Positions 1 to 64,000 of a stretch of 64,000 bases of DNA are shown piece by piece. The position numbers were made by a program, and so were the translations under genes. The notes beneath the pieces are model-generated. The model made no database searches, was not told the origin of the DNA, and saw only the letters and a program-made list of their open reading frames with translations. The DNA comes from Pseudalkalibacillus sp. SCS-8 (GTDB lineage: Bacteria > Bacillota > Bacilli > Bacillales > Fictibacillaceae). The stretch spans positions 682,001 to 746,000 of the forward strand of contig NZ_CP143541.1 in assembly GCF_040126055.1 (NCBI RefSeq), given 5' to 3'. Each line of letters begins with the position of its first letter. Positions within the stretch are counted from its first letter, which is position 1.

Positions 1-562
1 GAAGAAGCACCAGAGGGCTTTCTTGGATTATCCAGCTGCAACGAAAAATCATCATGACTTTGTTTCGGGACTCGCGTATCATGTCGTTTCCATGCTTCGT
101 TTGGCAAAGTCGATCGCTCAATTATATCCAACTCTTGATAAGGACCTCTTGTATGCAGGTGTGATTTTACACGATCTCGGAAAAACGAGGGAATTGTCGG
201 GTCCGGTAGCACCGAGCTATACGATTGAAGGCAATCTGCTCGGACACATTACGATGATGGTCGAAGAAATTAAAGAAGCCGCTCAAGAACTCGGGATCGA
301 AGGGGAGGAAGTCGTCATCCTGCAGCATATGGTGTTGAGCCATCATTCGAAAGCAGAATGGGGAAGCCCGAAGCCACCACTTGTAAGGGAAGCTGAAATC
401 CTCCATTACATCGACAATATCGATGCGAAAATGAACATGATGGACAGGGCCTTAAGTAAAGTAGCACCGGGTGAGTATACGGAACGCGTTTTCGCATTGG
501 ACAACCGTTCATTCTACAAGCCGCTATTTGAAAAGAGCGAATCAGTCCAATCGAATTCATAA
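1..562 (+). CDS. yhaM: 3'-5' exoribonuclease YhaM, C-terminal part (5' end outside window)
   Basis: Open from the first base in the frame starting at position 2, so the true start lies upstream; 186 residues are visible. An HD phosphohydrolase domain is seen, with the HDLGK metal motif at about bases 170-184 and further His residues (HHSK) at about 350. The lead-in ([14 protein letters not shown]) matches what I know of YhaM, an N-terminal OB-fold plus HD-domain Mn/Co-dependent 3'-5' exonuclease acting on RNA and ssDNA in the cytoplasm. The OB domain would be in the missing part. yhaL follows in the same direction, as in B. subtilis. Confidence 0.93.
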
Positions 563-651
563 GAAATCCAACATGTTCTGAATAGGCATAAACAACCGTT
601 CTCTTACATACTTTGTAATATCTATGCTTGTCTACAGAGGAGGAAGAGATG

Positions 652-924
652 ATGCGTCGCCTTTACGTAGTCGCAACGGTTGTTTTATTTTTTGTCTTGT
701 TACAGTGGACGGGTATGTATAGCAGTCTCCAGCCAGTCCTTTCGGATGTACCGTGGTGGATGTATTTCGTGTTAGCCGGAATCGGATACTCGGGATATCG
801 AGCCTGGTACTATACGATGGAGGATCGAAAGCTAGACCGGGTCCACATTGAAGAAGAAGGTAAGATCTACATGGAACGGATTGAGGAAGAAAAGAAGCGG
901 AGAGATCAAGCCTCTGGTGAATAA
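652..924 (+). CDS. yhaL: YhaL family sporulation-associated membrane protein
   Basis: A 90-residue protein with two hydrophobic segments (about residues 4-20 and 34-52) followed by a charged, probably helical tail rich in Glu/Lys/Arg (MERIEEEKKRR). The ORF extends to a TTG at 628, but the Shine-Dalgarno AGAGGAGG at 636-643 lies inside that extension and sits 8 bases before ATG 652 (ATG 649 is the alternative), so I chose 652. Position directly after yhaM and the tail sequence match B. subtilis YhaL, which is shorter (about 70 residues). Its biochemical role is unknown. Confidence 0.75.
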   Translation: MRRLYVVATVVLFFVLLQWTGMYSSLQPVLSDVPWWMYFVLAGIGYSGYRAWYYTMEDRKLDRVHIEEEGKIYMERIEEEKKRRDQASGE

Positions 925-928
925 GAAG

Positions 929-978
929 AAAGCTGATTCTGACAATCAACATCTGTTGATGCAGAATCAGCTTTTTTT
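929..978 (+). terminator. Rho-independent terminator of yhaM-yhaL
   Basis: Stem AAAGCTGATTCTG / CAGAATCAGCTTT around a loop that itself contains AATCAACA..TGTTGAT, followed by seven T. It ends the yhaL transcript. Confidence 0.9.
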
Positions 979-1053
979 CGTTGGGGGATGTGTTGTGGAA
1001 TCGGTGCTGAGCGTGTTATAGACGTATTCAGATGATTATCACATTAATTCATA

Positions 1054-1126
1054 AAAATATGCTCATATTTCAGAAATTATACGTATATTCCCAGAATTAT
1101 AGCTCGATTTTAGAAATTATAGCTCA
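1054..1126. repeat. 20-bp-period AT-rich degenerate tandem repeat
   Basis: The core AATTATA begins at 1075, 1095 and 1115, exactly 20 bp apart, with a degenerate earlier copy near 1055; copies are followed by GCTC or similar. It lies between the yhaL terminator and the prsA terminator, in about 160 bases without a gene. A second array with the same period lies at 16561-16680. Confidence 0.6.
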
Positions 1127-1139
1127 AAACACGTTGCCA

Positions 1140-1174
1140 AAACAAAAAGCTGACTCAATTTCTTGAGTCAGCTT
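1140..1174 (-). terminator. Terminator of prsA
   Basis: AAGCTGACTCAA (1147-1158) pairs with TTGAGTCAGCTT (1163-1174); read on the minus strand it is followed by a T-rich run. It lies just past the prsA stop codon. Confidence 0.88.
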
Positions 1175-1181
1175 CACTTTA

Positions 1182-2087
1182 TTACTTATCTTCGCCTTCT
1201 TCAGTCTTGAACAAGTCCTTGTATTCTTCAGCCTTCACGTCAATGTTGGCATCTTTCATAGCATCTTGAATTGGATTCATATCCGGATTCTTCTGTTGAC
1301 GCTCTTGTACCTTTTGCTGAAGGATTGCTTTCTTGATTTGATATTTAGCTTCTTCATAAGATTGTTTCTTCTGGTTCAATACTTCGATGATGTGGTAACC
1401 GTGCTGGGATTTGACTGGCTCAGAGATTTTTCCTGGTTCAAGCGTGAATGCAGCATCTTCAAATTCAGGTACCATTTGTCCGCGCTTGAATGTGCCAAGG
1501 TCTCCGCCACTGTCTTTTGATCCAGGGTCTTGAGAGTATTCTTTCGCTAATTTAGCGAAGTCTCCACCGTCTTCGAGCTTCTGTTTCACTTCTTTGGCTG
1601 TTTTTTCATCTTTTACGAGGATGTGGCGAGCTTCTACTTCCTCGACCTTGTATTCTTCTTCATACTTTTTCTTCATTTCCTTTTCGGAAACTTCAAGACC
1701 CTCAGATTGGGCTTTGAAGAATACGAGATTACGCTTTACAACTTCGCGTAGTTCTTCTTCACCTTTAATTCCGCTTTGTTCGAGTGCTTTCTTAAAGCCA
1801 TCTTCGCCGCCGAATTGCTTTTTGAGGTATTCGATTTCTTTATCCAGTTCTTTGTCAGTCACTTCGTATTTCTCAGAAAGAACTTTATATTGAACGAGAT
1901 CTTTTAGGATTTGTTCTGATTGAGGTTGATTTTTCAACTCTTGGTAAAAGTCCTCTTGTGTGACTTTTCCTGCACTGGTTTCAACTAGGACTTCGCTATC
2001 TCCTGATGCGCCGCCATCATCATTACTGCAAGCAGCAACACCGAAAATAGTCGTAGCTGCAGCAATGGATAGAATCCACTTTTTCAT
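1182..2087 (-). CDS. prsA: PrsA foldase: lipoprotein peptidyl-prolyl cis-trans isomerase
   Basis: Membrane-anchored extracytoplasmic foldase that helps secreted proteins and penicillin-binding proteins fold after Sec export. The 301-residue product has a signal peptide with lipobox (VAAC, Cys20), an N-terminal chaperone region, a parvulin domain at about residues 150-245 ([24 protein letters not shown] motifs) and a charged C-terminal tail. The ORF begins with ATG-TCG-ATG; AGGAG lies only 3 bases before the first ATG but 9 before the second, so I start at 2087. The likely clients are PbpF, the second PBP and the subtilase encoded further along. Confidence 0.95.
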
Positions 2088-2303
2088 CGACATACACTCC
2101 TATGATGTAGAAATTTTTTCACATGTTCTACTATAGCATATCCCTCCTCCAAAAATACACTCTGTACCTTAAATATGAGAAAAAATACACATTTATTGGA
2201 ATTGTGTGTGCAGGAGCCCGTTTTCAAAAATAAGGGCATCTGTCTAATCAAACTTTGCATTGGACTTATACACTATATTGTACACCAAAGGAGGGGGTTG
2301 CAA

Positions 2304-2390
2304 ATGGGCTACGGTTATGGAACCGGTTTTGCAATAATCGTCGTACTGTTCCTTTTGTTGATCATCGTAGGAGCATGCTGTGCTTACTAA
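2304..2390 (+). CDS. YjcZ family small sporulation-type membrane protein (copy 1)
   Basis: A 28-residue protein: Gly/Tyr-rich head (GYGYG), one hydrophobic segment (FAIIVVLFLLLIIVG) and a CC-containing end. AAAGGAGGGGG lies 7 bases before ATG 2304; the longer ORF reading starting upstream has no ribosome site. This matches the YjcZ/sporulation small-protein family, which is typically found as several paralogues and associated with spores. The paralogue follows 95 bp downstream. Confidence 0.8.
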   Translation: MGYGYGTGFAIIVVLFLLLIIVGACCAY

Positions 2391-2485
2391 GCAAAAAAGG
2401 AATTTTTAGAGATTGAGGATAGCAGCCTATGCTTCGACTGAACTCGATGCATAGGATAAAGCAACACCGGATAGGGGGTGACATC

Positions 2486-2575
2486 ATGGGTGGATACGGA
2501 TATGGTAAAGGATTTGCGATCATCGTTGTATTGTTCATCCTATTGATTATCGTAGGCGCAGCTTGCTTCTGCTAA
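2486..2575 (+). CDS. YjcZ family small sporulation-type membrane protein (copy 2)
   Basis: A 29-residue protein (GGYGYGKGF head, hydrophobic FAIIVVLFILLIIVG segment, ACFC end) very similar to the product at 2304-2390, evidently a tandem duplicate. A GATAGGGGGTG ribosome site precedes ATG 2486. It is too short for usual gene callers. A strong terminator follows at 2598. The family is known from Bacillus spores, but the molecular role is not established. Confidence 0.8.
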   Translation: MGGYGYGKGFAIIVVLFILLIIVGAACFC

Positions 2576-2597
2576 TACGTAATAAAGGAGAATGACA

Positions 2598-2630
2598 AGA
2601 GGCTGACCCCCGAGGGTCAGCCTCTTTTTA
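2598..2630 (+). terminator. Terminator of the YjcZ pair
   Basis: AGAGGCTGACCC-CCGA-GGGTCAGCCTCT followed by five T; a 12-bp perfect stem. Confidence 0.93.
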
Positions 2631-2707
2631 CAAACATAATTCCTATTCCTGATGATTTCTCGCACCTTCATGTTTTTTTCATATCTTCTCTGGGGAATAA
2701 TGAGTTA

Positions 2708-2899
2708 TTATGATACATAGATGACTTCAATGTATGAACTTACGAGTAGAATCGTAATCATGATATTAATCCAACGAAAGACGTTCACTTGCTTTTCCGC
2801 AGGAATGTTTTTCTGAATGCACAAGCGATTGGTCAATGTATTGAACAAGAAAAGGATAACGCTTGCGAATGCTATATAGTAGATTGCGATCATTGTCAT
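2708..2899 (-). CDS. Small membrane protein, unknown function
   Basis: A 63-residue protein with two predicted membrane helices (about residues 4-22 and 40-60) separated by a short basic loop. I do not recognise the family. The ORF is open further upstream to 2938, but GGAGG sits 7 bases before the ATG at 2899, which fixes the start. It is transcribed divergently from the YpmS-like gene at 3002. No enzymatic motif is visible. Confidence 0.6.
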   Translation of the reverse strand: MTMIAIYYIAFASVILFLFNTLTNRLCIQKNIPAEKQVNVFRWINIMITILLVSSYIEVIYVS

Positions 2900-3001
2900 A
2901 AATGAACCTCCAACATTTAGAGATTGTATATTAAACATACCAAAAGATGAGGGAAATGAACAGTAACAACCATTATAGAAGAGTAAGAGAGGGAGAGAAT
3001 C

Positions 3002-3586
3002 ATGAATAAAAGGTGGAAATCAGCTTTCTTCATATTGCTCACGATCATGATCATCGTGCCGATTGTGGTCGTTGCCTTGATCTTTGCAGAAAATGATTCC
3101 ATTGATGATATAACACAACAAAAGCCAAAGCAAGGTAAGCCGATTTTCGATATCGAATCTTCAAAAGAACAGTTGAATTTCTTAATTAAAGAACAATTGG
3201 AACAGCTTAAATCGGACAAGAACTCGAAATTCGATTATCATGTGCGCCTGAAGGATAACGTTCAAGTAACCGGCTATTTTACTTTTTTCTCTAATAAAGT
3301 GGATTTTACAATGGATTTCGAACCTCAGGTGTTGGAAAACGGGAACCTTCTCCTGAAAGAGGAATCCATCAAGTTAGGAGCATTGAAGCTGCCCGGTGAA
3401 AAGATCCTGGAATTCATCAAGGGAAGTACGAAATTGCCACCTTGGGTCGAGATTGATGATGAAGAAGAAACGATTCTTGTCAAGCTTCCAGAATACAAGT
3501 TCCAGGATCAATTGTTCCTCAAGGCAGAATCATTCGATTTGGAAAAAGACAATATTCGTTTCAAGGTCTATTATGTAACGGAATGA
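3002..3586 (+). CDS. YpmS family (DUF2140) membrane-anchored protein
   Basis: A 194-residue protein with one N-terminal membrane anchor (about residues 7-28) and an extracytoplasmic region. The internal stretch KLPGEKILEFIK and the repeated beta-rich pattern match my knowledge of the YpmS/DUF2140 family of Bacillales; its function is unknown. GAGAGGGAGAG precedes the ATG. It is a single-gene unit that ends at the terminator at 3592. Confidence 0.7.
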   Translation: MNKRWKSAFFILLTIMIIVPIVVVALIFAENDSIDDITQQKPKQGKPIFDIESSKEQLNFLIKEQLEQLKSDKNSKFDYHVRLKDNVQVTGYFTFFSNKVDFTMDFEPQVLENGNLLLKEESIKLGALKLPGEKILEFIKGSTKLPPWVEIDDEEETILVKLPEYKFQDQLFLKAESFDLEKDNIRFKVYYVTE

Positions 3587-3591
3587 ACAAG

Positions 3592-3624
3592 AAAAGGGTG
3601 CCATTATCAAGGCACCCTTTTTTA
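3592..3624. terminator. Bidirectional terminator
   Basis: AAAGGGTGCC / GGCACCCTTT stem with T runs in both directions; it separates the convergent genes ending at 3586 and 3636. Confidence 0.9.
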
Positions 3625-3635
3625 CAATATCACCA

Positions 3636-4172
3636 TTAGAAGGTTCGACGAACGATGATTTGGAATCCGTTAGGACTATCTTCCAGATAAGAATCCCTTG
3701 GAGAATTCCAGAGATGGAAAATGTAGATCATGTCCTTTAGGCAAAGATACATGTTCAACGTTGAGATAATGGCAAATACATGGAGATACTCTGGGAAAAA
3801 CAACGGTCCTGCAAAAGCGATACCGGTAATGACGACCATCGGAAAAGCAACCGCAATTAGGGCTGTCCGCTTCGGCAAGATCCCAGGTATCCGGCAAAAA
3901 AATGAAAAACGATTGTCCGCCAAGATCATCCAGGCTTTATGACCTGAAAGCCAAATCGGGATACAATGCAAAAGTGTGTGCATTGGAATCACCAAAATGG
4001 ATAACAGAACAATCGGTACTAATCCTGTTTGCATATAGATCGTCTCTGGATGGAACATGCGAAAAAGCATAAAATAAACGATAAAGTACGTGAGGCTGAA
4101 TAGAACAGATAACAACCCAAGGCGTAGTTTACCGTAATCCTTCGTTAAATTTATTGACTTAAAGCAATTCAT
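3636..4172 (-). CDS. DUF3267-type membrane protein with degenerate zincin motif
   Basis: A 178-residue protein with about four membrane helices. The segment MHTLLHCIPIWLSGHKA resembles the DUF3267 family, described as putative zinc metallopeptidases with an HExxH-like motif, but here the Glu is replaced (HTLLH), so peptidase activity is doubtful. Its position upstream of yhaI fits the B. subtilis yhaJ/yhaI neighbourhood, though I cannot confirm orthology. AAGGTGAT precedes the start. Confidence 0.6.
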   Translation of the reverse strand: MNCFKSINLTKDYGKLRLGLLSVLFSLTYFIVYFMLFRMFHPETIYMQTGLVPIVLLSILVIPMHTLLHCIPIWLSGHKAWMILADNRFSFFCRIPGILPKRTALIAVAFPMVVITGIAFAGPLFFPEYLHVFAIISTLNMYLCLKDMIYIFHLWNSPRDSYLEDSPNGFQIIVRRTF

Positions 4173-4398
4173 GATGGATCACCTTCTTTGACAAAATGTG
4201 ATGAACATGTGGAAAAAGGTGAAAAGCTTACTTTTCGAAAACCACGTACATACATTACGATTTTTTCTCGGAAAAATCAATAGGTTTTACAAAAAAATAA
4301 TAAAGCATTTCTAATGGATTTCCATTACGATGCAGAGAAGGTACAATGTTGTTGAAGAGCTGGGGTTGTAAGATTTGAATGAGACAGGAAGTGGTAGC

Positions 4399-4758
4399 AT
4401 GAATAGCGTTGAATCTTCCAAACGAATAGACCGTCTTTCCTTTTACCAGGAAATCCTGTTGGATACGATCAATCCCATCCGTTTTCCGTGGTATCGGATC
4501 ATTATTGAAAAGGGGATGGAACGAGCAGAGGTAGAGGAAGTGTACGCGCTTTTTGAACAGCTGGAGGAAAGAAAAGAAAATATAAGAGAAGCCGGTATGC
4601 TAGATATGACTCCTCTTCTTTTTCATTATGTAGGTATGTTAAATTCTGATCTGGATCCGTTCATGACGGCAAAAGCCCTTCACGATCAAGGAATCCATAA
4701 GAGCTTAACGGCAGAGTTGATTGAACTTATGAAAGAGAAGGAAGGGGCATTTAAGTAG
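4399..4758 (+). CDS. yhaI: YhaI family protein (DUF1878)
   Basis: A 119-residue soluble, acidic, mostly helical protein. The motif pattern ([31 protein letters not shown]) matches DUF1878, to which B. subtilis YhaI belongs; function unknown. The ORF can begin at TTG 4375, but AGGA upstream of ATG 4399 and the conserved beginning near RLSFYQ favour 4399. Its 3' end overlaps the 3' end of hpr by 8 bp on the opposite strand, with no terminator between, so the two transcripts are convergent antisense. Confidence 0.75.
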
Positions 4759-5374
4759 TTGCCAATTCTTCTTCTGATTCAAGACCATCTTGTTGTATTT
4801 CTTCCGTATCTTTGTTCTTTCGAATCGGTTGTAGCTGACCATCAACTTCTACGAACTCTTGATCAATCTTTGTGACTGTCGTATCAAGGATCGACATGAA
4901 TTCATCGCCATAAACACTTCGAATGACCGCCATCAGTTCATCAAATTCCGGGAACTTTCCATACAGATCACGAATTTTTAAAGATGCGCCGAAAATGCCA
5001 TATTGCTCAGGCTCATAAGATTCCATCGTTCTAAGTAACAGATTTTCGCCAGTTTCTGTAAGCTTGACATACGTATTCCGCTTGTCATTTTCCTTTTTTG
5101 AGAACGTGAGGTAACCTTGCTCTTCCAGCTTCTTGGAAAAATTGAACGCTGTCGAGACGTGCATCACACCATATTTGGAGATATCAGATATTGATGCGCC
5201 CTCCAGGTGAAAAGCGATCCAAAGAATATGATGCTCATTGATATTCAGACCAAATGGTTTGATCCATCCCTGCCAATCTTTTTCGACACATTTCCACATG
5301 GCTTTGCTGATCTGAGCAACTTTGTGACTAAACATCATTGCTTCTTTCATTGAAAAATCTTTCTTATTTTCCAT
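4751..5374 (-). CDS. hpr: Transition-state regulator Hpr/ScoC (MarR family)
   Basis: A MarR-type DNA-binding repressor of protease, peptide-transport and sporulation genes during the growth-to-stationary transition. The 207-residue length is close to B. subtilis ScoC (203). A winged helix-turn-helix is visible at about residues 45-115 ([35 protein letters not shown]). GGAGG lies 6 bases before the ATG. The acidic C-terminal tail ([14 protein letters not shown]) is longer than strictly needed for DNA binding. The secreted subtilase at 35368 is a plausible target class, but I saw no proven site. Confidence 0.93.
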
Positions 5375-5654
5375 ATCGAGCCTCCATTCTTATTTTATTA
5401 TGACAGGAAATGTTAGAATTATAAAGCTAAATATCCAACTGTTTAAAACTTCTTAACAGTAAGAATGGGCTAAATATTCCTATCATGAATAGGGCAATTT
5501 TCTTCAAGGCTTGCAAAACGAAATTTCCAAGAAAATCAATGTGCTTCAGAATAACGCTCCTATTCTATTATTGTACGATAATATGTAAATCACCTTATTA
5601 TTATCGACAACTTGCTCAATATGTTTAGGGTGTGGCACACGATTGCCACAAAAA
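5375..5654. other. Intergenic region, hpr promoter side
   Basis: About 280 bases of AT-rich sequence upstream of hpr and beyond the yhaH-type gene's terminator. I see no gene; it presumably holds the hpr promoter and control sites. An imperfect palindrome CCTATCATGAATAGG lies at about 5479-5493. Confidence 0.5.
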
Positions 5655-5694
5655 GTCAAAAAGAAAGAAGCTTGGACAACATCCAGCTTCTTTC
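5655..5694 (-). terminator. Terminator of the YtxH-domain gene
   Basis: GAAAGAAGCT / AGCTTCTTTC stem (5663-5694) with a T run on the minus strand, just past the stop of the gene at 5703. Confidence 0.8.
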
Positions 5695-5702
5695 GTAGTT
5701 GT

Positions 5703-6074
5703 TTATTCTTCTTTTGGTTTTTTTGTTTCTTCTTGCATTTCTGTAACCGTATTTTGGAGGGTATCCACATCTGTCTTGATGTTCTCGATATTCGGCTCGA
5801 TGTCTTTTCTCCAGGATTTGATATCTTCTTTCAAATCCGTCGCTACTTCTTTAAATGCTTCGACACCTTCTTTAGACACTTGGACAATCTGCTCTTTCAA
5901 GCTGATTCCTTCTTTCTTGACATCCATCATCGTATCCTTCAATTTATTGGTCGAATCCTTGATATCTGAACGGAGTTCTCGACCTGATTTAGGTGTTGTC
6001 AATAAAGTTGCTGCTGCAGTGACGATACTTCCTACCGCAAAGCCGATCAATACTGATTTTTGAGTGCTTTTCAT
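5703..6074 (-). CDS. yhaH: YtxH-domain protein (YhaH-like)
   Basis: A 123-residue protein: an N-terminal hydrophobic, Gly-containing segment (VLIGFAVGSIVTAAATLL, residues 7-25) followed by the TPKSGRELR signature of YtxH-domain proteins and a long charged coiled-coil region. YtxH-type proteins are general-stress or stationary-phase membrane-associated proteins of unknown mechanism. The ORF extends 14 codons upstream, but AAAGGAGAAGG lies just before the ATG at 6074. A sigma-B-like promoter is seen at 6212-6238. Located between hpr and trpP as B. subtilis yhaH is. Confidence 0.78.
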   Translation of the reverse strand: MKSTQKSVLIGFAVGSIVTAAATLLTTPKSGRELRSDIKDSTNKLKDTMMDVKKEGISLKEQIVQVSKEGVEAFKEVATDLKEDIKSWRKDIEPNIENIKTDVDTLQNTVTEMQEETKKPKEE

Positions 6075-6211
6075 AATGGATAACCTTCTCCTTTCGTGAT
6101 CTTTCTTATTTGCCATTGGAATGCCTAGACAAACAAGATAAGTCTGTTAATACATAATTCGAGAGCGACTCTCATAAACCTCTAAAAAACTTTCGACGTA
6201 TTCTTCAAAAC

Positions 6212-6238
6212 ATTCCCATGAAATCGACATATTCAAAC
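6212..6238 (-). promoter_or_regulatory. Possible sigma-B promoter for the YtxH gene
   Basis: On the minus strand, GTTTGA, 15 bases, GGGAAT: one mismatch in each box against the sigma-B consensus GTTTAA/GGGTAT. It lies about 135 bases upstream of the start at 6074. Confidence 0.4.
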
Positions 6239-6295
6239 AAAAGACGGTGAATAAATTGGTTATGCCATTCATAGGATGGTATGGGGTGATGAGAG

Positions 6296-6493
6296 ATGAT
6301 CTATGGAATTATCGTACTGGCTCTGCTTGGATTATTAATGTTATGGATCATGACCAGGATGTTTCTGGATACGAAGAGGTATTCGTTCAGAAATGTAAGT
6401 GTGCATAAGAAGCGGGCCCTTGGACGGTTATTAGGTCTGGCGGGAAGTCTTTGCCTCTTATTTGTCGTTCTTTTCTTCGTCTTCAATTATTAA
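6296..6493 (+). CDS. Small two-helix membrane protein, unknown function
   Basis: A 65-residue protein with two membrane helices (residues about 2-19 and 44-63) joined by a basic loop (FRNVSVHKKRALGR). GGGGTGATG lies close before the ATG. I do not recognise a family. It is followed at 6613 by the DUF1232 gene in the same direction, and a shared transcript is possible but not proven. Confidence 0.6.
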   Translation: MIYGIIVLALLGLLMLWIMTRMFLDTKRYSFRNVSVHKKRALGRLLGLAGSLCLLFVVLFFVFNY

Positions 6494-6612
6494 CGTCATT
6501 ATTCTAGTTTCTCCAATTTTTCATTTGTATTCGAAAAACCGCTTGGCAAGCCTCCCTTATCGGATTAAGATGAAGGAAGATGTGGAAAATAGGTAAGAAG
6601 GAGGCGGTCAAG

Positions 6613-7035
6613 ATGTGGAAAAAGGTAAAAGCATTCATTTACTTCAGAAAGATGCTTAGACGAGCACGTACTTTAATCGGTAACCGTGAACAAAGCGGTG
6701 AGATGGTCCAAAACGTCCGTGCCAAGCTCCAAAAAGACGATATACAGGAATCATTAAGAGGTTTCTTGGATAAAATCCAGGCCTTAGTCCGGCTTGTTGA
6801 TCGCTATCGTCTCGGAGAGTATCGGGAAATCTCAAAGAAATCCATGGTGACCGTATTGGCTGGTTTGCTATACTTTCTGAGCCCTGTCGATGCCATACCT
6901 GATTTTATCGCTGGACTTGGCTTGATTGATGATATGGCGATAATCGGTTATATATGGAAGACGGTAGATGAAGAGCTGCAGCAATTCTTGAAATGGGAGA
7001 AACACGATACAAAGAAAACCGATACCATTGGATAG
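6613..7035 (+). CDS. YkvA family (DUF1232) membrane protein
   Basis: A 140-residue protein with the DUF1232 signature at about residues 80-118: a hydrophobic stretch LLYFLSPVDAIPDFIAGLG-type ending LIDDMAIIGY. This conserved SPxDxIPDFxPxLGxxDD pattern defines the YkvA-like family, whose function is unknown. The ORF runs upstream to 6580, but AAGGAGG is 8 bases before ATG 6613. The stop codon lies inside the terminator hairpin at 7015. Confidence 0.75.
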   Translation: MWKKVKAFIYFRKMLRRARTLIGNREQSGEMVQNVRAKLQKDDIQESLRGFLDKIQALVRLVDRYRLGEYREISKKSMVTVLAGLLYFLSPVDAIPDFIAGLGLIDDMAIIGYIWKTVDEELQQFLKWEKHDTKKTDTIG

Positions 7036-7049
7036 GCATCGGTTTTTTT
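7015..7049 (+). terminator. Terminator of the DUF1232 gene
   Basis: AAAACCGATACC / GGCATCGGTTTT with a T run; the stem includes the 3' end of the coding sequence. Confidence 0.85.
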
Positions 7050-7061
7050 CATTCTATATAT

Positions 7062-7583
7062 TCATGTTTGTTGATAAACGAAATTGGATCGTTTCGTGAC
7101 GGTCTTTACGATCGGAAATAAAACAGTCATGGCAATAGTGTTGATGACGGCTGTCGGCAAGACGACGGTCAGGAATAATGCCACAAATGATCCGGGCAAG
7201 TCGATCACGAACGATGCGGAAGCTAAGAAAATCGCACCACTGATGATGGTTCCGACTGCTGTCAGTCCTGATGCAAGGATCACATTTCCTTTATACTTTT
7301 TCAAAGTAATGTATAGACCGAAAACGATGAAAGCTGTGATCGGTTTGTCAATCAGATTAGCGATCTGTCCCCCAGGAAACGTCGTTGTCAATGCAGCGAT
7401 GACACCTGTTGCAAGTGCTGTTACCGTTACGCTTTTCACGTTCGGGAACAGGATGATCGCCAAGAACATCATCGTCAGAAGCATATCAATCTTCATCGGT
7501 CCCAAAATTCCCGGGATCACGGCATGGAGAACGAACCCCGCTGCCAGTAGTACACCAATTAATGCTAACTGAATCGATTTCAT
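7062..7583 (-). CDS. trpP: Tryptophan transporter TrpP
   Basis: A 173-residue integral membrane protein with about five to six helices; sequence pattern (VIPGILGPMKIDMLL, TTFPGGQIANLIDKPITAF) matches TrpP (YhaG), the probable tryptophan importer regulated in B. subtilis by the TRAP protein through an RNA site over its ribosome site. Exactly such a site is visible here (7591-7621). Monocistronic and convergent with the DUF1232 gene. The context with serC downstream on the same strand matches B. subtilis. Confidence 0.92.
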   Translation of the reverse strand: MKSIQLALIGVLLAAGFVLHAVIPGILGPMKIDMLLTMMFLAIILFPNVKSVTVTALATGVIAALTTTFPGGQIANLIDKPITAFIVFGLYITLKKYKGNVILASGLTAVGTIISGAIFLASASFVIDLPGSFVALFLTVVLPTAVINTIAMTVLFPIVKTVTKRSNFVYQQT

Positions 7584-7590
7584 ATAAAAT

Positions 7591-7621
7591 CTCTCCTCTT
7601 CTCAACTCTTCTCGTCTACTC
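7591..7621 (-). promoter_or_regulatory. TRAP (MtrB) RNA-binding site covering the trpP ribosome site
   Basis: In the mRNA strand there are five GAG triplets and one TAG at a strict 5-base period (centres from 7617 down to 7592, two-base spacers AC, AA, TT, AA, GA), plus an abutting upstream GAG. The last triplets overlap the Shine-Dalgarno AGAGGAGAG of trpP. (G/T)AG triplets with two-base spacers are the established TRAP recognition pattern, so tryptophan-bound TRAP should block translation initiation. Confidence 0.88.
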
Positions 7622-7733
7622 CAATAGTGCACTTTTGCCTATTGCGAGTAAAAACGGATGTGATTATCTTATCAAGAAATCGAAGAGATGGGAAGGGATT
7701 CAGCTTATACACTTTTTGGCAACATCATAATCA

Positions 7734-8822
7734 TCAGGAGTAGTTTCGCTTGAATGCCTGCATAAAATCGACAAGACGTTCACAAGCTTCGATTCCAATG
7801 CCGTTATAAAGCGATACACGGCATCCACCCATGGAACGATGGCCATTGATTCCGATGATCCCGGCTTCGTTCGCTTTCGAAAGGAACACCTTCGTTAATT
7901 CTTCATCTTGTAAACGGAAAGTTACATTCATCGTTGAGCGGCTGCTCCTCTCCGCATGACCGATATAGAAGTCATCACTGCGATCAATAACGTCATAAAG
8001 GCGTTTGGACTTATCGAGACTCCGTGCTTCAAATGCCTGCAACCCGCCTTGATCATTCAACCATTGCACCATTAATTGAAGGACAAAGATATTGAAAGTC
8101 GGCGGGGTATTGTAAAGTGACCCTTTCTCCGCATGTACACGATAATCAAGCATCGCAGGTAAGCCAGTCGAATCACCGGTCAAGAGATCCTTTCGAATCA
8201 CCACGACTGTCACACCGGCTGCACCTAAATTTTTCTGTGCACCAGCATAAGCGATGTCAACGTTTTCCCAAGGAATCGGTTTTGTTCCGATGTCGCTTGA
8301 CATATCAACAACAAGTGGCAAAGAAGACACATGAGGGAGCTCTCGCCATTGGGTTCCGTAAATCGTGTTGTTGCTGGTAATATGAAGATAGCCTTGGGCG
8401 CTTTCAGGCACAGGCTTCCACTCTGATTCCGGAGGGATATATGCGAAATCTCTTTCCTTGCTGCTTGCGAGTATTTCAGTTGGGCCGATCTTCTTTGACT
8501 CCTTGTAGGCTTTTTTACTCCATGAACCTGTTACGATATGGTAAGCGGTTTTCTTCTGTCCTAGGAGATTCATCGGGACCATCGTGAATTGCAGGCTTGC
8601 TCCGCCTTGGAGCAAGAGGATGTCATGGCTGTCGGGTATATTCAAATAAGCAGCGAGGGACTTCGTTGCATTGTCATGTATAGATTGATACGCTTGACTA
8701 CGGTGACTGAGCTCCAAAATGGAGAAGCCGGTATCGGCAAAATTGCTCAAGCCTTCCTTCGCTTTCTGTAGGACTTCCAAAGGAAGCGCGGTTGGACCTG
8801 GGTTGAAATTCAGTTTTCCCAT
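7734..8822 (-). CDS. serC: Phosphoserine aminotransferase
   Basis: PLP-dependent class V aminotransferase that converts 3-phosphohydroxypyruvate and glutamate to phosphoserine in serine synthesis. From the chosen start it is 362 residues, the usual length, with NFNPGPTALP at the N-terminus, the PLP-lysine motif AYAGAQKNLG and the C-terminal GHRSMGGCRVSLYNG. The ORF runs 28 codons further upstream; AAAGGAG is about 10 bases before the ATG at 8822, which also gives the family's normal N-terminus. The same cluster position as in B. subtilis. Confidence 0.95.
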   Translation of the reverse strand: MGKLNFNPGPTALPLEVLQKAKEGLSNFADTGFSILELSHRSQAYQSIHDNATKSLAAYLNIPDSHDILLLQGGASLQFTMVPMNLLGQKKTAYHIVTGSWSKKAYKESKKIGPTEILASSKERDFAYIPPESEWKPVPESAQGYLHITSNNTIYGTQWRELPHVSSLPLVVDMSSDIGTKPIPWENVDIAYAGAQKNLGAAGVTVVVIRKDLLTGDSTGLPAMLDYRVHAEKGSLYNTPPTFNIFVLQLMVQWLNDQGGLQAFEARSLDKSKRLYDVIDRSDDFYIGHAERSSRSTMNVTFRLQDEELTKVFLSKANEAGIIGINGHRSMGGCRVSLYNGIGIEACERLVDFMQAFKRNYS

Positions 8823-8926
8823 TTCGGACATCACTCCTTTCATCCATTGGTTTGGAGATAAAGTTCGTTTTACGTCTGAAAATTCATTATACTTTACTTG
8901 CAGCATAGATTTAAGGGGATGAAGTT

Positions 8927-9859
8927 ATGTATAAAGAAAATAAACCTGTTGATGTCAGTCCTTATGATCATCCAGATATTTATCCTGGACCTCGACCTGA
9001 TTCATCTTTCATCTATTTTGAAGGAAAAGCACACCGCATTATCGAGCAAAAAGGTGTGTCGTTAGAGGATTTAAAGGTGGAATACTCAGATGCAGACTCT
9101 TTGCAAGGATCCTTTAAAGAGCCGTCTGATTACATCCTCTCGATCGGAGATTTTTTACACGAGAACGAGTTGCTCCCTTTAGAAGAAAGGGTTCCGTTGA
9201 TTGCATATGGTTCAAACATATGTCTCGCTCAGCTGCGTTATAAGTTCAACCTGAATAAAAATTTGAACGATTTCGTATTATGTGTTCGAGGTTCGATGCT
9301 TGATTCGGATATCGTATACGGATCGTTCTTGGCTCCATATGGCTCATTACCTGCAATCGTTGCGCCGGTTAAAGGCGCAATGACTGAAATTTGGCTGACC
9401 TTTGTCGATCCGGAACAATTGGAGCATATGAACCGAACAGAAGGTGGATATGTGTTGCGTGAACATGCTGGGCAGAAATTCGTCACAATGAACGGGGAAC
9501 GATTTGAGTCGGTTTACGCCTATTACTATCCGCATGCTCTCAGCATCAATCAGGAATGGTTCAGATTCATGGATATTAAAGGAGAATCGTGTTTGTCAGC
9601 AGTATGGCAAGCGGAAATCCTCAACAGAATGAAGGATCTATATAAGTTCCAGGGGACTCGTGAGGAATTCATCCATCATCTCCGTTGGAACATTCCCTTC
9701 TATAAAGAGTTTCAACAGTGGCTGAAGCAATTTGATGCTGAATTCGATCATCCTGATTGGACGGAACCAAAAGTGATTCGGAAGGTCGGTGAGATGAAGC
9801 GGTCTGTCTCAAAACATCTCGATCCGGAAATTGAGAAGCTGTTATCCATCTATCTATGA
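8927..9859 (+). CDS. Protein with possible gamma-glutamylcyclotransferase-like domain
   Basis: A 310-residue soluble protein I do not recognise as a named gene. Residues about 88-215 contain AYGSN (93-97) and, about 75 residues later, the segment HMNRTEGGY. YGSN plus a downstream acidic residue in a Leu/Glu-Gly-Tyr context is the hallmark of the GGCT/AIG2-like fold, where the Glu is catalytic; the placement here is inference. Flanking N-terminal (about 87 residues) and C-terminal (about 95 residues) regions have no visible motif. Monocistronic; GGGGATGAAG-type ribosome site before ATG. Confidence 0.5.
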   Translation: MYKENKPVDVSPYDHPDIYPGPRPDSSFIYFEGKAHRIIEQKGVSLEDLKVEYSDADSLQGSFKEPSDYILSIGDFLHENELLPLEERVPLIAYGSNICLAQLRYKFNLNKNLNDFVLCVRGSMLDSDIVYGSFLAPYGSLPAIVAPVKGAMTEIWLTFVDPEQLEHMNRTEGGYVLREHAGQKFVTMNGERFESVYAYYYPHALSINQEWFRFMDIKGESCLSAVWQAEILNRMKDLYKFQGTREEFIHHLRWNIPFYKEFQQWLKQFDAEFDHPDWTEPKVIRKVGEMKRSVSKHLDPEIEKLLSIYL

Positions 9860-9873
9860 AAAGTGAAGTTGTG

Positions 9874-9907
9874 AAAAAAGGATTGACCAAATTGGTCAAT
9901 CCTTTTT
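9874..9907. terminator. Bidirectional terminator
   Basis: AAAAAGGATTGACCAA / TTGGTCAATCCTTTTT, nearly perfect, between the convergent genes ending at 9859 and 9934. Confidence 0.93.
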
Positions 9908-9933
9908 GATTGATTAGCCAGGTAAAGTCAAGA

Positions 9934-10356
9934 TTACAATATCGGCTCACCGATCTTATTTGCGATTTCTTGAAGTTCCTCGGAGCTGTATTCACTTTCG
10001 TGGGTTTTCCAAACTGCGCCGAATCCATCACCTTTCCCATAGCGGGGAAGGATATGTACATGGTAGTGGAATACCGATTGACCAGCAGGCTCTTCATTGT
10101 TATTCAATAGGTTCATCCCGATTGGCTGATAAGCCTCCTTGATGGAGTTTGCAATCTTCGGGACCACAGAGAAGACTTTCTCAGCTGCCTCTTCGGGTAG
10201 TTCATAAAGGTTTTTGTGATGTTCTTTCGGAATGACGAGGGTGTGCCCCTTTGTCACCTGGCTTATATCCAGGAATGCAAGTACATGCTCATCTTCATAC
10301 ACCTTCGCTGCCGGGATATCCCCGTTTACGATTTTACAAAAGATACAATCTTCCAT
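9934..10356 (-). CDS. hit: HIT family nucleotide-binding protein
   Basis: A 140-residue histidine-triad protein with the signature HYHVHILPR (HxHxH, about residues 98-106) and an N-terminal CIFCK zinc-ligand pair, as in bacterial Hit proteins. Members hydrolyse nucleotide phosphoramidates or related adenylated compounds in the cytoplasm. The ORF reads 13 codons further upstream, but MEDCIFCKI at 10356 is the standard N-terminus and AAAGGTG precedes it. It lies divergent from ecsA, as in B. subtilis. Confidence 0.93.
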   Translation of the reverse strand: MEDCIFCKIVNGDIPAAKVYEDEHVLAFLDISQVTKGHTLVIPKEHHKNLYELPEEAAEKVFSVVPKIANSIKEAYQPIGMNLLNNNEEPAGQSVFHYHVHILPRYGKGDGFGAVWKTHESEYSSEELQEIANKIGEPIL

Positions 10357-10434
10357 GGATGGTCCACACCTTTCAAATTGATTTATTGTTGTCATTGTAT
10401 CATAGCTTTATTTCCTCTTAGAAAAATGAAGCAC

Positions 10435-10472
10435 AAAAAATAGGAAGAGCCCCATCCAATTGATAGGGCTCT
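10435..10472 (-). terminator. Terminator of the candidate ncRNA
   Basis: On the minus strand AGAGCCC pairs with GGGCTCT and is followed by TCCTATTTTTT. It lies about 80 bases before the hit start, so it ends a separate transcript or acts as a leader terminator. Confidence 0.7.
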
Positions 10473-10669
10473 CCGGAGAGGTCAGAGAAGAAAAGAGAAA
10501 CAAGAGATCATAACAATGGCTTGGGAAAGTGGTCATTGTCAGGAGAGTTGTCCGAAAACTTGAAATGGCATCCCGCCAATCTACTCTCCAATGAAGTTGG
10601 ATTAAACAACAGAAATCTCTTTCTCTTTTCTTTTGAAGAAGAGGGGATACCTTCTTCACTACCATCTTA
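10435..10669 (-). ncRNA. Candidate structured non-coding RNA between hit and ecsA
   Basis: About 235 bases without a credible ORF but with strong nested complementarity. An outer stem joins 10486-10508 to 10615-10634 (about 18 pairs, a 3-base bulge and one mismatch). Inside it are a hairpin GGAGAGT/ACTCTCC (10542-10589) and a hairpin ACAATG/CATTGT (10513-10539). A minus-strand promoter (TCGACA, 17 bases, TAGACT at 10704-10676) sits just upstream and a terminator at the end. The topology (long closing stem, open centre, apical stem) recalls 6S RNA but I cannot assign it; a leader of hit is the alternative. Confidence 0.55.
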
Positions 10670-10675
10670 GCCAAA

Positions 10676-10704
10676 AGTCTATGGAAACATACTACTTCTG
10701 TCGA
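10676..10704 (-). promoter_or_regulatory. Sigma-A-like promoter for the candidate ncRNA
   Basis: Minus strand: TCGACA (10699-10704), 17-base spacer, TAGACT (10676-10681). It points into the structured region and away from ecsA. Confidence 0.5.
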
Positions 10705-10773
10705 TTTTAGGCGTTGGCAGCAGGAATCTGATATGATAGGAAAAAAAGAGATACAAAGAGAAAGGGGTCCAGT

Positions 10774-11511
10774 ATGAATCGCGTATTAGATGTAGAAAAA
10801 CTTACTGGAGGATACAGCCAACAGCAGCCCGTCCTTCACGGGGTCGATTTTCACGTGAATGAAAAGGAAATCGTCGGGCTTATCGGATTGAACGGAGCAG
10901 GAAAAAGTACATCAATCAAGCATATTTTAGGTTTGATGGAGCCGATTTCCGGTTCAATCCAAGTAAAGGGAAAGACCATTCACGAAGGGCCTGATACGTA
11001 CCGTTCACAAATTGCCTACATACCTGAGACACCGATCCTTTATGATGAACTGACATTACGAGAGCATCTTGAACTGACAGCGATGGCATATGGAATAAAG
11101 AAAGATGAACTGGATGCCAGGGTTCAACCATTATTGAAGGAATTCAGAATGGAAAATAAATTGAAGTGGTACCCGAGCCAGTTTTCAAAAGGGATGAAGC
11201 AGAAGGTGATGATCATGTGTGCCTTTTTGATACAGCCTTCTCTCTTTGTCGTGGACGAGCCTTTCGTCGGTCTTGATCCTTTAGGCATCCAATCCTTCCT
11301 TGATTTATTGATACAAGTACGGGAGAAAGGGACAGGCATCTTACTTTCCACCCATATTCTTTCGACGGCAGAAAGGTACTGTAATCGATTCATCATTCTG
11401 CACGAGGGACGCGTTCTTCAACAAGGTACCTTGTCTGAGATTCAACAAAGGATGGATATGCCAAATGCGACATTGGACGAAATTTATGTTCACATCACTA
11501 GAGGTGCTTGA
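10774..11511 (+). CDS. ecsA: ABC transporter ATP-binding protein EcsA
   Basis: A 245-residue ABC ATPase: Walker A GLNGAGKST (about 39-47), signature region FSKGMKQK, Walker B LFVVDEPF, switch His in STHILS. Together with EcsB it forms the Ecs transporter, which in B. subtilis affects exoprotein secretion, competence and intramembrane proteolysis by RasP. GAAAGGGGTCC precedes the ATG. ecsB starts 4 bases past the stop, so ecsA-ecsB-ecsC is an operon. Confidence 0.95.
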   Translation: MNRVLDVEKLTGGYSQQQPVLHGVDFHVNEKEIVGLIGLNGAGKSTSIKHILGLMEPISGSIQVKGKTIHEGPDTYRSQIAYIPETPILYDELTLREHLELTAMAYGIKKDELDARVQPLLKEFRMENKLKWYPSQFSKGMKQKVMIMCAFLIQPSLFVVDEPFVGLDPLGIQSFLDLLIQVREKGTGILLSTHILSTAERYCNRFIILHEGRVLQQGTLSEIQQRMDMPNATLDEIYVHITRGA

Positions 11512-11514
11512 TGT

Positions 11515-12777
11515 ATGAATGTACAAACTCTTTGGAAACAACGTGCAAATGACTACTGGAGTATGGCGATCAGGTATTTGCGGTACATCGGGAACAGCGG
11601 CTTCCTTTTCACCGTGTATGTAGCGATTCTCGTAGGAAGCTTCTATTATGGTAAACTCCTTAAAATCTTGCCTGAAGTGTTCCCGGCTGCTGAAGTGATT
11701 ACGATCCTATTATTTCTCCTCGTTGGAAGAGGAAAGATTCGGACGTTTATGAAAACGGCTGATGCTAACTTTCTTCTTCCAATGGAGGATCGGTTACGGT
11801 CCTATATCCAAAAATCGTTGATGTACAGCTTTGTTACCCAAAGCTTCAATGTCGTGCTCATCATGCTCGTGTTGGGACCTTTGTATTTTGCGCGGATTTC
11901 GTCAGATCGGGTCACCTTTCTTGCTGTTCTCGTGCTGCTCATCCTGATGGTCGGCTGGAACTTGATCGTAAAATGGGAAGAACTTCGAGTGCCGAACGGT
12001 ATGAAGCGTAACCTATTGCCAGTCATCCGCCTTCTGATGATCCTTTTCACCATCTATTCACTCGTCTCGCAACAATGGATTCTGGCAGGTCTTTTCATTC
12101 TTGGCTGTGCTGTCCTTTATCTTGTCGTTTATCGACCTCTTGCAACGAGACATACGATGAAGTGGGAACGGTTGATTGAGCTCGAAAACAATGCACTAAT
12201 GCACTTTTATCGAGTAGCGAATATGTTCGTAGAAGTGCCCCAGTTGAATCGGAAGGTAAGAAAGAGGACATGGGCATCGCCTTTAATCAATCTCCTATCC
12301 AAGGACAAGGAGAATGTTTACGGTTATATGTATTCAAGAGCGTTCATACGTTCCAATGATTACTTCGGTATTTTCATGAGACTGACGATCATTGGCATTG
12401 TCCTGTTGCTCTTCTTACCAGAAGGAATGGTGCTGTGGATCGCCAATTTGCTCCTTCTTTATATGACCGTGATTCAATTGACGACCTTGTGGCCGCACTA
12501 TGACTTGAAGGTATGGGTCGATCTTTATCCAGTCCCAAGAGAAAACCGGTTCAAGATTTTTCAGCTGTTGCTGTTGAGGATCATGCTTTTACAAGTCGGG
12601 CTGTTCACGGCTGCGAGCTTCCTAAATCACTTTTCCGTCTTCCAGTCCGGTGTTGTTCTGATTACGGGCACCCTGTTCGTTTTCCTTTTCAACAACGTGA
12701 TGCTTTATAAACAATTAAGTAAACGGTTCAACGTCATAAAGCTTGATCCCCTGAAAAGTGGAGGAGAGGGAAGATAG
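11515..12777 (+). CDS. ecsB: ABC transporter permease EcsB
   Basis: A 420-residue integral membrane protein with about ten hydrophobic segments, the membrane partner of EcsA. GAGGTG lies 8 bases before ATG 11515. Length and order match the B. subtilis EcsB (about 408 residues). The transported molecule is not firmly known; in the related Staphylococcus system a peptide-export role after intramembrane proteolysis has been proposed. Confidence 0.93.
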   Translation: MNVQTLWKQRANDYWSMAIRYLRYIGNSGFLFTVYVAILVGSFYYGKLLKILPEVFPAAEVITILLFLLVGRGKIRTFMKTADANFLLPMEDRLRSYIQKSLMYSFVTQSFNVVLIMLVLGPLYFARISSDRVTFLAVLVLLILMVGWNLIVKWEELRVPNGMKRNLLPVIRLLMILFTIYSLVSQQWILAGLFILGCAVLYLVVYRPLATRHTMKWERLIELENNALMHFYRVANMFVEVPQLNRKVRKRTWASPLINLLSKDKENVYGYMYSRAFIRSNDYFGIFMRLTIIGIVLLLFLPEGMVLWIANLLLLYMTVIQLTTLWPHYDLKVWVDLYPVPRENRFKIFQLLLLRIMLLQVGLFTAASFLNHFSVFQSGVVLITGTLFVFLFNNVMLYKQLSKRFNVIKLDPLKSGGEGR

Positions 12778-12778
12778 G

Positions 12779-13495
12779 ATGAAACCAAAGATCGAGGAAG
12801 AATTGAAAGCGTGGGAAAGACGGATCCTTAAACGCTCACCTCTTTATAAAAGAGCCGCAAATAAAGTGCAGCAACGCATTAATGAACGGATTCCTGCAAA
12901 GGTCCATGATGTGGTTACAAACAGTATCCGCCATATGATCCGAGCCACACTTACAGGATCGGAATATACAACGAACAGACCGCCGCTTCTAGGCCGGACG
13001 ATCGAGGAGCGGGATGACTTGCTTCGTGAAAAATTGAAAGCTTATAAACGGACAGCAATGGCTGAAGGAGCAGGGACAGGCGCTGGTGGCATATTGCTAG
13101 GGTTAGCTGATTTCCCGTTGCTGCTCGGCATTAAAATGCGGTTCTTATTTGAAGCGGCTCGGATCTACGGATATGATACGAGGAACGTCCAGGAACGTAT
13201 TTTCCTGTTGCATGTATTTCTTTTGGCTTTTTCAAATGATGAAGTTCGTAAAGAAACCTATATGGTTATCAAAAATTGGGATGAGGAAAAAAAGAAATGG
13301 GGTTCCTATGAGGATTACGATTGGAAGACCTTCCAGATTACGTATCGGGATCACATCGATTTAGCGAAAATGCTCCAGATGATTCCGGGTTTCGGGGCGA
13401 TCGTAGGTGCGTATGCGAATTACCACTTCCTCGATCAACTTGGTGAAACCGTAATGAATGGCTATAGGCTGAGGTATCTCCAAGAAAAGAAATAG
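12779..13495 (+). CDS. ecsC: EcsC family protein
   Basis: A 238-residue protein, third gene of the ecs operon. It has a Gly/Ala-rich hydrophobic centre (GAGTGAGGILLGLADFPLLL, about residues 95-115) and the EcsC-family segment DFPLLLGIKMRFLFE. The ORF reads back to GTG 12758, but GGAGGAGAGGG is 8 bases before ATG 12779, one base past the ecsB stop codon. The role of EcsC is unknown; loss of it has little effect in B. subtilis. Confidence 0.9.
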   Translation: MKPKIEEELKAWERRILKRSPLYKRAANKVQQRINERIPAKVHDVVTNSIRHMIRATLTGSEYTTNRPPLLGRTIEERDDLLREKLKAYKRTAMAEGAGTGAGGILLGLADFPLLLGIKMRFLFEAARIYGYDTRNVQERIFLLHVFLLAFSNDEVRKETYMVIKNWDEEKKKWGSYEDYDWKTFQITYRDHIDLAKMLQMIPGFGAIVGAYANYHFLDQLGETVMNGYRLRYLQEKK

Positions 13496-13509
13496 GGGAA
13501 TAAAGCAAA

Positions 13510-13548
13510 GGAGGGTGACCGTATCAATGGTCATCCTCCCGTTTTTTA
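13510..13548. terminator. Bidirectional terminator after ecsC
   Basis: GGAGGGTGACC / GGTCATCCTCC followed by CGTTTTTT; it lies between ecsC and the convergent amidohydrolase gene, whose stop codon it touches. Confidence 0.9.
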
Positions 13549-14745
13549 TTTTGATTCAACCTTTGAGTCTACAGAAAAATTCAGATGAGACAAAGTCGCT
13601 TCCCCGAGTAGTTTTGCGGCAATTGGAAGAGAGCGCTCGTCGATCATGAATTTAGGATGATGATGTGGAGCGACATCGGACGCATCCGGATCCTTCGCGC
13701 CGACGAATGCGAAGCTTCCTGGCACGTGCTGGAGGAAATAACCGAAGTCCTCTCCGCCCATTTGAGCAGCCTTTTCGCTGACACCGAGTACACCAGGGAT
13801 TCTTGAAGCTACTTCCTTCAAGTGCTCGGTTTGCTCCTTATGGTTCACCAGTGGCGGATATCCTCGTGTGTAGTTGAATTCATAATCAGTGCCACACGAC
13901 ATGCAGATCCCTTTGACGATTTCCTCCATCCTTGCAATCACTTTTTCCCGGACAGATTCCTTAAAGGTACGAACCGTCCCGCTGAGCTGAGCAGTGTCGG
14001 CAATCACATTGAAAGCATTGTTCGCGACAAAGTTTCCGACAGACAGGACCGCTGATTCGAGTGGATCGACGTTTCGGCTTACAACCTGTTGCAGTGCGAC
14101 AACCAGCTGGGAAGCGGTCAGAATCGAGTCTCTCGTCAGGTGAGGCTGCGCACCGTGCCCACCTTTGCCGACGATCTTGATCTGGAACTGGTCTGCAGCA
14201 GCCATGAATGGACCTTCACGGTAATAGACCTCACCGACATTATCTGTCGCCCAGAGATGGACGCCATAGATATAATCGACTCCATCAAGACAGCCATCTT
14301 CAATCATTGAAATGGCTCCTCCTGGTACGAGCTCCTCTGCGTGTTGATGAATCAAAACGACATTTCCTTCCAACTCATCCTTCAGTTGATTCAACACTTT
14401 CCCCAGTACAAGTAATGTTGCTGTATGACCGTCATGTCCACAAGCATGCATCACACCGTCATTTTTAGAGCGGAACGGCACATCTGCTTCCTCTTTTATC
14501 GGCAACGCATCGAAATCTGCACGGAGAGCGACTGTTTTGCCAGGTTTTTTCCCTTTAATCGTAGCAACAACGCCATTGCCACCAACGTTTTTCCGATAAG
14601 GTATCCCTAATTTCTCATAATACTCGGCTATGTATGCGGACGTTTCGACCTCTTCAAACGATAATTCTGGATACTGATGAAGATAACGGCGGATTTCCAC
14701 CATTTCCTCGTAGTGCTGATCAATGAGCTCATAAAAACGGTTCAT
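13546..14745 (-). CDS. yhaA: M20D family amidohydrolase (YhaA-like)
   Basis: A 399-residue metallo-amidohydrolase of the M20D group (N-acyl-amino-acid or hippurate hydrolase type). Visible metal and catalytic motifs: MHACGHDGHTA (about residues 97-107), HQHAEE, GKGGHGAQPH and GGEDFGYF near the C-terminus. It probably releases amino acids from N-acylated substrates; the substrate is not determinable here. GAGGAGG lies 6 bases before the ATG at 14745, five codons inside the longest ORF. Position after ecsC matches B. subtilis yhaA. Confidence 0.88.
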   Translation of the reverse strand: MNRFYELIDQHYEEMVEIRRYLHQYPELSFEEVETSAYIAEYYEKLGIPYRKNVGGNGVVATIKGKKPGKTVALRADFDALPIKEEADVPFRSKNDGVMHACGHDGHTATLLVLGKVLNQLKDELEGNVVLIHQHAEELVPGGAISMIEDGCLDGVDYIYGVHLWATDNVGEVYYREGPFMAAADQFQIKIVGKGGHGAQPHLTRDSILTASQLVVALQQVVSRNVDPLESAVLSVGNFVANNAFNVIADTAQLSGTVRTFKESVREKVIARMEEIVKGICMSCGTDYEFNYTRGYPPLVNHKEQTEHLKEVASRIPGVLGVSEKAAQMGGEDFGYFLQHVPGSFAFVGAKDPDASDVAPHHHPKFMIDERSLPIAAKLLGEATLSHLNFSVDSKVESK

Positions 14746-14841
14746 TTCGCTCCTCCTCATAGGTTAAATGTTTGAATTGTCTGTCTTTTACACAGTATAG
14801 CACGATACCTGGCGACATGCATTCAGGAGAACCCGCGTAAC

Positions 14842-14879
14842 AAAAATAAAAAAGGACATCTCCCGGAGGCGATGTCCTT
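14842..14879 (-). terminator. Terminator of the ferritin-like gene
   Basis: AAGGACATC / GATGTCCTT stem; on the minus strand it is followed by TTTTTATTTTTG. Confidence 0.88.
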
Positions 14880-14896
14880 CCATGTATTTATTCAGT

Positions 14897-15331
14897 TTAG
14901 GAAAGGCGTGGGTCACTTAACAGACGATCCATTTCTTCCATATGGTGCGTTTCGTCAGCAATTAAATCTTCCAATTTGACGACGAGTTCCGTCATATTCA
15001 ACTCTGCCGCTTGTTTTTTACGCTTTTCGTAGCGTTCAATCGTATCCTTTTCCGCTCTTCTCGCTTCTTCAAGCATTTCACGGACATCAGTCAGCTGCTT
15101 GACTTCAGCAGGCGTTGTCGTTGGTGTCCCTCCGAGCGTGCTGATTTTTTCAGAAAGGTACATAGCGTGCCCCTGCTCATCAGTGATTTCCGATTCGAAG
15201 AAAGGCTTTAGGATTTGTCGATACATACCAGAAACGACTGCAGCATTGTATGTGTACATGATGACAGCTGCATATTCATTTGCAAGGTCTTCATTTAGTC
15301 CATCAATTAGTTCTTGGCGTTGTTGGTCCAT
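14897..15331 (-). CDS. Ferritin-like protein
   Basis: A 144-residue four-helix-bundle protein. Helix 1 carries E in ANEYAAVIMYTYN, helix 2 SEITDEQGHAMYL, helix 4 DETHHMEEM, an E..ExxH-type di-iron ligand pattern of ferritin/bacterioferritin-like proteins. It probably binds or oxidises iron in the cytoplasm under stress. A near-perfect sigma-B promoter sits upstream at 15383-15408, divergent from the one for the DJ-1 gene. I do not assign a gene symbol; Dps is less likely because the ligand layout is not the inter-subunit type. Confidence 0.82.
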   Translation of the reverse strand: MDQQRQELIDGLNEDLANEYAAVIMYTYNAAVVSGMYRQILKPFFESEITDEQGHAMYLSEKISTLGGTPTTTPAEVKQLTDVREMLEEARRAEKDTIERYEKRKKQAAELNMTELVVKLEDLIADETHHMEEMDRLLSDPRLS

Positions 15332-15382
15332 TAGTCAATCATCCTTTCAATGAAATTCTGATACATCATTCACTTGTTTAAT

Positions 15383-15408
15383 GTACCCTTTGACTTCCAT
15401 AATTAAAC
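15383..15408 (-). promoter_or_regulatory. Sigma-B promoter of the ferritin-like gene
   Basis: Minus strand GTTTAA, 14 bases, GGGTAC: perfect -35 and one mismatch in the -10 against the sigma-B consensus, with consensus spacing. It lies about 50 bases upstream of the start codon. Confidence 0.78.
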
Positions 15409-15429
15409 TTCTTAATGCAGGACCTTTAT

Positions 15430-15454
15430 GTTTAAACGTGACGATAACGGGAAT
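15430..15454 (+). promoter_or_regulatory. Sigma-B promoter of the DJ-1/PfpI gene
   Basis: GTTTAA, 13 bases, GGGAAT: perfect -35, one mismatch in the -10. It is about 48 bases upstream of ATG 15502 and only 22 bases from the divergent sigma-B promoter of the ferritin-like gene. Confidence 0.7.
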
Positions 15455-15501
15455 AAAAAAACCAGTCTAGTCAAGAATGAGAGAAAGGTTGTGAATACGA
15501 A

Positions 15502-16032
15502 ATGAGTAAGATCGCAGTATTAATGACCGACATGTTTGAAGATGTGGAATACACGGACCCTGCAAAGGCGTTTAAAGAGGATGGACATGAACTGAGCGTC
15601 ATCAGCACAGATAAAAAAGAACTTAAAGGTAAACAAGGGGAGGCCACTGTACAGGTTGACCAACTAATCAACCAAGTGGATCCTGACGATTACGATGCCT
15701 TATTCATTCCAGGTGGTTTTTCACCAGACATATTGAGAGCTGACGAACGGATCGTAGAGTTTGCCAAGAAAATGGTTTATCGTCAAAAGCCAGTGTTTGC
15801 AATTTGTCACGGTCCACAAATTCTCATTACTGCAGATGTCCTTAAGGGAAGAAACATAACAGGCTTTAAATCCATTCAAATGGACTTGAAGCTTGCCGGT
15901 GCCAATGTATTCGATGAGCCGGTCGTCGTATGTGGCGGGACACTCGTTACGAGCCGTCAGCCTGATGATATCCCGGTATTCATAGAAGAATCCAAAAAAT
16001 TACTAAAACAAGGAGTGACCTCGAATGTCTGA
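15502..16032 (+). CDS. DJ-1/PfpI family general stress protein
   Basis: A 176-residue protein of the DJ-1/PfpI superfamily with the nucleophile elbow AICHGPQ (Cys102) and an N-terminal Glu (MFEDVE) expected to contact it. It resembles B. subtilis YfkM/YraA, stress proteins linked to repair of glycation or aldehyde damage; which orthologue this is cannot be settled. It is co-transcribed with the DUF3243 gene, overlapping it by 8 bp, behind a sigma-B-type promoter. Confidence 0.85.
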   Translation: MSKIAVLMTDMFEDVEYTDPAKAFKEDGHELSVISTDKKELKGKQGEATVQVDQLINQVDPDDYDALFIPGGFSPDILRADERIVEFAKKMVYRQKPVFAICHGPQILITADVLKGRNITGFKSIQMDLKLAGANVFDEPVVVCGGTLVTSRQPDDIPVFIEESKKLLKQGVTSNV

Positions 16033-16360
16033 ACGACATCACATGGTTGATAAGAATGAACGTCTTCATGAAGAGGAAGTCAAATCGACAGTGGACAGGA
16101 TTCCAGAAGAAGAGCGCGATCAAATTTTACAAAATTTCGATGTCTTCAAGGAGTACCTCGGAAAGCGTGTCCGAATTGGTGAAAAGATGGGAATGTCTGA
16201 AGAGCAGTTAGCGAAAACGGCAGAGAAGGTAGCCGATTATCTTGCGGAAAATGAAGAGCCTCGGAACCGTGAAGAAAAACTCCTGAAAGAGCTATGGAGT
16301 GCCGGGACACAAGAGCAGCAACATATGCTTGCTCACATGCTCGTAAGAATGGTCGATTAA
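16025..16360 (+). CDS. DUF3243 family protein
   Basis: A 111-residue acidic, helical protein; the pattern NFDVFKEYLGKRVRIGEKMGMSEEQL matches DUF3243 (YmfJ-type) proteins of Bacillales, function unknown. The start ATG 16025 overlaps the end of the DJ-1 gene, with AAGGAGTG upstream, so translation is likely coupled. The sigma-B promoter of that unit would place it among general-stress genes. Confidence 0.78.
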   Translation: MSERHHMVDKNERLHEEEVKSTVDRIPEEERDQILQNFDVFKEYLGKRVRIGEKMGMSEEQLAKTAEKVADYLAENEEPRNREEKLLKELWSAGTQEQQHMLAHMLVRMVD

Positions 16361-16370
16361 TGTGAAATTG

Positions 16371-16402
16371 AAAAAAGACAGCCTCCAGGGCTGTCTTTTT
16401 TA
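16371..16402 (+). terminator. Terminator of the DJ-1/DUF3243 unit
   Basis: AAAGACAGCC-TCCA-GGGCTGTCTTT with a T run. Confidence 0.92.
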
Positions 16403-16560
16403 GTTTGTTTAGAACGTTTTGGCCATATGGGAGCTCTAAATGAGTAAAAACGTTCATTTTGAGAAGAGAAAATAGGATGTAGAGGTTCATTTTTGAAAAA
16501 ATGAACGTCATTATACGATTATTTACTAAAAATCTGCAGGAATCATTGATGCTCGAATGA

Positions 16561-16680
16561 TTATCTACGAAAAATAAGAAATTATCTACAAAAATAAGCG
16601 ATTATCTACGGAAATTCAAGATTATCTACGAAAATAACGAATTATCTACAAAAAACAGAAATTATCTACAAAAACGAAAT
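16561..16680. repeat. Array of six 20-bp AT-rich repeats
   Basis: TTATCTAC occurs at 16561, 16582, 16602, 16622, 16642 and 16662: six copies spaced 21, 20, 20, 20 and 20 bp, each followed by RAAAAT-like sequence. The surrounding 390 bases (16361-16750) otherwise hold only two terminators and no gene. Confidence 0.88.
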
Positions 16681-16701
16681 TCCGCACCGTTATGCTTAAT
16701 G

Positions 16702-16741
16702 AAAAAAGCTTGCTGAGAAACACAAGGTTTCTCAACAAGCT
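16702..16741 (-). terminator. Terminator of the methyltransferase gene
   Basis: AAGCTTGcTGAGAAAC / GGTTTCTCAaCAAGCT hairpin; T run on the minus strand. Confidence 0.88.
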
Positions 16742-16750
16742 ATCCCTGAA

Positions 16751-17350
16751 TCACGGCTTGGCCCATATGTAATAGAGAGCACCTGCTAAAGCTCTTTCCA
16801 CCTTTTCGCATTTTAGGTTTGATTCAGCCAGGTACCCTTGGATGTCACGATCCTGATGGCAGCCGATCAACCTGAAAGCTAGTGGGTCCACTTGTTTTTG
16901 CAACCATGCGATGGTTTTGACGGAACTCACGCCGTGTTCCATTAAAAGAATCTGTCCATTGGGTTTGCACCATTTCTGGAAACGGTTCAATAGGTCCACG
17001 GGATTGTTGTACGAACAAAATGACAAAGTGGAAACAACCGTATCAAAGCTACCCGCTTCAAACTCTATCGTTTCCACATCCGCTTGTTTGAGGTTGACCG
17101 GGAAGGGAGAATAATCAGCCATTTTTCTGGCACCCTTCAGCATTTCTGGACTGAAATCGATGCCGACCAATTCTGTGACATTTTGATAATGAGGCAGGTT
17201 CAATCCTGTGCCGATCGCCACCTCTAATATACTTCCTGAAGCATAAGGAATGATTTTTCTTCGAAATCGCCTGGTAGGATCCTTTCTCTGCATTCGTTCA
17301 TACTTCTTCGCCTGTTTATCGAACATTCGAATATGGGATTGCTGATCCAT
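16751..17350 (-). CDS. Class I SAM-dependent methyltransferase
   Basis: A 199-residue Rossmann-fold methyltransferase: SAM motif I ILEVAIGTGLN (about residues 41-51), acidic loop GIDFSPEML, motif DTVVSTLSFCS and MEHGVSS. The pattern is closest to the ubiE/METTL7-like small methyltransferases; the substrate is unknown. GGAGG is 7 bases before the ATG at 17350; the longer ORF start at 17380 lacks a ribosome site. Followed downstream by the 20-bp repeat array. Confidence 0.83.
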   Translation of the reverse strand: MDQQSHIRMFDKQAKKYERMQRKDPTRRFRRKIIPYASGSILEVAIGTGLNLPHYQNVTELVGIDFSPEMLKGARKMADYSPFPVNLKQADVETIEFEAGSFDTVVSTLSFCSYNNPVDLLNRFQKWCKPNGQILLMEHGVSSVKTIAWLQKQVDPLAFRLIGCHQDRDIQGYLAESNLKCEKVERALAGALYYIWAKP

Positions 17351-17432
17351 TAAATTCCTCCTGCGAAGACCATCGTTCAATGAACATATTCCACTGCCTT
17401 ATGATGATTCCTGCAAGAACGAGTGACCGCTC

Positions 17433-18344
17433 CTAAGGTTTGACAGGATAGTCTCCTACTGCAACCTTTATATGACCCGGTAAAACGGTGATTGTAGAGG
17501 GCGTTTCAAAATCCCTTTCTCCATCACAATCGATTGTCTGATCAGGTTCGGTCTCGATGGAAATGTGATCGGACTGAAAATAGAGGATATCCTCACTGTT
17601 CGGAACATTATCCATCACTTTTGCCCGGAGCATATCCCAAAATGTTTGGAATCGGTTGCTTTCAATCACAAGAACCTCTAGTTTTCCGTCCTCAAGATTC
17701 GATTCAGGAAAAAACGCTCGTACCCCTCCAGTGAAAGGACCATTCCCAATCAGTACCATTGCGGCATTCCCTTCGTAAGCGCATTCATCAGATTCAATTT
17801 TAAGCTGGAAGTGCCGTTCCTGACTGATGGTTTGGAGCGTACTCAAATAATAGGAGAGGCGACCGAAGCTCTCCTTCATTTTTGGATTAATATTGGATGA
17901 AACTTCCGTAATCAGACCGATGCCCCAGAAATTCAAAAAGTATTGATGATTGCATTTTCCAACATCAATGGAACGGAAATTCTTTTCACAGATCTGTTCG
18001 GCTGCCTGTAGCGGATTTTGTGATATACCTATCGCGCGCGAGAAATCATTGCAGGTTCCGCCAGGGATGATTCCGAAAGCAGGCCGTTCCTCTAACGGGC
18101 CAAGAGCATTGATGATTTCATAAATGGTTCCGTCGCCACCTCCTCCGATGATCAGATGAGGCTGTTCTTCCTTCATTGAGTGGATATAATCGGATGCGTC
18201 TCCTGGTTTTTCGGTTTGAAAAACGTTCACTGTGTCAAATTGATCCTCTAGTATTGTGACGATGTTCGGTAATTGTTGCTTAAGACGGCCATTTCCGGCC
18301 TTGGGATTTACAATCAATTCCACTCGATCGATTTCCAAAGTCAT
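17433..18344 (-). CDS. Diacylglycerol kinase-type lipid kinase
   Basis: A 303-residue DAGK catalytic-domain protein: IVNPKAGNG near the N-terminus, the nucleotide-binding GGGGDGT (about residues 66-72), PGGTCNDF, and FWGIGLITEV. Family members phosphorylate diacylglycerol or related lipids at the membrane (B. subtilis DgkB, YtlR, BmrU). Which paralogue this is cannot be told; DgkB, needed for lipoteichoic-acid diacylglycerol recycling, has the same fold. Transcribed towards the methyltransferase 82 bp downstream. Confidence 0.87.
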   Translation of the reverse strand: MTLEIDRVELIVNPKAGNGRLKQQLPNIVTILEDQFDTVNVFQTEKPGDASDYIHSMKEEQPHLIIGGGGDGTIYEIINALGPLEERPAFGIIPGGTCNDFSRAIGISQNPLQAAEQICEKNFRSIDVGKCNHQYFLNFWGIGLITEVSSNINPKMKESFGRLSYYLSTLQTISQERHFQLKIESDECAYEGNAAMVLIGNGPFTGGVRAFFPESNLEDGKLEVLVIESNRFQTFWDMLRAKVMDNVPNSEDILYFQSDHISIETEPDQTIDCDGERDFETPSTITVLPGHIKVAVGDYPVKP

Positions 18345-18415
18345 TCTCCTTTCTACAGGTTAAGAAAGCCATCATGTCAAAATTGCTCTGATTTACGCCT
18401 CAGATAACTGATGGA

Positions 18416-18931
18416 TTAACCCATTTGATGCTGGAGATGGTAGGACTTGATGTACGGTTTTCCGGTGAAAATGGTTTGAGAGAGACCTTCACTGGTTCCG
18501 CGGTCTTTATGAGCTTTTTCATATGAGGAGGATTCCTTCCAATTCTCAAAATCACGTTCATCCTTCCACATGCTAGAAACGATATAGGTTTCTTTATCCT
18601 TTGGTCGGAGGATGAGGATTCCTACGCAGCCTGGCTCATGCTCGACAAGTCCTGCTCGTTGTTTGAAGCGGTCCTCGAAAACAGGACGGCCTTCTGAAGA
18701 AACAGGAATGTTATTGAATACGATGAAACCTGCTCCATCAAAACCACCCGTTTCTTCAATTGCTTCATAGGAGTTGGCTGTCTCGAACAAGCTCTCACCA
18801 GAAGTTTTATGTATGAGAACAGAATCTTCAGCACCTTCCAGCAAATAAAAGCTGCCATCCTCATCTTTATGCTTTTCCATTAGGCTTTCCAGATAGTCTG
18901 TAGTCCCATAGGCGAGATGATAATTCATCAT
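18416..18931 (-). CDS. hmoB: Heme-degrading monooxygenase HmoB-like
   Basis: A 171-residue protein with a C-terminal ABM (antibiotic biosynthesis monooxygenase-like) domain: FIVFNNIPVS, the conserved Asn for heme binding, WKDERDFENWKESSSYEKAH with the proximal His. It should cleave heme to release iron. Adjacent to pbpF and the hem operon, as yhgC (hmoB) is in B. subtilis. AAAGGATGAT precedes two successive ATGs (18931, 18928). A sigma-B-like promoter lies at 19027-19052. Confidence 0.87.
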   Translation of the reverse strand: MMNYHLAYGTTDYLESLMEKHKDEDGSFYLLEGAEDSVLIHKTSGESLFETANSYEAIEETGGFDGAGFIVFNNIPVSSEGRPVFEDRFKQRAGLVEHEPGCVGILILRPKDKETYIVSSMWKDERDFENWKESSSYEKAHKDRGTSEGLSQTIFTGKPYIKSYHLQHQMG

Positions 18932-19026
18932 AGATCATCCTTTCCATAGTAAAAAGTATTTGAAAGACGAACGTGCAAAGGTTTCGTTATCTTTACATTA
19001 TGGACAAAAATAGTTTTATTCATGAT

Positions 19027-19052
19027 TTACCCTGGCTGGAGAGATACTAAAC
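19027..19052 (-). promoter_or_regulatory. Possible sigma-B promoter for hmoB
   Basis: Minus strand GTTTAG, 14 bases, GGGTAA: one mismatch per box against GTTTAA/GGGTAT, ideal spacing; about 95 bases upstream of the hmoB start. Confidence 0.5.
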
Positions 19053-19130
19053 GAAACGAATAAGTGGAAAAACACGTAAAGATTGGGTACATTGGAAAAG
19101 GATTTCAACTTAGTGAGGAGTTGATGCGTT

Positions 19131-21266
19131 GTGTGGAAAAAAGCAACGCGCATTTCGCTTTGGGCAGCAGCTGTCGTCTTGTGTTCCTTGCTCGTCTTCA
19201 TCGCGATTGTGTTTGCCGGCAACTATGTAATCGATGAAAAGGATCTGGTAATGAGTTCGGCATCCTCTCTTGTGGATGAGGAGGGCAATACGATCACGAA
19301 GCTCTATGCCCAAAATCGTGAATTAGTCGATATAAAAGACATTCCGGATCACGTGCAAAAAGCATTCGTAGCTGTGGAGGATCGCCGTTTCTACAGCCAT
19401 CCCGGGATCGATTTTCAAGCCATTCTACGTGCTCTATATAAAGATATTTTATCAGGAAGTAAAGTTGAAGGTGGAAGTACAATTACGCAACAATTAGCCA
19501 AAAACATCTTCCTTTCGCATGAAAAAACCTGGCTGAGAAAAACGAAAGAAGCCACAATCGCCATCAACCTGGAACGAAAATATACGAAACAGAAGATCTT
19601 GGAGATGTACTTGAACCAAATCTATTTTGGACATGGGGCATATGGGATCCAGGCTGCTTCTAAGCTTTATTTCAATAAGGAAGTCAATGAGTTGACTGTG
19701 GAAGAAGGGGCGTTGCTAGCAGGTCTACCAAAAGCGCCGAGTCGCTATTCTCCGATCGAGAATCCTGAGGGGAGCAAAGAACGCAGAAACACAGTGTTGT
19801 CCTTGATGGAGCGACTCGATTATCTGACACCTGAGGAAGCGGTCCGAGCACAAGGCAGAACAATTGCGCTTGATGTCAACCGGTTGGAAAAGAACCCTGC
19901 CTATTCCACGTACATCGATATGGTACTGGAAGAAATCAGGGAGGAGTATGCACTCTCTACGATGGAGGTCCTTCAGGGAGGGTATGAAATCGTCGTACCA
20001 ATGAGCCCTGAAGCCCAAGAGGCGTCATACGAAGCGATCCAGAACGACATCTATTTCAAAGGGTCAGACCCATCTCATTCACCCCAAGGAGCATTCGTCT
20101 TGATGGATTCCAAAACTGGCGGTGTTATGGCTGTCCAGGGTGGAAGAGATTATGTGCGACAGGGCTTCAACAGGGTGAACGCGAAACGACAGCCGGGCTC
20201 GACCTTCAAGCCGCTTGCGGTTTACGGTCCTGCAATGGAGTCTGAGGAATGGGAACCTTATTCCCTCTTAGTCGATGAACGCCTTAAGTATAATGGCTAT
20301 ACACCTGAAAATTATGATGGTCAATACCAGGGGACAGTGTCCATGTATGAAGCGATCGAGGACTCGTTGAATGCGCCTGCTGTTTGGCTCTTAAATGAAA
20401 TCGGATTATCAAAATCTCTTTCCTTCATCAAAGAATTAGGCATGGACGTAGAGGAACGGAAGCTAGGTATTGCGCTAGGCGGGCTTGATGAGGGAGTAAC
20501 CCCGCTTGAGATTACCAGGGCATTCTCAGCTTTTGCTAACGACGGTAAGATGGTTGAACCATATTTTGTCAAAGCGATTTATGATCGTGAAGGGAAGCTG
20601 ATCGGCAAGTCGAAGGTGGAGACCAACAAAGTCTTTTCAAAACAAAATGCATGGTTTATGACGAGAATGCTTCAAGCGGTGGTAGAACAAGGGACTGGCC
20701 GGAAAGGCTCGGTGAATACCGCGTTAGCCGGCAAAACCGGAACGACAACCTATGATGAAGTTAGCGGTGGAAACAAGGATCTCTGGTTTGCAGGGTACAC
20801 CCCGGATGCAGTAGGTGCGGTTTGGATCGGCTATGACCGTACGACTAAACAGCGTCATATTGTCGGGACAAGCTCGGATGCAACCTTGATGTTCAAGGAT
20901 ATCATTAATAAGATTCCAGACCTTCACAACAAAACGTTTAAAAAACCAAAGGGTGTCAAGGATCTCGAACCTCCAATCGACTTGATTAAGATTGATGATC
21001 TGCAGGCGCAGTATGCGTTTGGCCGGTTTGGTGTACCAGGCGTCAAACTGTCCTGGACTCCTTCAGAAGATGAACGCTTAATGTATAAAGTCTATATGCG
21101 GACGGATAATGGAGTTGAGAAGGTGGATACAGTTGTTGGCAAAGGTACGTATACCGTCGTATCACCGAAGCTCTTCACATTTCCTGATTTCTTCATCGTT
21201 CCCTACGACCCACTTACAAAGAGAGATGGAGAACGCTCCAATATCATTTCAACATCGATCTTCTAA
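19131..21266 (+). CDS. pbpF: Class A penicillin-binding protein PbpF (PBP 2c-like)
   Basis: A bifunctional peptidoglycan glycosyltransferase/transpeptidase, 711 residues. One membrane anchor (about 8-30), GT51 domain with catalytic Glu83 (VEDRRF) and GGSTITQQLAKN, then the transpeptidase domain with Ser357 (GSTFK), SLN (SxN) and Lys535 (KTGT). The start is GTG 19131, 10 bases after GAGGAG. In B. subtilis PbpF has a sporulation (forespore) role. The neighbourhood hmoB-pbpF-hemE matches B. subtilis. Confidence 0.94.
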   Translation: MWKKATRISLWAAAVVLCSLLVFIAIVFAGNYVIDEKDLVMSSASSLVDEEGNTITKLYAQNRELVDIKDIPDHVQKAFVAVEDRRFYSHPGIDFQAILRALYKDILSGSKVEGGSTITQQLAKNIFLSHEKTWLRKTKEATIAINLERKYTKQKILEMYLNQIYFGHGAYGIQAASKLYFNKEVNELTVEEGALLAGLPKAPSRYSPIENPEGSKERRNTVLSLMERLDYLTPEEAVRAQGRTIALDVNRLEKNPAYSTYIDMVLEEIREEYALSTMEVLQGGYEIVVPMSPEAQEASYEAIQNDIYFKGSDPSHSPQGAFVLMDSKTGGVMAVQGGRDYVRQGFNRVNAKRQPGSTFKPLAVYGPAMESEEWEPYSLLVDERLKYNGYTPENYDGQYQGTVSMYEAIEDSLNAPAVWLLNEIGLSKSLSFIKELGMDVEERKLGIALGGLDEGVTPLEITRAFSAFANDGKMVEPYFVKAIYDREGKLIGKSKVETNKVFSKQNAWFMTRMLQAVVEQGTGRKGSVNTALAGKTGTTTYDEVSGGNKDLWFAGYTPDAVGAVWIGYDRTTKQRHIVGTSSDATLMFKDIINKIPDLHNKTFKKPKGVKDLEPPIDLIKIDDLQAQYAFGRFGVPGVKLSWTPSEDERLMYKVYMRTDNGVEKVDTVVGKGTYTVVSPKLFTFPDFFIVPYDPLTKRDGERSNIISTSIF

Positions 21267-21274
21267 ATCAGTGA

Positions 21275-21302
21275 TTGACCGGACATATGTCCGGTCAATT
21301 TT
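21275..21302 (+). terminator. Terminator of pbpF
   Basis: TTGACCGGACATATGTCCGG-type perfect palindrome ending in TCAATTTT. Confidence 0.85.
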
Positions 21303-21340
21303 CGTTAAATGAGACTATTTTATTATTTGGATTTTAAATA

Positions 21341-21368
21341 TAAACATTTATAGGTGGGAGGTCGATAT
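21341..21368 (+). promoter_or_regulatory. Sigma-D (motility) promoter of the chemoreceptor gene
   Basis: TAAA (21341-21344), 16 bases, GTCGATAT (21361-21368): 4/4 and 7/8 matches to the sigma-D consensus TAAA/GCCGATAT with permitted spacing, about 43 bases before the start codon. Confidence 0.78.
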
Positions 21369-21410
21369 TGAATATGGACAGATGGTCATATACACACAGG
21401 GGGTAAAACG

Positions 21411-23447
21411 ATGTTTAAGAAATTACAAACCAAGCTTATGCTCATCATGGCTTTGATTCTTTTTGTTTCCCTTTTCTCAGTCGCTTTCTTAACCTATGAT
21501 CGCGTAAAAGGGACGATGGAAACAAATGTCGAAGCTCAAACAGAAGCGAAAGTAGAACAAATGTCAAGCTATATAAGCACGTATTTAAGTGGCATTGAGG
21601 AGACGTTGAAACGGTATAGTCAGGATGAGCGGGTCATTACTGCTCTGGAGTCCGCAAATGAAGAGGCCGAAAATGAAGACAGCACCTGGAAGGTTGTCGA
21701 TGAAGACTTCGCCAACTACCTTGAGCTGAACAAAAACGTGGCCTATCTTTACATCGCGAGTCCAAATAAAAAAATGAAGATTACACCAACTCTTGAGCTG
21801 CCGGAGGATTATGATCCGACCTCACGTCCTTGGTATCAAAGCGCTACCAAGGATAAACAATCGGTCATCTGGACAGACCCTTATGAAGATGCAGCAACAG
21901 GAGAATATGTCTTAACAGTAGCAAAGACGGTTCTAGATCCAAAGACAGAAGAGGTTTTAGGCGTATTGGCGATGGACATGAGCCTGAATAATCTCGCAAA
22001 TGTCGTATTGAACACGAATGTGGATTATGATGGATTCCCATTTTTATTCGATAGCACCGGATTAGCGATGGTCCATCCAACTGCTAAAGGGGAAAAGCTG
22101 AGCGAATCGGAAGCTTATGTCAAAGAAATGTATGAAGGCGATCAAAATGTAGTTAAGGATAACGGAAACGATCACTTCGTCAATTACGATACAATTGAAC
22201 TTACAGGCTGGAAGGTCGGAACCTCGACACCTAATGAGGCACTGACGAAAGATGCGGGTGAAATCCGGAATGCGATCCTATTCACAGCTCTCGTTATCGT
22301 TTTGATTTCAATCATCATTACTTATTTCGTGGCGAGAGGCATTACAAGACCGGTCAAACAGCTAAGGGATCAGCTTACGATGGTTGCATCAGGAGATCTG
22401 ACCGTCAAGGCGGAAACGAACGCCAAAGATGAAATCGGAGAGCTGACGAACCATTTCAATTCAATGGTTGATAAGATGCGTTCCCTGATTCAATCTGTAC
22501 AAAGCTCTTCTTATCAAGTGACGGAGTCTGCTGAGAGCCTAAGTGCAGTCGCCGAAGAAACGATTGCTTCGAGTGAGGAAGTGGCACGCGCCGTTACTGA
22601 CATTGCAAAAGGCTCCAGTCAACAGGCGACGGATGTCGAATCCACCCATCTACGTGCAATCAACTTATCAGAAGATATTGAGCGCATTAACGAACAGACG
22701 AGATCAATGCTGAAATTATCAGAAGGTGCCAATGAAGCCAACCAAAAAGGCATGGATCAAGTGAAAACGCTTCGTACAAAAAATGAAGAATCGAACGAAG
22801 TATTAGAATCGGTTGGATCTGTAATCAAGGACCTGAACAATAAAATAAAAGAAGTAGAGGAAGTCATTTCAACGATTACCGAAATATCCGAAAAGACCAA
22901 TTTACTTGCATTGAATGCAGGTATTGAGGCAGCACGAGCCGGAGAAAGTGGCAGAGGCTTTGCGGTCGTAGCGACTGAAGTGCGAAAGCTAGCTGAGCAG
23001 TCCGCTGTAGCGACAGAACGTGTGAAGGATATTTTAAAAGGGATTGAAACCGAGTCGAAGCGTGTAGGGGTTGAAATGAATCATACGAAAGCGATCTCCG
23101 CAGAGCAAAACAAAGTGGTCGAAGGTACGGAAGAAGCGTTTACTTTATTGGCGGATTCCTTGAACAGTATGATTACCTCCATATCTTCCATCGGAAACGA
23201 TGTCACCAACCTGAACAGTCATAAAGAAGCTGTAATGGAATCGATTCAAAGCATATCAGCTGTCGCTCAACAAGCAGCTGCCTCTTCGGAAGAAGTGAGT
23301 GCTTCGACAGATGAACAGCAACGAGCATTAGAAACGGTCGGTGATTCAGCAGAAGCTCTGAATACAGCGAGCAGTGCGTTGATTGAACTTGTTAAACAGT
23401 TCAAGGTTGAAGCAGCAAACCAACAAGAAATCGAAAAAGAGGATTAA
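21411..23447 (+). CDS. Methyl-accepting chemotaxis protein
   Basis: A 678-residue transmembrane chemoreceptor: TM1 (about 8-30), a double-Cache type extracellular sensor (about 35-280, with [10 protein letters not shown] and VWTDPYED-like segments), TM2 (about 283-303), HAMP (about 304-357, [11 protein letters not shown]) and a long cytoplasmic signalling coil with the conserved hairpin tip ([16 protein letters not shown]). It resembles the B. subtilis McpA/B/C group, whose Cache domains sense amino acids; its ligand is unknown. A sigma-D promoter and its own terminator show it is a stand-alone motility-regulon gene. Confidence 0.94.
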
Positions 23448-23453
23448 ACAAAG

Positions 23454-23500
23454 AATGACCTGCCAATGATTCATCAATGGCAGGTCATTTATCCTTTTTG
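23454..23500 (+). terminator. Terminator of the chemoreceptor gene
   Basis: AATGACCTGCCA / TGGCAGGTCATT, 12-bp perfect stem, followed by TTATCCTTTTT. Confidence 0.87.
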
Positions 23501-23599
23501 GATGCTTAGCTTTTATTGTTGATCGTTATTGAAAATAGAAACGTCCGCCTGAAGCTGTTCAAAATAACAACATTCTTTAACAAAGCCAAATGAAAGAAA

Positions 23600-24277
23600 T
23601 TACTCTTCGTCTTCGTCTTCTTCTTCTTCAGTAGCTTTCTTATTGCGATGCGATTGATATCGTTCGACGAGCAGCAATCCGAACATTAGCATCACCAACC
23701 CGTTCCCGATGAACTGGAAGACAAGCTGATAGGCCGGTTGGAATTTGAATACGATCAACACACCGATATAAAACAGGATGAACGGCAGGAAGATCAATTG
23801 TTTCGTTCTCGTACGGGTGATCAAGAAGAAGCTTGCAAGTCGATCAACAGTCAAAAAAGCCACTGCCCAATAAAATAATGAATAGGATAAATTCAGTGAG
23901 CCACCTGTATGCTTAATGAATAGGGTCGTGAAGATCAGATGGATGCCTAGAAGCGTTAAGATGATCATGAAATAGATGAACGTATAAAGGATCATCCGCA
24001 GCATGAACAGGTTTGGAAGCTGATTGAACAAAAGCCTTTTCTTATGTCGTAATTGTAGCTTCGTGTACGTGAACATAAAAATGATCGTACCGGCAATGAT
24101 ACTGAATATGAACGATGCATCCAGATCGTGTAAATAAAGCCGGGATATGTCTTCAATCGATAAAGATGAAAAGAATAATTTCTTGATGAAGACCAACAGA
24201 TAAACGATCCCATATCCGATGAAAAAGATAGAGGCGAATTTGTACCACTGTGGTCCACTCATTTCTTTCTGACGCAT
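23600..24277 (-). CDS. Six-helix membrane protein, unknown function
   Basis: A 225-residue integral membrane protein with about six helices, basic loops and a very acidic C-terminal tail (EEEEDEDEE). I do not recognise a family. The ORF reads 30 codons further upstream, but AAGGAG is 9 bases before the ATG at 24277. It is divergent from hemE, sharing a 300-base intergenic region that holds the PerR-like box. Confidence 0.65.
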   Translation of the reverse strand: MRQKEMSGPQWYKFASIFFIGYGIVYLLVFIKKLFFSSLSIEDISRLYLHDLDASFIFSIIAGTIIFMFTYTKLQLRHKKRLLFNQLPNLFMLRMILYTFIYFMIILTLLGIHLIFTTLFIKHTGGSLNLSYSLFYWAVAFLTVDRLASFFLITRTRTKQLIFLPFILFYIGVLIVFKFQPAYQLVFQFIGNGLVMLMFGLLLVERYQSHRNKKATEEEEDEDEE

Positions 24278-24469
24278 TGTCTTTCTCTCCTTACGTAATG
24301 AACTCATCGCAGGATCCTCACTTTCAACCCTTCGAACACACGAAAGGAAATTTGGGTCAGTTTTCAAGTATACCCTACATTTGTACTATTGAAACCGTAG
24401 GTCAATTTTACGACTAATTTATGACAGTTCCTTTAACACCCTATACATCTTGAAGCATAATAAGTATAG

Positions 24470-24484
24470 TTATAATGGTTATAA
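24470..24484 (+). promoter_or_regulatory. PerR box upstream of hemEHY
   Basis: TTATAATGGTTATAA matches the PerR operator TTATAATNATTATAA in 13 of 14 defined positions and overlaps a TATAAT (-10-like) hexamer. It lies about 95 bases before hemE. It could also act on the divergent gene at 24277. Confidence 0.75.
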
Positions 24485-24578
24485 AATGACAATGTTTTTA
24501 TTTTCTTTTACAATGAGGGTAATTCATTGACAATAAACGGACGACTGAAATTATAGGTTTCTTGATGAAAGGTGATAG

Positions 24579-25613
24579 ATGATGACGAAGCAATTCAACG
24601 ACCAGTTTCTAAGAGCGTGCAGAGGGGAAGAAGTCGACCATGTACCGGTTTGGTATATGAGACAGGCTGGACGTTCTCAACCAGAATACCGAAAGATCAA
24701 AGAAAAATATTCTCTATTTGAAATTACTCATCGCCCGGAACTTTGTGCAGAAGTGACGCGTCTTCCTGTGGAACAATACAATGTAGATGCAGCGATTCTC
24801 TATAAAGACATCATGACTCCATTACCTGCTATTGGTGTAGACGTGGAAATCAAATCAGGCATTGGACCTGTAATCGACAATCCGGTTCGAACAAGAGGAG
24901 ATGTCGATCGACTTGGTGAAATCGATCCAACACAGGATGTCCCTTATGTCCTTGATACGATCAAGCTATTGCGTGAGCAGCTTTCAGTTCCTTTAATCAG
25001 CTTCAGTGGAGCTCCTTTCACCCTTGCAAGCTATATGATTGAAGGAGGACCTTCTAAAAACTATTATAAGACGAAAGCGTTCATGTATTCTGATCCTGAA
25101 GCGTGGTTCAAATTGATGGACAAGCTCGCAGATACGACGATTCGATACGTGAAAGCTCAAATTGCTGCAGGAGCACAAGCAATCCAAATATTCGATTCCT
25201 GGGTTGGCGCATTGAATGTAGCGGATTACCGTACATTTATCAAGCCGGTTATGGAAAGAATCTTTACTGAGTTGAAAGAAGAAAACGTACCATTGATCAT
25301 GTTCGGAGTCGGGGCAAGTCATCTTGCTAAAGATTGGAATGACCTGCCACTGGACGTCGTTGGTCTGGATTGGCGACTTCCAATCAAGGAAGCGAGAGCC
25401 CTAGGTATCGACAAGACTGTTCAAGGTAATCTTGAACCGGCATTGTTATTGGCGCCATGGGATGTTATAAAGGAACGGACGAAGGAAATCCTTGACCAAG
25501 GAATGGACTCTTCTAAGTTCATCTTCAACCTTGGACATGGTGTGTTCCCTGATGTGAACCCAGAGACATTGAAGAGATTGACAGCATTTGTTCATGAATA
25601 CACTTCGAAATAA
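24579..25613 (+). CDS. hemE: Uroporphyrinogen III decarboxylase
   Basis: Converts uroporphyrinogen III to coproporphyrinogen III in heme synthesis. 344 residues, family length; signature WYMRQAGRS near the N-terminus, [10 protein letters not shown] and GLDWRLP. AAAGGTGAT precedes ATG 24579 (a second ATG follows directly). First gene of the hemE-hemH-hemY operon: hemH begins 20 bases later. A PerR-type box upstream suggests peroxide and iron/manganese control. Confidence 0.96.
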
Positions 25614-25632
25614 TTGAGACGGGGTGAATGTT

Positions 25633-26571
25633 TTGCAAAAGAAAAAAATTGGAGTCCTCGTAATGGCTTACGGTACACCGAGGCATCCAGACGAAATCGA
25701 ATCTTACTACACGCATATCAGACGCGGGAAAAAACCACCCCGAGAAGACCTACAGGATTTGGTTAATCGTTATGAAGCGATTGGAGGCGTTTCGCCCCTC
25801 GCGAAAATTACGAATGACCAAAAGGAAAAGCTTGAGGAAAAGTTGAACGAATGGCATGACGATATCGAATTCAAGACATACTTAGGTCTGAAGCATATCG
25901 ATCCTTTTGTCGAGGATGCTGTGCAACAGATGAAGAAAGATGGCATTGAGGAAGCGGTCAGTATCGTCCTTGCTCCACACTATTCGACTTTCTCGGTTAA
26001 ATCCTACAATGGTCGTGCGATAGAAGAGGCTGAAAGAATTGGAGGACCTTCCATTACACCTGTCGATTCGTGGTATGACGAACCTGGCTACATCCAGTAT
26101 TGGGCCGAACAGGTTAAAAAGACGTATGAGCAGATACCTGAAAATGAACATAAATGTACGATTGTGATTTTCTCTGCGCATAGCCTTCCACAGCGGATCA
26201 TTTCAATGGGAGATCCATATCCAGAACAGCTTGAAGAGACAGCACGCCTGATTGCAGAAGCCGCAGGAATCCAAAATTATACGACAGGCTGGCAAAGTGC
26301 AGGAAACACACCTGAACCGTGGATCGGTCCAGATGTACAAGATTTGACGCGCGACTTGTTCGAGCAAGAAGGCTTCAATCATTTCATTTATTGCCCTGTC
26401 GGATTCGTCGCAGAACATTTGGAAGTACTCTATGACAACGATTATGAGTGTAAGGTCGTAACGGATCAGCTCGGTGCAAATTACTATCGTCCTGAAATGC
26501 CGAATGCGAAGCCTGAATTCATCGAGACATTAGCGAGAGTCGTTTCTAAAAAGCTAGAAAGCCGGGATTGA
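25633..26571 (+). CDS. hemH: Ferrochelatase (coproporphyrin III type)
   Basis: Inserts iron into coproporphyrin III in the Gram-positive coproporphyrin-dependent heme pathway (also called cpfC). 312 residues; N-terminus MAYGTP, catalytic His in FSAHSLP, and the conserved Glu in [12 protein letters not shown]. The ORF can start at GTG 25624, but TTG 25633 after GGGGTGA gives the normal family N-terminus (short basic lead, then VLVMAYGTP), so I prefer it. It overlaps or abuts hemY at its end. Confidence 0.95.
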
Positions 26572-26573
26572 AT

Positions 26574-27968
26574 ATGAAGCGCGTTGTTATCATTGGCGGA
26601 GGGATCACTGGTCTTTCTGCCGCTTTTTCTTTACAAAATAAAATAGATGAAGAACAATTGCCAGCAAGTGTGACGCTTGTTGAAGCAAGTGAGCGGTTGG
26701 GTGGTAAGATTGAAACGATTCATCGCGATGGTTTCGTTATCGAAAGAGGACCAGACTCCTATTTAGGACGAAAGAAATCGATGACAAAGTTGATCGAGCA
26801 GCTAGGAATGGAAGATAATCTTGTTCATAACCATACTGGACAAGCCTATATCCTTCACGGCCGAAAGCTCCATCCTATGCCAGAAGGTGCGGTCATGGGG
26901 ATACCGACGAAGTTGACCCCATTTATTTCGAGTGGGCTTTTTTCTATGCGGGGTAAAGCCCGTGCAGGACTCGATCTCATTCTTCCAAAAAGTGATGCAC
27001 AAGGCGATCAGTCAGTAGGTGCTTTCTTTAAACGGAGGTTAGGGAATGAAGTGGTCGAAAACCTGATCGAACCGTTGTTATCAGGTATTTACGCAGGTAA
27101 CATCGATCGGATCAGTCTTCAATCGACTTTTCCTCAGTTCAAGAATATCGAGTCCGAGTATCGAAGCTTGATTCTTGGGATGAAACAGACACGTCCTCCG
27201 AAAAAGAAGAATCATTCATCCAAGGGTGTCTTCATGACATTGAAAACCGGTCTCTCTTCCTTAGTTGAAGAGCTTGAAAGAAATCTTGGAAAGCGAATGG
27301 AAATCAAGAAGGGGACGGCTGTTACTCATCTTCAAAAGGGAGAAAATGATTATTTGCTACAATTGGAGGACGGTTCCTCGATACAGGCAGATCAAGTGAT
27401 CGTCGCTGCTCCAGGAAGAAAAGCAGGCAGCTTCTTCAAGAAGGAAATTCGTGAGCGGATCGGAAACGTGCCAGCTACATCTGTAGCGACGATCGCGATG
27501 GCTTTTCCGGCTTCAGCAATCCCGCATGATCTGAACGGCACTGGTTTTGTCGTTTCCAAAAAGTCTCCCTATACGATTACAGCCTGTACATGGACCCATC
27601 AAAAGTGGCCTCATACGACCCCGACAGGCTCTGTCCTGTTACGGTGTTATGTCGGTCGGGAGCACGAGCAAGCGATTGTGGAGGAATCCGATGCGTTCAT
27701 CCTGTCTAAGGTGCTCGATGATTTAAATCAAATCATGGGCGTCCAAGGAAAGCCGGACTTTTATTATGTTACAAGATGGAGAAAGGCGATGCCTCAATAT
27801 ATCGTCGGACATCAAGAAAACATCGCGCATGTCCAATCATTGCTTGAAAAGGATTATCCAGGCGTCCAATTAATTGGCGCATCATTCGATGGAATCGGTC
27901 TGCCGGATTGTGTCGTAGCAGGAGAGAAAGCGGCAGAACGTGCCGTTAAGATGATCCGGACATGTTGA
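26574..27968 (+). CDS. hemY: Coproporphyrinogen III oxidase HemY/CgoX (FAD)
   Basis: Oxygen-dependent FAD flavoprotein that oxidises coproporphyrinogen III to coproporphyrin III. 464 residues; dinucleotide-binding GGGITGLSAA near the N-terminus, ERGPDSYLGRK substrate region and C-terminal GASFDGIGLPDCVVAGE FAD motif. ATG 26574 follows the hemH stop by two bases; the longer start at TTG 26568 overlaps the hemH stop. Last gene of the operon, ended by the terminator at 27993. Confidence 0.95.
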   Translation: MKRVVIIGGGITGLSAAFSLQNKIDEEQLPASVTLVEASERLGGKIETIHRDGFVIERGPDSYLGRKKSMTKLIEQLGMEDNLVHNHTGQAYILHGRKLHPMPEGAVMGIPTKLTPFISSGLFSMRGKARAGLDLILPKSDAQGDQSVGAFFKRRLGNEVVENLIEPLLSGIYAGNIDRISLQSTFPQFKNIESEYRSLILGMKQTRPPKKKNHSSKGVFMTLKTGLSSLVEELERNLGKRMEIKKGTAVTHLQKGENDYLLQLEDGSSIQADQVIVAAPGRKAGSFFKKEIRERIGNVPATSVATIAMAFPASAIPHDLNGTGFVVSKKSPYTITACTWTHQKWPHTTPTGSVLLRCYVGREHEQAIVEESDAFILSKVLDDLNQIMGVQGKPDFYYVTRWRKAMPQYIVGHQENIAHVQSLLEKDYPGVQLIGASFDGIGLPDCVVAGEKAAERAVKMIRTC

Positions 27969-27992
27969 AGATTAAATACACACGAAAGAGAA

Positions 27993-28059
27993 GGTTCCTC
28001 AACTCTTGCTGACATCCAATTGCTATACATTGGAGGCGAGCAGTTGAGGGACTTTTTTT
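27993..28059 (+). terminator. Terminator of hemEHY
   Basis: GGTTCCTCAACT..TTGCT pairs with AGCAGTTGAGGGAC, followed by seven T; a long imperfect stem. Confidence 0.85.
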
Positions 28060-28161
28060 GTGGAGGAGCTACTGAACAACTATAAGGAATGATGTAGTTC
28101 TGCTATAATGACAAATGGGAGATTTCGGACTATTGGAAGTCAGAATGCAGAGGGATAGTAG

Positions 28162-29406
28162 ATGTCAGAGCTTATTAGACCAATCTTTGTAAACGTTTCA
28201 ATTATCGTATCATTAACGTTCTTAGCAAACATGATTTTTCCTTTCAATCACAAGAGACCGAGAACATTGAAGGAGAATTTGTTTTTTGGACTGATTGGTT
28301 CGATTGCAGCGATTTTATGTATGATCTATCCCATCGAGGCTCTTCGATCCACGGTTTTTGATCTGAGGACGGTACCATTAATGGTGATTACACTCTATGC
28401 AGGACTGATTCCTGGGAGCATGTGTGCTTTGGTCATCATCCTCGCACGTCTATGGATCGGTGGAGAATATGCCTGGGTTGGTGTATTACTTACAATCATC
28501 GCGTTATTGACGGCTTTCAGTTATGCAAGTCTGTTCAGGGAAGCCTCGAAGAAATGGAAGCCCGCCCTGGTAGCAGGACTTTTATATTTCCTTTTCTATA
28601 TCATGATTATTAATATGTACGTCGATTTTCTACCTAATTCCTTTTATGTGGCGTACTTCGTCCCATTTTACATAACGTATTTTCTGGTTCTGTTTCTTAT
28701 TGACCGTTTGATTCAAATAAACATGCAGTTGGATGAAACGATTTATCTTGGAAAACTATCGATTCTTGGACAAATGGCTGCATCCATCGCTCATGAGATC
28801 CGTAATCCATTGACGACCGTAAGGGGAATGATCCAATTCATTTCCGACGATACCGAGGATCGCCAACTGAAACAATACGCTCCTCTCCTTATTGAGGAGA
28901 TGGATCGGAGCAACAAGATCATCTCTGATTATCTCGCTCTTATTAAACCGAATGAAATGACCTTGAATCAGATCAATTTGAAAAAAGTGGTTGAAGATAC
29001 CCTCGCTCTATTATCGCCTCTTGGTGTCTATCATAATGTCATCATCACCTCTGAAGTGAGTCATGACAAGTACGTAAAGGCGGATGAACATCATCTGAAG
29101 CAATGTCTGATCAATTTGATCAAAAATGGTATAGAAGCGATTGAAGAGGGTGGCACAATTTCCATCAAAGAAAAGCTCTCTTCACCCGGACATATCGACC
29201 TGATCATAACAGACGATGGAAAAGGGATGACAACAAAAGAATTGGAGCAGATCGGTCTACCGTTCTATACGACGAAAACAAAAGGGACGGGTTTAGGCAC
29301 AATGATCACGTACAAGCTGATACAGAATATGAAAGGCTCCATATTCTACAAGAGTTTTCCTGAAAAGGGAACCACTGTTACGTTAAGGCTCCCACTTATG
29401 AAATGA
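28162..29406 (+). CDS. Orphan sensor histidine kinase (KinB-like, 5TM-Lyt sensor)
   Basis: A 414-residue membrane kinase: six hydrophobic segments (residues about 8-185) of the 5TMR-LYT type, then HisKA with His211 (AASIAHEIRNPL), N box NLIKNGIEA, G1 DDGKGM and G2 GTGLGT, the latter typical of sporulation kinases. No response regulator is adjacent, so it is an orphan, as expected for a phosphorelay kinase feeding Spo0F. It most resembles B. subtilis KinB in architecture; I do not claim orthology. Confidence 0.82.
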   Translation: MSELIRPIFVNVSIIVSLTFLANMIFPFNHKRPRTLKENLFFGLIGSIAAILCMIYPIEALRSTVFDLRTVPLMVITLYAGLIPGSMCALVIILARLWIGGEYAWVGVLLTIIALLTAFSYASLFREASKKWKPALVAGLLYFLFYIMIINMYVDFLPNSFYVAYFVPFYITYFLVLFLIDRLIQINMQLDETIYLGKLSILGQMAASIAHEIRNPLTTVRGMIQFISDDTEDRQLKQYAPLLIEEMDRSNKIISDYLALIKPNEMTLNQINLKKVVEDTLALLSPLGVYHNVIITSEVSHDKYVKADEHHLKQCLINLIKNGIEAIEEGGTISIKEKLSSPGHIDLIITDDGKGMTTKELEQIGLPFYTTKTKGTGLGTMITYKLIQNMKGSIFYKSFPEKGTTVTLRLPLMK

Positions 29407-29417
29407 GGCTCAAATAT

Positions 29418-29472
29418 AAAAATCAGCTGACCAATGCACAATTTGATTGTGTTAGGTCAGCTGATTTTTATC
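29418..29472. terminator. Bidirectional terminator
   Basis: AAAAATCAGCTGACC / GGTCAGCTGATTTTT with an inner loop, between the kinase gene and the convergent PBP gene. Confidence 0.93.
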
Positions 29473-29475
29473 GGA

Positions 29476-32217
29476 TTAGTCGTCCCCTTTTTCTTCTGAA
29501 TCACCATCGTCATCTCCTGAACCAGATCCTGATTGATTTCCATCACCACTACCTGAACCACTTCCGCTCTTATTATCGGAGCCATCACTACCGGAGTCCC
29601 CGGAACCGGACCCGCCGGAGCCATCGCTTCCGGAATCACCGGAACCGGACCCGCCGGAGCCATCGCTTCCGGAATCACCGGAACCAGATCCGCCGGAGCC
29701 ATCGCTTCCGGAATCACCGGAACCGGACCCGTCGGAGCCATCGCCTCCGGAATCACCGGAACCGGAGTCACCAGAGCCATCGCCGCCGGAGTCACCCGAA
29801 CCGGAGTCACCAGAGCCATCGCCGCCGGAGTCACCGGAACCGGAGTCACCAGAGCCATCACCGCCGGAATCCCCGGAGCCGGAGTCACCAGAGCCATCGC
29901 CGCCGGAATCATCAGAGCCGGAATCTCCAGAACCATCGCCGCCGGAATCATCAGAGCCGGAATCTCCAGAACCATCGCCGCCGGAATCATCGGAGCCGGA
30001 ATCTCCAGAACCATCGCCACCGGAGTCACCCGAACCTGAATCCCCTGAGTTATCGGAGTCAGATCCATCGGATTCGTCATCTGAATCGGATTCTTTTTTA
30101 TCATCCGATTCTTGCTTCCGTTTCTTCTCTTTTTCTTTTTTCGAATCGTCATCTTTTCGTTCTTTTTTCTTATTGGAGTCATTCTTAGATTTATTTGTTT
30201 CTGGTTTATACGCACTTGGAATATCTGTACCTTTAACGAACAATTCCGTAATGATGCTTGAGGAAGGCGTATAACTGGATGCTTTTTGACCGTTACGTTT
30301 GTCGATTTTCACCTCTTTAACGGTGGATGGCTTTTCAAAATCCTTTACGTCTTGACCTTTTGAGACATGTTCCATAATGGATTTGAAAAGAAGCTTGGAT
30401 ATCTTCGAATCTTCCTTGGTCACATATTGTTCTGTGGTTGTTTTCTCGTATCCTGTCCAGACTGCTGCCGTATATTGGGTTGTATAGCCCACAAACCAGG
30501 CATCCATCGATCCATCTTCAACGCCTTCAGGAGGGTTTGTCGTGCCTGTCTTACCAGCTACAGGCAAACCTTCAATGTTTGCTAGAGTACCCGTTCCTTC
30601 TCGAAGGACATCCTTCAACATATCTGTAATCATGTATGCTGTATATTGATTCATGACTTCCTTCGGTTCTGATTTGAACGTTTTGGTTTCGCCATTCGGA
30701 TATTCGATTTTCTTCAACGTATAAGGTTTATTGTATACGCCTTTGTTTCCGAACGCCGCGTAGGCACCTGCCATATGGAGAGGGGATACGCCACTTTCAA
30801 AGCCACCGATCGCATAAGCAGGGTAGGCGTGGTCAACAGGGACACCAAGCTGGTTTGCGAATTTTACAGCTCGATCGCCTCCGATTTCCATGAACGTTTT
30901 GATTGCTGGGATGTTATAGGAATGGATGAGCGCTTCCCTCATCGATACCATACCATGGAATTCCTCATCCCAGTTCTGAAATTCCTTTCCGTCGATTTCC
31001 AGCTCTTCATCTTCAATCTGGTGATACGTCGACCATTTTTCGTATTCAATAGCTGGAGCATAATCCAGTATGGGCTTGATCGTTGAACCAGGTTGGCGCT
31101 TAATATCCGTTGCATAGTTGAAGCCACGCTTGACTTGTTCACCCTCGGACTTGCGGTTTCCTCCGATTGCACGAATCGCACCTGTTTTCGTATCCAATAA
31201 AACGATCCCTGCTTTGAATTGATCATTAGGGTATGGAATCTGTTCATTCTCTTCAAGCATTTTCTCTGTGAAGGCTTGTGCGTCTGGATCTAGGGTTGTA
31301 TAAATTTTCAATCCACCAGTATAGAGCTGGTCTTCTTGAATACCCTTTGCTGTAAGTTCTTCGATGACATGATCGATGAACGATTGATAGATCGGTTCCT
31401 CTGAAGGCGTGTAAAGGAGGTTTTCCAGTTTTGTAGCTTCTGCTTTCTTTTCTTCCTTTTTCGAAATGAACCCATGCTTTTCCATGAGAGATAGGACAAT
31501 ATTACGGCGTTCAAGAGCTTTGTCAGGATATTTCTTAGGGTCATAACCGCTTGGGCGTTGAGGGAGGCCCGCAAGCAATGCTGCTTCTGCAATGGTAAGT
31601 TCATCGACACGTTTATTGAAATACACGTCAGCTGCTGCACCTATCCCATAAGCACCATTACCGAAATAAATTTTGTTCAGATACATTTCGAGAATTTCGT
31701 CTTTTGTATATTTGCGTTCCATTTTAATAGAAAGGTAAGCTTCTTGGATCTTCCGTTTGATCGTTTTTTCAGGGGATAAATATGTATTCTTCACAACCTG
31801 CTGGGTGATCGTACTTCCACCCTCTGCTCCCCAACCTTCTTTAATATTCGCGAGTGCAGCACCAGCAATCCGTTTAATGTCGATGCCGCTATGTTCGTGA
31901 AAACGAGCATCCTCTACGGCAATGAATGCTTTTTTTACATGCTCAGGTACATCTTCAATCTGCACCGGGATCCGATGTTCACTCCCAGCCAAATCTGCAA
32001 TCTTTTCTCCGTTCATATCATAGATTGCCGACGAATGTGCATTCTTCAGCTGTTCCTCGGATAAATTTGGTGCATCTTGTATGAAAGCGAATCCTGTCAC
32101 TCCACCAGTTACGAGTATCATTAAAAAGACTAAGAACGTTGCCAGGACAACCTTTATATAGCCGCCTTGTCTACTTGTGTTCTTAGATGTATCTGGATTT
32201 TTCGTTTTCTTTTTCAT
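29476..32217 (-). CDS. Class A penicillin-binding protein with long Gly/Ser/Asp repeat tail
   Basis: A 913-residue PBP1A-type enzyme. Anchor at about residues 20-45; GT51 with Glu102 (VEDARF) and GGSTITQQVVKN; transpeptidase with Ser378 (GSTIK), SYN (433-435) and Lys556 (KTGT). A Lys/Asp/Glu-rich linker (about 660-720) leads to 12 tandem 13-residue repeats (724-879, consensus SGDSGSxDSGGDG). Such low-complexity tails occur in PBP1 of Bacilli but this one is long and regular. AGAGGGG is 9 bases before the ATG at 32217; the ORF extends 35 codons upstream without a ribosome site. Confidence 0.9.
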   Translation of the reverse strand: MKKKTKNPDTSKNTSRQGGYIKVVLATFLVFLMILVTGGVTGFAFIQDAPNLSEEQLKNAHSSAIYDMNGEKIADLAGSEHRIPVQIEDVPEHVKKAFIAVEDARFHEHSGIDIKRIAGAALANIKEGWGAEGGSTITQQVVKNTYLSPEKTIKRKIQEAYLSIKMERKYTKDEILEMYLNKIYFGNGAYGIGAAADVYFNKRVDELTIAEAALLAGLPQRPSGYDPKKYPDKALERRNIVLSLMEKHGFISKKEEKKAEATKLENLLYTPSEEPIYQSFIDHVIEELTAKGIQEDQLYTGGLKIYTTLDPDAQAFTEKMLEENEQIPYPNDQFKAGIVLLDTKTGAIRAIGGNRKSEGEQVKRGFNYATDIKRQPGSTIKPILDYAPAIEYEKWSTYHQIEDEELEIDGKEFQNWDEEFHGMVSMREALIHSYNIPAIKTFMEIGGDRAVKFANQLGVPVDHAYPAYAIGGFESGVSPLHMAGAYAAFGNKGVYNKPYTLKKIEYPNGETKTFKSEPKEVMNQYTAYMITDMLKDVLREGTGTLANIEGLPVAGKTGTTNPPEGVEDGSMDAWFVGYTTQYTAAVWTGYEKTTTEQYVTKEDSKISKLLFKSIMEHVSKGQDVKDFEKPSTVKEVKIDKRNGQKASSYTPSSSIITELFVKGTDIPSAYKPETNKSKNDSNKKKERKDDDSKKEKEKKRKQESDDKKESDSDDESDGSDSDNSGDSGSGDSGGDGSGDSGSDDSGGDGSGDSGSDDSGGDGSGDSGSDDSGGDGSGDSGSGDSGGDGSGDSGSGDSGGDGSGDSGSGDSGGDGSGDSGSGDSGGDGSDGSGSGDSGSDGSGGSGSGDSGSDGSGGSGSGDSGSDGSGGSGSGDSGSDGSDNKSGSGSGSGDGNQSGSGSGDDDGDSEEKGDD
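29581..30048 (-). repeat. 39-bp coding minisatellite, 12 units
   Basis: Twelve in-frame units of 39 bp (13 codons) encoding Ser/Gly/Asp blocks. Units 2-4 carry SDD, 5-8 SGD and 9-12 SGG/GSD variants, showing block-wise homogenisation. Because of the biased repeat all of several other frames are open here, which gives long antisense shadow ORFs. Confidence 0.93.
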
Positions 32218-32323
32218 CAGACTCAACCCCTCTTTATACTTCGACATATTTTCAATTGAAAAGTACCCGCGAAAACCCTTTTGTAAACATGGATAAGCAG
32301 TTTGCTTGATTTTAATGGTCATG

Positions 32324-32348
32324 GTTTATTTAATAGAACAGAGGGTAT
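32324..32348 (+). promoter_or_regulatory. Sigma-B promoter of the osmoprotectant importer
   Basis: GTTTAT, 13 bases, GGGTAT: one mismatch in the -35 and a perfect -10. It lies 50 bases upstream of the ATG at 32398. Confidence 0.7.
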
Positions 32349-32397
32349 TCTAAGATGGCGGTAGTAAAAAAGACGCAAGTATAAAGGGGGGAAAGCA

Positions 32398-33516
32398 ATG
32401 ATTGAATTCAAGCAAGTGAATAAAACTTTTGCTGATGGTTTTCAAGCTTTGAAGAATATCAATCTACATGTACATAAAGGGGAGCTCGTGACGTTGATTG
32501 GTCCAAGTGGATGCGGCAAGACGACAACGATGAAGATGATCAATCGTCTTTTGGAGCCAAGCAGCGGAGAAATCTTGGTAGATGGAGAGAATATCAAGAA
32601 TCATAATCCTGTCGAGCTTAGAAGAAATATTGGGTATGTCATCCAACAGATCGGTCTTTTCCCACATATGACGATAGAGGATAATGTCGCACTTGTCCCG
32701 AAGCTCAAGGGCTGGTCGAAACAAAAATATATGAAGCGGGTCGACGAATTATTGGACCTGGTCGGATTAGAACCGGATGTGTTTAAGAAAAGATATCCCT
32801 CTGAATTGAGTGGAGGACAGCAACAACGGATCGGCGTCATCCGAGCACTGGCAGCAGAACCGCCTGTCGTTCTAATGGACGAACCCTTCAGTGCCCTGGA
32901 TCCGATCAGCCGAGAGCAGCTGCAGGATGAATTGGTTGCGCTTCAAGACAGCATCCAGAAGACCATCGTATTCGTGACCCATGATATGGATGAAGCGCTT
33001 AAGATTGCCGATCGAATTGCGATCATGAATCAAGGTGAAATTGTCCAACTGGACACACCTGACCAAATCCTAAGACATCCAAAAAATCAGTTCGTAGAAG
33101 ACTTCATCGGGGAAGAACGGATGAACAAAGAAACGGATATGAAGACTGCGAAAATGCTGATGATGGCGAAGGTTGCGACTGTGAAAGCCAATCGTGGACT
33201 TGCGGAAGCCTTGAAGATCATGAAAGGGTACACCGTGGATAGCTTGATGGTGACCAATAGTAGTGGCGAATTAGAAGGCGTCTTGGAGCTTGTCGATCTC
33301 GAAGAACATTATGGTGATGAAACTCGGAAGGTGAAGGACATCATGAATGAGGTGAAACATCCAGTAAAGACTGAGACACCTTATACAGAGATTGCTGAAA
33401 TTTTCGCCAAGCATGATATTAAAACCATTCCTGTTGTTGATGATGGAAAACTCGTCGGTCTCATTACTCGATCGAGCATGATGCGAGGACTTGCGGGGAT
33501 GAAACAGACCGTGTAG
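32398..33516 (+). CDS. Osmoprotectant ABC transporter ATP-binding protein (OpuCA-like)
   Basis: A 372-residue ABC ATPase of the glycine betaine/carnitine/choline (OpuBA/OpuCA) type: Walker A GPSGCGKTTT (about 35-44), signature LSGGQQQRIGV, Walker B VVLMDEPFSALD, then two CBS domains in the C-terminal third (about 250-370). CBS domains in this family sense ionic strength or c-di-AMP. First of three genes; GGGGGG precedes the ATG. The sigma-B-type promoter fits osmotic-stress induction. Confidence 0.9.
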   Translation: MIEFKQVNKTFADGFQALKNINLHVHKGELVTLIGPSGCGKTTTMKMINRLLEPSSGEILVDGENIKNHNPVELRRNIGYVIQQIGLFPHMTIEDNVALVPKLKGWSKQKYMKRVDELLDLVGLEPDVFKKRYPSELSGGQQQRIGVIRALAAEPPVVLMDEPFSALDPISREQLQDELVALQDSIQKTIVFVTHDMDEALKIADRIAIMNQGEIVQLDTPDQILRHPKNQFVEDFIGEERMNKETDMKTAKMLMMAKVATVKANRGLAEALKIMKGYTVDSLMVTNSSGELEGVLELVDLEEHYGDETRKVKDIMNEVKHPVKTETPYTEIAEIFAKHDIKTIPVVDDGKLVGLITRSSMMRGLAGMKQTV

Positions 33517-33531
33517 AAAGGGGGAGATGTA

Positions 33532-34182
33532 GTGGATTGGAATAAAGTCATAGATACGTTCATACTAAGATGGCCGACAATACTCGAAGCAATGCAGGAG
33601 CACTTGTATCTTTCCTTTATCTCGATCTTGTTCGGCATATTGATTTCTGTACCATTAGGCATTTTCATATCACGATTGAAGAAAATCGCTGAATTTGTAA
33701 TCGGTGTCACGGCCGTATTCCAAACGATTCCCAGCCTGGCATTATTCGGTTTCTTGCTTCCTGTGTTAGGTATTGGAAGTAAACCAGCGATTATTGCACT
33801 GATGGTCTATGCATTATTACCGATATTAAGAAATACATATACCGGAATTGTCGGAGTGGATGATGCTTTGATCCAGGCCGGCAAAGGGATGGGCATGACC
33901 TCGGCTCAAATCCTTTGGAAAATTGAACTTCCTCTCGCATTACCGGTCATCATGGCAGGAATCAGGACCGCTACTGTCTTGACGATCGGGGTCGCCACAC
34001 TGGCAACCTTCATCGGTGCAGGTGGTCTGGGCGATATCATCTATCGAGGACTTAGTACATTGAATAATGAATTGGTGTTGGCAGGAGCTGTTCCCGCCGC
34101 GTTATTGGCAATCTTCTTCGATTCAATCTTGAAAGTGATTGAGCGGATTGCGACACCTAAAGGACTTAAAAAAACCGACTAG
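33532..34182 (+). CDS. Osmoprotectant ABC transporter permease (OpuCB-like)
   Basis: A 216-residue permease with about five to six membrane helices and the EAA-like motif GKGMGMTSAQILWKIELPLALP. It has the usual length for OpuCB/OpuCD permeases. GTG start at 33532 after AAGGGGGAG. In OpuC systems two permease genes flank the binding-protein gene; here only this one is present. Confidence 0.88.
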   Translation: MDWNKVIDTFILRWPTILEAMQEHLYLSFISILFGILISVPLGIFISRLKKIAEFVIGVTAVFQTIPSLALFGFLLPVLGIGSKPAIIALMVYALLPILRNTYTGIVGVDDALIQAGKGMGMTSAQILWKIELPLALPVIMAGIRTATVLTIGVATLATFIGAGGLGDIIYRGLSTLNNELVLAGAVPAALLAIFFDSILKVIERIATPKGLKKTD

Positions 34183-34191
34183 GAGGCAGTT

Positions 34192-35091
34192 ATGTTAAAG
34201 AAAACGCTTATACCCCTATTAACGTTGATGCTATTGATTGCTGGATGTGGAGGAGCTGACGGAGATGGAGGCGACACGCTCGTCATTTCAGGTAAGAAGT
34301 GGACCGAGCAATACATCCTACCTCATCTTCTTGCTGAATACATCAAAGGGAATACCGATTATGATGTGAAAGTGAAAGAAGGTCTAGGAGAAGTTGATGT
34401 TTTGACGAAAGCGATGCAGAACGGTGATATCGATATGTACGTGGAATATTCAGGAACAGGATATCTCGCTGTGTTGAAAAGAGAATATAACCCGGACCAG
34501 ACTGCTGAAGAAATTTATGAAGCAACGAAAGAAGGCTATAAGGAAGAAATGGATCTCGTTTGGCTTTCACCGCTAGGGTTCGAGAACAACTACGCTCTTG
34601 CAATGACTGAAGAAACGTACAAGGAGGTTGGTGCTGAAACGACTTCCGAGTTGGCGGAAAAGTCCAGTGAACTCGTCTTCGCTGCACCACCTGAATTTTA
34701 TGAAAGACCAGACGGATTTGATCCATATGCAGAAAAATACGGTTTCAATTTTAAGAGCAAGGAAAGCCTTGACCCGAACTTGATGTATCGAGCTGTAAAG
34801 GACGGAGAGGTTGACCTGATCACTGCATTTACAACTGATGGACGTATCCCGCGCTTCAATTTAAAAACGGTTGAGGATGATAAGAACTTCTTCCCGCCAT
34901 ATTATGCTGCACCAGTCATTCGACAGGAAGCATTGGACAAGTTCCCTGAAATCGAAAAGGTGATGAAAGAGTTGGAAGGAAAAATCTCCTCTGAGGAAAT
35001 GGCACAGATGAATGCAAAAGTCGATATCGACAATATGGAACCAAAGCAAGTTGCGATTGAATTTCTTAAAGAAAAAGGCTTGATTGACTAA
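34192..35091 (+). CDS. Osmoprotectant-binding lipoprotein (OpuCC-like)
   Basis: A 299-residue substrate-binding lipoprotein of the OpuAC/OpuCC group: lipobox LIAGC (Cys19), then GKKWTEQYILPHLLAEY and VEYSGTGYLA, a typical ligand-cage region of quaternary-ammonium binders. It should deliver glycine betaine, carnitine or choline to the permease. AGGAGG before ATG 34192; last gene of the operon, ended by the terminator at 35106. Confidence 0.88.
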   Translation: MLKKTLIPLLTLMLLIAGCGGADGDGGDTLVISGKKWTEQYILPHLLAEYIKGNTDYDVKVKEGLGEVDVLTKAMQNGDIDMYVEYSGTGYLAVLKREYNPDQTAEEIYEATKEGYKEEMDLVWLSPLGFENNYALAMTEETYKEVGAETTSELAEKSSELVFAAPPEFYERPDGFDPYAEKYGFNFKSKESLDPNLMYRAVKDGEVDLITAFTTDGRIPRFNLKTVEDDKNFFPPYYAAPVIRQEALDKFPEIEKVMKELEGKISSEEMAQMNAKVDIDNMEPKQVAIEFLKEKGLID

Positions 35092-35105
35092 TCATCGATA
35101 GCGTG

Positions 35106-35138
35106 AGCCCCCTGAATATACTTTCAGGGGGCTTTTTT
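35106..35138 (+). terminator. Terminator of the osmoprotectant operon
   Basis: AGCCCCCTGAA / TTCAGGGGGCT followed by a T run. Confidence 0.93.
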
Positions 35139-35367
35139 CTATGAAGTATGAGGTAGTTTCTATTGGCCAGTTTTTATCGAGGACCTATTTATAATAGAAG
35201 GAACTAAGTATTTTATCGTATAGGATATATCGTTGGTACTAGGTTTTTCGTGTTTGGACCTACTTAAAATATGTGTCGAAGGCTTGATTGTTATCAGCTT
35301 GCTTTTCCTTGAAAATGGGAATTGTAAGAAAAGTTAGACATTAGACAACTTTGGGGAGGAAACGAAC

Positions 35368-36699
35368 ATGAAGAAACTAAGCTCCATCATTTTAAGCTTA
35401 TCGCTCATTGTCGGCTTGTTCTTTGCAGCGCAAACCAACAACCGAGCAGAAGCTTCTTCAATTGAAGTAGGCGAAACATTAAGCACTGTACTGGATTCAG
35501 CTGGAGATAAATTCCAAGTCGAAGCGGTCGTAACCTATCCGACAAAGCCGACCAGCACTCAAGTACAGGATTTGAAAGATCTTGGGTTATTGACGAAGAC
35601 GTACAAGCATCTACCAATGGTAGCTGTGCAAGGGACTGCCGTAGAAGTTGAATCAATCCTGTCTTCTGGGATCAATGCGACATCCCTTTACTACAATAAA
35701 GAGCTTGAGTTCAAACTTCGTGACTCCAGACAATTGATCGGAGTCGAGAAGGTTTGGAACGAATTGGGCTATACAGGAAAAGGAACGACAGTCGCGGTTA
35801 TTGATAGCGGAATCGATGCAACACACCAGGATCTTCCTTTCGGTGATAAAGTTGTACAAAACGTTAAATTCATCGCTGGAAGCATCTTTTCTGGTGGCGG
35901 GACATCGTTGTATGAAGAGAATGTATTGAATACGGATACGTCCTCTGGACACGGTACGCATGTAGCGGGCACGATTGCAGGACTTGGAACAGCAAGTGAC
36001 GGGCTCTATAAAGGTGTAGCGCCTGACGCCAAGCTTGTTGGTTTAGGTACTGGAGAAGCAATCAGTGTACTATGGGCTCTTGAAGCATTTGATTATGTAC
36101 TTGAGCACCAAGACGAATATGGAATTGATGTTATCAGCAATAGCTGGGGAACGACAGGAGATTATTCTCCAAACGACCCGATCAATGTAGCGAGTAAGAA
36201 AGCACATGATGCAGGTATGTTCGTTTCATTTGCTGCGGGTAATGAAGGTCCTGACAATGATACGTTGAACCCTTATTCTGCAGCGCCATGGGTCATTTCT
36301 GTAGCAGCGGGTACGAAGGATAAGAAATTGGCGGACTTCTCTTCTAGAGGAATTCCGGGAGATAGCCTAGTCCACCCTGATATCACAGCACCTGGAGTGG
36401 ATATCGTGGCGACGAAATCTTCTACAGGACTTGTGATGAATACACTAGGTACGACGAAGGATGTCAATTACATCGCGCTTGAGCACCTGCCTTTCTATAC
36501 GACGGCAAGTGGTACAAGCATGGCTACCCCACATATCTCTGGTGTAGCAGCGTTGATGCTTGAAGCCAATCCATCGTTGACGCCAGACGACATTTTGAAC
36601 ACAATGGTCAACACGGCAGATCCGATGCCTGGATATGAGCTTCATGAAGTCGGTGCAGGATATGTAAACGCATATGAAGCTGTGAATACAGTCAAATAA
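35368..36699 (+). CDS. Secreted subtilisin-like serine protease (S8)
   Basis: A 443-residue secreted subtilase: Sec signal peptide ending near AEA (residue 29), propeptide (about 30-120), then the catalytic domain with Asp146 (DSGID), His195 (HGTHVAGT), oxyanion Asn292 (AAGNEG) and Ser384 (GTSMATPH). It is longer than mature subtilisins and close to the AprX-like catalytic pattern, but with a signal peptide. TTGGGGAGG lies before the ATG. A monocistronic gene of the exoprotease class that Hpr typically represses. Confidence 0.92.
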   Translation: MKKLSSIILSLSLIVGLFFAAQTNNRAEASSIEVGETLSTVLDSAGDKFQVEAVVTYPTKPTSTQVQDLKDLGLLTKTYKHLPMVAVQGTAVEVESILSSGINATSLYYNKELEFKLRDSRQLIGVEKVWNELGYTGKGTTVAVIDSGIDATHQDLPFGDKVVQNVKFIAGSIFSGGGTSLYEENVLNTDTSSGHGTHVAGTIAGLGTASDGLYKGVAPDAKLVGLGTGEAISVLWALEAFDYVLEHQDEYGIDVISNSWGTTGDYSPNDPINVASKKAHDAGMFVSFAAGNEGPDNDTLNPYSAAPWVISVAAGTKDKKLADFSSRGIPGDSLVHPDITAPGVDIVATKSSTGLVMNTLGTTKDVNYIALEHLPFYTTASGTSMATPHISGVAALMLEANPSLTPDDILNTMVNTADPMPGYELHEVGAGYVNAYEAVNTVK

Positions 36700-36730
36700 G
36701 GTTGATTCGATAAGTATTCAACCGAAATGA

Positions 36731-36782
36731 GGGGCTGACTCAAAAGGGCGATCATCCACCCTTTTGAAGTTAGCCCCTTTTT
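36731..36782 (+). terminator. Terminator of the subtilase gene
   Basis: GGGGCTgactCAAAAGGG / CCCTTTTGaagtTAGCCCC with a T run. Confidence 0.9.
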
Positions 36783-36784
36783 AA

Positions 36785-36889
36785 GTGCCTGACACTTCTA
36801 AGAAACGTTGATATAGCAATGATTGTAATAAGTGTCTGACACTTCCAAAGAAACCCGGTACAACAGCCTTCGGAAAAAGTGTCAGACAC
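36785..36889. repeat. Palindromic box repeat, locus 1 (three boxes, 47-bp period)
   Basis: Boxes GTGCCTGACAC (36785), GTGTCTGACAC (36832) and GTGTCAGACAC (36879), spaced exactly 47 bp centre to centre, with 36-bp spacers. The spacers resemble those of locus 3 (53760-53863). It lies between the subtilase terminator and the cstA-like promoter. Confidence 0.9.
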
Positions 36890-36910
36890 CACTTAACATT
36901 CTGAATTTTC

Positions 36911-36939
36911 TTGACAGCATATTTCGGATTCCGTATATT
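36911..36939 (+). promoter_or_regulatory. Sigma-A promoter of the CstA-type gene
   Basis: TTGACA, 17 bases, TATATT; about 37 bases before the start codon. Confidence 0.82.
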
Positions 36940-36975
36940 GATGTTAACTAGTCGAATTGGAGGGGTTAGGTCGAA

Positions 36976-38718
36976 ATGAATAGTCTCGTGTTAGCATTAG
37001 TTGGACTTTCTATCTTTTTCTTAGGTTATCGCTTTTATTCGAAGTTTATTGCGGAGAAAATCTACCGCTTAGATCCGAATTATGTGACCCCAGCTCACAA
37101 ATACAAGGATGGTGTCGATTTCGTCCCGACAAACCGTTTTGTGTTATGGGGACACCATTATAGCTCTGTTGCAGGTGCTGCACCGATCATCGGTCCGGCC
37201 ATCGCGGTTTACTGGGGCTGGCTGCCAGCTGTACTTTGGGTCATTTTAGGTACGGTTTTCGCGGCGGGTGTACATGATTTTGGAACACTGGTCTTATCGG
37301 TCCGTAACAAGGGACAATCAGTTGGTACGATCGCCAGCAGGCTGATTGGAAAAAGGGCCAAGGTCTTGTTCTTATTCATCATTCTTATTCTGGTCCTCAT
37401 GGTCAACGCTGTCTTTGCTTGGGCGATCGCGAAGTTGTTCGTATCATTCCCGGCATCGGTGTTGTCGATTTTCATCCAGATTCCACTCGCGATCTGGATC
37501 GGTTACTCGGTTTATAAAAAGAAAGGCAGCATGCTGTTGCCATCCATCATCGCTTTGGCGTTCATGTATGGAGCAGCTGTAGTAGCATCCAAAGTACCTG
37601 CCCTTCAAGTCGACCTCGTCAAATGGTTCGGGGGAGAAGAAAACACTGTCATGTTCGGACTCAACGGTGTTTCGATGGCATTCTTTGTATGGATCGTCGT
37701 TTTGATGGTGTATGTGTATATCGCTTCAACACTCCCAGTTTGGAAGCTATTACAGCCGAGGGATTACATCAACTCGCATCAGCTTGTGATCGGATTATTG
37801 ATGCTTTATGCAGGGGTATTGTTTGCTGCACCTACAATTACAGCACCAGCAACGAATCCGGATGCATCGATGTCAATCTTCCCGTTATTGTTCATTACGA
37901 TTGCGTGCGGCGCGATCTCAGGCTTCCACGGGCTCGTTTCATCCGGAACATCGTCCAAGCAGCTCGATAAAGAGACAGATGCCCGCTTTGTCGGTTATGC
38001 CGGTGCGGTAGGAGAAGGGATGCTTGCGCTTCTTTCCATTATCGCCGTAACGACATTATTTTCTACTGGTGCTGATTTTAAAAATGCGTACAGCAGTTTC
38101 GCGGCAGCGAGCAGTGGCGGTTTAGGGAACTTCATCAACGGAGCAGCTCAGCTTGCAGCAGGGATCGGAATTCCAGCAGAAATCGCAGCAACGATCGTTG
38201 CGGTCATCGTCATCAGCTTCGCTGCAACATCCCTTGATACATCCGTCCGTTTGATGCGTTATATCATTTCCGAGCTCGGAACGGAATATAACGTCCCAGC
38301 TTTGACAAAAGCACACGTGGCAACGACGATTGCAGTCGGATCAAGTGCAGCGCTCGTCTTGTTACCGGAAGGACCGAATGGATTCGGTTCCGGTGGATAC
38401 CTGCTCTGGCCTCTGTTTGGAACATCAAACCAATTGTTAGCCGGAATCAGCTTATTGCTTGTATCCATCTGGTTGAAACGACAAGGTAGAAACTTCATGC
38501 CGACCTTCCTTCCGATGGTCTTCCTGTTATTCATGACCATCTGGGCAATGACGAAGCAAGTCGTGTTCGAATGGTCAGGATTAGGTGAAGCAGATGCAAA
38601 CATGCTGTTGTTCATCTTCGGTGCAGCGATTCTCGGATTTGCCATTTGGATCATCCTGGAGGCATTCAGCGTCCTTTCCAAGAAAACATCACCTGAAGAC
38701 CTGGACAAGTCAGCTTAA
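36976..38718 (+). CDS. Carbon starvation protein CstA-type transporter
   Basis: A 580-residue membrane protein with about 15 to 16 helices. Segments VDFVPTNRFVLWGHHYSSVAGAAPI and CGAISGFHGLVSSGTSSKQ are diagnostic of the CstA family, which imports pyruvate or peptides; it is shorter than E. coli CstA (701) and nearer to the other Bacillus members. A strong sigma-A promoter precedes it and a terminator follows at 38752. GGAGGGG precedes the ATG. Confidence 0.9.
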   Translation: MNSLVLALVGLSIFFLGYRFYSKFIAEKIYRLDPNYVTPAHKYKDGVDFVPTNRFVLWGHHYSSVAGAAPIIGPAIAVYWGWLPAVLWVILGTVFAAGVHDFGTLVLSVRNKGQSVGTIASRLIGKRAKVLFLFIILILVLMVNAVFAWAIAKLFVSFPASVLSIFIQIPLAIWIGYSVYKKKGSMLLPSIIALAFMYGAAVVASKVPALQVDLVKWFGGEENTVMFGLNGVSMAFFVWIVVLMVYVYIASTLPVWKLLQPRDYINSHQLVIGLLMLYAGVLFAAPTITAPATNPDASMSIFPLLFITIACGAISGFHGLVSSGTSSKQLDKETDARFVGYAGAVGEGMLALLSIIAVTTLFSTGADFKNAYSSFAAASSGGLGNFINGAAQLAAGIGIPAEIAATIVAVIVISFAATSLDTSVRLMRYIISELGTEYNVPALTKAHVATTIAVGSSAALVLLPEGPNGFGSGGYLLWPLFGTSNQLLAGISLLLVSIWLKRQGRNFMPTFLPMVFLLFMTIWAMTKQVVFEWSGLGEADANMLLFIFGAAILGFAIWIILEAFSVLSKKTSPEDLDKSA

Positions 38719-38751
38719 TCAACAATCACCTTTACTAGAATGAACAATCAA

Positions 38752-38779
38752 AGAAGGTCGGGCGTCCGGCCTTCTTTTT
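38752..38779 (+). terminator. Terminator of the CstA-type gene
   Basis: AGAAGGtCGG / CCGgCCTTCT with a T run. Confidence 0.85.
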
Positions 38780-38835
38780 ATACAAAGGAAGGGGAACCTG
38801 AACGAATATTGTTATTTTGAAAAGGAGGCACTAAG

Positions 38836-39234
38836 ATGAGGAAAGAATTGATGATCATCCGTGTTTGGCCTGAAGTCGGTGGAGGTTGATGTGGCGGCGT
38901 TTCTGGTGACGGGTTCATCAGCATGAAGGAACAATTTGAAGACGATTTGGACGAAATGCGTGAAACGGGTAAGATTTATCAGCTGGTCGGAGAACGTTTC
39001 GGTGACCGGGTAAACGTGACATTCGTCGATCCTCGAAATATCCTCACTATCATGAGCTTTATGTTCCGGCATTTGATGAAAAGGGAAATTGGAATCGGTG
39101 CAATGCTCAAAAATACGTTTTGGGGATCGAGAAGAGGTGCAATGTTCCTGAACGGTCATTGGATTAATCAAAATACACAAACCGACGAAGAGATCATCAA
39201 TACGTTACAACAGGAATTAGGTGTAGATGAATGA
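38836..39234 (+). CDS. Candidate selenoprotein: small Sec-Cys protein with in-frame UGA
   Basis: Reading from ATG 38836 (AAAGGAGG is 7 bases upstream) gives 132 codons with one in-frame TGA at 38887-38889, codon 18, directly followed by Cys: GGG-U-C-GG. The reading continues without further stops to TGA 39232-39234. A SECIS-like hairpin follows (38903-38921). The next internal start, ATG 38923, has no good ribosome site and would lose the redox motif. An N-terminal beta strand, a vicinal Sec-Cys and helices after it suggest a thioredoxin-like or ArsD-like fold. Alternatives: a nonsense mutation or a base error. The downstream overlapping gene and an ArsA-type ATPase suggest it works with them. 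Confidence 0.72.
38903..38921 (+). promoter_or_regulatory. Bacterial SECIS-like hairpin after the in-frame UGA
   Basis: CTGGTGA (38903-38909) pairs with TCATCAG (38915-38921) in seven pairs (one G-U), leaving a five-base apical loop CGGGT. The loop begins 20 bases after the UGA and has G in its second position. Bacterial SECIS elements are short hairpins just 3' of UGA with a G in the first two loop bases and a UGA-loop distance of roughly 16-37. Confidence 0.6.
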
Positions 39235-39497
39235 GTGATAAAAAATGGTCAATCAAAAAACTGATTGAATTGTATGATGAGATATTGAGCCATCCTCACA
39301 AGACGGAGATCAAGAGGGAGCTGAGGGATGAGGATGATCTGTTCCTCCTTTTATGTCTTTCGGAGTTACTCGGTATTCCGAATCCGGTCTCGTATTACAC
39401 GTTAGAAATCTACCCCGTCGTCATTGAGCGATTCCATGAATGGCATTTGAGGATGGGGATGGAAAAGTCACCGTTAGAAGGCATACGTTGTTGCTAA
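39231..39497 (+). CDS. Small protein ending in Cys-Cys (cory-CC-star-like)
   Basis: An 88-residue soluble helical protein whose last residues are IRCC followed by the stop codon. It has no other Cys pair. From memory this fits a family named cory-CC-star for its Cys-Cys-stop end, found beside ArsA-type ATPases; I could not check this. ATG 39231 overlaps the stop of the previous gene (ATGA), so translation is coupled. AGGTG lies 7 bases before. The C-terminal thiols may pass a metal, a metalloid or a disulfide to or from the Sec-Cys protein. Confidence 0.7.
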   Translation: MSDKKWSIKKLIELYDEILSHPHKTEIKRELRDEDDLFLLLCLSELLGIPNPVSYYTLEIYPVVIERFHEWHLRMGMEKSPLEGIRCC

Positions 39498-39518
39498 ACA
39501 GAAGGGTTGTGGTCTCAC

Positions 39519-40466
39519 ATGAAAAAAATTATGAATAAGAAAATCGTCTTTTTCGGAGGAAAAGGCGGAGTCGGAAAATCTACTTCTGCTTCGGCTTTTG
39601 CACTCACTCTCGCAAGACAAGGTAAGCGAACTTTACTCGTATCAACGGACCCTGCACATAATGTAGGCGATATCTTCCATAAAAAGCTAACAGGTAAGCC
39701 GAAGACGTTGACGGACAATCTCTGGGCTGTGGAAATCGATCCAGATGAAGAAACGAAGCGGTATTTGGACGTGGTGAAGAAGAATCTGAAAGGGCTCGTC
39801 AAATCCAAAATGATTGAAGAAGTCCATCGGCAGATCGACTTGGCGGCTGGGTCACCAGGTGCTGATGAAGCAGCCCTGTTTGACAGGCTTGTCTCAATCA
39901 TCCTTGATGAAAAGGATGCCTACGATACGATCGTGTTTGATACTGCCCCGACAGGTCATACGATTCGACTTCTTACATTGCCTGAATTGATGGGTGCATG
40001 GATTGATGGAATGCTGAAACGTCGTGAGAGTATGAACGAGAACTACTCCGAATGGATGGGGGATGGCGAACCAATCGAGGATCCGATCTATGACATCCTC
40101 CATAAACGGAAAGAACGGTTTGCTGCTGTCCGCAAAGTCTTGCTGGATGATCAACAATCCGAATATGTTTTCGTCCTGAATCCTGAACGTCTTCCGATCG
40201 TTGAAACGGAAAAAGCAGTGGAAACGCTAAGAAAGCATGATATCCATGTGAGAACATTGGTTGTGAATAAGCTGCTTCCAAAGGGTGAGGCCAGCTCCTT
40301 TTTCCAGAAGCGAATCGAGCAGGAGAAAGAATACCTACGTTGGATTGAAGACACATTCAAGCAAGAGAAAATCCTTATTCCGCTCCTTGATGGAGACGTT
40401 TCCTCACTTGAAGCCCTCCATCAAATCAGTGAAAAGATGGAGAAGGAGCTCTATGTCGAAAAATAG
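39519..40466 (+). CDS. ArsA/Get3-family ATPase (single-domain)
   Basis: A 315-residue P-loop ATPase of the SIMIBI class: deviant Walker A GGKGGVGKST (about residues 14-23), switch I DPAHN and switch II DTAPTGHTIRLL. It has only one ATPase half (Get3/TRC40-like and bacterial single-domain ArsA homologues) and lacks Cys, so the metalloid-binding Cys triad of true ArsA is absent. ATG 39519 chosen over TTG 39507 and ATG 39531. It lies 21 bases after the CC-ending gene, so the three genes form one operon. Function here is unknown. Confidence 0.9.
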   Translation: MKKIMNKKIVFFGGKGGVGKSTSASAFALTLARQGKRTLLVSTDPAHNVGDIFHKKLTGKPKTLTDNLWAVEIDPDEETKRYLDVVKKNLKGLVKSKMIEEVHRQIDLAAGSPGADEAALFDRLVSIILDEKDAYDTIVFDTAPTGHTIRLLTLPELMGAWIDGMLKRRESMNENYSEWMGDGEPIEDPIYDILHKRKERFAAVRKVLLDDQQSEYVFVLNPERLPIVETEKAVETLRKHDIHVRTLVVNKLLPKGEASSFFQKRIEQEKEYLRWIEDTFKQEKILIPLLDGDVSSLEALHQISEKMEKELYVEK

Positions 40467-40507
40467 AATTTATCTAAGAATCTTTTATTAAAAGGCTGTG
40501 GAACTAG

Positions 40508-41182
40508 TTGAGAGAGTATGAGGCAATCCTATTTGATTTAGATGATACCTTACTTGATAGGGGCAAGGCAGTAGAAACGATGTTTTCACTTATTTTAGAA
40601 AAGTGTTATGAGGATAGTAAGCCTTTAGCCAAAAGAGATATGCTGCACAAATTCAAAGAATACGATAAAAGAAGCTATGGCATTCGTGATAAAACAAAAG
40701 TCTTGGAATCATTTTTTGATGACTTCCCACCTAAATACAGATTGCCTCGCAAGAGTATCCAGGATTTTTGGAATACTCATTTCCCTAATTGTTTTTCGAT
40801 TAACCAAAATACTATAGAGATCCTCCATACGATAAAGAGGCAAGTTAAAGTTGCAATTATTACAAACGGCACAACTCATAGACAAAAAGCTAAAATAATG
40901 AACACGCATTTAAATCGTTGCTTTGATACAATCATTATCTCTGAAGAAGTGGGAGTATGGAAACCTGACAAACGCATTTTTGAATTAGCATTAAAAAAGC
41001 TTAATGTACAACCGGAAGCCACACTATTCGTAGGAGATGACTTGGAAAAGGATATCCATGGTTGTCAAAGTGCAAATATAAAGGGGATCTGGTTCAACCC
41101 TCATCGGATTGAGAATGATACAGAAATAAGACCACATTCCGAGATTCATTCTTTTGAGAGGTTATTACGTTATACTACATAA
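40508..41182 (+). CDS. HAD-superfamily hydrolase
   Basis: A 224-residue haloacid-dehalogenase fold hydrolase: motif I FDLDDTL (Asp nucleophile), motif II ITNGT, motif III Lys in GVWKPDK, motif IV VGDDLEKD. Likely a phosphatase or dehalogenase of the YfnB/HAD-IA kind; the substrate is unknown. TTG start without a strong ribosome site. From here to about 45 kb the base composition is noticeably AT-richer than the flanks, suggesting acquired genes. Confidence 0.86.
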   Translation: MREYEAILFDLDDTLLDRGKAVETMFSLILEKCYEDSKPLAKRDMLHKFKEYDKRSYGIRDKTKVLESFFDDFPPKYRLPRKSIQDFWNTHFPNCFSINQNTIEILHTIKRQVKVAIITNGTTHRQKAKIMNTHLNRCFDTIIISEEVGVWKPDKRIFELALKKLNVQPEATLFVGDDLEKDIHGCQSANIKGIWFNPHRIENDTEIRPHSEIHSFERLLRYTT

Positions 41183-41254
41183 TAAGCAAAATAAGAGTTG
41201 CTCAATATACGATTAATCGGTTTCGGATTAATCAACAGAAAATGGTGGATGGTA

Positions 41255-41791
41255 ATGGGAATAAGGATTGAGAAGTTAAAAACGACGGATGCTGAAGAAT
41301 TATATACGTTTGAACTGGAAAATCGAGCTTTCTTTGAAGAAATGGTACCGACTCGAGGAGAGGACTATTATAAGCCAGCGTTTTTCCAAGAAAGGCATAC
41401 TAGCTTGATCGAGGAACAGGAGCAATCGAGTTCTCGTTTCTATTTGATTAAAGACCAAGCCGGGTCAATTCTGGGTAGAATAAATGTTGTATTGGATGAA
41501 TCACGAATGAACGCGGATATCGGCTATCGAATTGGACGAGCCCATACAGGTAAAGGGATTGCAAAACAAGCTTTGAACTTAGTATTGCAAGATCTGATTC
41601 CAAATGACGTAAAACATGTTCATGCTAAAACGACCTCTACGAACATCGCTTCTCAGAAAATTTTGGAGAAGAATGGGTTTGAGTACGTTGGTATGGATGA
41701 TAAGTGTTTTGAAATGAATGGCCAAGAGATGAAGTTCGTTACCTACACTTGGAAGAATGGAGCTTCCGTTTCAAAGGAAGGATTGATTTGA
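41255..41791 (+). CDS. GNAT N-acetyltransferase (RimJ/RimL-like)
   Basis: A 178-residue acetyltransferase; acetyl-CoA loop and helix (GYRIGRAHTGKGIAKQALNL) and the C-terminal NIASQKILEKNGFEY of RimJ/RimL-type GNATs, which acetylate protein N-termini or small molecules. The ORF extends to 41198, but ATG 41255 is the probable start, with GGTGGATGGT upstream. Its 3' end overlaps the next gene start. Confidence 0.82.
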   Translation: MGIRIEKLKTTDAEELYTFELENRAFFEEMVPTRGEDYYKPAFFQERHTSLIEEQEQSSSRFYLIKDQAGSILGRINVVLDESRMNADIGYRIGRAHTGKGIAKQALNLVLQDLIPNDVKHVHAKTTSTNIASQKILEKNGFEYVGMDDKCFEMNGQEMKFVTYTWKNGASVSKEGLI

Positions 41792-42207
41792 AAGGGTGTC
41801 TATGTGTCCAAAAAAGCATGACAGCGTTGTTGATTTTTACTTTATCCCTCTTCATGTTAATAGGTTGTGAAATGAAAGAGGCTGCTAAAGGGCCAACCAC
41901 AAAGGGTGAATATATTCATACATATCAGAAACTGATTAATGAAGGCTATGCGATCCATATGTTTATCAAGAACGACCGTGTACCTGAAGTTGTCGATGAG
42001 GTTTTTATGGATTTACATAAGTATGAAGGCTTTCATTCATTTTCCCTGCATCGTAGTATGGTGGAGGGGAACGATAAAGTAATTGATTATAAAGGAATAT
42101 TTGGAGAGGAAAACTATCCATTTTTTCTCGTCATATCGAAAGACGGGATTGCATTACAAACAGATTCAGCTGTTGAAGTGGAACAATACCTCGATCAAAC
42201 AGGGTGA
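41788..42207 (+). CDS. Small lipoprotein, unknown function
   Basis: A 139-residue lipoprotein with an unusual Cys-containing n-region, a hydrophobic core and lipobox LIGC. TTG 41788 (AAGGA upstream) overlaps the stop of the GNAT gene; ATG 41818 would give a shorter signal. No domain is recognised. It ends at the terminator at 42203. Confidence 0.6.
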   Translation: MKGCLCVQKSMTALLIFTLSLFMLIGCEMKEAAKGPTTKGEYIHTYQKLINEGYAIHMFIKNDRVPEVVDEVFMDLHKYEGFHSFSLHRSMVEGNDKVIDYKGIFGEENYPFFLVISKDGIALQTDSAVEVEQYLDQTG

Positions 42208-42239
42208 CCAGCAAGTAGGCAATGGTCACTCTTTTTTTA
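42203..42239 (+). terminator. Terminator after the lipoprotein gene
   Basis: AGGGTGACCA / TGGTCACTCT with a T run. Confidence 0.85.
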
Positions 42240-42307
42240 GTGAATGATAGGAATGGCGAAGAACGGACGTATTACTAAATAGATCGCGGTTAAAGGGGGG
42301 AAGAGGT

Positions 42308-42850
42308 TTGGCATTGGGAATAACAGAAAAGAATGTGGTCGAACAGATCAAGCTGAGAAATGAAGAGAGCCTTTCTTTCATACTGAAAAGCTATGGAGGC
42401 TTGCTACACGCCGTCATCCGGAAATATCTTCAGGGTAACCAACAGGATATAGAGGAATGCTTAGCAGATGTGCTTGTCTCGATTTGGTACAACATACAAT
42501 CTTTTGATCATGAAAAAAACGAGTTCAAACAATGGATGGCTGCAATCGCAAAGTATAGGGCGATCGATTATGTGCGAAAGTCTGAAAAAGAAAGACGACG
42601 GTTGAAAAAGTATGAATTGAATGAAAGAGCCTCTGTTCAAGGCGGGTCCGAGCAATCCTTGGTTGATTTCTCTGACGTGTTTAAGGACCTATCCGATGTC
42701 GAGCGTGCAATTTTTGAAAAATATTATGTCGAAGGTGTGCCCTCTAAAGAAATTGCGACTCAATTTGATGCAAAGGATTCATGGGTGCATAACAAGCTTT
42801 CGAGAGGTAGAAAGAAATTGAAGCGTATCCTTTTACGAAACGAGGTGTAG
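42308..42850 (+). CDS. ECF-type RNA polymerase sigma factor
   Basis: A 180-residue extracytoplasmic-function sigma factor: region 2 (LHAVIRKYLQGNQQDIEEC, AKYRAIDYVRK) and region 4 (LSDVERAIFEKYYVEGVPSKEIA, KLSRGRKKLK). It starts at TTG 42308 after GGGGGGAAGAGG. The anti-sigma gene follows 5 bases downstream, so it is expected to be held by that protein and released by an envelope signal. Confidence 0.9.
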   Translation: MALGITEKNVVEQIKLRNEESLSFILKSYGGLLHAVIRKYLQGNQQDIEECLADVLVSIWYNIQSFDHEKNEFKQWMAAIAKYRAIDYVRKSEKERRRLKKYELNERASVQGGSEQSLVDFSDVFKDLSDVERAIFEKYYVEGVPSKEIATQFDAKDSWVHNKLSRGRKKLKRILLRNEV

Positions 42851-42855
42851 CCGGA

Positions 42856-43845
42856 ATGTCATTATATAAAGAGTTGAATGATGTAAAGATGGATTTAAGC
42901 GAATTTGAACAAGCCGAACTCTCTGACCATGAACAGAAAAGAGTATTAAAGCGAGTGAAAAAACAGATCTCGTCCAAAAAACACACGACAAACTGGTATA
43001 GAGCAGGTATCGCGACTGCACTCATATGTGTAATCAGTGTCGCACTTACACTGGATAAAGATCGAGGCACGATCGCCAGTATGCCTTTTATCGGAGAAGC
43101 GATTGAGAAATATATCAGTCAAATTGAAACGCTTGATTATTCCTCCTACAAAACGGCGATTGGTGAATCCGCTGAGAATGCCTACGGGAAATTGACATTA
43201 AATGAAATCATGATGGACGACCGACGGATTTATTTAAGTGCGACCTATGAGCCGGCAGACCATATTGATTTCGATTACAGAACATACCTTGCACCTACCG
43301 TCAAAATCAATGGCGTCGATTATACGGATACAATGGGGGGGCAATCCATCGAATTAAACAGCAGCATGTTTACAATCTATAATGAATTGGTTCTGAAGGA
43401 AGAGCTGGATGAAGAGAACCTCCAGTTGGAAATCAGCTATGATACGTGGGATTTTGACGAAATGATTGACCAACCGTGGACGTTTGATGTGGATGTATCA
43501 CAAACGGAACTCATAAAAGATAAAAAAGTATTTGAAATGAATCAAAACGTTACGCTGATTGACGGAAACATGGTTACGATTTTAGAGGTGGTCGTCACAC
43601 CGATTTCAACAACCGTTTACTATGACTTATCAAAAAGTAAAAGCGAAAGCGTTGGTTTCCAGATTCAATCCGAGGACGGTCGTATTATCAAGGATGGAGG
43701 ACAATCGTTCAGGAGCACGGAGACGGGAGAGATCTCCTATGTCCAGTTTAATAAGGGATTGACCTTTGAGAGCGAGGACTTTTACCTGGTTCCGGTCGAT
43801 TCAGACGGAAAGCAATTGAATGACGAGCGGATCAAAATCAAATAA
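42856..43845 (+). CDS. DUF4179 membrane protein, probable anti-sigma factor
   Basis: A 329-residue protein with a cytoplasmic N-terminal part (about 45 residues), one membrane helix (about 49-66) and a large extracytoplasmic beta-rich DUF4179-type domain. DUF4179 proteins are habitually encoded right after an ECF sigma factor and act as its anti-sigma. Extracytoplasmic ligand unknown. Confidence 0.85.
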   Translation: MSLYKELNDVKMDLSEFEQAELSDHEQKRVLKRVKKQISSKKHTTNWYRAGIATALICVISVALTLDKDRGTIASMPFIGEAIEKYISQIETLDYSSYKTAIGESAENAYGKLTLNEIMMDDRRIYLSATYEPADHIDFDYRTYLAPTVKINGVDYTDTMGGQSIELNSSMFTIYNELVLKEELDEENLQLEISYDTWDFDEMIDQPWTFDVDVSQTELIKDKKVFEMNQNVTLIDGNMVTILEVVVTPISTTVYYDLSKSKSESVGFQIQSEDGRIIKDGGQSFRSTETGEISYVQFNKGLTFESEDFYLVPVDSDGKQLNDERIKIK

Positions 43846-43895
43846 ACGGTTGAGGAGTAGAAGGTAATTTGAAATAATTGGAATAGAGGTATGGT

Positions 43896-44036
43896 ATGGA
43901 AAGAGAGCTTGAGCAGGATTTAAAAACAGGGTCTGTGTTTAATAGCCAGGCCCTTTACTTCATTATCGTTATTTCTTTTTCCATAACCGAGTATAAGAAA
44001 GCAAAAGGAGGGGATGATTTTGTATTTTCCTTCTAG
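43896..44036 (+). CDS. Possible 46-residue peptide
   Basis: ATG 43896 follows AGAGGT and reads 46 codons to 44036, overlapping the next gene by 17 bases. It has a charged head, a short hydrophobic middle (LYFIIVISFSI) and a basic end. No family is recognised and it may be spurious. Confidence 0.25.
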   Translation: MERELEQDLKTGSVFNSQALYFIIVISFSITEYKKAKGGDDFVFSF

Positions 44037-44460
44037 GAAAGATTGGTGGGTTACAGTTCTAATTTGGGGATTAGTAGGAATCAGTTTACTAGACATATCA
44101 TTAGGTTTAGGCTGGGGAGTCATGATGGTGCCGTTTTTAGGAGACTTTTATTTCTTCCGACTGGTCGTACTTGCCCTTTTCAGCAGTCTTCTCTTGTGGA
44201 TTTGGTTCAGGACAGGTTACCGGATTGAAAAAACTACATTAACAATCTTTTACGGACCTTTTAGAAAGTCTCTTGAATTAGAAGACTTGAATTCTGTGAA
44301 AGAGGTGAAAGACCCGTTTGTCGCTCCAGCCCTTTCCATCCATCGGTTGGAGTTGAATTATGGTACCCATCATACCGTAAGAATTTCGCCAGTGGATCAA
44401 GATGAGTTTATTACATACTTACAATTAAATTCTAAGATAAACAGAAAGAGTGGAGGATAA
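44020..44460 (+). CDS. PH-like (bacterial pleckstrin) membrane protein
   Basis: A 146-residue protein with two membrane helices (about residues 10-65) and a C-terminal beta-rich region resembling the PH-like domain of YyaB-type proteins (YRIEKTTLTIFYGPF). TTG 44020 is 8 bases after AAGGAGG; the ATG at 44014 is only 2 bases away and less likely. Role unknown. Confidence 0.68.
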   Translation: MYFPSRKDWWVTVLIWGLVGISLLDISLGLGWGVMMVPFLGDFYFFRLVVLALFSSLLLWIWFRTGYRIEKTTLTIFYGPFRKSLELEDLNSVKEVKDPFVAPALSIHRLELNYGTHHTVRISPVDQDEFITYLQLNSKINRKSGG

Positions 44461-44463
44461 CGA

Positions 44464-44979
44464 TTGGTTATACCTTATACGATAAGATCAGCCCAACAAT
44501 CAGATGCGAAATGCTTGGCTGAGGTAAGGATGCAAATTGATGGCGAAACCGAAAATTTAGATCGGGAAAAAGGGGAGGCCTACCTCGACGAATCTGGCTT
44601 CAAGGAGATTATTAAGATAGATACAGAGCGACGTACAAACCTATTCCTGGTAGCTGAAGTTAACGGTGAAATAGCAGGATTTGCAAGATGTGAAGGGTCT
44701 GAGCTGAAAAGGATGGCTCATAAAGTTGAGTTCGGAGTAGGTGTACGAAAAGAATATTGGGGATATGGAATTGGTAAAGCATTTTTAGAAGAAGTTGTAC
44801 AATGGGCAGATACCAACAACATCACGAAGATCTCATTGAAGGTATTAGAAACGAATGAAATAGCGATCGTACTTTATAAGAGGTATGGCTTTGAAGTTGA
44901 AGGGCTTTTAAGAAAGGACAAAAGGCTTTCAGACGGGCGTTACTACAATACGATCGTGATGGGCCGAATAAAAGAATAA
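44464..44979 (+). CDS. GNAT N-acetyltransferase
   Basis: A 171-residue acetyltransferase; acetyl-CoA signature GVRKEYWGYGIGKAFLEE and C-terminal EIAIVLYKRYGFEVEG, RYYNTIVMG. TTG 44464 is 7 bases after GTGGAGG and 3 bases past the preceding stop, so it is co-translated with the PH-like protein. Substrate unknown. Confidence 0.82.
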   Translation: MVIPYTIRSAQQSDAKCLAEVRMQIDGETENLDREKGEAYLDESGFKEIIKIDTERRTNLFLVAEVNGEIAGFARCEGSELKRMAHKVEFGVGVRKEYWGYGIGKAFLEEVVQWADTNNITKISLKVLETNEIAIVLYKRYGFEVEGLLRKDKRLSDGRYYNTIVMGRIKE

Positions 44980-44992
44980 TCAAAACCCATGT

Positions 44993-45027
44993 GGCGCACT
45001 CTATGTATTTTTAAGGGTGCGCTTTTT
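44993..45027 (+). terminator. Weak terminator
   Basis: GGCGCAC and GTGCGC around a long loop, with a T run; less stable than the others. Confidence 0.45.
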
Positions 45028-45052
45028 ACATTTAAAAAGATATGATTTGTGA

Positions 45053-45081
45053 TTGCTTAAAGTTACAAACTTTGGTAAAAT
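45053..45081 (+). promoter_or_regulatory. Sigma-A promoter of helD
   Basis: TTGCTT, 17 bases, TAAAAT; about 53 bases before the TTG start. Confidence 0.65.
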
Positions 45082-45133
45082 CAATATTCTGTCTTATTTT
45101 TCTGAAAATTAAACGATGAGGAGGTAACTGAAC

Positions 45134-47254
45134 TTGAAGAATGAGATTCAAAGTGCCTTTGAAGAGGAGAAGCAGCAACTCAAAAAAATCGCTGCGGAAA
45201 TTGAAGGTCAGCTGGAAAGGTTAGAAAAAATTCCTCGCTACTATGGGGACGATATTACGGAACAAGCGATTGATGATAGCAGGGAACAAACACGGAGCAA
45301 TTTGAGGATTGCAAAGGATGAGCCATTTTTTGGGCGATTGGACTTTCATGAAGACGGTAAGGGGTCACCTGATGAACTTTATATCGGTAAAGTCGGTATC
45401 TCCAAGGACTTGACCAATGATGTGATGGTGATTGACTGGCGTGCACCTGTTGCAAGCTTATTTTATTCTTACAGTGGTGGTGAAGAAGACATTTATTATG
45501 CTTCCCCTGATGGTATAGTCGAGGGCGATATTCATCTGAAACGGAATGTGGTCATCAGGAATCAAAAGCTCCAACGGGTTGTGGATACGTATGTGAAGGG
45601 AAGCGATGAAACTGCGGGTACCGACGAATTTCTTCTCTACAGGCTCGGTGATAAGAAAGACAATCGGTTAAGGGATATCGTCTCGACAATCCAAGCGGAG
45701 CAGAACCACATCATTCGTGCAGAAAAAAATAGGCCGCTCATCATCCAAGGTGTTGCGGGGTCAGGGAAAACGACTGTCGCCCTCCACCGACTGGCCTATC
45801 TCCTTTATCACTATCGTGATCAATTGAGTGCGAGTCAAATGGTTATTTTTGCGCCGAATCGGATGTTTTTGGATTATATCTCAAATGTTCTGCCAGAACT
45901 GGGAGTCGGCGGCATCCAACAGACAACGTTCACGGAATGGGCGAAAGAAATCCTTGGTACAAAGATGACCGTTCTGGAAGAAGATCATGACTTGGATGCT
46001 TATTTCTCTAATGGACCTGAAGGGATCAATGGTGAGCTAGAACCTGGAAAAATAAAAGGTGCTCTAGCTTATAAAGATGCGATAGATGAGGCGATCCAGC
46101 GCTTTGAGAATGATGTTGTTCCAAATCAGGACCTTATTTTGTGGGAGGATTGTAAGTTAAGTGCAGCTTCAATTAGAAGCTGGGATAAGGGACAGATGCA
46201 TTTTCCGATCTCCGTCCGACGAAACCGGATGATGAAGAAGTTGAAAAAATGGGTGAAGGAACGGGTTGATGAAACGTTACCCCATGAGCGGAAGAATCGG
46301 AAAAAACAAGCCGATCAGAAGCTGAAGCAGTTTATGAAGGCCTGGCCTGATCATAATGCGTCCACCTTTTATAAAGAATTGTTCCGGAAGACGGAAATTC
46401 CAAAGTTTGCAGAGGGAATTCAGGAATATCTGCCTGATGATGTGGTTTCTGATACAAGAAAATTCTTGAGCAAAAAGAAGGTGAGAGCGGAAGATTTACC
46501 GGCATTGTTGTGGATCCATCAGAGGCTTGTAGGAAAGGATAAGCACTTCACCTATCAGCATATTGTCATCGATGAAGCCCAGGATTTCTCACCATTCCAT
46601 ATTGCTGTGTTGAAATCAAATGCACTGGAGGACTCCTTTACGATCTTAGGCGATATCTCCCAAGGGATCCATTCCTATAAAGGAATCGACAGCTGGGAGG
46701 AATTCGAAAACGTGTTTGAAGAGCGGAAAAGCAAGTACGTCCAGTTGGAGAAAAGCTATCGATCCACGTATGAAATCATTGAATATGCGAACCGGATCCT
46801 TGAAACGATGAAGCACACAGGCGGTCTTGCAAAGCCTGTTTTCAGAAGTGGAGAGCCAGTAAAGGAAGTCAGCTACAGCGGACAGGACCGCATAGAAAAG
46901 ATCGTGAATGTGTTAGAGAAAGTGATGGATTCAGAGTTTGAGAGTGTCGCTCTAGTCGGAAGGACAGCGGAGGATTGCAGAAGACTTCATGACGAATTAG
47001 TCAAAAGAGGAATTGACGCCAAGCTTATAACAGCGGATCAATCCGAGTACGAAGGCGGATTATCCGTCATTCCTGTGTATCTGACGAAGGGTCTTGAATT
47101 CGATGCGGTATTGATGATTGATGCAGATCCAACCCGTTACCGGTTGAACGATCACGATGCCAAACTCATGTATGTCGGATGCACACGTGCCCTTCACCAG
47201 CTATGGGTCATGTATGAAGATACGCTAACCCCGCTTGTTCATAAAGCTGAATAA
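45134..47254 (+). CDS. helD: RNA polymerase recycling motor HelD (UvrD/Rep-type ATPase)
   Basis: A 706-residue SF1 helicase-like ATPase that binds RNA polymerase and removes it from DNA. N-terminal antiparallel coiled coil (about 1-60) inserts into the secondary channel; Walker A QGVAGSGKTT (about 210-219), Walker B VIDEAQDF, then GDISQGIHSYKG and the C-terminal YVGCTRALHQL. TTG start at 45134, 8 bases after GGAGGT. Some HelD proteins give rifampicin tolerance by releasing the drug. Confidence 0.88.
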   Translation: MKNEIQSAFEEEKQQLKKIAAEIEGQLERLEKIPRYYGDDITEQAIDDSREQTRSNLRIAKDEPFFGRLDFHEDGKGSPDELYIGKVGISKDLTNDVMVIDWRAPVASLFYSYSGGEEDIYYASPDGIVEGDIHLKRNVVIRNQKLQRVVDTYVKGSDETAGTDEFLLYRLGDKKDNRLRDIVSTIQAEQNHIIRAEKNRPLIIQGVAGSGKTTVALHRLAYLLYHYRDQLSASQMVIFAPNRMFLDYISNVLPELGVGGIQQTTFTEWAKEILGTKMTVLEEDHDLDAYFSNGPEGINGELEPGKIKGALAYKDAIDEAIQRFENDVVPNQDLILWEDCKLSAASIRSWDKGQMHFPISVRRNRMMKKLKKWVKERVDETLPHERKNRKKQADQKLKQFMKAWPDHNASTFYKELFRKTEIPKFAEGIQEYLPDDVVSDTRKFLSKKKVRAEDLPALLWIHQRLVGKDKHFTYQHIVIDEAQDFSPFHIAVLKSNALEDSFTILGDISQGIHSYKGIDSWEEFENVFEERKSKYVQLEKSYRSTYEIIEYANRILETMKHTGGLAKPVFRSGEPVKEVSYSGQDRIEKIVNVLEKVMDSEFESVALVGRTAEDCRRLHDELVKRGIDAKLITADQSEYEGGLSVIPVYLTKGLEFDAVLMIDADPTRYRLNDHDAKLMYVGCTRALHQLWVMYEDTLTPLVHKAE

Positions 47255-47265
47255 TCATAAAACAA

Positions 47266-47327
47266 AAGTGTCAGACACTTTCCAGAACCCGCTCGGGATG
47301 AGGGGGATTGGAAAGTGCCTGACACTT
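47266..47327. repeat. Palindromic box repeat, locus 2 (two boxes, 47 bp apart)
   Basis: GTGTCAGACAC (47268) and GTGCCTGACAC (47315), spaced 47 bp centre to centre, and inverted overall: AAGTGTCAGACACTTTCC pairs with the opposite end. It probably also serves as terminator between the convergent helD and permease genes. Confidence 0.85.
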
Positions 47328-47329
47328 CT

Positions 47330-48154
47330 TCATTTTCCACCAGTGAAGGAGATTCCTTTAATGAAGAATCTGTTGAAGAACATGTAGATCACCAGCACCG
47401 GGAGTGTAAAGACCATTGAAGCGGCCATGATGTAATTCCAATAGCTGATAAACTGTCCTTTAAAAGAATTCAATCCCAGTGGAAGAGTGAACATCTCAGG
47501 ACTAGAAAGAATGATTAATGGACGCATGAAATCATTCCATAACGCCATGAAAACAAAGATCGCTTGAGCAGCTAATGCTGGTTTGGCGAGCGGTAGTACG
47601 ATTCTGAAGAAAATACCGAAACGGCTTAAACCATCGAGCGCGGCAGATTCTTCGAGCTCTTTTGGAAAGTTGATGAAGAATTGTCTCATCATGAATATAA
47701 ACGTTGCATTCACCATCGCAGGTATGATCATGCCATGATACGTATCGAGCCACCCTAGGGATTTCAAAATCAAATAATTTGGTATCATTGTCACTTGCAT
47801 CGGGATCATCAAGACGGCCAGAATGATCAAGAAAAGACTTTTTCTCCCTGGAAAACGGAGACGGGCGAGAGCGTAACCAGCCATCGAATTGAATAACAGG
47901 TTCAAAGCTGTTCCAATTACGCCTATGATGACACTGTTTAGCAACCACCTCGGAAAGAGTTCTTGATTGACGAAGATTTCCTTATAATTATTGAGCGTAA
48001 AGTTTTCCGGTATAAAAGATATTGTCCCTCTTACAATTTCTTCTAACGTTTTGAAGGAGGAGGACAAAGCCCATAAAAAGGGTACCAAGGTTATGACCGC
48101 ATAAATACAGAGCACGACATACAGCAAAGTTTTCTTAAAATTGAAGGAGCGCAA
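47330..48154 (-). CDS. Carbohydrate ABC permease, MalG type (cluster 1)
   Basis: A 274-residue membrane permease with about six helices and the EAA loop EESAALDGLSRFGIFFRIVLPLAKP. It is the second permease of an importer whose partner is at 48168 and binding protein at 49129. No ATPase gene is present, so a shared MsmX-type ATPase is expected. Last gene of a minus-strand operon. Confidence 0.88.
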   Translation of the reverse strand: MRSFNFKKTLLYVVLCIYAVITLVPFLWALSSSFKTLEEIVRGTISFIPENFTLNNYKEIFVNQELFPRWLLNSVIIGVIGTALNLLFNSMAGYALARLRFPGRKSLFLIILAVLMIPMQVTMIPNYLILKSLGWLDTYHGMIIPAMVNATFIFMMRQFFINFPKELEESAALDGLSRFGIFFRIVLPLAKPALAAQAIFVFMALWNDFMRPLIILSSPEMFTLPLGLNSFKGQFISYWNYIMAASMVFTLPVLVIYMFFNRFFIKGISFTGGK

Positions 48155-48167
48155 GTAAAATCACCAC

Positions 48168-49073
48168 CTAATAAAGAGATTCTTCTTTATCGAATTTCCG
48201 CTGTATAATAGTAGCGACGAAAATGACGATTGCAAGAGCGATGGCTAATGCAGCGGCATATCCCATCGTACCTAAAGATTTGAATGCATATTGGTAAATC
48301 AATAGCACGACTGTAAGTGTGGAGTTGTTCGGTCCACCATCGCCTCCAGAGAAGATGTAAGATTGGTCAAATAATTGGAAGGTACCGATGATTCCCATGA
48401 TCACGACAAACGAAGTGACTGGTTTCAAATAGGGAACGGTAATGAACCAGAATTTTTGAATCGCATTCGCCCCATCAAGTTCAGCAGCCTCGTAGAGTGA
48501 TTCAGGAATATCCTGAAGGGCTGCTAAATAGATGACCATGAAAAAGGGAGCAGTAGCCCAAATGTTCATAATCATGATTGCTTTCAAGGCAATGGCCGGA
48601 TCCCCAATCCAATTGTAAGTCGGAAGTCCTACAATCTTCAGAAGTTGATTGATCAGTCCATTTTGGTTATACATCCACATGAAGATCAATGTAAGGACAG
48701 CGGATGATGTTAAGGTCGGCAAGAAATAGACGATACGGAAAAATTTTTGTCCCTTCAATCCAGCATTCAACGTTGCTGCTAGAACCAGGGCGAGGATTGT
48801 TTGAGATGGCACAACAATGGCCACATAGAAAATCGTATTCTTTAGTGAAACTTGTGCACGATAATCAGAAAAAATTTCTTTGAAGTTCTCGAGACCTACG
48901 AATTCATAGCTTGTTCCACCTAATAGTTGAACATCGTTAAACGAGAGGTAGATGGCATAGAGAATGGGTCCGATGACAAATAGGCCCAGAGTGAAAATGA
49001 CTGGAAACATGAAAGTATAACCTTGACCGGCTTCTCTCAACATCCTTTTGCTAAATTTCCGTGAATTCCTCAT
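48168..49073 (-). CDS. Carbohydrate ABC permease, MalF type (cluster 1)
   Basis: A 301-residue permease, about six helices, EAA loop EAAELDGANAIQKFWFITVPYLKP. GGAGGGG precedes the start. With the partner at 47330 it forms the membrane channel for an oligosaccharide bound by the lipoprotein encoded at 49129. Confidence 0.88.
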   Translation of the reverse strand: MRNSRKFSKRMLREAGQGYTFMFPVIFTLGLFVIGPILYAIYLSFNDVQLLGGTSYEFVGLENFKEIFSDYRAQVSLKNTIFYVAIVVPSQTILALVLAATLNAGLKGQKFFRIVYFLPTLTSSAVLTLIFMWMYNQNGLINQLLKIVGLPTYNWIGDPAIALKAIMIMNIWATAPFFMVIYLAALQDIPESLYEAAELDGANAIQKFWFITVPYLKPVTSFVVIMGIIGTFQLFDQSYIFSGGDGGPNNSTLTVVLLIYQYAFKSLGTMGYAAALAIALAIVIFVATIIQRKFDKEESLY

Positions 49074-49128
49074 TCAAAAGTCCCCTCCAAATTGCTTTAA
49101 AAGAATAAAGGGAGCGAAATCGCTCACC

Positions 49129-50382
49129 TTAATTCTTTTTTATTTCTTTGTTCGCCTGTTTTTGTGCATCTTTTAATGCTTCATCCAATGGGCGCTCTCC
49201 TAAATAAGCTGAAATGAACTGGTTGTTGAAATTGTTCGTGATGATTGGCAGGTTAGGGCTGTCTTGCCAAACTGTCGCATAAGGAGCACCAGCAACCAGT
49301 GCAGAACGAAGAGGGTCCTCATCATAGCCAAGTTTTTCAGCGACGGATTTACGTGTAGGGAGTGCAAATCCTTTGCTTGTCCAAGTTTCCATACCTTCCT
49401 TACCTGTCAAATAGGAAATCAATTCCCAGGCAGCTTCTTTATGTTCAGATTGCTTGTTCATCACATATGCCACTGTGTAAGCCATCGTGGATTGCTTTCC
49501 GTTGATTTGGGGGACTTCTGCTGTGCCATACTCCAATTCAGGGAAGGTATCCTCTAAATAAGGAATCGCCCAGTTCCCTTCAATGACCATAGCCGCTTTT
49601 CCTTGACCGAACATTTCTCCTCCCCAAGAAGCGCCCACTTCTGAAGGTTCAGCTAACGTTTTATCTTCCAAGTGCTGGTCGACAATTGGTTGAAGGGCAT
49701 CGATGACCGGTTCAGTTGCAAAATTGGCTTTCCCTTCCTTCACGACATCTCCGCCATCTGATTCTGCGATATATTGGAGACGTGCAAGCTCAGGCGCTAC
49801 TCCAAATCCAAAGCGATCTGTTCCATCCGTTAATTGCTTAGAAACCTGGCGTAATTCTTCCCATGTTTTTGGAGGTTCGGAGATCCCAGCTTCTTCAAAC
49901 ATTTTTTTGTTATAAAAGAGAGCGAGGGTAGAGTAGTCCTTTGGAAAACCGTAATACGTCTCGTCCTTCTTAAAGGCTTCCAGCATCGGTTTTTCAAAAT
50001 CCTCTATATCAAACTCATCCGTAACATACTCGTTAAGTGGTTCGAGCACTCCAGTTTTGATTAGACCTGGAGCTTCAAATGCGTCTAGATAAAACACATC
50101 GGCCGCTTCGCCACCGATTAAACGTGTTTTCATTACATCCATGTATTGATCCGAAATGATGTCCAGTTTGACATCAATATTCGGATGCTTTTCTTCAAAG
50201 TCATCAAGAGTCTGCTGGAGAAGTTTTTTCTCGGAAGGATTTCCGCCCCAGCCGCTAAGTGTGATTTCAACTTTCTCTCCATCATCACTGCTGTTTTTAT
50301 CGTTACTGCTGCAACCTACTAACACACTGCTGAATACAATTGCGGTGATACTTAATGTACTGACCCACTTTTTTGCTTTCAT
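49129..50382 (-). CDS. Carbohydrate-binding lipoprotein (cluster 1)
   Basis: A 417-residue extracellular solute-binding protein type 1: lipobox (about VGCSS, Cys24) and the usual fold with ELTLSGWGGNPSEKK-like first strand region and MVIEGNWAIPYLED. It should capture an oligosaccharide, possibly an isomaltose- or glucan-type sugar given the glucosidase gene upstream. AAAGGGG before the start. Confidence 0.88.
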   Translation of the reverse strand: MKAKKWVSTLSITAIVFSSVLVGCSSNDKNSSDDGEKVEITLSGWGGNPSEKKLLQQTLDDFEEKHPNIDVKLDIISDQYMDVMKTRLIGGEAADVFYLDAFEAPGLIKTGVLEPLNEYVTDEFDIEDFEKPMLEAFKKDETYYGFPKDYSTLALFYNKKMFEEAGISEPPKTWEELRQVSKQLTDGTDRFGFGVAPELARLQYIAESDGGDVVKEGKANFATEPVIDALQPIVDQHLEDKTLAEPSEVGASWGGEMFGQGKAAMVIEGNWAIPYLEDTFPELEYGTAEVPQINGKQSTMAYTVAYVMNKQSEHKEAAWELISYLTGKEGMETWTSKGFALPTRKSVAEKLGYDEDPLRSALVAGAPYATVWQDSPNLPIITNNFNNQFISAYLGERPLDEALKDAQKQANKEIKKN

Positions 50383-50411
50383 TATGATTTACCCCTTTCA
50401 AATTTTTGAAT

Positions 50412-52508
50412 TCAGTTATTGATGATGATCTCCAGACCGGTTGTATTTTGTAGAATGTGGACATTGTTTTTGCCTTCAGCTTTCTCAGCCCTTAATGAAA
50501 GAACACCTCCTGCTATCGATAAGTCTTCAATCAATATGGAATTCAATGAATCTGGTAAAGCTACATTAAGACTGATATGGCCGCTCAGGCTATCCGGGAA
50601 TAGGCCAAGCATAGATTGGATGAACGTTAGTGGTGTCCCAGCAGCCCAAGCTTGTGGTGAGCAAGCGACAGGATACTTGATCGGCTTGCCGCGCCCATTG
50701 TCATAGCCACAAAATAGTTCTGGTAAACGATGATATTCAAATGATCTTGAAGCATCCATCAGACCTTCGATGACCTTATTGAACGGGTCTATATTTTTGG
50801 TTTTGCTCATACCTAAAATGACTAAGCTATTATCATGTGGCCAAACACTGCCATCATGGTAGCTCATCGGATTATAGGCTGCTTCGCCTTCTCCCATGGT
50901 ACGGATGCCGTAACCACTAAACATCGAAGGGGAGACGAGCTTTTCGCTGACGAGATGAGCTTTATCAGTATCCAGGATACCTGTTAACAAGAGGTGCCCT
51001 GGATTGGATGTTATGGTACCGACTTGTTTTTTATCTTTATCTAAGGCGATGGCGAAAAATTGGACATCCTCCATCCAAAACGCACGGTTGAAGTTCTCTT
51101 TGAGCAAAGCTGCTTCTTTTTCTAATCGGTTTGCTGTTTCTTCATCATTTTGATAACGGAATAGTCTAGCAATCTCGGTCTTTGCTTGATAAACATAGCC
51201 CTGCACTTCAGCCAATGCGATCGGCGATTGTGCAAAAGTTCCGTCTCGATGGACAACGGAATCTGCAGAATCTTTCCACCCTTGATTGGCGATCCCTTTT
51301 GAAGATTCTTGGTGATATTCCACGAATCCGTCCCCGTCCCGATCACCGTACTCATCAATCCATGTTAATGCCGCTTTCACATTCGGAAGTAATTCCTTGA
51401 AGGTATCGATGTCCTTCGTCCATTTCACATAATCTGCAAGTAATACAAGAAAGAGTGGTGTCGAGTCAATGGATCCATAATAAGGTGTGAATGGAACCTG
51501 ATTCGTATTAGCGAGCTCACCTTTCCGTAATTCATGCATGATCTTACCCGGTTGCTCATCACGCCATTGATCATGATTTTCACCTTGGAAAGCTGCCATG
51601 GTCTTTAGAGTTCCTTTAGCCACCTTAGGTTCATAAGGCAACATTTGAAGAGCTGTAATTAAACTATCCCGACCGAAAGGAACTCCAAACCATGGTAAGC
51701 CGGCAACAGGGAATGACCCATATCCGATATCGTTCAATAAAACTCTTAAATCTTTCAAACTACGGTCTAGTAGATTTTGAAGTTCACTATTGTCAGTAGT
51801 CACTTTAGTCGTCGATTCGTCCCACGATTGGTACGAAGACTCTAGTTGGCTCAATGCTTGTTCAGGATTAATTGGCTGAACGTTTTCATTTCCAGTAATC
51901 GGGCAAACCGTTAACTGGATCGATTCACTTTCACTATGGGAGAGTGTGAAATCAAAATGGATATCTCCAGCTTGGTGCACTTTAGATGGTTTTTTGTCCC
52001 ACATGACTTTCGTCTTTCTCTTTATGGAATCGGCTCCTTCATACGCGATTGATAAGGAGTGGTCGTCTGCCATGTATTCTGAGATACTGCCGACTTCTCC
52101 ATGCTGGAAGCCCCGAACGATGAACATATCCTTGAAATCAGCATCCATATGTAAGCTTAATTGGAAGGTGACAGTCTGTGGATTATAATTTTTCACCACG
52201 ATGTTCTCATAAAGCACACCATCAAAAATAAAGCGTTTACGCATAATCTCAATGGACTCTCTCCATAATTCGACCTCTCCATCATTTTCGATATGAGGAT
52301 TGGTTAGGAGTAGAGTTGAAACGTAGTTCTCATTGGCATCGGAAGAGAGGAGAATGGGATCCATGCCATTGATTTTCATTGAATATTGACTTAAGAAACG
52401 TGTGTCTTTCGTATATAACCCTAGACCATAAGGGTGGTCTGTGGGGATGTTTCCGCTTTCATTTGTTAGTAGAAATAAATCGTTTTCTTTAATCACGCGA
52501 TAATCCAT
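50412..52508 (-). CDS. Glycogen-debranching-type glucosidase (amylo-alpha-1,6-glucosidase-like)
   Basis: A 698-residue cytoplasmic enzyme: N-terminal beta domain typical of glycogen-debranching N-terminal domains (about 1-215) and a C-terminal (alpha/alpha)6 barrel (about 240-690) with PWFGVPFGRDSLITAL and SYHDGSVWPHDNSL. Such proteins are annotated amylo-alpha-1,6-glucosidase and act on alpha-linked oligosaccharides; true specificity is unknown. AGGAGG precedes the ATG. First structural gene of the operon and controlled from operators upstream. Confidence 0.82.
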   Translation of the reverse strand: MDYRVIKENDLFLLTNESGNIPTDHPYGLGLYTKDTRFLSQYSMKINGMDPILLSSDANENYVSTLLLTNPHIENDGEVELWRESIEIMRKRFIFDGVLYENIVVKNYNPQTVTFQLSLHMDADFKDMFIVRGFQHGEVGSISEYMADDHSLSIAYEGADSIKRKTKVMWDKKPSKVHQAGDIHFDFTLSHSESESIQLTVCPITGNENVQPINPEQALSQLESSYQSWDESTTKVTTDNSELQNLLDRSLKDLRVLLNDIGYGSFPVAGLPWFGVPFGRDSLITALQMLPYEPKVAKGTLKTMAAFQGENHDQWRDEQPGKIMHELRKGELANTNQVPFTPYYGSIDSTPLFLVLLADYVKWTKDIDTFKELLPNVKAALTWIDEYGDRDGDGFVEYHQESSKGIANQGWKDSADSVVHRDGTFAQSPIALAEVQGYVYQAKTEIARLFRYQNDEETANRLEKEAALLKENFNRAFWMEDVQFFAIALDKDKKQVGTITSNPGHLLLTGILDTDKAHLVSEKLVSPSMFSGYGIRTMGEGEAAYNPMSYHDGSVWPHDNSLVILGMSKTKNIDPFNKVIEGLMDASRSFEYHRLPELFCGYDNGRGKPIKYPVACSPQAWAAGTPLTFIQSMLGLFPDSLSGHISLNVALPDSLNSILIEDLSIAGGVLSLRAEKAEGKNNVHILQNTTGLEIIINN

Positions 52509-52559
52509 CTGTGACCTCCTGTTGTTGGTTAATCTTTACGGAAAGCTACTGTACCGAAA

Positions 52560-52573
52560 CCGAAACGTTTTGG
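52560..52573. promoter_or_regulatory. LacI-type operator O1
   Basis: CCGAAACGTTTTGG, a near-palindrome with central AACGTT, between the glucosidase gene and its LacI regulator gene. Confidence 0.8.
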
Positions 52574-52594
52574 AAGAAGTGTTCAAGAGATGTC

Positions 52595-52608
52595 CCGAAA
52601 CGTTTCGG
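52595..52608. promoter_or_regulatory. LacI-type operator O2
   Basis: CCGAAACGTTTCGG, a perfect 14-bp palindrome, 35 bp from O1; spaced on roughly the same helix face. Confidence 0.88.
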
Positions 52609-52620
52609 ATAACGTGGTAA

Positions 52621-52642
52621 ATAACAGGGATCCTCCTGTTAT
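52621..52642 (-). terminator. Weak terminator or stem at the lacI end
   Basis: ATAACAGG / CCTGTTAT stem overlapping the stop of the regulator gene, with only a short T run on the minus strand; it may give partial read-through into the glucosidase gene. Confidence 0.45.
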
Positions 52643-53658
52643 CGTGATGATGCGATATCAGTTGATTCCCTTTTGATAAGTTTAGTCGGTAATATGCGTT
52701 GTTGGGGCGATGATTGGCGATCCAGCATATCAACTAAAAGACTGGCCGCTTCATAGCCCATTTGGTAGATATCCTGAGATACCGTTGTCAGTGAAGGGGT
52801 TGCATAGTTGGCCAAGATGATATCATCATACCCAGCCACCGACAGGTCGGTGGGAACATTTAGTTCCAATTCTTTAGCAGCACGTAGTACACCTAAAGCC
52901 ATCAAGTCACTAGCACAGAAGATGGCGGTGATTTCAGGATACTTCTTCAACAGCTCAATGGTTTTCTCTTTGGCAATATCCTCGTCGAACTGCCCATTTA
53001 TGACCCATTCATCCTTGTAGGGTATGGATGCATTGTCTAATGCATTTTTATAGCCTGTTAATCGTTCTTGGCTGACAAAAGCTTGACCATGCCCGTTAAT
53101 CATAGCGATGTTTCGGTGTTTTAGTTGAATTAAGTGTTCAGTTGCGGATTTTGCACCATAACGATTATCAGTCGTAATAGAGCCTACACGATCATGTCGA
53201 ATCGGGATGTCAATCAGCACACATGGTATATCACTTTCCAACACTTCCTCTAGATAAGGATCGTCTGTCTTGATTCCCTGAAGAATGACCCCATCTACCT
53301 GACGTTCCCTGCAAAGCTGGGTGTATGTCTTCAGCTTCTGTTCGGCTGAGCTTGTACTGAATAAAACCAAGTCATAACCAGATTTGCTTGAGAAATCATT
53401 GATTCCACACAGGATTTCAAAAGTGAAGTTGTCCTTCGACCCTTGCCGATTCAACTCAGAGACGAGTAAACCGATTGTATGGGTGCGGTTCATTACTAAG
53501 CTTCTGGCGACACCATTTGGACTATAAGAAAGTTCATTTGCGATTTGTTTGATTTTTGCTCTTGTTTTTTCACTTACATCTGAATAACCATTTAAAGCCC
53601 TCGATACTGTAGTTACAGATACTCCGGCAGACTTTGCAATGTCTTTAATCGTCGCCAA
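52639..53658 (-). CDS. LacI family transcriptional repressor (cluster 1)
   Basis: A 339-residue LacI/GalR repressor: N-terminal HTH (ATIKDIAKSAGVSVTTVSRALNG) with hinge (YSPNGVARSL) and a periplasmic-binding-protein-like effector domain. TTG at 53658 is 8 bases after GGAGG, which the ORF's upstream TTG (53673) does not have. It should bind CCGAAACGTTTCGG sites (52560, 52595, and 53670 over its own promoter). An effector sugar is unknown. Confidence 0.9.
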   Translation of the reverse strand: MATIKDIAKSAGVSVTTVSRALNGYSDVSEKTRAKIKQIANELSYSPNGVARSLVMNRTHTIGLLVSELNRQGSKDNFTFEILCGINDFSSKSGYDLVLFSTSSAEQKLKTYTQLCRERQVDGVILQGIKTDDPYLEEVLESDIPCVLIDIPIRHDRVGSITTDNRYGAKSATEHLIQLKHRNIAMINGHGQAFVSQERLTGYKNALDNASIPYKDEWVINGQFDEDIAKEKTIELLKKYPEITAIFCASDLMALGVLRAAKELELNVPTDLSVAGYDDIILANYATPSLTTVSQDIYQMGYEAASLLVDMLDRQSSPQQRILPTKLIKRESTDIASSR

Positions 53659-53669
53659 TTGTAAAACCT

Positions 53670-53683
53670 CCAAAACGTTTCGG
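53670..53683. promoter_or_regulatory. LacI-type operator O3
   Basis: CCAAAACGTTTCGG, same half-sites as O1/O2, overlapping the ribosome site of the regulator gene; suggests autoregulation. Confidence 0.8.
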
Positions 53684-53713
53684 ATAATGCGTTAGTTAAA
53701 ACCATAACTGAAA

Positions 53714-53729
53714 ATGAAAACGATTACAA
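53714..53729. promoter_or_regulatory. CcpA cre box (cluster 1)
   Basis: ATGAAAACGATTACAA matches the cre consensus WTGNAARCGNWWWCAW at every defined position. It lies about 56 bases upstream of the cluster 1 regulator start. Confidence 0.85.
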
Positions 53730-53757
53730 TACATTTTTGAAATGCATTTCCTAAGGA

Positions 53758-53863
53758 GGTGTCAGGCACCAATAATAAATGTTGATGTACTAAGGCCTTT
53801 TAGAAGTGTCAGACACCGTCAAAAAATCCCGATATAACAGGGGTTTGAAAAAGTGTCTGACAC
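53758..53863. repeat. Palindromic box repeat, locus 3 (three boxes, 47-bp period)
   Basis: GTGTCAGGCAC (53759), GTGTCAGACAC (53806) and GTGTCTGACAC (53853), spaced exactly 47 bp centre to centre. Both spacers resemble those of locus 1 (for example CCCGGTACAACAG against CCCGATATAACAG). It lies in the 330-base divergent region between the two LacI genes. Confidence 0.9.
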
Positions 53864-53878
53864 TTTCGCGTTTAGGGG

Positions 53879-53907
53879 TTGTCATTATTCTGACATTTCA
53901 CTATAAT
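53879..53907 (+). promoter_or_regulatory. Sigma-A promoter of the cluster 2 regulator
   Basis: TTGTCA, 17 bases, TATAAT. The cre box at 53914 lies directly downstream. Confidence 0.8.
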
Positions 53908-53913
53908 CGCAGT

Positions 53914-53929
53914 ATGAAAACGATTTCAT
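53914..53929. promoter_or_regulatory. CcpA cre box (cluster 2)
   Basis: ATGAAAACGATTTCAT, perfect cre match, placed over the start-site region of the promoter at 53879 as expected for repression. Confidence 0.87.
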
Positions 53930-53985
53930 AAATCGTTCATCTGCAACATTTTGAAAGGGGGCATATCCTATACGTAGGAGATGAT

Positions 53986-54972
53986 ATGGCGACGATATCA
54001 GATGTAGCCAAGCTAGCTGGGCTTTCACGGACGACTGTATCGAGGGTGATCAATCAGCATCCTTATGTCAGTGAGAAGAAAAAGAAACTTGTGGAGCAGG
54101 CGATGCTCGAATTGAAGTATGTTCCGAATTCGAATGCACAGAAGCTACGTAAGCAAAGTACAGAAACCATTGCTGTTTATGTACCGAGACTTACTAATCC
54201 TTTCTTCAGTCAATTGGTTGAAAGAATGGAAGAGGTTGCAGTCGAAAAAGGTTTTCAGCTTTTATTATGTCAGACAAGATACAATAAACTGCAAGAATTG
54301 AACTATTTGCAGATCCTGAAAGGGAAACAGATCGATGGATTGATTCTTACATCGATGGAAAACGATTGGAAGGAAATTGAACCATATTTGGTATATGGAC
54401 CGATTGTCCTTTGTAATGATTATGATTATTCAGCCAAGGTTCCGACAGCTCATCTTGATCAAGTGATGGGAGGCTACATCGGAACAAAGCACCTGATCGA
54501 CCGAGGTCACACATCGATTGTTTTTTGTAGTTCTGAGCCGGGTGTCAGTCGTGTCTCAAAAGACCGCGAAGAAGGATACATAAAAGCGATGCAGCAGGCA
54601 AACCTGAAGATTCAGCCAGAATGGATGTTTTCAAATCAATTCTCTATCGAGGGTGGTAAAAGACTTTTTTACCGGATCATTCATCAGAAGGATCGACCGA
54701 CTGCAGTATTTACGGGTAGTGATGAAGTGGCAGCCGGTTTGATTCATGAAGCAAGGAAGAACGGTTATAAGGTTCCAGAAGACCTTGCTGTCATTGGGTT
54801 CGATGATCAACCGATTGCTGAACTGATGGGCATTACAACTGTGAAACAGCCTATCAATCTACTTGGCAAAACCGCAATGGAGCTGATGATCGATCAGATC
54901 CAATCAAAAGACTTCACAAAATACCGTCGAGTGGAGCTGCCATTCGAATTAATCATCCGACAATCGACATGA
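53986..54972 (+). CDS. LacI family transcriptional repressor (cluster 2)
   Basis: A 328-residue LacI/GalR regulator: HTH (TISDVAKLAGLSRTTVSRVINQHPYVS) and effector domain. AGGAG precedes the ATG. It probably controls the cluster 2 genes through the palindrome at 55053. It is transcribed away from the cluster 1 regulator, with which it shares only the family. Confidence 0.9.
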   Translation: MATISDVAKLAGLSRTTVSRVINQHPYVSEKKKKLVEQAMLELKYVPNSNAQKLRKQSTETIAVYVPRLTNPFFSQLVERMEEVAVEKGFQLLLCQTRYNKLQELNYLQILKGKQIDGLILTSMENDWKEIEPYLVYGPIVLCNDYDYSAKVPTAHLDQVMGGYIGTKHLIDRGHTSIVFCSSEPGVSRVSKDREEGYIKAMQQANLKIQPEWMFSNQFSIEGGKRLFYRIIHQKDRPTAVFTGSDEVAAGLIHEARKNGYKVPEDLAVIGFDDQPIAELMGITTVKQPINLLGKTAMELMIDQIQSKDFTKYRRVELPFELIIRQST

Positions 54973-54988
54973 CTTGGAATCTATCATT

Positions 54989-55017
54989 TTGATTAAAACG
55001 AACAAAATTCATATACA
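54989..55017 (+). promoter_or_regulatory. Sigma-A-like promoter of cluster 2 transport genes
   Basis: TTGATT, 17 bases, TATACA. The palindromes at 55019 and 55053 lie at and after the expected start site. Confidence 0.6.
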
Positions 55018-55018
55018 A

Positions 55019-55034
55019 ACTTGGGCAGCCAAGT
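55019..55034 (+). promoter_or_regulatory. Palindrome between regulator and binding-protein gene
   Basis: ACTTGGGCAGCCAAGT followed by TTCTTTT; could be a second operator or a weak terminator of the LacI gene. Confidence 0.45.
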
Positions 55035-55052
55035 TTCTTTTAAAACCGGATG

Positions 55053-55066
55053 TGGAATCGATTCCA
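55053..55066. promoter_or_regulatory. LacI-type operator for cluster 2
   Basis: TGGAATCGATTCCA, a perfect 14-bp palindrome with a central CG as in LacI-family sites; 42 bases before the binding-protein gene. Confidence 0.75.
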
Positions 55067-55107
55067 TTTCATCCATACGATGAAACAAATCAAGGGGAGG
55101 ATTCGTA

Positions 55108-56403
55108 ATGCGTAAATCTAAATGGACTAGCTTGTTTTCACTGATGCTCGTCTTTGTGCTCGTTCTTGCAGCATGTTCTGGGGATGAGTCCGGAGAAGAT
55201 GGAGCTGACGAGAAGGATTCAGATGAAAAGGTGAAAATCGTATATGCAAGAGGTAAGGATGCTACAAAGGCAACTGACAAGATCATCGAAGCATTCGAAA
55301 AGAAGTATCCGAATATTGATGTTGAATTCCGTGACATGCCATCCGATTCCGGTGCGCAACACGATGCATATGTCACTGCACTAAACGGAAAATCAAGCGA
55401 AATCGATGTGATGGACCTGGATGTCGTTTGGCCGGCTGAATTTGCACAAGCCGGGTATGTCATGGCATTGGATCGCTTCATCCAAAAGGATAATATCAAT
55501 CTGGATGATTACAACCAGGGTGCTCTAAGCGCAGCAAACTTCAATGCAAAGCAATGGGCACTGCCTAAGTTCATCGATGCGGGTATGTTGTTTTATAGAA
55601 CCGATATTGTGGAAGAAGGTAATGTACCACAAACCTGGGATGAATTGATCACAAAGGCTGACGAGCTCCAAGGTGAAAAAGGAACGAAGTTCGGCTATTT
55701 GATGCAAGCCAAGCAATATGAAGGACTTGTTACAAATGCTGTTGAGTTCATCGCCTCTTACGGTGGAGAAATCGTCAATGAGAACGGTGAAGTCGTGGTC
55801 GATAGCGAAGAGGCTATCCAAGGAATCAAGAAAATGGTTGAAGTGGCGAACGCTGATTTCGTTCCAGAAAACATTACAACCTTCACAGAACCAGAATCGC
55901 ATACTTCTTTCATTGAAGGTGAATCTCCTTTCATCCGTAACTGGCCATATCAATATGCATTGGCGAATGACGAAGATCAATCTGAAATCGTCGGCAATGT
56001 AGGTGTCGCACCACTACCGAAGGGTGATGCTGGATCAGCTGCAGCTCTTGGCGGATGGATGACAGCAATCAATGCATACACAGAGCACCCTCGAGAAGCT
56101 TGGGAATTCTTGAAATTTATGACGGGACCAGAAGGGCAGAAGATTTCTGCGATTCATGGTGGACTAGCTCCTACACTTCCATCCTTGTTTGAGGACGAAG
56201 AAGTACTTGAAGCAAATCCGTTCTTTAAAGAAGAAGGATTCGTGAATGCACTGAACAATGCGGTTTCTCGTCCGGTTGTACCGAACTATCCTGAAATCTC
56301 CGAAATCATCCAGATCGAAATTTCGAAAGCAATTACAGGTAAAGTGACAGCTGAAGAAGCAGCAAAGAACATGCAGAAGAAAATTGATGCAGCCATGCAA
56401 TAA
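55108..56403 (+). CDS. Carbohydrate-binding lipoprotein (cluster 2)
   Basis: A 431-residue extracellular solute-binding protein: lipobox (VLAAC, Cys23), fold of the maltose/trehalose group (PKFIDAGMLFYRTDI, EFIASYGGEIVNENGE). With the permeases at 56509 and 57842 and the glucosidase at 58867 it probably imports a maltodextrin-, isomaltose- or trehalose-type sugar. GGGGAGG precedes the ATG. An intercistronic hairpin follows. Confidence 0.88.
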   Translation: MRKSKWTSLFSLMLVFVLVLAACSGDESGEDGADEKDSDEKVKIVYARGKDATKATDKIIEAFEKKYPNIDVEFRDMPSDSGAQHDAYVTALNGKSSEIDVMDLDVVWPAEFAQAGYVMALDRFIQKDNINLDDYNQGALSAANFNAKQWALPKFIDAGMLFYRTDIVEEGNVPQTWDELITKADELQGEKGTKFGYLMQAKQYEGLVTNAVEFIASYGGEIVNENGEVVVDSEEAIQGIKKMVEVANADFVPENITTFTEPESHTSFIEGESPFIRNWPYQYALANDEDQSEIVGNVGVAPLPKGDAGSAAALGGWMTAINAYTEHPREAWEFLKFMTGPEGQKISAIHGGLAPTLPSLFEDEEVLEANPFFKEEGFVNALNNAVSRPVVPNYPEISEIIQIEISKAITGKVTAEEAAKNMQKKIDAAMQ

Positions 56404-56412
56404 TGAAATTTG

Positions 56413-56484
56413 AGAGGTTGACTCCATGTCGTATCACACGTTCTTTATTCAAAGGAACGCACAGATCCGATAGAGTCAGCCTCT
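56413..56484 (+). promoter_or_regulatory. Intercistronic mRNA hairpin
   Basis: AGAGGTTGACTC (56413) pairs with GAGTCAGCCTCT (56473-56484), 12 pairs including one G-U, enclosing a second hairpin CGTTC/GAACG (56439-56459). Without a strong T run it is more likely an mRNA stabiliser or processing site that raises binding-protein expression over permeases. Confidence 0.65.
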
Positions 56485-56508
56485 ATCTTTGAAAGGTGTG
56501 AAGGTCGG

Positions 56509-57819
56509 TTGAGTGAGAACACTTCAAAGCCGAAGAAGAAAAGAAAATTATCGGAAAAAACGATCGCCTATCTGTTGATTGCACCTTCTCTGTTATTGAT
56601 CCTTACCATCGCCATTTGGCCGGTGCTGCAATCCTTCTATTTTTCCATGTTTGATATGAGATTGAACGACCCGACCAAATCAGAGGTACATACGAGTTAT
56701 ACGCTTGATTTGAAGCGGTACCTGGATAACTATCCTTTTCTGCAAGGTGCGTTGGATAAAGAACTGAATCAAGTGAGTGGGGAAGAAGCAGAGAAACTGA
56801 AATCTGTCCAAGAAGATTTGAATCAATTGGATGCAACACTTCTTAAAGATAAAGAAATTGCAGCGAGATATGAAGCTATTGACGAAAAGCTCATGAACTT
56901 TGAAAAGGTCGGTTCAGATGAACGGATGATTGATGTTAAAAAGGAAAGGGCCATTGAAATTCAACAGATCTTGAATTCCGTCAAAAAGGAATTGAAAACA
57001 CTGGATGATCTTGAGGATGCAAATGCAGTCCAGGGGTTGAGTTCTGCTCTTTCAGAATCCGTCATACAACCGAACTTCATCGGATTCGATCACTATGCGA
57101 AAAATCTGACCGATAAACGGATGTGGCTTTCGATTTGGAATACGGTCGTTTTTACCGTTGTATCGGTTGCGTTTGAGCTTGTCCTCGGTCTTATGATTGC
57201 TCTATTGATTAACAAAGCCTTCTTCGGAAGAGGTCTGGTCAGAGCGTCAATTCTCATTCCGTGGGCCATTCCAACCGTCGTAGCGGCCCTCATGTGGAAA
57301 TTCCTCTATGACGGACAAAACGGTATTGTCGCAAAAATATTTGAAGAAATCGGGATCATTGAACGTATGGCGACACTACTGACGAATGATACCGGAGCGA
57401 TGTTCTCGGTGATCTTCGCAGATGTTTGGAAAACGACACCATATATGGCGCTTTTACTTCTCGCAGGTCTTCAGACGATTCCAAAGAGCATGTATGAAGC
57501 AGCTGCGATCGATGGTGCCGGGAAGCTGAAGCAGTTTTTCACGATTACGTTGCCGTTATTGAAGACAAGTATCCTAGTTGCTTTGTTGTTCCGTACGTTG
57601 GATGCCTTCCGGGTATTCGATTTGATTTTTGTATTGACAGGTGGAGGACCAGCCAATTCAACGGAAACCATCTCCCTCCTTGCCTATAAGGTCATGATCG
57701 CACAATCGAACTTCGGAGAAGGTTCTGCACTTTCTGTCATCGTGTTCATTTGTGTCGCGATCATCTCGATCATCTACATTTCGTTACTTGGTAAAGACCT
57801 GTTGGATGATAGGAAATAA
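56509..57819 (+). CDS. Carbohydrate ABC permease, MalF type with large extracellular insertion (cluster 2)
   Basis: A 436-residue permease. TM1 at about residues 21-43, then roughly 160 charged, helix-prone residues (about 45-205) before the next helices, like the periplasmic P2 loop of MalF; then the canonical core with EAA loop YEAAAIDGAGKLKQFFTITLPLLK. The start is TTG 56509 after AAGG. The insertion may touch the binding protein. Shares the operon with MalG-type gene at 57842. Confidence 0.86.
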   Translation: MSENTSKPKKKRKLSEKTIAYLLIAPSLLLILTIAIWPVLQSFYFSMFDMRLNDPTKSEVHTSYTLDLKRYLDNYPFLQGALDKELNQVSGEEAEKLKSVQEDLNQLDATLLKDKEIAARYEAIDEKLMNFEKVGSDERMIDVKKERAIEIQQILNSVKKELKTLDDLEDANAVQGLSSALSESVIQPNFIGFDHYAKNLTDKRMWLSIWNTVVFTVVSVAFELVLGLMIALLINKAFFGRGLVRASILIPWAIPTVVAALMWKFLYDGQNGIVAKIFEEIGIIERMATLLTNDTGAMFSVIFADVWKTTPYMALLLLAGLQTIPKSMYEAAAIDGAGKLKQFFTITLPLLKTSILVALLFRTLDAFRVFDLIFVLTGGGPANSTETISLLAYKVMIAQSNFGEGSALSVIVFICVAIISIIYISLLGKDLLDDRK

Positions 57820-57841
57820 AGGAAGGGAAAGGGTGAGTTGA

Positions 57842-58669
57842 ATGCAGAAGAAAGCTGGACCATTATTTTATATAGGATTGTTCGTGTTCATTTTTCTGGT
57901 CATGTTTCCGTTCTTATGGATCCTGATCAGTTCGTTCAAGCCGGTATCTGAATTATTCGGTGAGAAAGCATTCATACCCTATACTTCAGATCCGACTCTG
58001 GAAAACTATCGATCTGTTTTCGTGAACCATCCATTTCTGGTTTATTTGAAAAACAGTTTGATTGTTTCGGGTGTGACGACGATTTATACCGTGTTCATCG
58101 CATCCTTTGCAGCCTATGCGATTGCGCGGATGCAATTCAAAGGGAAAACGATCATATTGGGCCTTGTCCTATCCGTATCGATGTTCCCTCAGGTTGCGAC
58201 AATTTCACCGATTTATATTATTTTGAAAAACCTTGGTCTGACCAATAGTTATATTGGTTTGATCATTCCATATACAACCATCACACTCCCATTATCCATC
58301 TGGATTCTGGTTACATTCTTCCGGAAGATTCCATTTGATCTTGAGGAAGCAGCAAGGATTGATGGTGCGAGCATCATGCAGACGTACTGGAGGGTCATCC
58401 TTCCTTTAGCGGTTCCTGGAATTTTCACAACAGCGATTCTCGTCTTCATTGCGGCATGGAACGAATTCCTATTTGCGCTCGTTTTGAATACGGAAGAGGC
58501 GTATAAAACCGTCCCTGTCGGTATCGCGATGTTCCAAGGACAATTCACGATCCCTTGGGGAGAAATTTCGGCAGCTACAGTCGTCGTTACGATTCCATTA
58601 GTAATCATGGTACTCATGTTCCAACGACGAATCGTATCCGGATTAACATCTGGAGCGGTGAAGGAATAG
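57842..58669 (+). CDS. Carbohydrate ABC permease, MalG type (cluster 2)
   Basis: A 275-residue permease, about six helices, EAA loop EEAARIDGASIMQTYWRVILPLAVP. It begins 23 bases after the MalF-type gene with GGGAAAGGGTG upstream. It completes the channel of cluster 2; the ATPase must come from elsewhere. Confidence 0.88.
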   Translation: MQKKAGPLFYIGLFVFIFLVMFPFLWILISSFKPVSELFGEKAFIPYTSDPTLENYRSVFVNHPFLVYLKNSLIVSGVTTIYTVFIASFAAYAIARMQFKGKTIILGLVLSVSMFPQVATISPIYIILKNLGLTNSYIGLIIPYTTITLPLSIWILVTFFRKIPFDLEEAARIDGASIMQTYWRVILPLAVPGIFTTAILVFIAAWNEFLFALVLNTEEAYKTVPVGIAMFQGQFTIPWGEISAATVVVTIPLVIMVLMFQRRIVSGLTSGAVKE

Positions 58670-58699
58670 TTACTCTTTTTAACAGTAAAAGTTTTTTTT

Positions 58700-58822
58700 G
58701 AAATTTACGACACTCCAGCGGGAAAAGCGAGCCAGGCGAGACCCCGCAGCGAACATTTACATGTAGCGCTGCTCTGTAAGCGAGGAGGCTCGCGGTTCGC
58801 CCGCGGAAAGGGAGTGAATTTC
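58700..58822. repeat. GC-rich Bacillaceae intergenic repeat element
   Basis: About 120 bp bounded by an inverted repeat (GAAATT..CACTCC and GGAGTGAATTTC) with the inner stretch GCGAGCCAGGCGAGACCCC and GCGAGGAGGCTCGCGG. I recall this consensus as dispersed in many Bacillaceae intergenic regions; this is from memory. No ORF. It lies between the permease gene and the glucosidase gene. Confidence 0.6.
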
Positions 58823-58866
58823 ATTTCGAAAATAGGAAGAACAGCTTTACAACTTAGGAGGCAATT

Positions 58867-60561
58867 ATGGCGAAACAATGGTGGAAAGAAAGTGTCGTAT
58901 ATCAAATCTATCCTCGCAGCTTTAATGACAGTAACAATGATGGAATCGGGGATTTGAACGGCATTATTGAAAAGTTGGATTATTTGAAGGACTTAGGCAT
59001 CGATGTTGTCTGGTTATCGCCTGTCTATGAATCTCCTAATGATGATAACGGGTACGATATTTCGAATTACCGGGCGATCATGGATGAATTCGGGACGATG
59101 GAAGATTGGGACCGGTTGCTCGAAGAAATGCATAAGCGTGGCTTGAAGCTTGTCATGGATCTTGTCGTCAATCATTCCTCAGATGAGCATGCCTGGTTCG
59201 TTGAATCGAGAAAATCGAAAGATAATCCGTATCGTGATTACTACATCTGGCGTCCAGGCAAGGATGGCAAGGAACCGAACAACTGGGTATCCTTTTTCAG
59301 CGGCTCAGCTTGGCAATATGATGAAGCGACTGATGAATATTACTTGCACCTTTTTACGAAGAAGCAGCCTGACTTGAACTGGGAAAATCCGAAGCTTCGT
59401 GAAGAAGTGTATGACCTTATGAAATTCTGGCTTGATAAAGGGATTGATGGTTTCCGGATGGACGTCATCAATGTTATTTCAAAAACACCTGGATTACCGG
59501 ATGCCGAAGTGACAACGGATAGCAAGTATCAGTGGGGTGGCGAGCACTTCGTCAACGGACCGCGTTTCATGGAATTCATGAAGGAAATGAACGAGAAGGT
59601 GCTCGATCATTATGACGTTATGACGGTCGGTGAAACACCGATGGTAACGCCAGAGGATGGCGTCCGTTTTACAAATGAAGAAGACGGGATCTGCAGCATG
59701 CTGTTCCAATTCGAGCACATGGATGTGGACAGTATCCCAGGAAGCCATCTTGGGAAATGGAAGATCAACCCGGATTGGAAACTGACTGATCTGAAGAAAA
59801 TCATGACGAAGTGGCAAGTTTCCATGCAAGAGGGGAACGGATGGAACAGCCTCTACCTGGAGAACCATGACCAGCCACGTTCCGTCTCTCGCTTTGGGGA
59901 TGATGGGAAGTACCATGAAGAATCAGCCAAAATGCTTGCGACCTGGCTCCATATGATGCAAGGTACACCTTACGTCTATCAAGGGCAGGAGCTTGGGATG
60001 ACGAACGTTACATTTGAGCGTCTCGAGGATTATAAGGACGTTGAGATTCATAATTTCTATCGTGATGTCGTTGAGAACGGGAATGAAGATCCGGATATGA
60101 TCATGGAAGCGATTCGTGCGAAAGGCCGCGACAATGCACGTACACCGATGCAATGGAACACCGATACGAATGCTGGTTTCAGTAACGCAGAGCCATGGAT
60201 CAAGGTGAATCCAAACCATACGGAAATCAATGCCGCGAATCAAGTGAACGACCCGAATTCGGTTTACTCGTACTATAAGCAGCTCATCCAGCTGAGAAAA
60301 GAGCATGAAATCATCGTTTATGGTGACTACGAGCTGATTTTGGAAGAGGACGAGCAAATCTATGCCTACACGAGAACGCTAGGAGATGAGAAGCTTCTGG
60401 TCATCACGAACTTTAGTGGTGAGAAGCCTGTATTCGAACTTCCTGCCAGTCTTGATGGTGATCGACCAGATTTGTTGATCTCAAACTATGAGGTTCGCGA
60501 CCACAACCTGGAAAGATTGACCTTGAAGCCATATGAGGCGCGTGTTTATAAGTTGGGATAA
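58867..60561 (+). CDS. malL: Oligo-1,6-glucosidase (GH13)
   Basis: A 564-residue GH13 alpha-glucosidase; nucleophile Asp199 (GFRMDVIN), acid/base Glu256 (VGETP), transition-state Asp335 (ENHDQPR). The Val after the nucleophile (DVIN) marks alpha-1,6 preference over maltases with Ala/Thr. Cytoplasmic (no signal peptide) and the last gene of cluster 2; it hydrolyses isomaltose-type sugars to glucose. TTAGGAGG precedes the ATG. The repeat element upstream could allow separate expression. Confidence 0.87.
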   Translation: MAKQWWKESVVYQIYPRSFNDSNNDGIGDLNGIIEKLDYLKDLGIDVVWLSPVYESPNDDNGYDISNYRAIMDEFGTMEDWDRLLEEMHKRGLKLVMDLVVNHSSDEHAWFVESRKSKDNPYRDYYIWRPGKDGKEPNNWVSFFSGSAWQYDEATDEYYLHLFTKKQPDLNWENPKLREEVYDLMKFWLDKGIDGFRMDVINVISKTPGLPDAEVTTDSKYQWGGEHFVNGPRFMEFMKEMNEKVLDHYDVMTVGETPMVTPEDGVRFTNEEDGICSMLFQFEHMDVDSIPGSHLGKWKINPDWKLTDLKKIMTKWQVSMQEGNGWNSLYLENHDQPRSVSRFGDDGKYHEESAKMLATWLHMMQGTPYVYQGQELGMTNVTFERLEDYKDVEIHNFYRDVVENGNEDPDMIMEAIRAKGRDNARTPMQWNTDTNAGFSNAEPWIKVNPNHTEINAANQVNDPNSVYSYYKQLIQLRKEHEIIVYGDYELILEEDEQIYAYTRTLGDEKLLVITNFSGEKPVFELPASLDGDRPDLLISNYEVRDHNLERLTLKPYEARVYKLG

Positions 60562-60574
60562 CATCATGGAACAG

Positions 60575-60606
60575 AGAGTGACCGGGGGTCTCCGGTCACT
60601 CTTTTT
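60575..60606 (+). terminator. Terminator of cluster 2
   Basis: AGAGTGACCGG / CCGGTCACTCT with a T run. Confidence 0.93.
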
Positions 60607-60645
60607 GTAGATAATTTCTTGTTTTCGTAGACATATAACAAGTTT

Positions 60646-60689
60646 TAAAACCTCCAAGAACGGATATGAGGTCTTAAAAGGAGGTTTTA
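60646..60689 (+). promoter_or_regulatory. Hairpin sequestering the ribosome site of the 60693 gene
   Basis: TAAAACCTCC (60646-60655) is a perfect 10-bp complement of GGAGGTTTTA (60680-60689), which contains the Shine-Dalgarno sequence. Translation could be controlled by temperature, ribosomes or an anti-antisense. Confidence 0.65.
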
Positions 60690-60692
60690 TCC

Positions 60693-60863
60693 ATGCCGAA
60701 TGATAAAAAGAAGAATAAAGAGCCTGATCATACACTTCATGAAGACGAAACGACAGATCCGATACCGTTAGAGGATCATAGGGAAGAATTAAAGGAAGAA
60801 GAAAAGAAGGAAAAGTCGAAAGACGATTCTTCCAGTGAGCGTAAATACCGGAAAGGCGAATAA
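60693..60863 (+). CDS. Small charged protein, unknown function
   Basis: A 56-residue very hydrophilic protein rich in Lys, Glu and Asp (KKKNKEPD, EELKEEEKKEKSKDD), with no helix-breaking core or domain. AAGGAGG lies 8 bases before ATG 60693 within the hairpin stem at 60680-60689. Too short for standard ORF calling. Family not recognised. Confidence 0.62.
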   Translation: MPNDKKKNKEPDHTLHEDETTDPIPLEDHREELKEEEKKEKSKDDSSSERKYRKGE

Positions 60864-60865
60864 AA

Positions 60866-60900
60866 GAAGCGGCCTCTCAGAAGGCCGCTTTCATTATTTT
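60866..60900. terminator. Bidirectional terminator
   Basis: GAAGCGGCCT / AAGGCCGCTTTC between the small gene and the yhfK-like gene. Confidence 0.85.
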
Positions 60901-60903
60901 CAA

Positions 60904-61545
60904 TTAAATCGTTTTCAATGCATCCGGTATGCTTTGATCTCCGGATAGAATCTCGAAAGACTTACCGTAAGTGTTCTTAAGGTTCAATGTCTCGACCATG
61001 ACTTTCGCGACATCTTCACGTGGGATGTCTCCTTCATAATTGTCGAGCTTTTCAGCAGCGCGGATTTGTCCGTTTCCAGCATCATAGGAGAGTCGTCCTG
61101 GTCTGACGATGGTATAATTGAGGGAACTGTTACGCAGAGCATCGTCTGCTTTTCCTTTTGCCTCGAAATAATGCTTCATTTCATCAGAACCGTATTCAGG
61201 GTTATCCGCACCGACAGTACTTAGCATGATGAAGCGTTTTACGCCAAGTCGTTCAGCACTCTCAATCAAATTGATTGCGCCTTCCTGATCAACGGAGATC
61301 GTTTTATCAGGTCCAGTTTTGGAGCCGGAACCTGCTGCGAATATGATTGCATCACAACCTTTGACTGCATGATCCACTTCATCCTCCAAATCAGCAAGCG
61401 CTGTTTCCTTTGCGCCTAATTGTTCTAACTCTGCTGACTGGGTGATGTCTCGGATCATCGCCACCGGTTCATGACCATTTTCTGATAAAAGTTGTATTAT
61501 GCTGCGGCCAGTACCGCCATTTGCTCCTGCTACGAGTACTTTCAT
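60904..61545 (-). CDS. yhfK: SDR-type NAD(P)-binding oxidoreductase (YhfK-like)
   Basis: A 213-residue NAD(P)-binding atypical short-chain dehydrogenase: N-terminal GANGGTGRSI dinucleotide motif, and VRPGRLSYD. It resembles B. subtilis YhfK, of unknown substrate. Neighbours yhfI and lplJ are in the same order as in B. subtilis. Confidence 0.85.
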   Translation of the reverse strand: MKVLVAGANGGTGRSIIQLLSENGHEPVAMIRDITQSAELEQLGAKETALADLEDEVDHAVKGCDAIIFAAGSGSKTGPDKTISVDQEGAINLIESAERLGVKRFIMLSTVGADNPEYGSDEMKHYFEAKGKADDALRNSSLNYTIVRPGRLSYDAGNGQIRAAEKLDNYEGDIPREDVAKVMVETLNLKNTYGKSFEILSGDQSIPDALKTI

Positions 61546-61692
61546 GTTTATTCCATCTCCCTTCTGAAAACATAATTATTATGTTCCACAATAACAAAGA
61601 ATATAAACGATTTCGAATATGACGCAGCGGTATACTAGAAGATGTGTACAATGTCCTATACAATAGGAGTAAAGTCGAGAAGGGTGATATTT

Positions 61693-62430
61693 GTGAAAGT
61701 GACAGTGGTTGGCTGTTGGGGCGGTTTTCCAAAGAAACTGGAAGCAACCTCAGGCTATTTGATACAAGAGGACGGGTTCAACTTATTGGTGGATTGCGGC
61801 AGCGGCGTGCTTTCTCAGCTCCAAGCTTACATAGAAGTCGAAGACCTGGATGCCGTCATTCTATCGCATTATCATCATGATCATATTGCGGATATTGGTC
61901 CACTTCAGTTCGCAAGGCTCGTGAAATCACATACAGGTACAACCATGCCTGAACTTCCGATATACGGACATCGGTTCAATGAAACGGAATTCAAAAGACT
62001 GACCTATAAGAATCATACGGTCGGTCAAGAATACAACCCAGCTGTACCGATTACAGTAGGTCCTTTTAAAATATCGTTCTTACAAACGATGCACCCGGTT
62101 CCTTGCTATGCCATGCGGATCGAGGGGAAAGACAAGACTGTCGTTTACTCGGCAGATACAAGTCATCAAGAGGGCTTTTATGACTTTTTCCGTGGTGCCG
62201 ATCTCCTGCTGATGGAGTCAAACCTCTATAAGGGAATGGATGGTGCAAGCATCGGTCATACGACGAGTGAAGAAGCTGGTCTGATTGCGAAAGAATCGAA
62301 TGTCGGCCATCTTGTATTGACTCATCTTCCTCATTTCGGGGAGCTTGAGCAGCTCGTTACAGAAGCGAAGGAGCAATTCGATGGACCAATAACCCTGGCA
62401 AAGAGCGGTTTTGTCTGGGAAGAAGAATAA
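61693..62430 (+). CDS. yhfI: Metallo-beta-lactamase-fold hydrolase (YhfI-like)
   Basis: A 245-residue MBL-fold enzyme with the metal motif SHYHHDH (HxHxDH-type). Start at GTG 61693 after AAGGGTGA; the ORF goes further upstream without a ribosome site. Similar to RNase Z-like or YhfI proteins; the substrate is unknown. lplJ follows. Confidence 0.84.
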   Translation: MKVTVVGCWGGFPKKLEATSGYLIQEDGFNLLVDCGSGVLSQLQAYIEVEDLDAVILSHYHHDHIADIGPLQFARLVKSHTGTTMPELPIYGHRFNETEFKRLTYKNHTVGQEYNPAVPITVGPFKISFLQTMHPVPCYAMRIEGKDKTVVYSADTSHQEGFYDFFRGADLLLMESNLYKGMDGASIGHTTSEEAGLIAKESNVGHLVLTHLPHFGELEQLVTEAKEQFDGPITLAKSGFVWEEE

Positions 62431-62449
62431 ATTAAGAGGAGGAATATAT

Positions 62450-63445
62450 GTGCTATTATTCATCGATAACAACAACATTACAGATCCAAGAATTAATCTG
62501 GCTATAGAGGAATACGCGTTGAAACACCTCGATATCAACGATACGTATCTGCTGTTTTACATTAATGAACCATCGATCATCATTGGAAAGAACCAGAATA
62601 CAGTAGAAGAAATCAACTCGGATTATGTAAAGGAGCATGGAATACACGTTGTCCGTCGTCTTTCAGGTGGCGGAGCGGTTTATCATGATTTAGGAAACTT
62701 GAATTTCAGCTTCATTACGAAGGACGATGGAAACAGTTTTCATGATTTCAAGAAATTCACCGAACCCGTGATTAAGGCGCTCCATCGTTTAGGTGTACCA
62801 GCTGAACTTAGTGGGCGAAATGATATTTTAGTGAATGGGAAGAAGATTTCCGGAAATGCACAGTTTTCAACAAAAGGAAGAATGTTCAGCCACGGCACGC
62901 TCATGTTCGACTCTGAAATTGAGAATGTCGTATCTGCCTTGAACGTGAACATGGATAAGATCAAGTCGAAGGGGATCAAATCGATCAGAAGTCGCGTGAC
63001 GAATATCCGAGAGCACTTGAATGAAGACATGACAACGGAACAATTCAGGGAGACACTGTTGAACTATTTATTTGAAGGGCAAGAGGAAATCCCTTATTAT
63101 ACGCTGACGGACGAAGATTGGGAGAACATCCATAAGATTTCCGAGGAGCGCTATCAGAATTGGGACTGGAATTACGGGAAGTCTCCTAAATTCAACGTCA
63201 AGCATTCCCATCGATTTGAAGGAGCAGGACAACTCGATGTACGGTTGGATGTAGTGAAGAATACCATTGAACACTGTAAAATTTATGGTGATTTCTTCGG
63301 TGTTGGTGACGTCGAGGATATTGAGAAGCGTCTCATTGGGGTCCGATATGACCGTGATGAAATTGAGAAAGCAATCAGCGACCTTGATATCAGTCACTAT
63401 CTCGGCAAAATTACAAGAGAACAGTTTCTGGATTTAGTACATTAA
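62450..63445 (+). CDS. lplJ: Lipoate-protein ligase
   Basis: A 331-residue enzyme that attaches free lipoic acid to E2 or H proteins using ATP. Signature GRNDILVNGKKISGNAQ and RRLSGGGAVYHD, plus the C-terminal domain. Sequence follows B. subtilis LplJ closely as I recall it. GTG 62450 is 7 bases after GAGGAGG; the longer start at 62411 overlaps yhfI. Terminator at 63461. Confidence 0.94.
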   Translation: MLLFIDNNNITDPRINLAIEEYALKHLDINDTYLLFYINEPSIIIGKNQNTVEEINSDYVKEHGIHVVRRLSGGGAVYHDLGNLNFSFITKDDGNSFHDFKKFTEPVIKALHRLGVPAELSGRNDILVNGKKISGNAQFSTKGRMFSHGTLMFDSEIENVVSALNVNMDKIKSKGIKSIRSRVTNIREHLNEDMTTEQFRETLLNYLFEGQEEIPYYTLTDEDWENIHKISEERYQNWDWNYGKSPKFNVKHSHRFEGAGQLDVRLDVVKNTIEHCKIYGDFFGVGDVEDIEKRLIGVRYDRDEIEKAISDLDISHYLGKITREQFLDLVH

Positions 63446-63460
63446 TCGATTTTAGAGTGG

Positions 63461-63494
63461 AGGCGACCGATTTTCAGGTCGTCTTCTTTTTGTA
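63461..63494 (+). terminator. Terminator of lplJ
   Basis: AGGCGACC / GGTCGTCT stem with a T run. Confidence 0.8.
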
Positions 63495-63578
63495 GTGTAA
63501 ATGACTGGTCCAAGAAAAAAGTAGGCACATCACTCCACTGGGTGAATATCATGGTTATGGGAGAAAGGAGTGATGATG

Positions 63579-63971
63579 ATGTCTGAACAAAAAAGGCCAA
63601 CGAACTCGATGAATTCTGCCGGCAGCCAGGCTAGCGGTGCACGAGAAGATGAGCGAGCGAAGCATATGTATAACAAGTGTAAGGAATATATGAAATACCA
63701 TGTGTTTATTGAAACGAAAGATGGAAAGAAATTCGACGCCATCATTATGGACGTGAAAAAGGATAAAGTGGAATTGCTTGTCCCGGAGATGATGGAACCG
63801 GAATCCTATGGACAGATGGAAGATCGAGGATACCGACAGCCACGGTATAGAAGATTCGGTGGATTACTGCTCCCGCTTGCAGCCATAACCGCCTTATCGC
63901 TCATCCCTTATTACCGGCCATACCCGTATTACCCGTACCCATACCCTTATCCATATCCATACCCGTACTAA
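63579..63971 (+). CDS. Protein with Pro/Tyr-rich C-terminal repeats
   Basis: A 130-residue protein: polar head, a small beta-rich middle (HVFIETKDGKKFDAIIMDV), a short hydrophobic segment and a tail of PY repeats (YPYPYPYPYPY). AAAGGAG is 8 bases before the ATG at 63579, the third of three tandem ATGs. The repeat tail is reminiscent of spore-coat or surface proteins, but no function can be assigned. Confidence 0.68.
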   Translation: MSEQKRPTNSMNSAGSQASGAREDERAKHMYNKCKEYMKYHVFIETKDGKKFDAIIMDVKKDKVELLVPEMMEPESYGQMEDRGYRQPRYRRFGGLLLPLAAITALSLIPYYRPYPYYPYPYPYPYPYPY

Positions 63972-64000
63972 AAAAACTCCCTTAGGCAGGGAGCTTTTTT
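63971..64000 (+). terminator. Terminator at window end
   Basis: CTCCCT / AGGGAG with flanking A and T runs. Confidence 0.85.

Follow-up and report, generated by a model that had tools for sequence, protein, structure and literature searches.

Within the 64,000-nucleotide stretch of the Pseudalkalibacillus sp. SCS-8 genome that was analysed (the window), the forward-strand reading frame at 38836-39234 carries a UGA at codon 18. This raises the question of whether the codon is a stop or is read as selenocysteine (Sec) and, if it is read, what the protein does.

Probable decoding of the in-frame UGA

The initial annotation, drawn from the sequence alone, had proposed a selenoprotein gene here, and the layout that it described was confirmed. 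ATG 38836 follows a Shine-Dalgarno sequence, AAAGGAGG (38821-38828), at a distance of 7 bases. The translation begins MRKELMIIRVWPEVGGGUCGGVSGDGFISMKEQ, with the UGA (38887-38889) directly before the TGT of Cys19 (38890-38892) in the motif GGG-U-CGG. A further 114 codons lead to a stop TGA (39232-39234) that shares bases with the start codon of the following gene (ATG at 39231), giving a product of 132 amino acids with Sec18. The start that was expected in a conventional annotation, 38923-38925, is an in-frame ATG, and no Shine-Dalgarno sequence was found in front of it.

Selection acts at the protein level on the codons that precede the UGA: among five members of the genus, pN/pS was 0.21 for codons 2-17 compared with 0.36 for the remainder. 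Against a profile built from homologues with the window sequence left out, the full-length protein scored 80.6 bits, compared with 62.3 bits for the part that starts around the internal ATG (38923) and a maximum of 72.5 bits for versions with a shuffled N-terminus (n = 1000). The Cys forms of the protein possess a homologous N-terminus, with Cys at the Sec site.

A homologue was present in 12 of 399 genomes of the class, and a profile search identified 14, of which one is a fragment and another a weak partial match. Most of these have Cys at the site, two distant copies (L017 and L018) have UGA, and the residue that follows is always Cys. Relatives in the same order provided 12 more copies, with UGA in L058-L062 (same genus) and L064-L069 (other families) and Cys in L063. 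The 25 homologues, window included, comprise 14 UGA and 11 Cys forms with no other residue at the site, so that the check for Cys at codon 18 proposed in the initial annotation was met. A sequencing error is excluded, since TGA occurs at the same codon in 13 other genomes; this also rules out a read-level correction of the TGA, which had been named as grounds for refutation together with a lack of homologues bearing U or C and the absence of selA, selB, selC and selD.

A 7-bp hairpin of the bacterial SECIS (bSECIS) type follows at 38903-38921 on the forward strand, as had also been claimed. The sequence CTGGTGA-CGGGT-TCATCAG forms seven pairs, one of them G-U, and the loop CGGGT (38910-38914) starts 20 nt past the UGA. 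Published bSECIS constraints (PMC13188914) require a loop of 3-9 nt, a stem of 4-16 bp, a UGA-to-loop distance of 16-37 nt, a G within the first two loop positions and an MFE of at most -7.5; the hairpin satisfies them (loop 5, stem 7, 20 nt, G second, -10.3 for 50 nt), although this is a comparison with the constraints and not bSECISearch output. As a single hairpin it is weak evidence, because 2.8% of dinucleotide shuffles contained one of equal or better quality at an allowed position and 1.5% of TGA triplets in the window have a hairpin of -5.5 kcal/mol or better downstream. The fold itself is ordinary (MFE z-score -0.03 for the 50 nt after the UGA), and the case for a selenoprotein therefore rests on comparison rather than on folding. 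The strict hairpin filter missed the UGA of the genome's own selD and passed the Cys form L016 by chance; hairpin presence alone thus neither proves nor excludes Sec. An Rfam search over the region gave no meaningful match.

Conservation in 11 further UGA-bearing relatives places the hairpin far above chance. The 7-bp stem is kept, with every position paired, in each of the order's 12 UGA copies; two pairs alternate between A-U and G-U, and the outermost pair is swapped from C-G to G-C in L067, the one double compensatory change. As the stem hardly varies, covariation alone is modest, and its score was equalled in 44 of 500 shuffles. The codons GGG-TTC-ATC (loop and 3' arm) are invariant among 11 UGA sequences, with a mean synonym heterozygosity of 0.15 compared with 0.59 at equally conserved residues elsewhere (p = 0.0013). 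In the five genus members, pS for hairpin codons 23-29 was 0.086 versus about 0.75 elsewhere, approximately ninefold lower. The Cys copy L063 reads GGC-TTT-GTG-GAG at this site and, judged from its sequence, has no such stem.

The genome, a single contig of 3.62 Mb, contains selA (E 2.7e-168), selB over its curated cut-off, tRNA-Sec and selD, and none of the testable grounds for refutation was fulfilled. The selD frame extends upstream through its own in-frame UGA to include SKGGUGCKI (L008:10076-11077, minus strand of the same genome). One or more further selenoprotein genes can therefore be recognised in this genome, and selD is likewise liable to N-terminal truncation in standard annotation. 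PhnD/PhnE/PhnC-like ABC transporter genes lie within sel clusters in this genome (L008:7627-10043) and at L046:1333-3779; the L046 binding protein exceeds the cut-off of TIGR04553, a putative selenate-binding family, and its counterpart in our genome falls below it.

The distribution of the machinery was also compared with that of the UGA. L063, the Cys copy, is sister to L067 (support 97/96), and its genome has neither selA nor a tRNA-Sec over the cut-off. UGA, hairpin and machinery were thus lost together, which is what a selenoprotein predicts. The main exception is G739 (L061), in which UGA and hairpin are intact and genome searches found neither selA nor a strong tRNA-Sec; both were present in its near twin, G737 (L062), and a recent loss of machinery or an assembly gap is possible. 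G788 (L067), a draft of some 200 contigs, has selA and no strong tRNA-Sec match. In the class sample, genomes with a family member, whether of the Sec or the Cys form, carry selA more often than the others (9/12 versus 77/387, p = 9e-5); this p-value serves only as a guide because the genomes are related. Among genomes that hold the family, Sec versus Cys form showed no significant tie to selA (p = 0.12).

Comparison therefore supports the original inference that selenocysteine is inserted at UGA 38887, and we consider insertion very likely, although incorporation has not been shown by experiment. SelB and tRNA-Sec would decode the UGA as selenocysteine, directed by the hairpin at 38903-38921. 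The presence of machinery and hairpin is shown, whereas decoding is inferred, as the evidence for it is comparative.

Family novelty and predicted fold

No model of Pfam or NCBIfam release 20 was reached by the protein or its tested relatives, a sequence search of the PDB with the protein gave no match, and none of the 119 prokaryotic families and subfamilies of selenoproteins listed in a 2026 inventory (PMC13188914) has this motif and context. Given the absence from the Pfam and NCBIfam models and from this inventory, we assign the protein to a new family of selenoproteins, a kind of protein already known. The newness of the family, its membership of a CstA operon and its cory-CC-star neighbour had been missed by the initial annotation.

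Across 13 diverse members the invariant residues are Arg9, Sec/Cys18, Cys19, Gly24, Gly45, Asp65-Pro-Arg-Asn68 and Gly107. Two scans of contigs from named-organism genomes returned a single locus, a Cys form in Melghirimyces profundicolus. No additional member was found in a phylum-wide sample of 348 genomes, so the family appears confined to the class within the genomes sampled. One member, at L055:7876-8223 (G347), has SGCY instead of SGCC and a divergent C-terminus, and is possibly frame-shifted or decaying.

Structure models (pLDDT 68 and 76), for which the input alignments held two sequences only, show the order strand, UC loop, helix, strand, helix, strand, strand, helix. The best structural matches were thioredoxins, none of them significant (E > 0.001, TM about 0.4). 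A thioredoxin-like fold is likely, in which the adjacent Sec and Cys would sit in the loop that follows strand one, but this is a prediction from models of moderate confidence and structural matches of low significance. Known thioredoxin-like selenoproteins with UxxC, CxU or UxC motifs (PMC13188914, Table 1) share the probable fold and the position of Sec after the first strand; the window protein differs in its vicinal U-C, its DPRN motif, the lack of a Thioredoxin Pfam match and its gene context.

Membership of several known families was considered and rejected. For SelT/SelW/SelH (TIGR02174), one homologue reached 16 bits of the 34.2 needed and the window protein gave no match; its motif is UC and not the CxxU that these proteins require. 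Scores for SelW/T/H and MTH895/ArsE were weak, at chance level and restricted to single homologues. ArsD and VcpD (NF047871) resemble the protein in size, in an N-terminal vicinal Cys pair and in a nearby ArsA-type ATPase. However, PF06953 matched neither the protein nor anything in its genome, and the ArsD structure 3kgk appeared among the fold matches with a probability of only 0.18. VcpD scores were far below the cut-off in some homologues (at most 17.9 bits versus 90 needed) and absent for the window protein, with hhalign detecting a weak likeness to one ArsD-related VcpD (probability 70). DUF466/KCU-star proteins (YbdD, YjiX) are similarly small partners of CstA-type transporters with a selenium or thiol pair, but there was no family or sequence match, and Sec is residue 18, preceding Cys near the N-terminus of a 132-residue protein, with no C-terminal Cys-Sec.

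Gene neighbourhood and proposed role

The selenoprotein gene lies in a forward-strand cluster. Upstream is a cstA-like gene (36976-38718) for a CstA family transporter of 580 amino acids, which matches PRK15015 at E 9e-72, below the cut-off, and is 72% identical to the L046 CstA, itself matching PF02554 at E 3e-150. Downstream are a cory-CC-star gene (NF041419; 39231-39497; E 4.9e-37, over the curated cut-off), the product of which ends Cys-Cys-COOH, and an ArsA/Get3-type ATPase gene (39519-40466; TIGR00345 at E 3.3e-88, over the cut-off; PF02374). This order is kept in 14 of 14 UGA copies and in the Cys copies L063 and L011. Although cory-CC-star is a separate family to which the selenoprotein does not belong, the two genes adjoin, and at L068:1495-2166 they form a natural in-frame fusion of 224 amino acids with one UGA, ending GIRCC. 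More distant Cys copies mostly have CstA just upstream and lack both cory-CC-star and the ATPase, three of them are without a nearby CstA, and an ATPase gene next to the family member is missing in half of the Cys forms. The task of the family is therefore not tied to cory-CC-star everywhere. Just upstream of cstA, L044:5925-6491 encodes an unnamed protein with no Pfam or NCBIfam match; similar-sized frames occur in L043, L045, L048 and L049, and these proteins, of about 180-220 amino acids, are found in loci with divergent Cys forms.

An intrinsic-terminator-like hairpin (38750-38777, forward strand; 12-bp stem, -18.3 kcal/mol, z -5.3) occupies the gap between cstA and the selenoprotein gene, and most relatives of the order have similar hairpins at the same place. 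Co-transcription of the two genes is for this reason not certain; the downstream genes may have their own promoter, or the remaining cluster may be subject to attenuation.

A gene pair for a LytS-type sensor kinase and a LytTR regulator precedes cstA in G020, G138 and the Cys locus of G023, with domains confirmed for the G020 pair and the G138 regulator. In E. coli, pyruvate is bound by the LytS-type sensor BtsS, which acts together with BtsR to switch on btsT, the gene of a pyruvate transporter (PMC10653868). Pyruvate uptake by E. coli CstA requires the small protein YbdD (PMC5847655), a member of DUF466. Proteins of that family have Cys-Cys at the C-terminus, replaced by Cys-Sec in some Epsilonproteobacteria (PMC4607533). 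By analogy, we infer that cory-CC-star may be the counterpart of YbdD in this cluster, with a parallel Cys-Cys tail. Searches of the literature on cory-CC-star, VcpD, and CstA with selenoprotein gave no relevant paper, and the combination of selenoprotein, cory-CC-star and ArsA-type ATPase in a CstA cluster is undescribed in the literature searched.

We conclude that 38836-39234 probably encodes a selenoprotein of the CstA/cory-CC-star system, although its function has not been shown. The partnership with cory-CC-star is also likely; like service to CstA, it is an inference from a gene order that does not vary and from a single natural fusion. The selenoprotein would act as a redox partner, or a carrier of thiol-bound cargo, for the C-terminal Cys-Cys tail of cory-CC-star, and both proteins would serve the CstA-family transporter of the same cluster, with the ArsA/Get3-type ATPase as a third partner whose task is undetermined. 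Redox exchange between the selenoprotein and that tail, which is likewise inferred, falls just short of an even chance in our judgement. Whether the Sec-Cys pair would pass electrons, a metal(loid) or another thiol-bound group cannot be told. A bolder reading, which is no more than possible, is that a selenol-dependent thiol relay or hand-over of a thiol-bound cofactor controls the transporter: the Sec-Cys protein would react with the Cys-Cys tail, assisted by the ATPase. The assignment to the CstA/cory-CC-star system as a whole also draws support by analogy from CstA-YbdD (PMC5847655) and the Cys-Sec tail of DUF466 (PMC4607533).

Alternative explanations and significance

The alternative that best survives is that the Sec-Cys protein is not a redox carrier and instead brings metal(loid)s to the ArsA-type ATPase as a chaperone, as ArsD does for ArsA. 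The ATPase gene is a neighbour of all UGA copies, and the protein has a vicinal Cys/Sec pair close to its N-terminus and the weak hhalign likeness to VcpD. Against this, PF06953 finds no match in the protein or its genome, thioredoxins lead the fold matches and ArsD 3kgk is only a low-probability one, and the ATPase does not adjoin half of the Cys forms. A chaperone role remains possible, since the ATPase is a neighbour and the distant likeness to VcpD exists.

A second alternative, which we consider unlikely, is that the family serves selenium metabolism itself, for example as a selenium carrier, and that its link to CstA is secondary. The enrichment in selA genomes given above favours this, as do a Cys copy near selA and selD in G031 and G064 and near selA in G049, and the presence in G020 of selD, a putative selenate ABC transporter, selA and selB just upstream of the cluster. 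However, G031, G064 and G049 all belong to one family (f23), where the copies run towards selA from the opposite strand, and their proximity may be shared synteny. In addition, selA is missing from three Cys-form genomes of the class sample, the cstA/selenoprotein cluster of the window genome lies about 1 Mb from the sel genes, and CstA is the more constant neighbour.

Very unlikely is the standard reading of the frame, in which translation of the protein begins at ATG 38923 and the UGA truly ends a short upstream frame that is unrelated or regulatory: the UGA kept in G739 without detectable Sec machinery is in its favour, but selection on the codons before the UGA, the conserved synonymous codons of the hairpin, the homologous N-terminus of the Cys forms and the missing Shine-Dalgarno sequence at 38923 all argue against it.

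The protein represents a further selenoprotein family, one not captured by current models, so that annotation of its genes is apt to leave out the active site. It gives selenium, in addition, a second link to CstA-type transport. In KCU-star, Sec lies in the tail of the partner; in the window system, it lies in a separate protein beside a Cys-Cys-tailed partner. If the proposed relay is true, there would be a chemical role for the Cys-Cys or Cys-Sec tails of the CstA partners YbdD, KCU-star and cory-CC-star. The fusion in L068 and the Sec/Cys swaps lead to concrete hypotheses, namely a mixed selenenylsulfide and a role in transport, and a selenium-dependent step in CstA (pyruvate/peptide-type) transport becomes testable.
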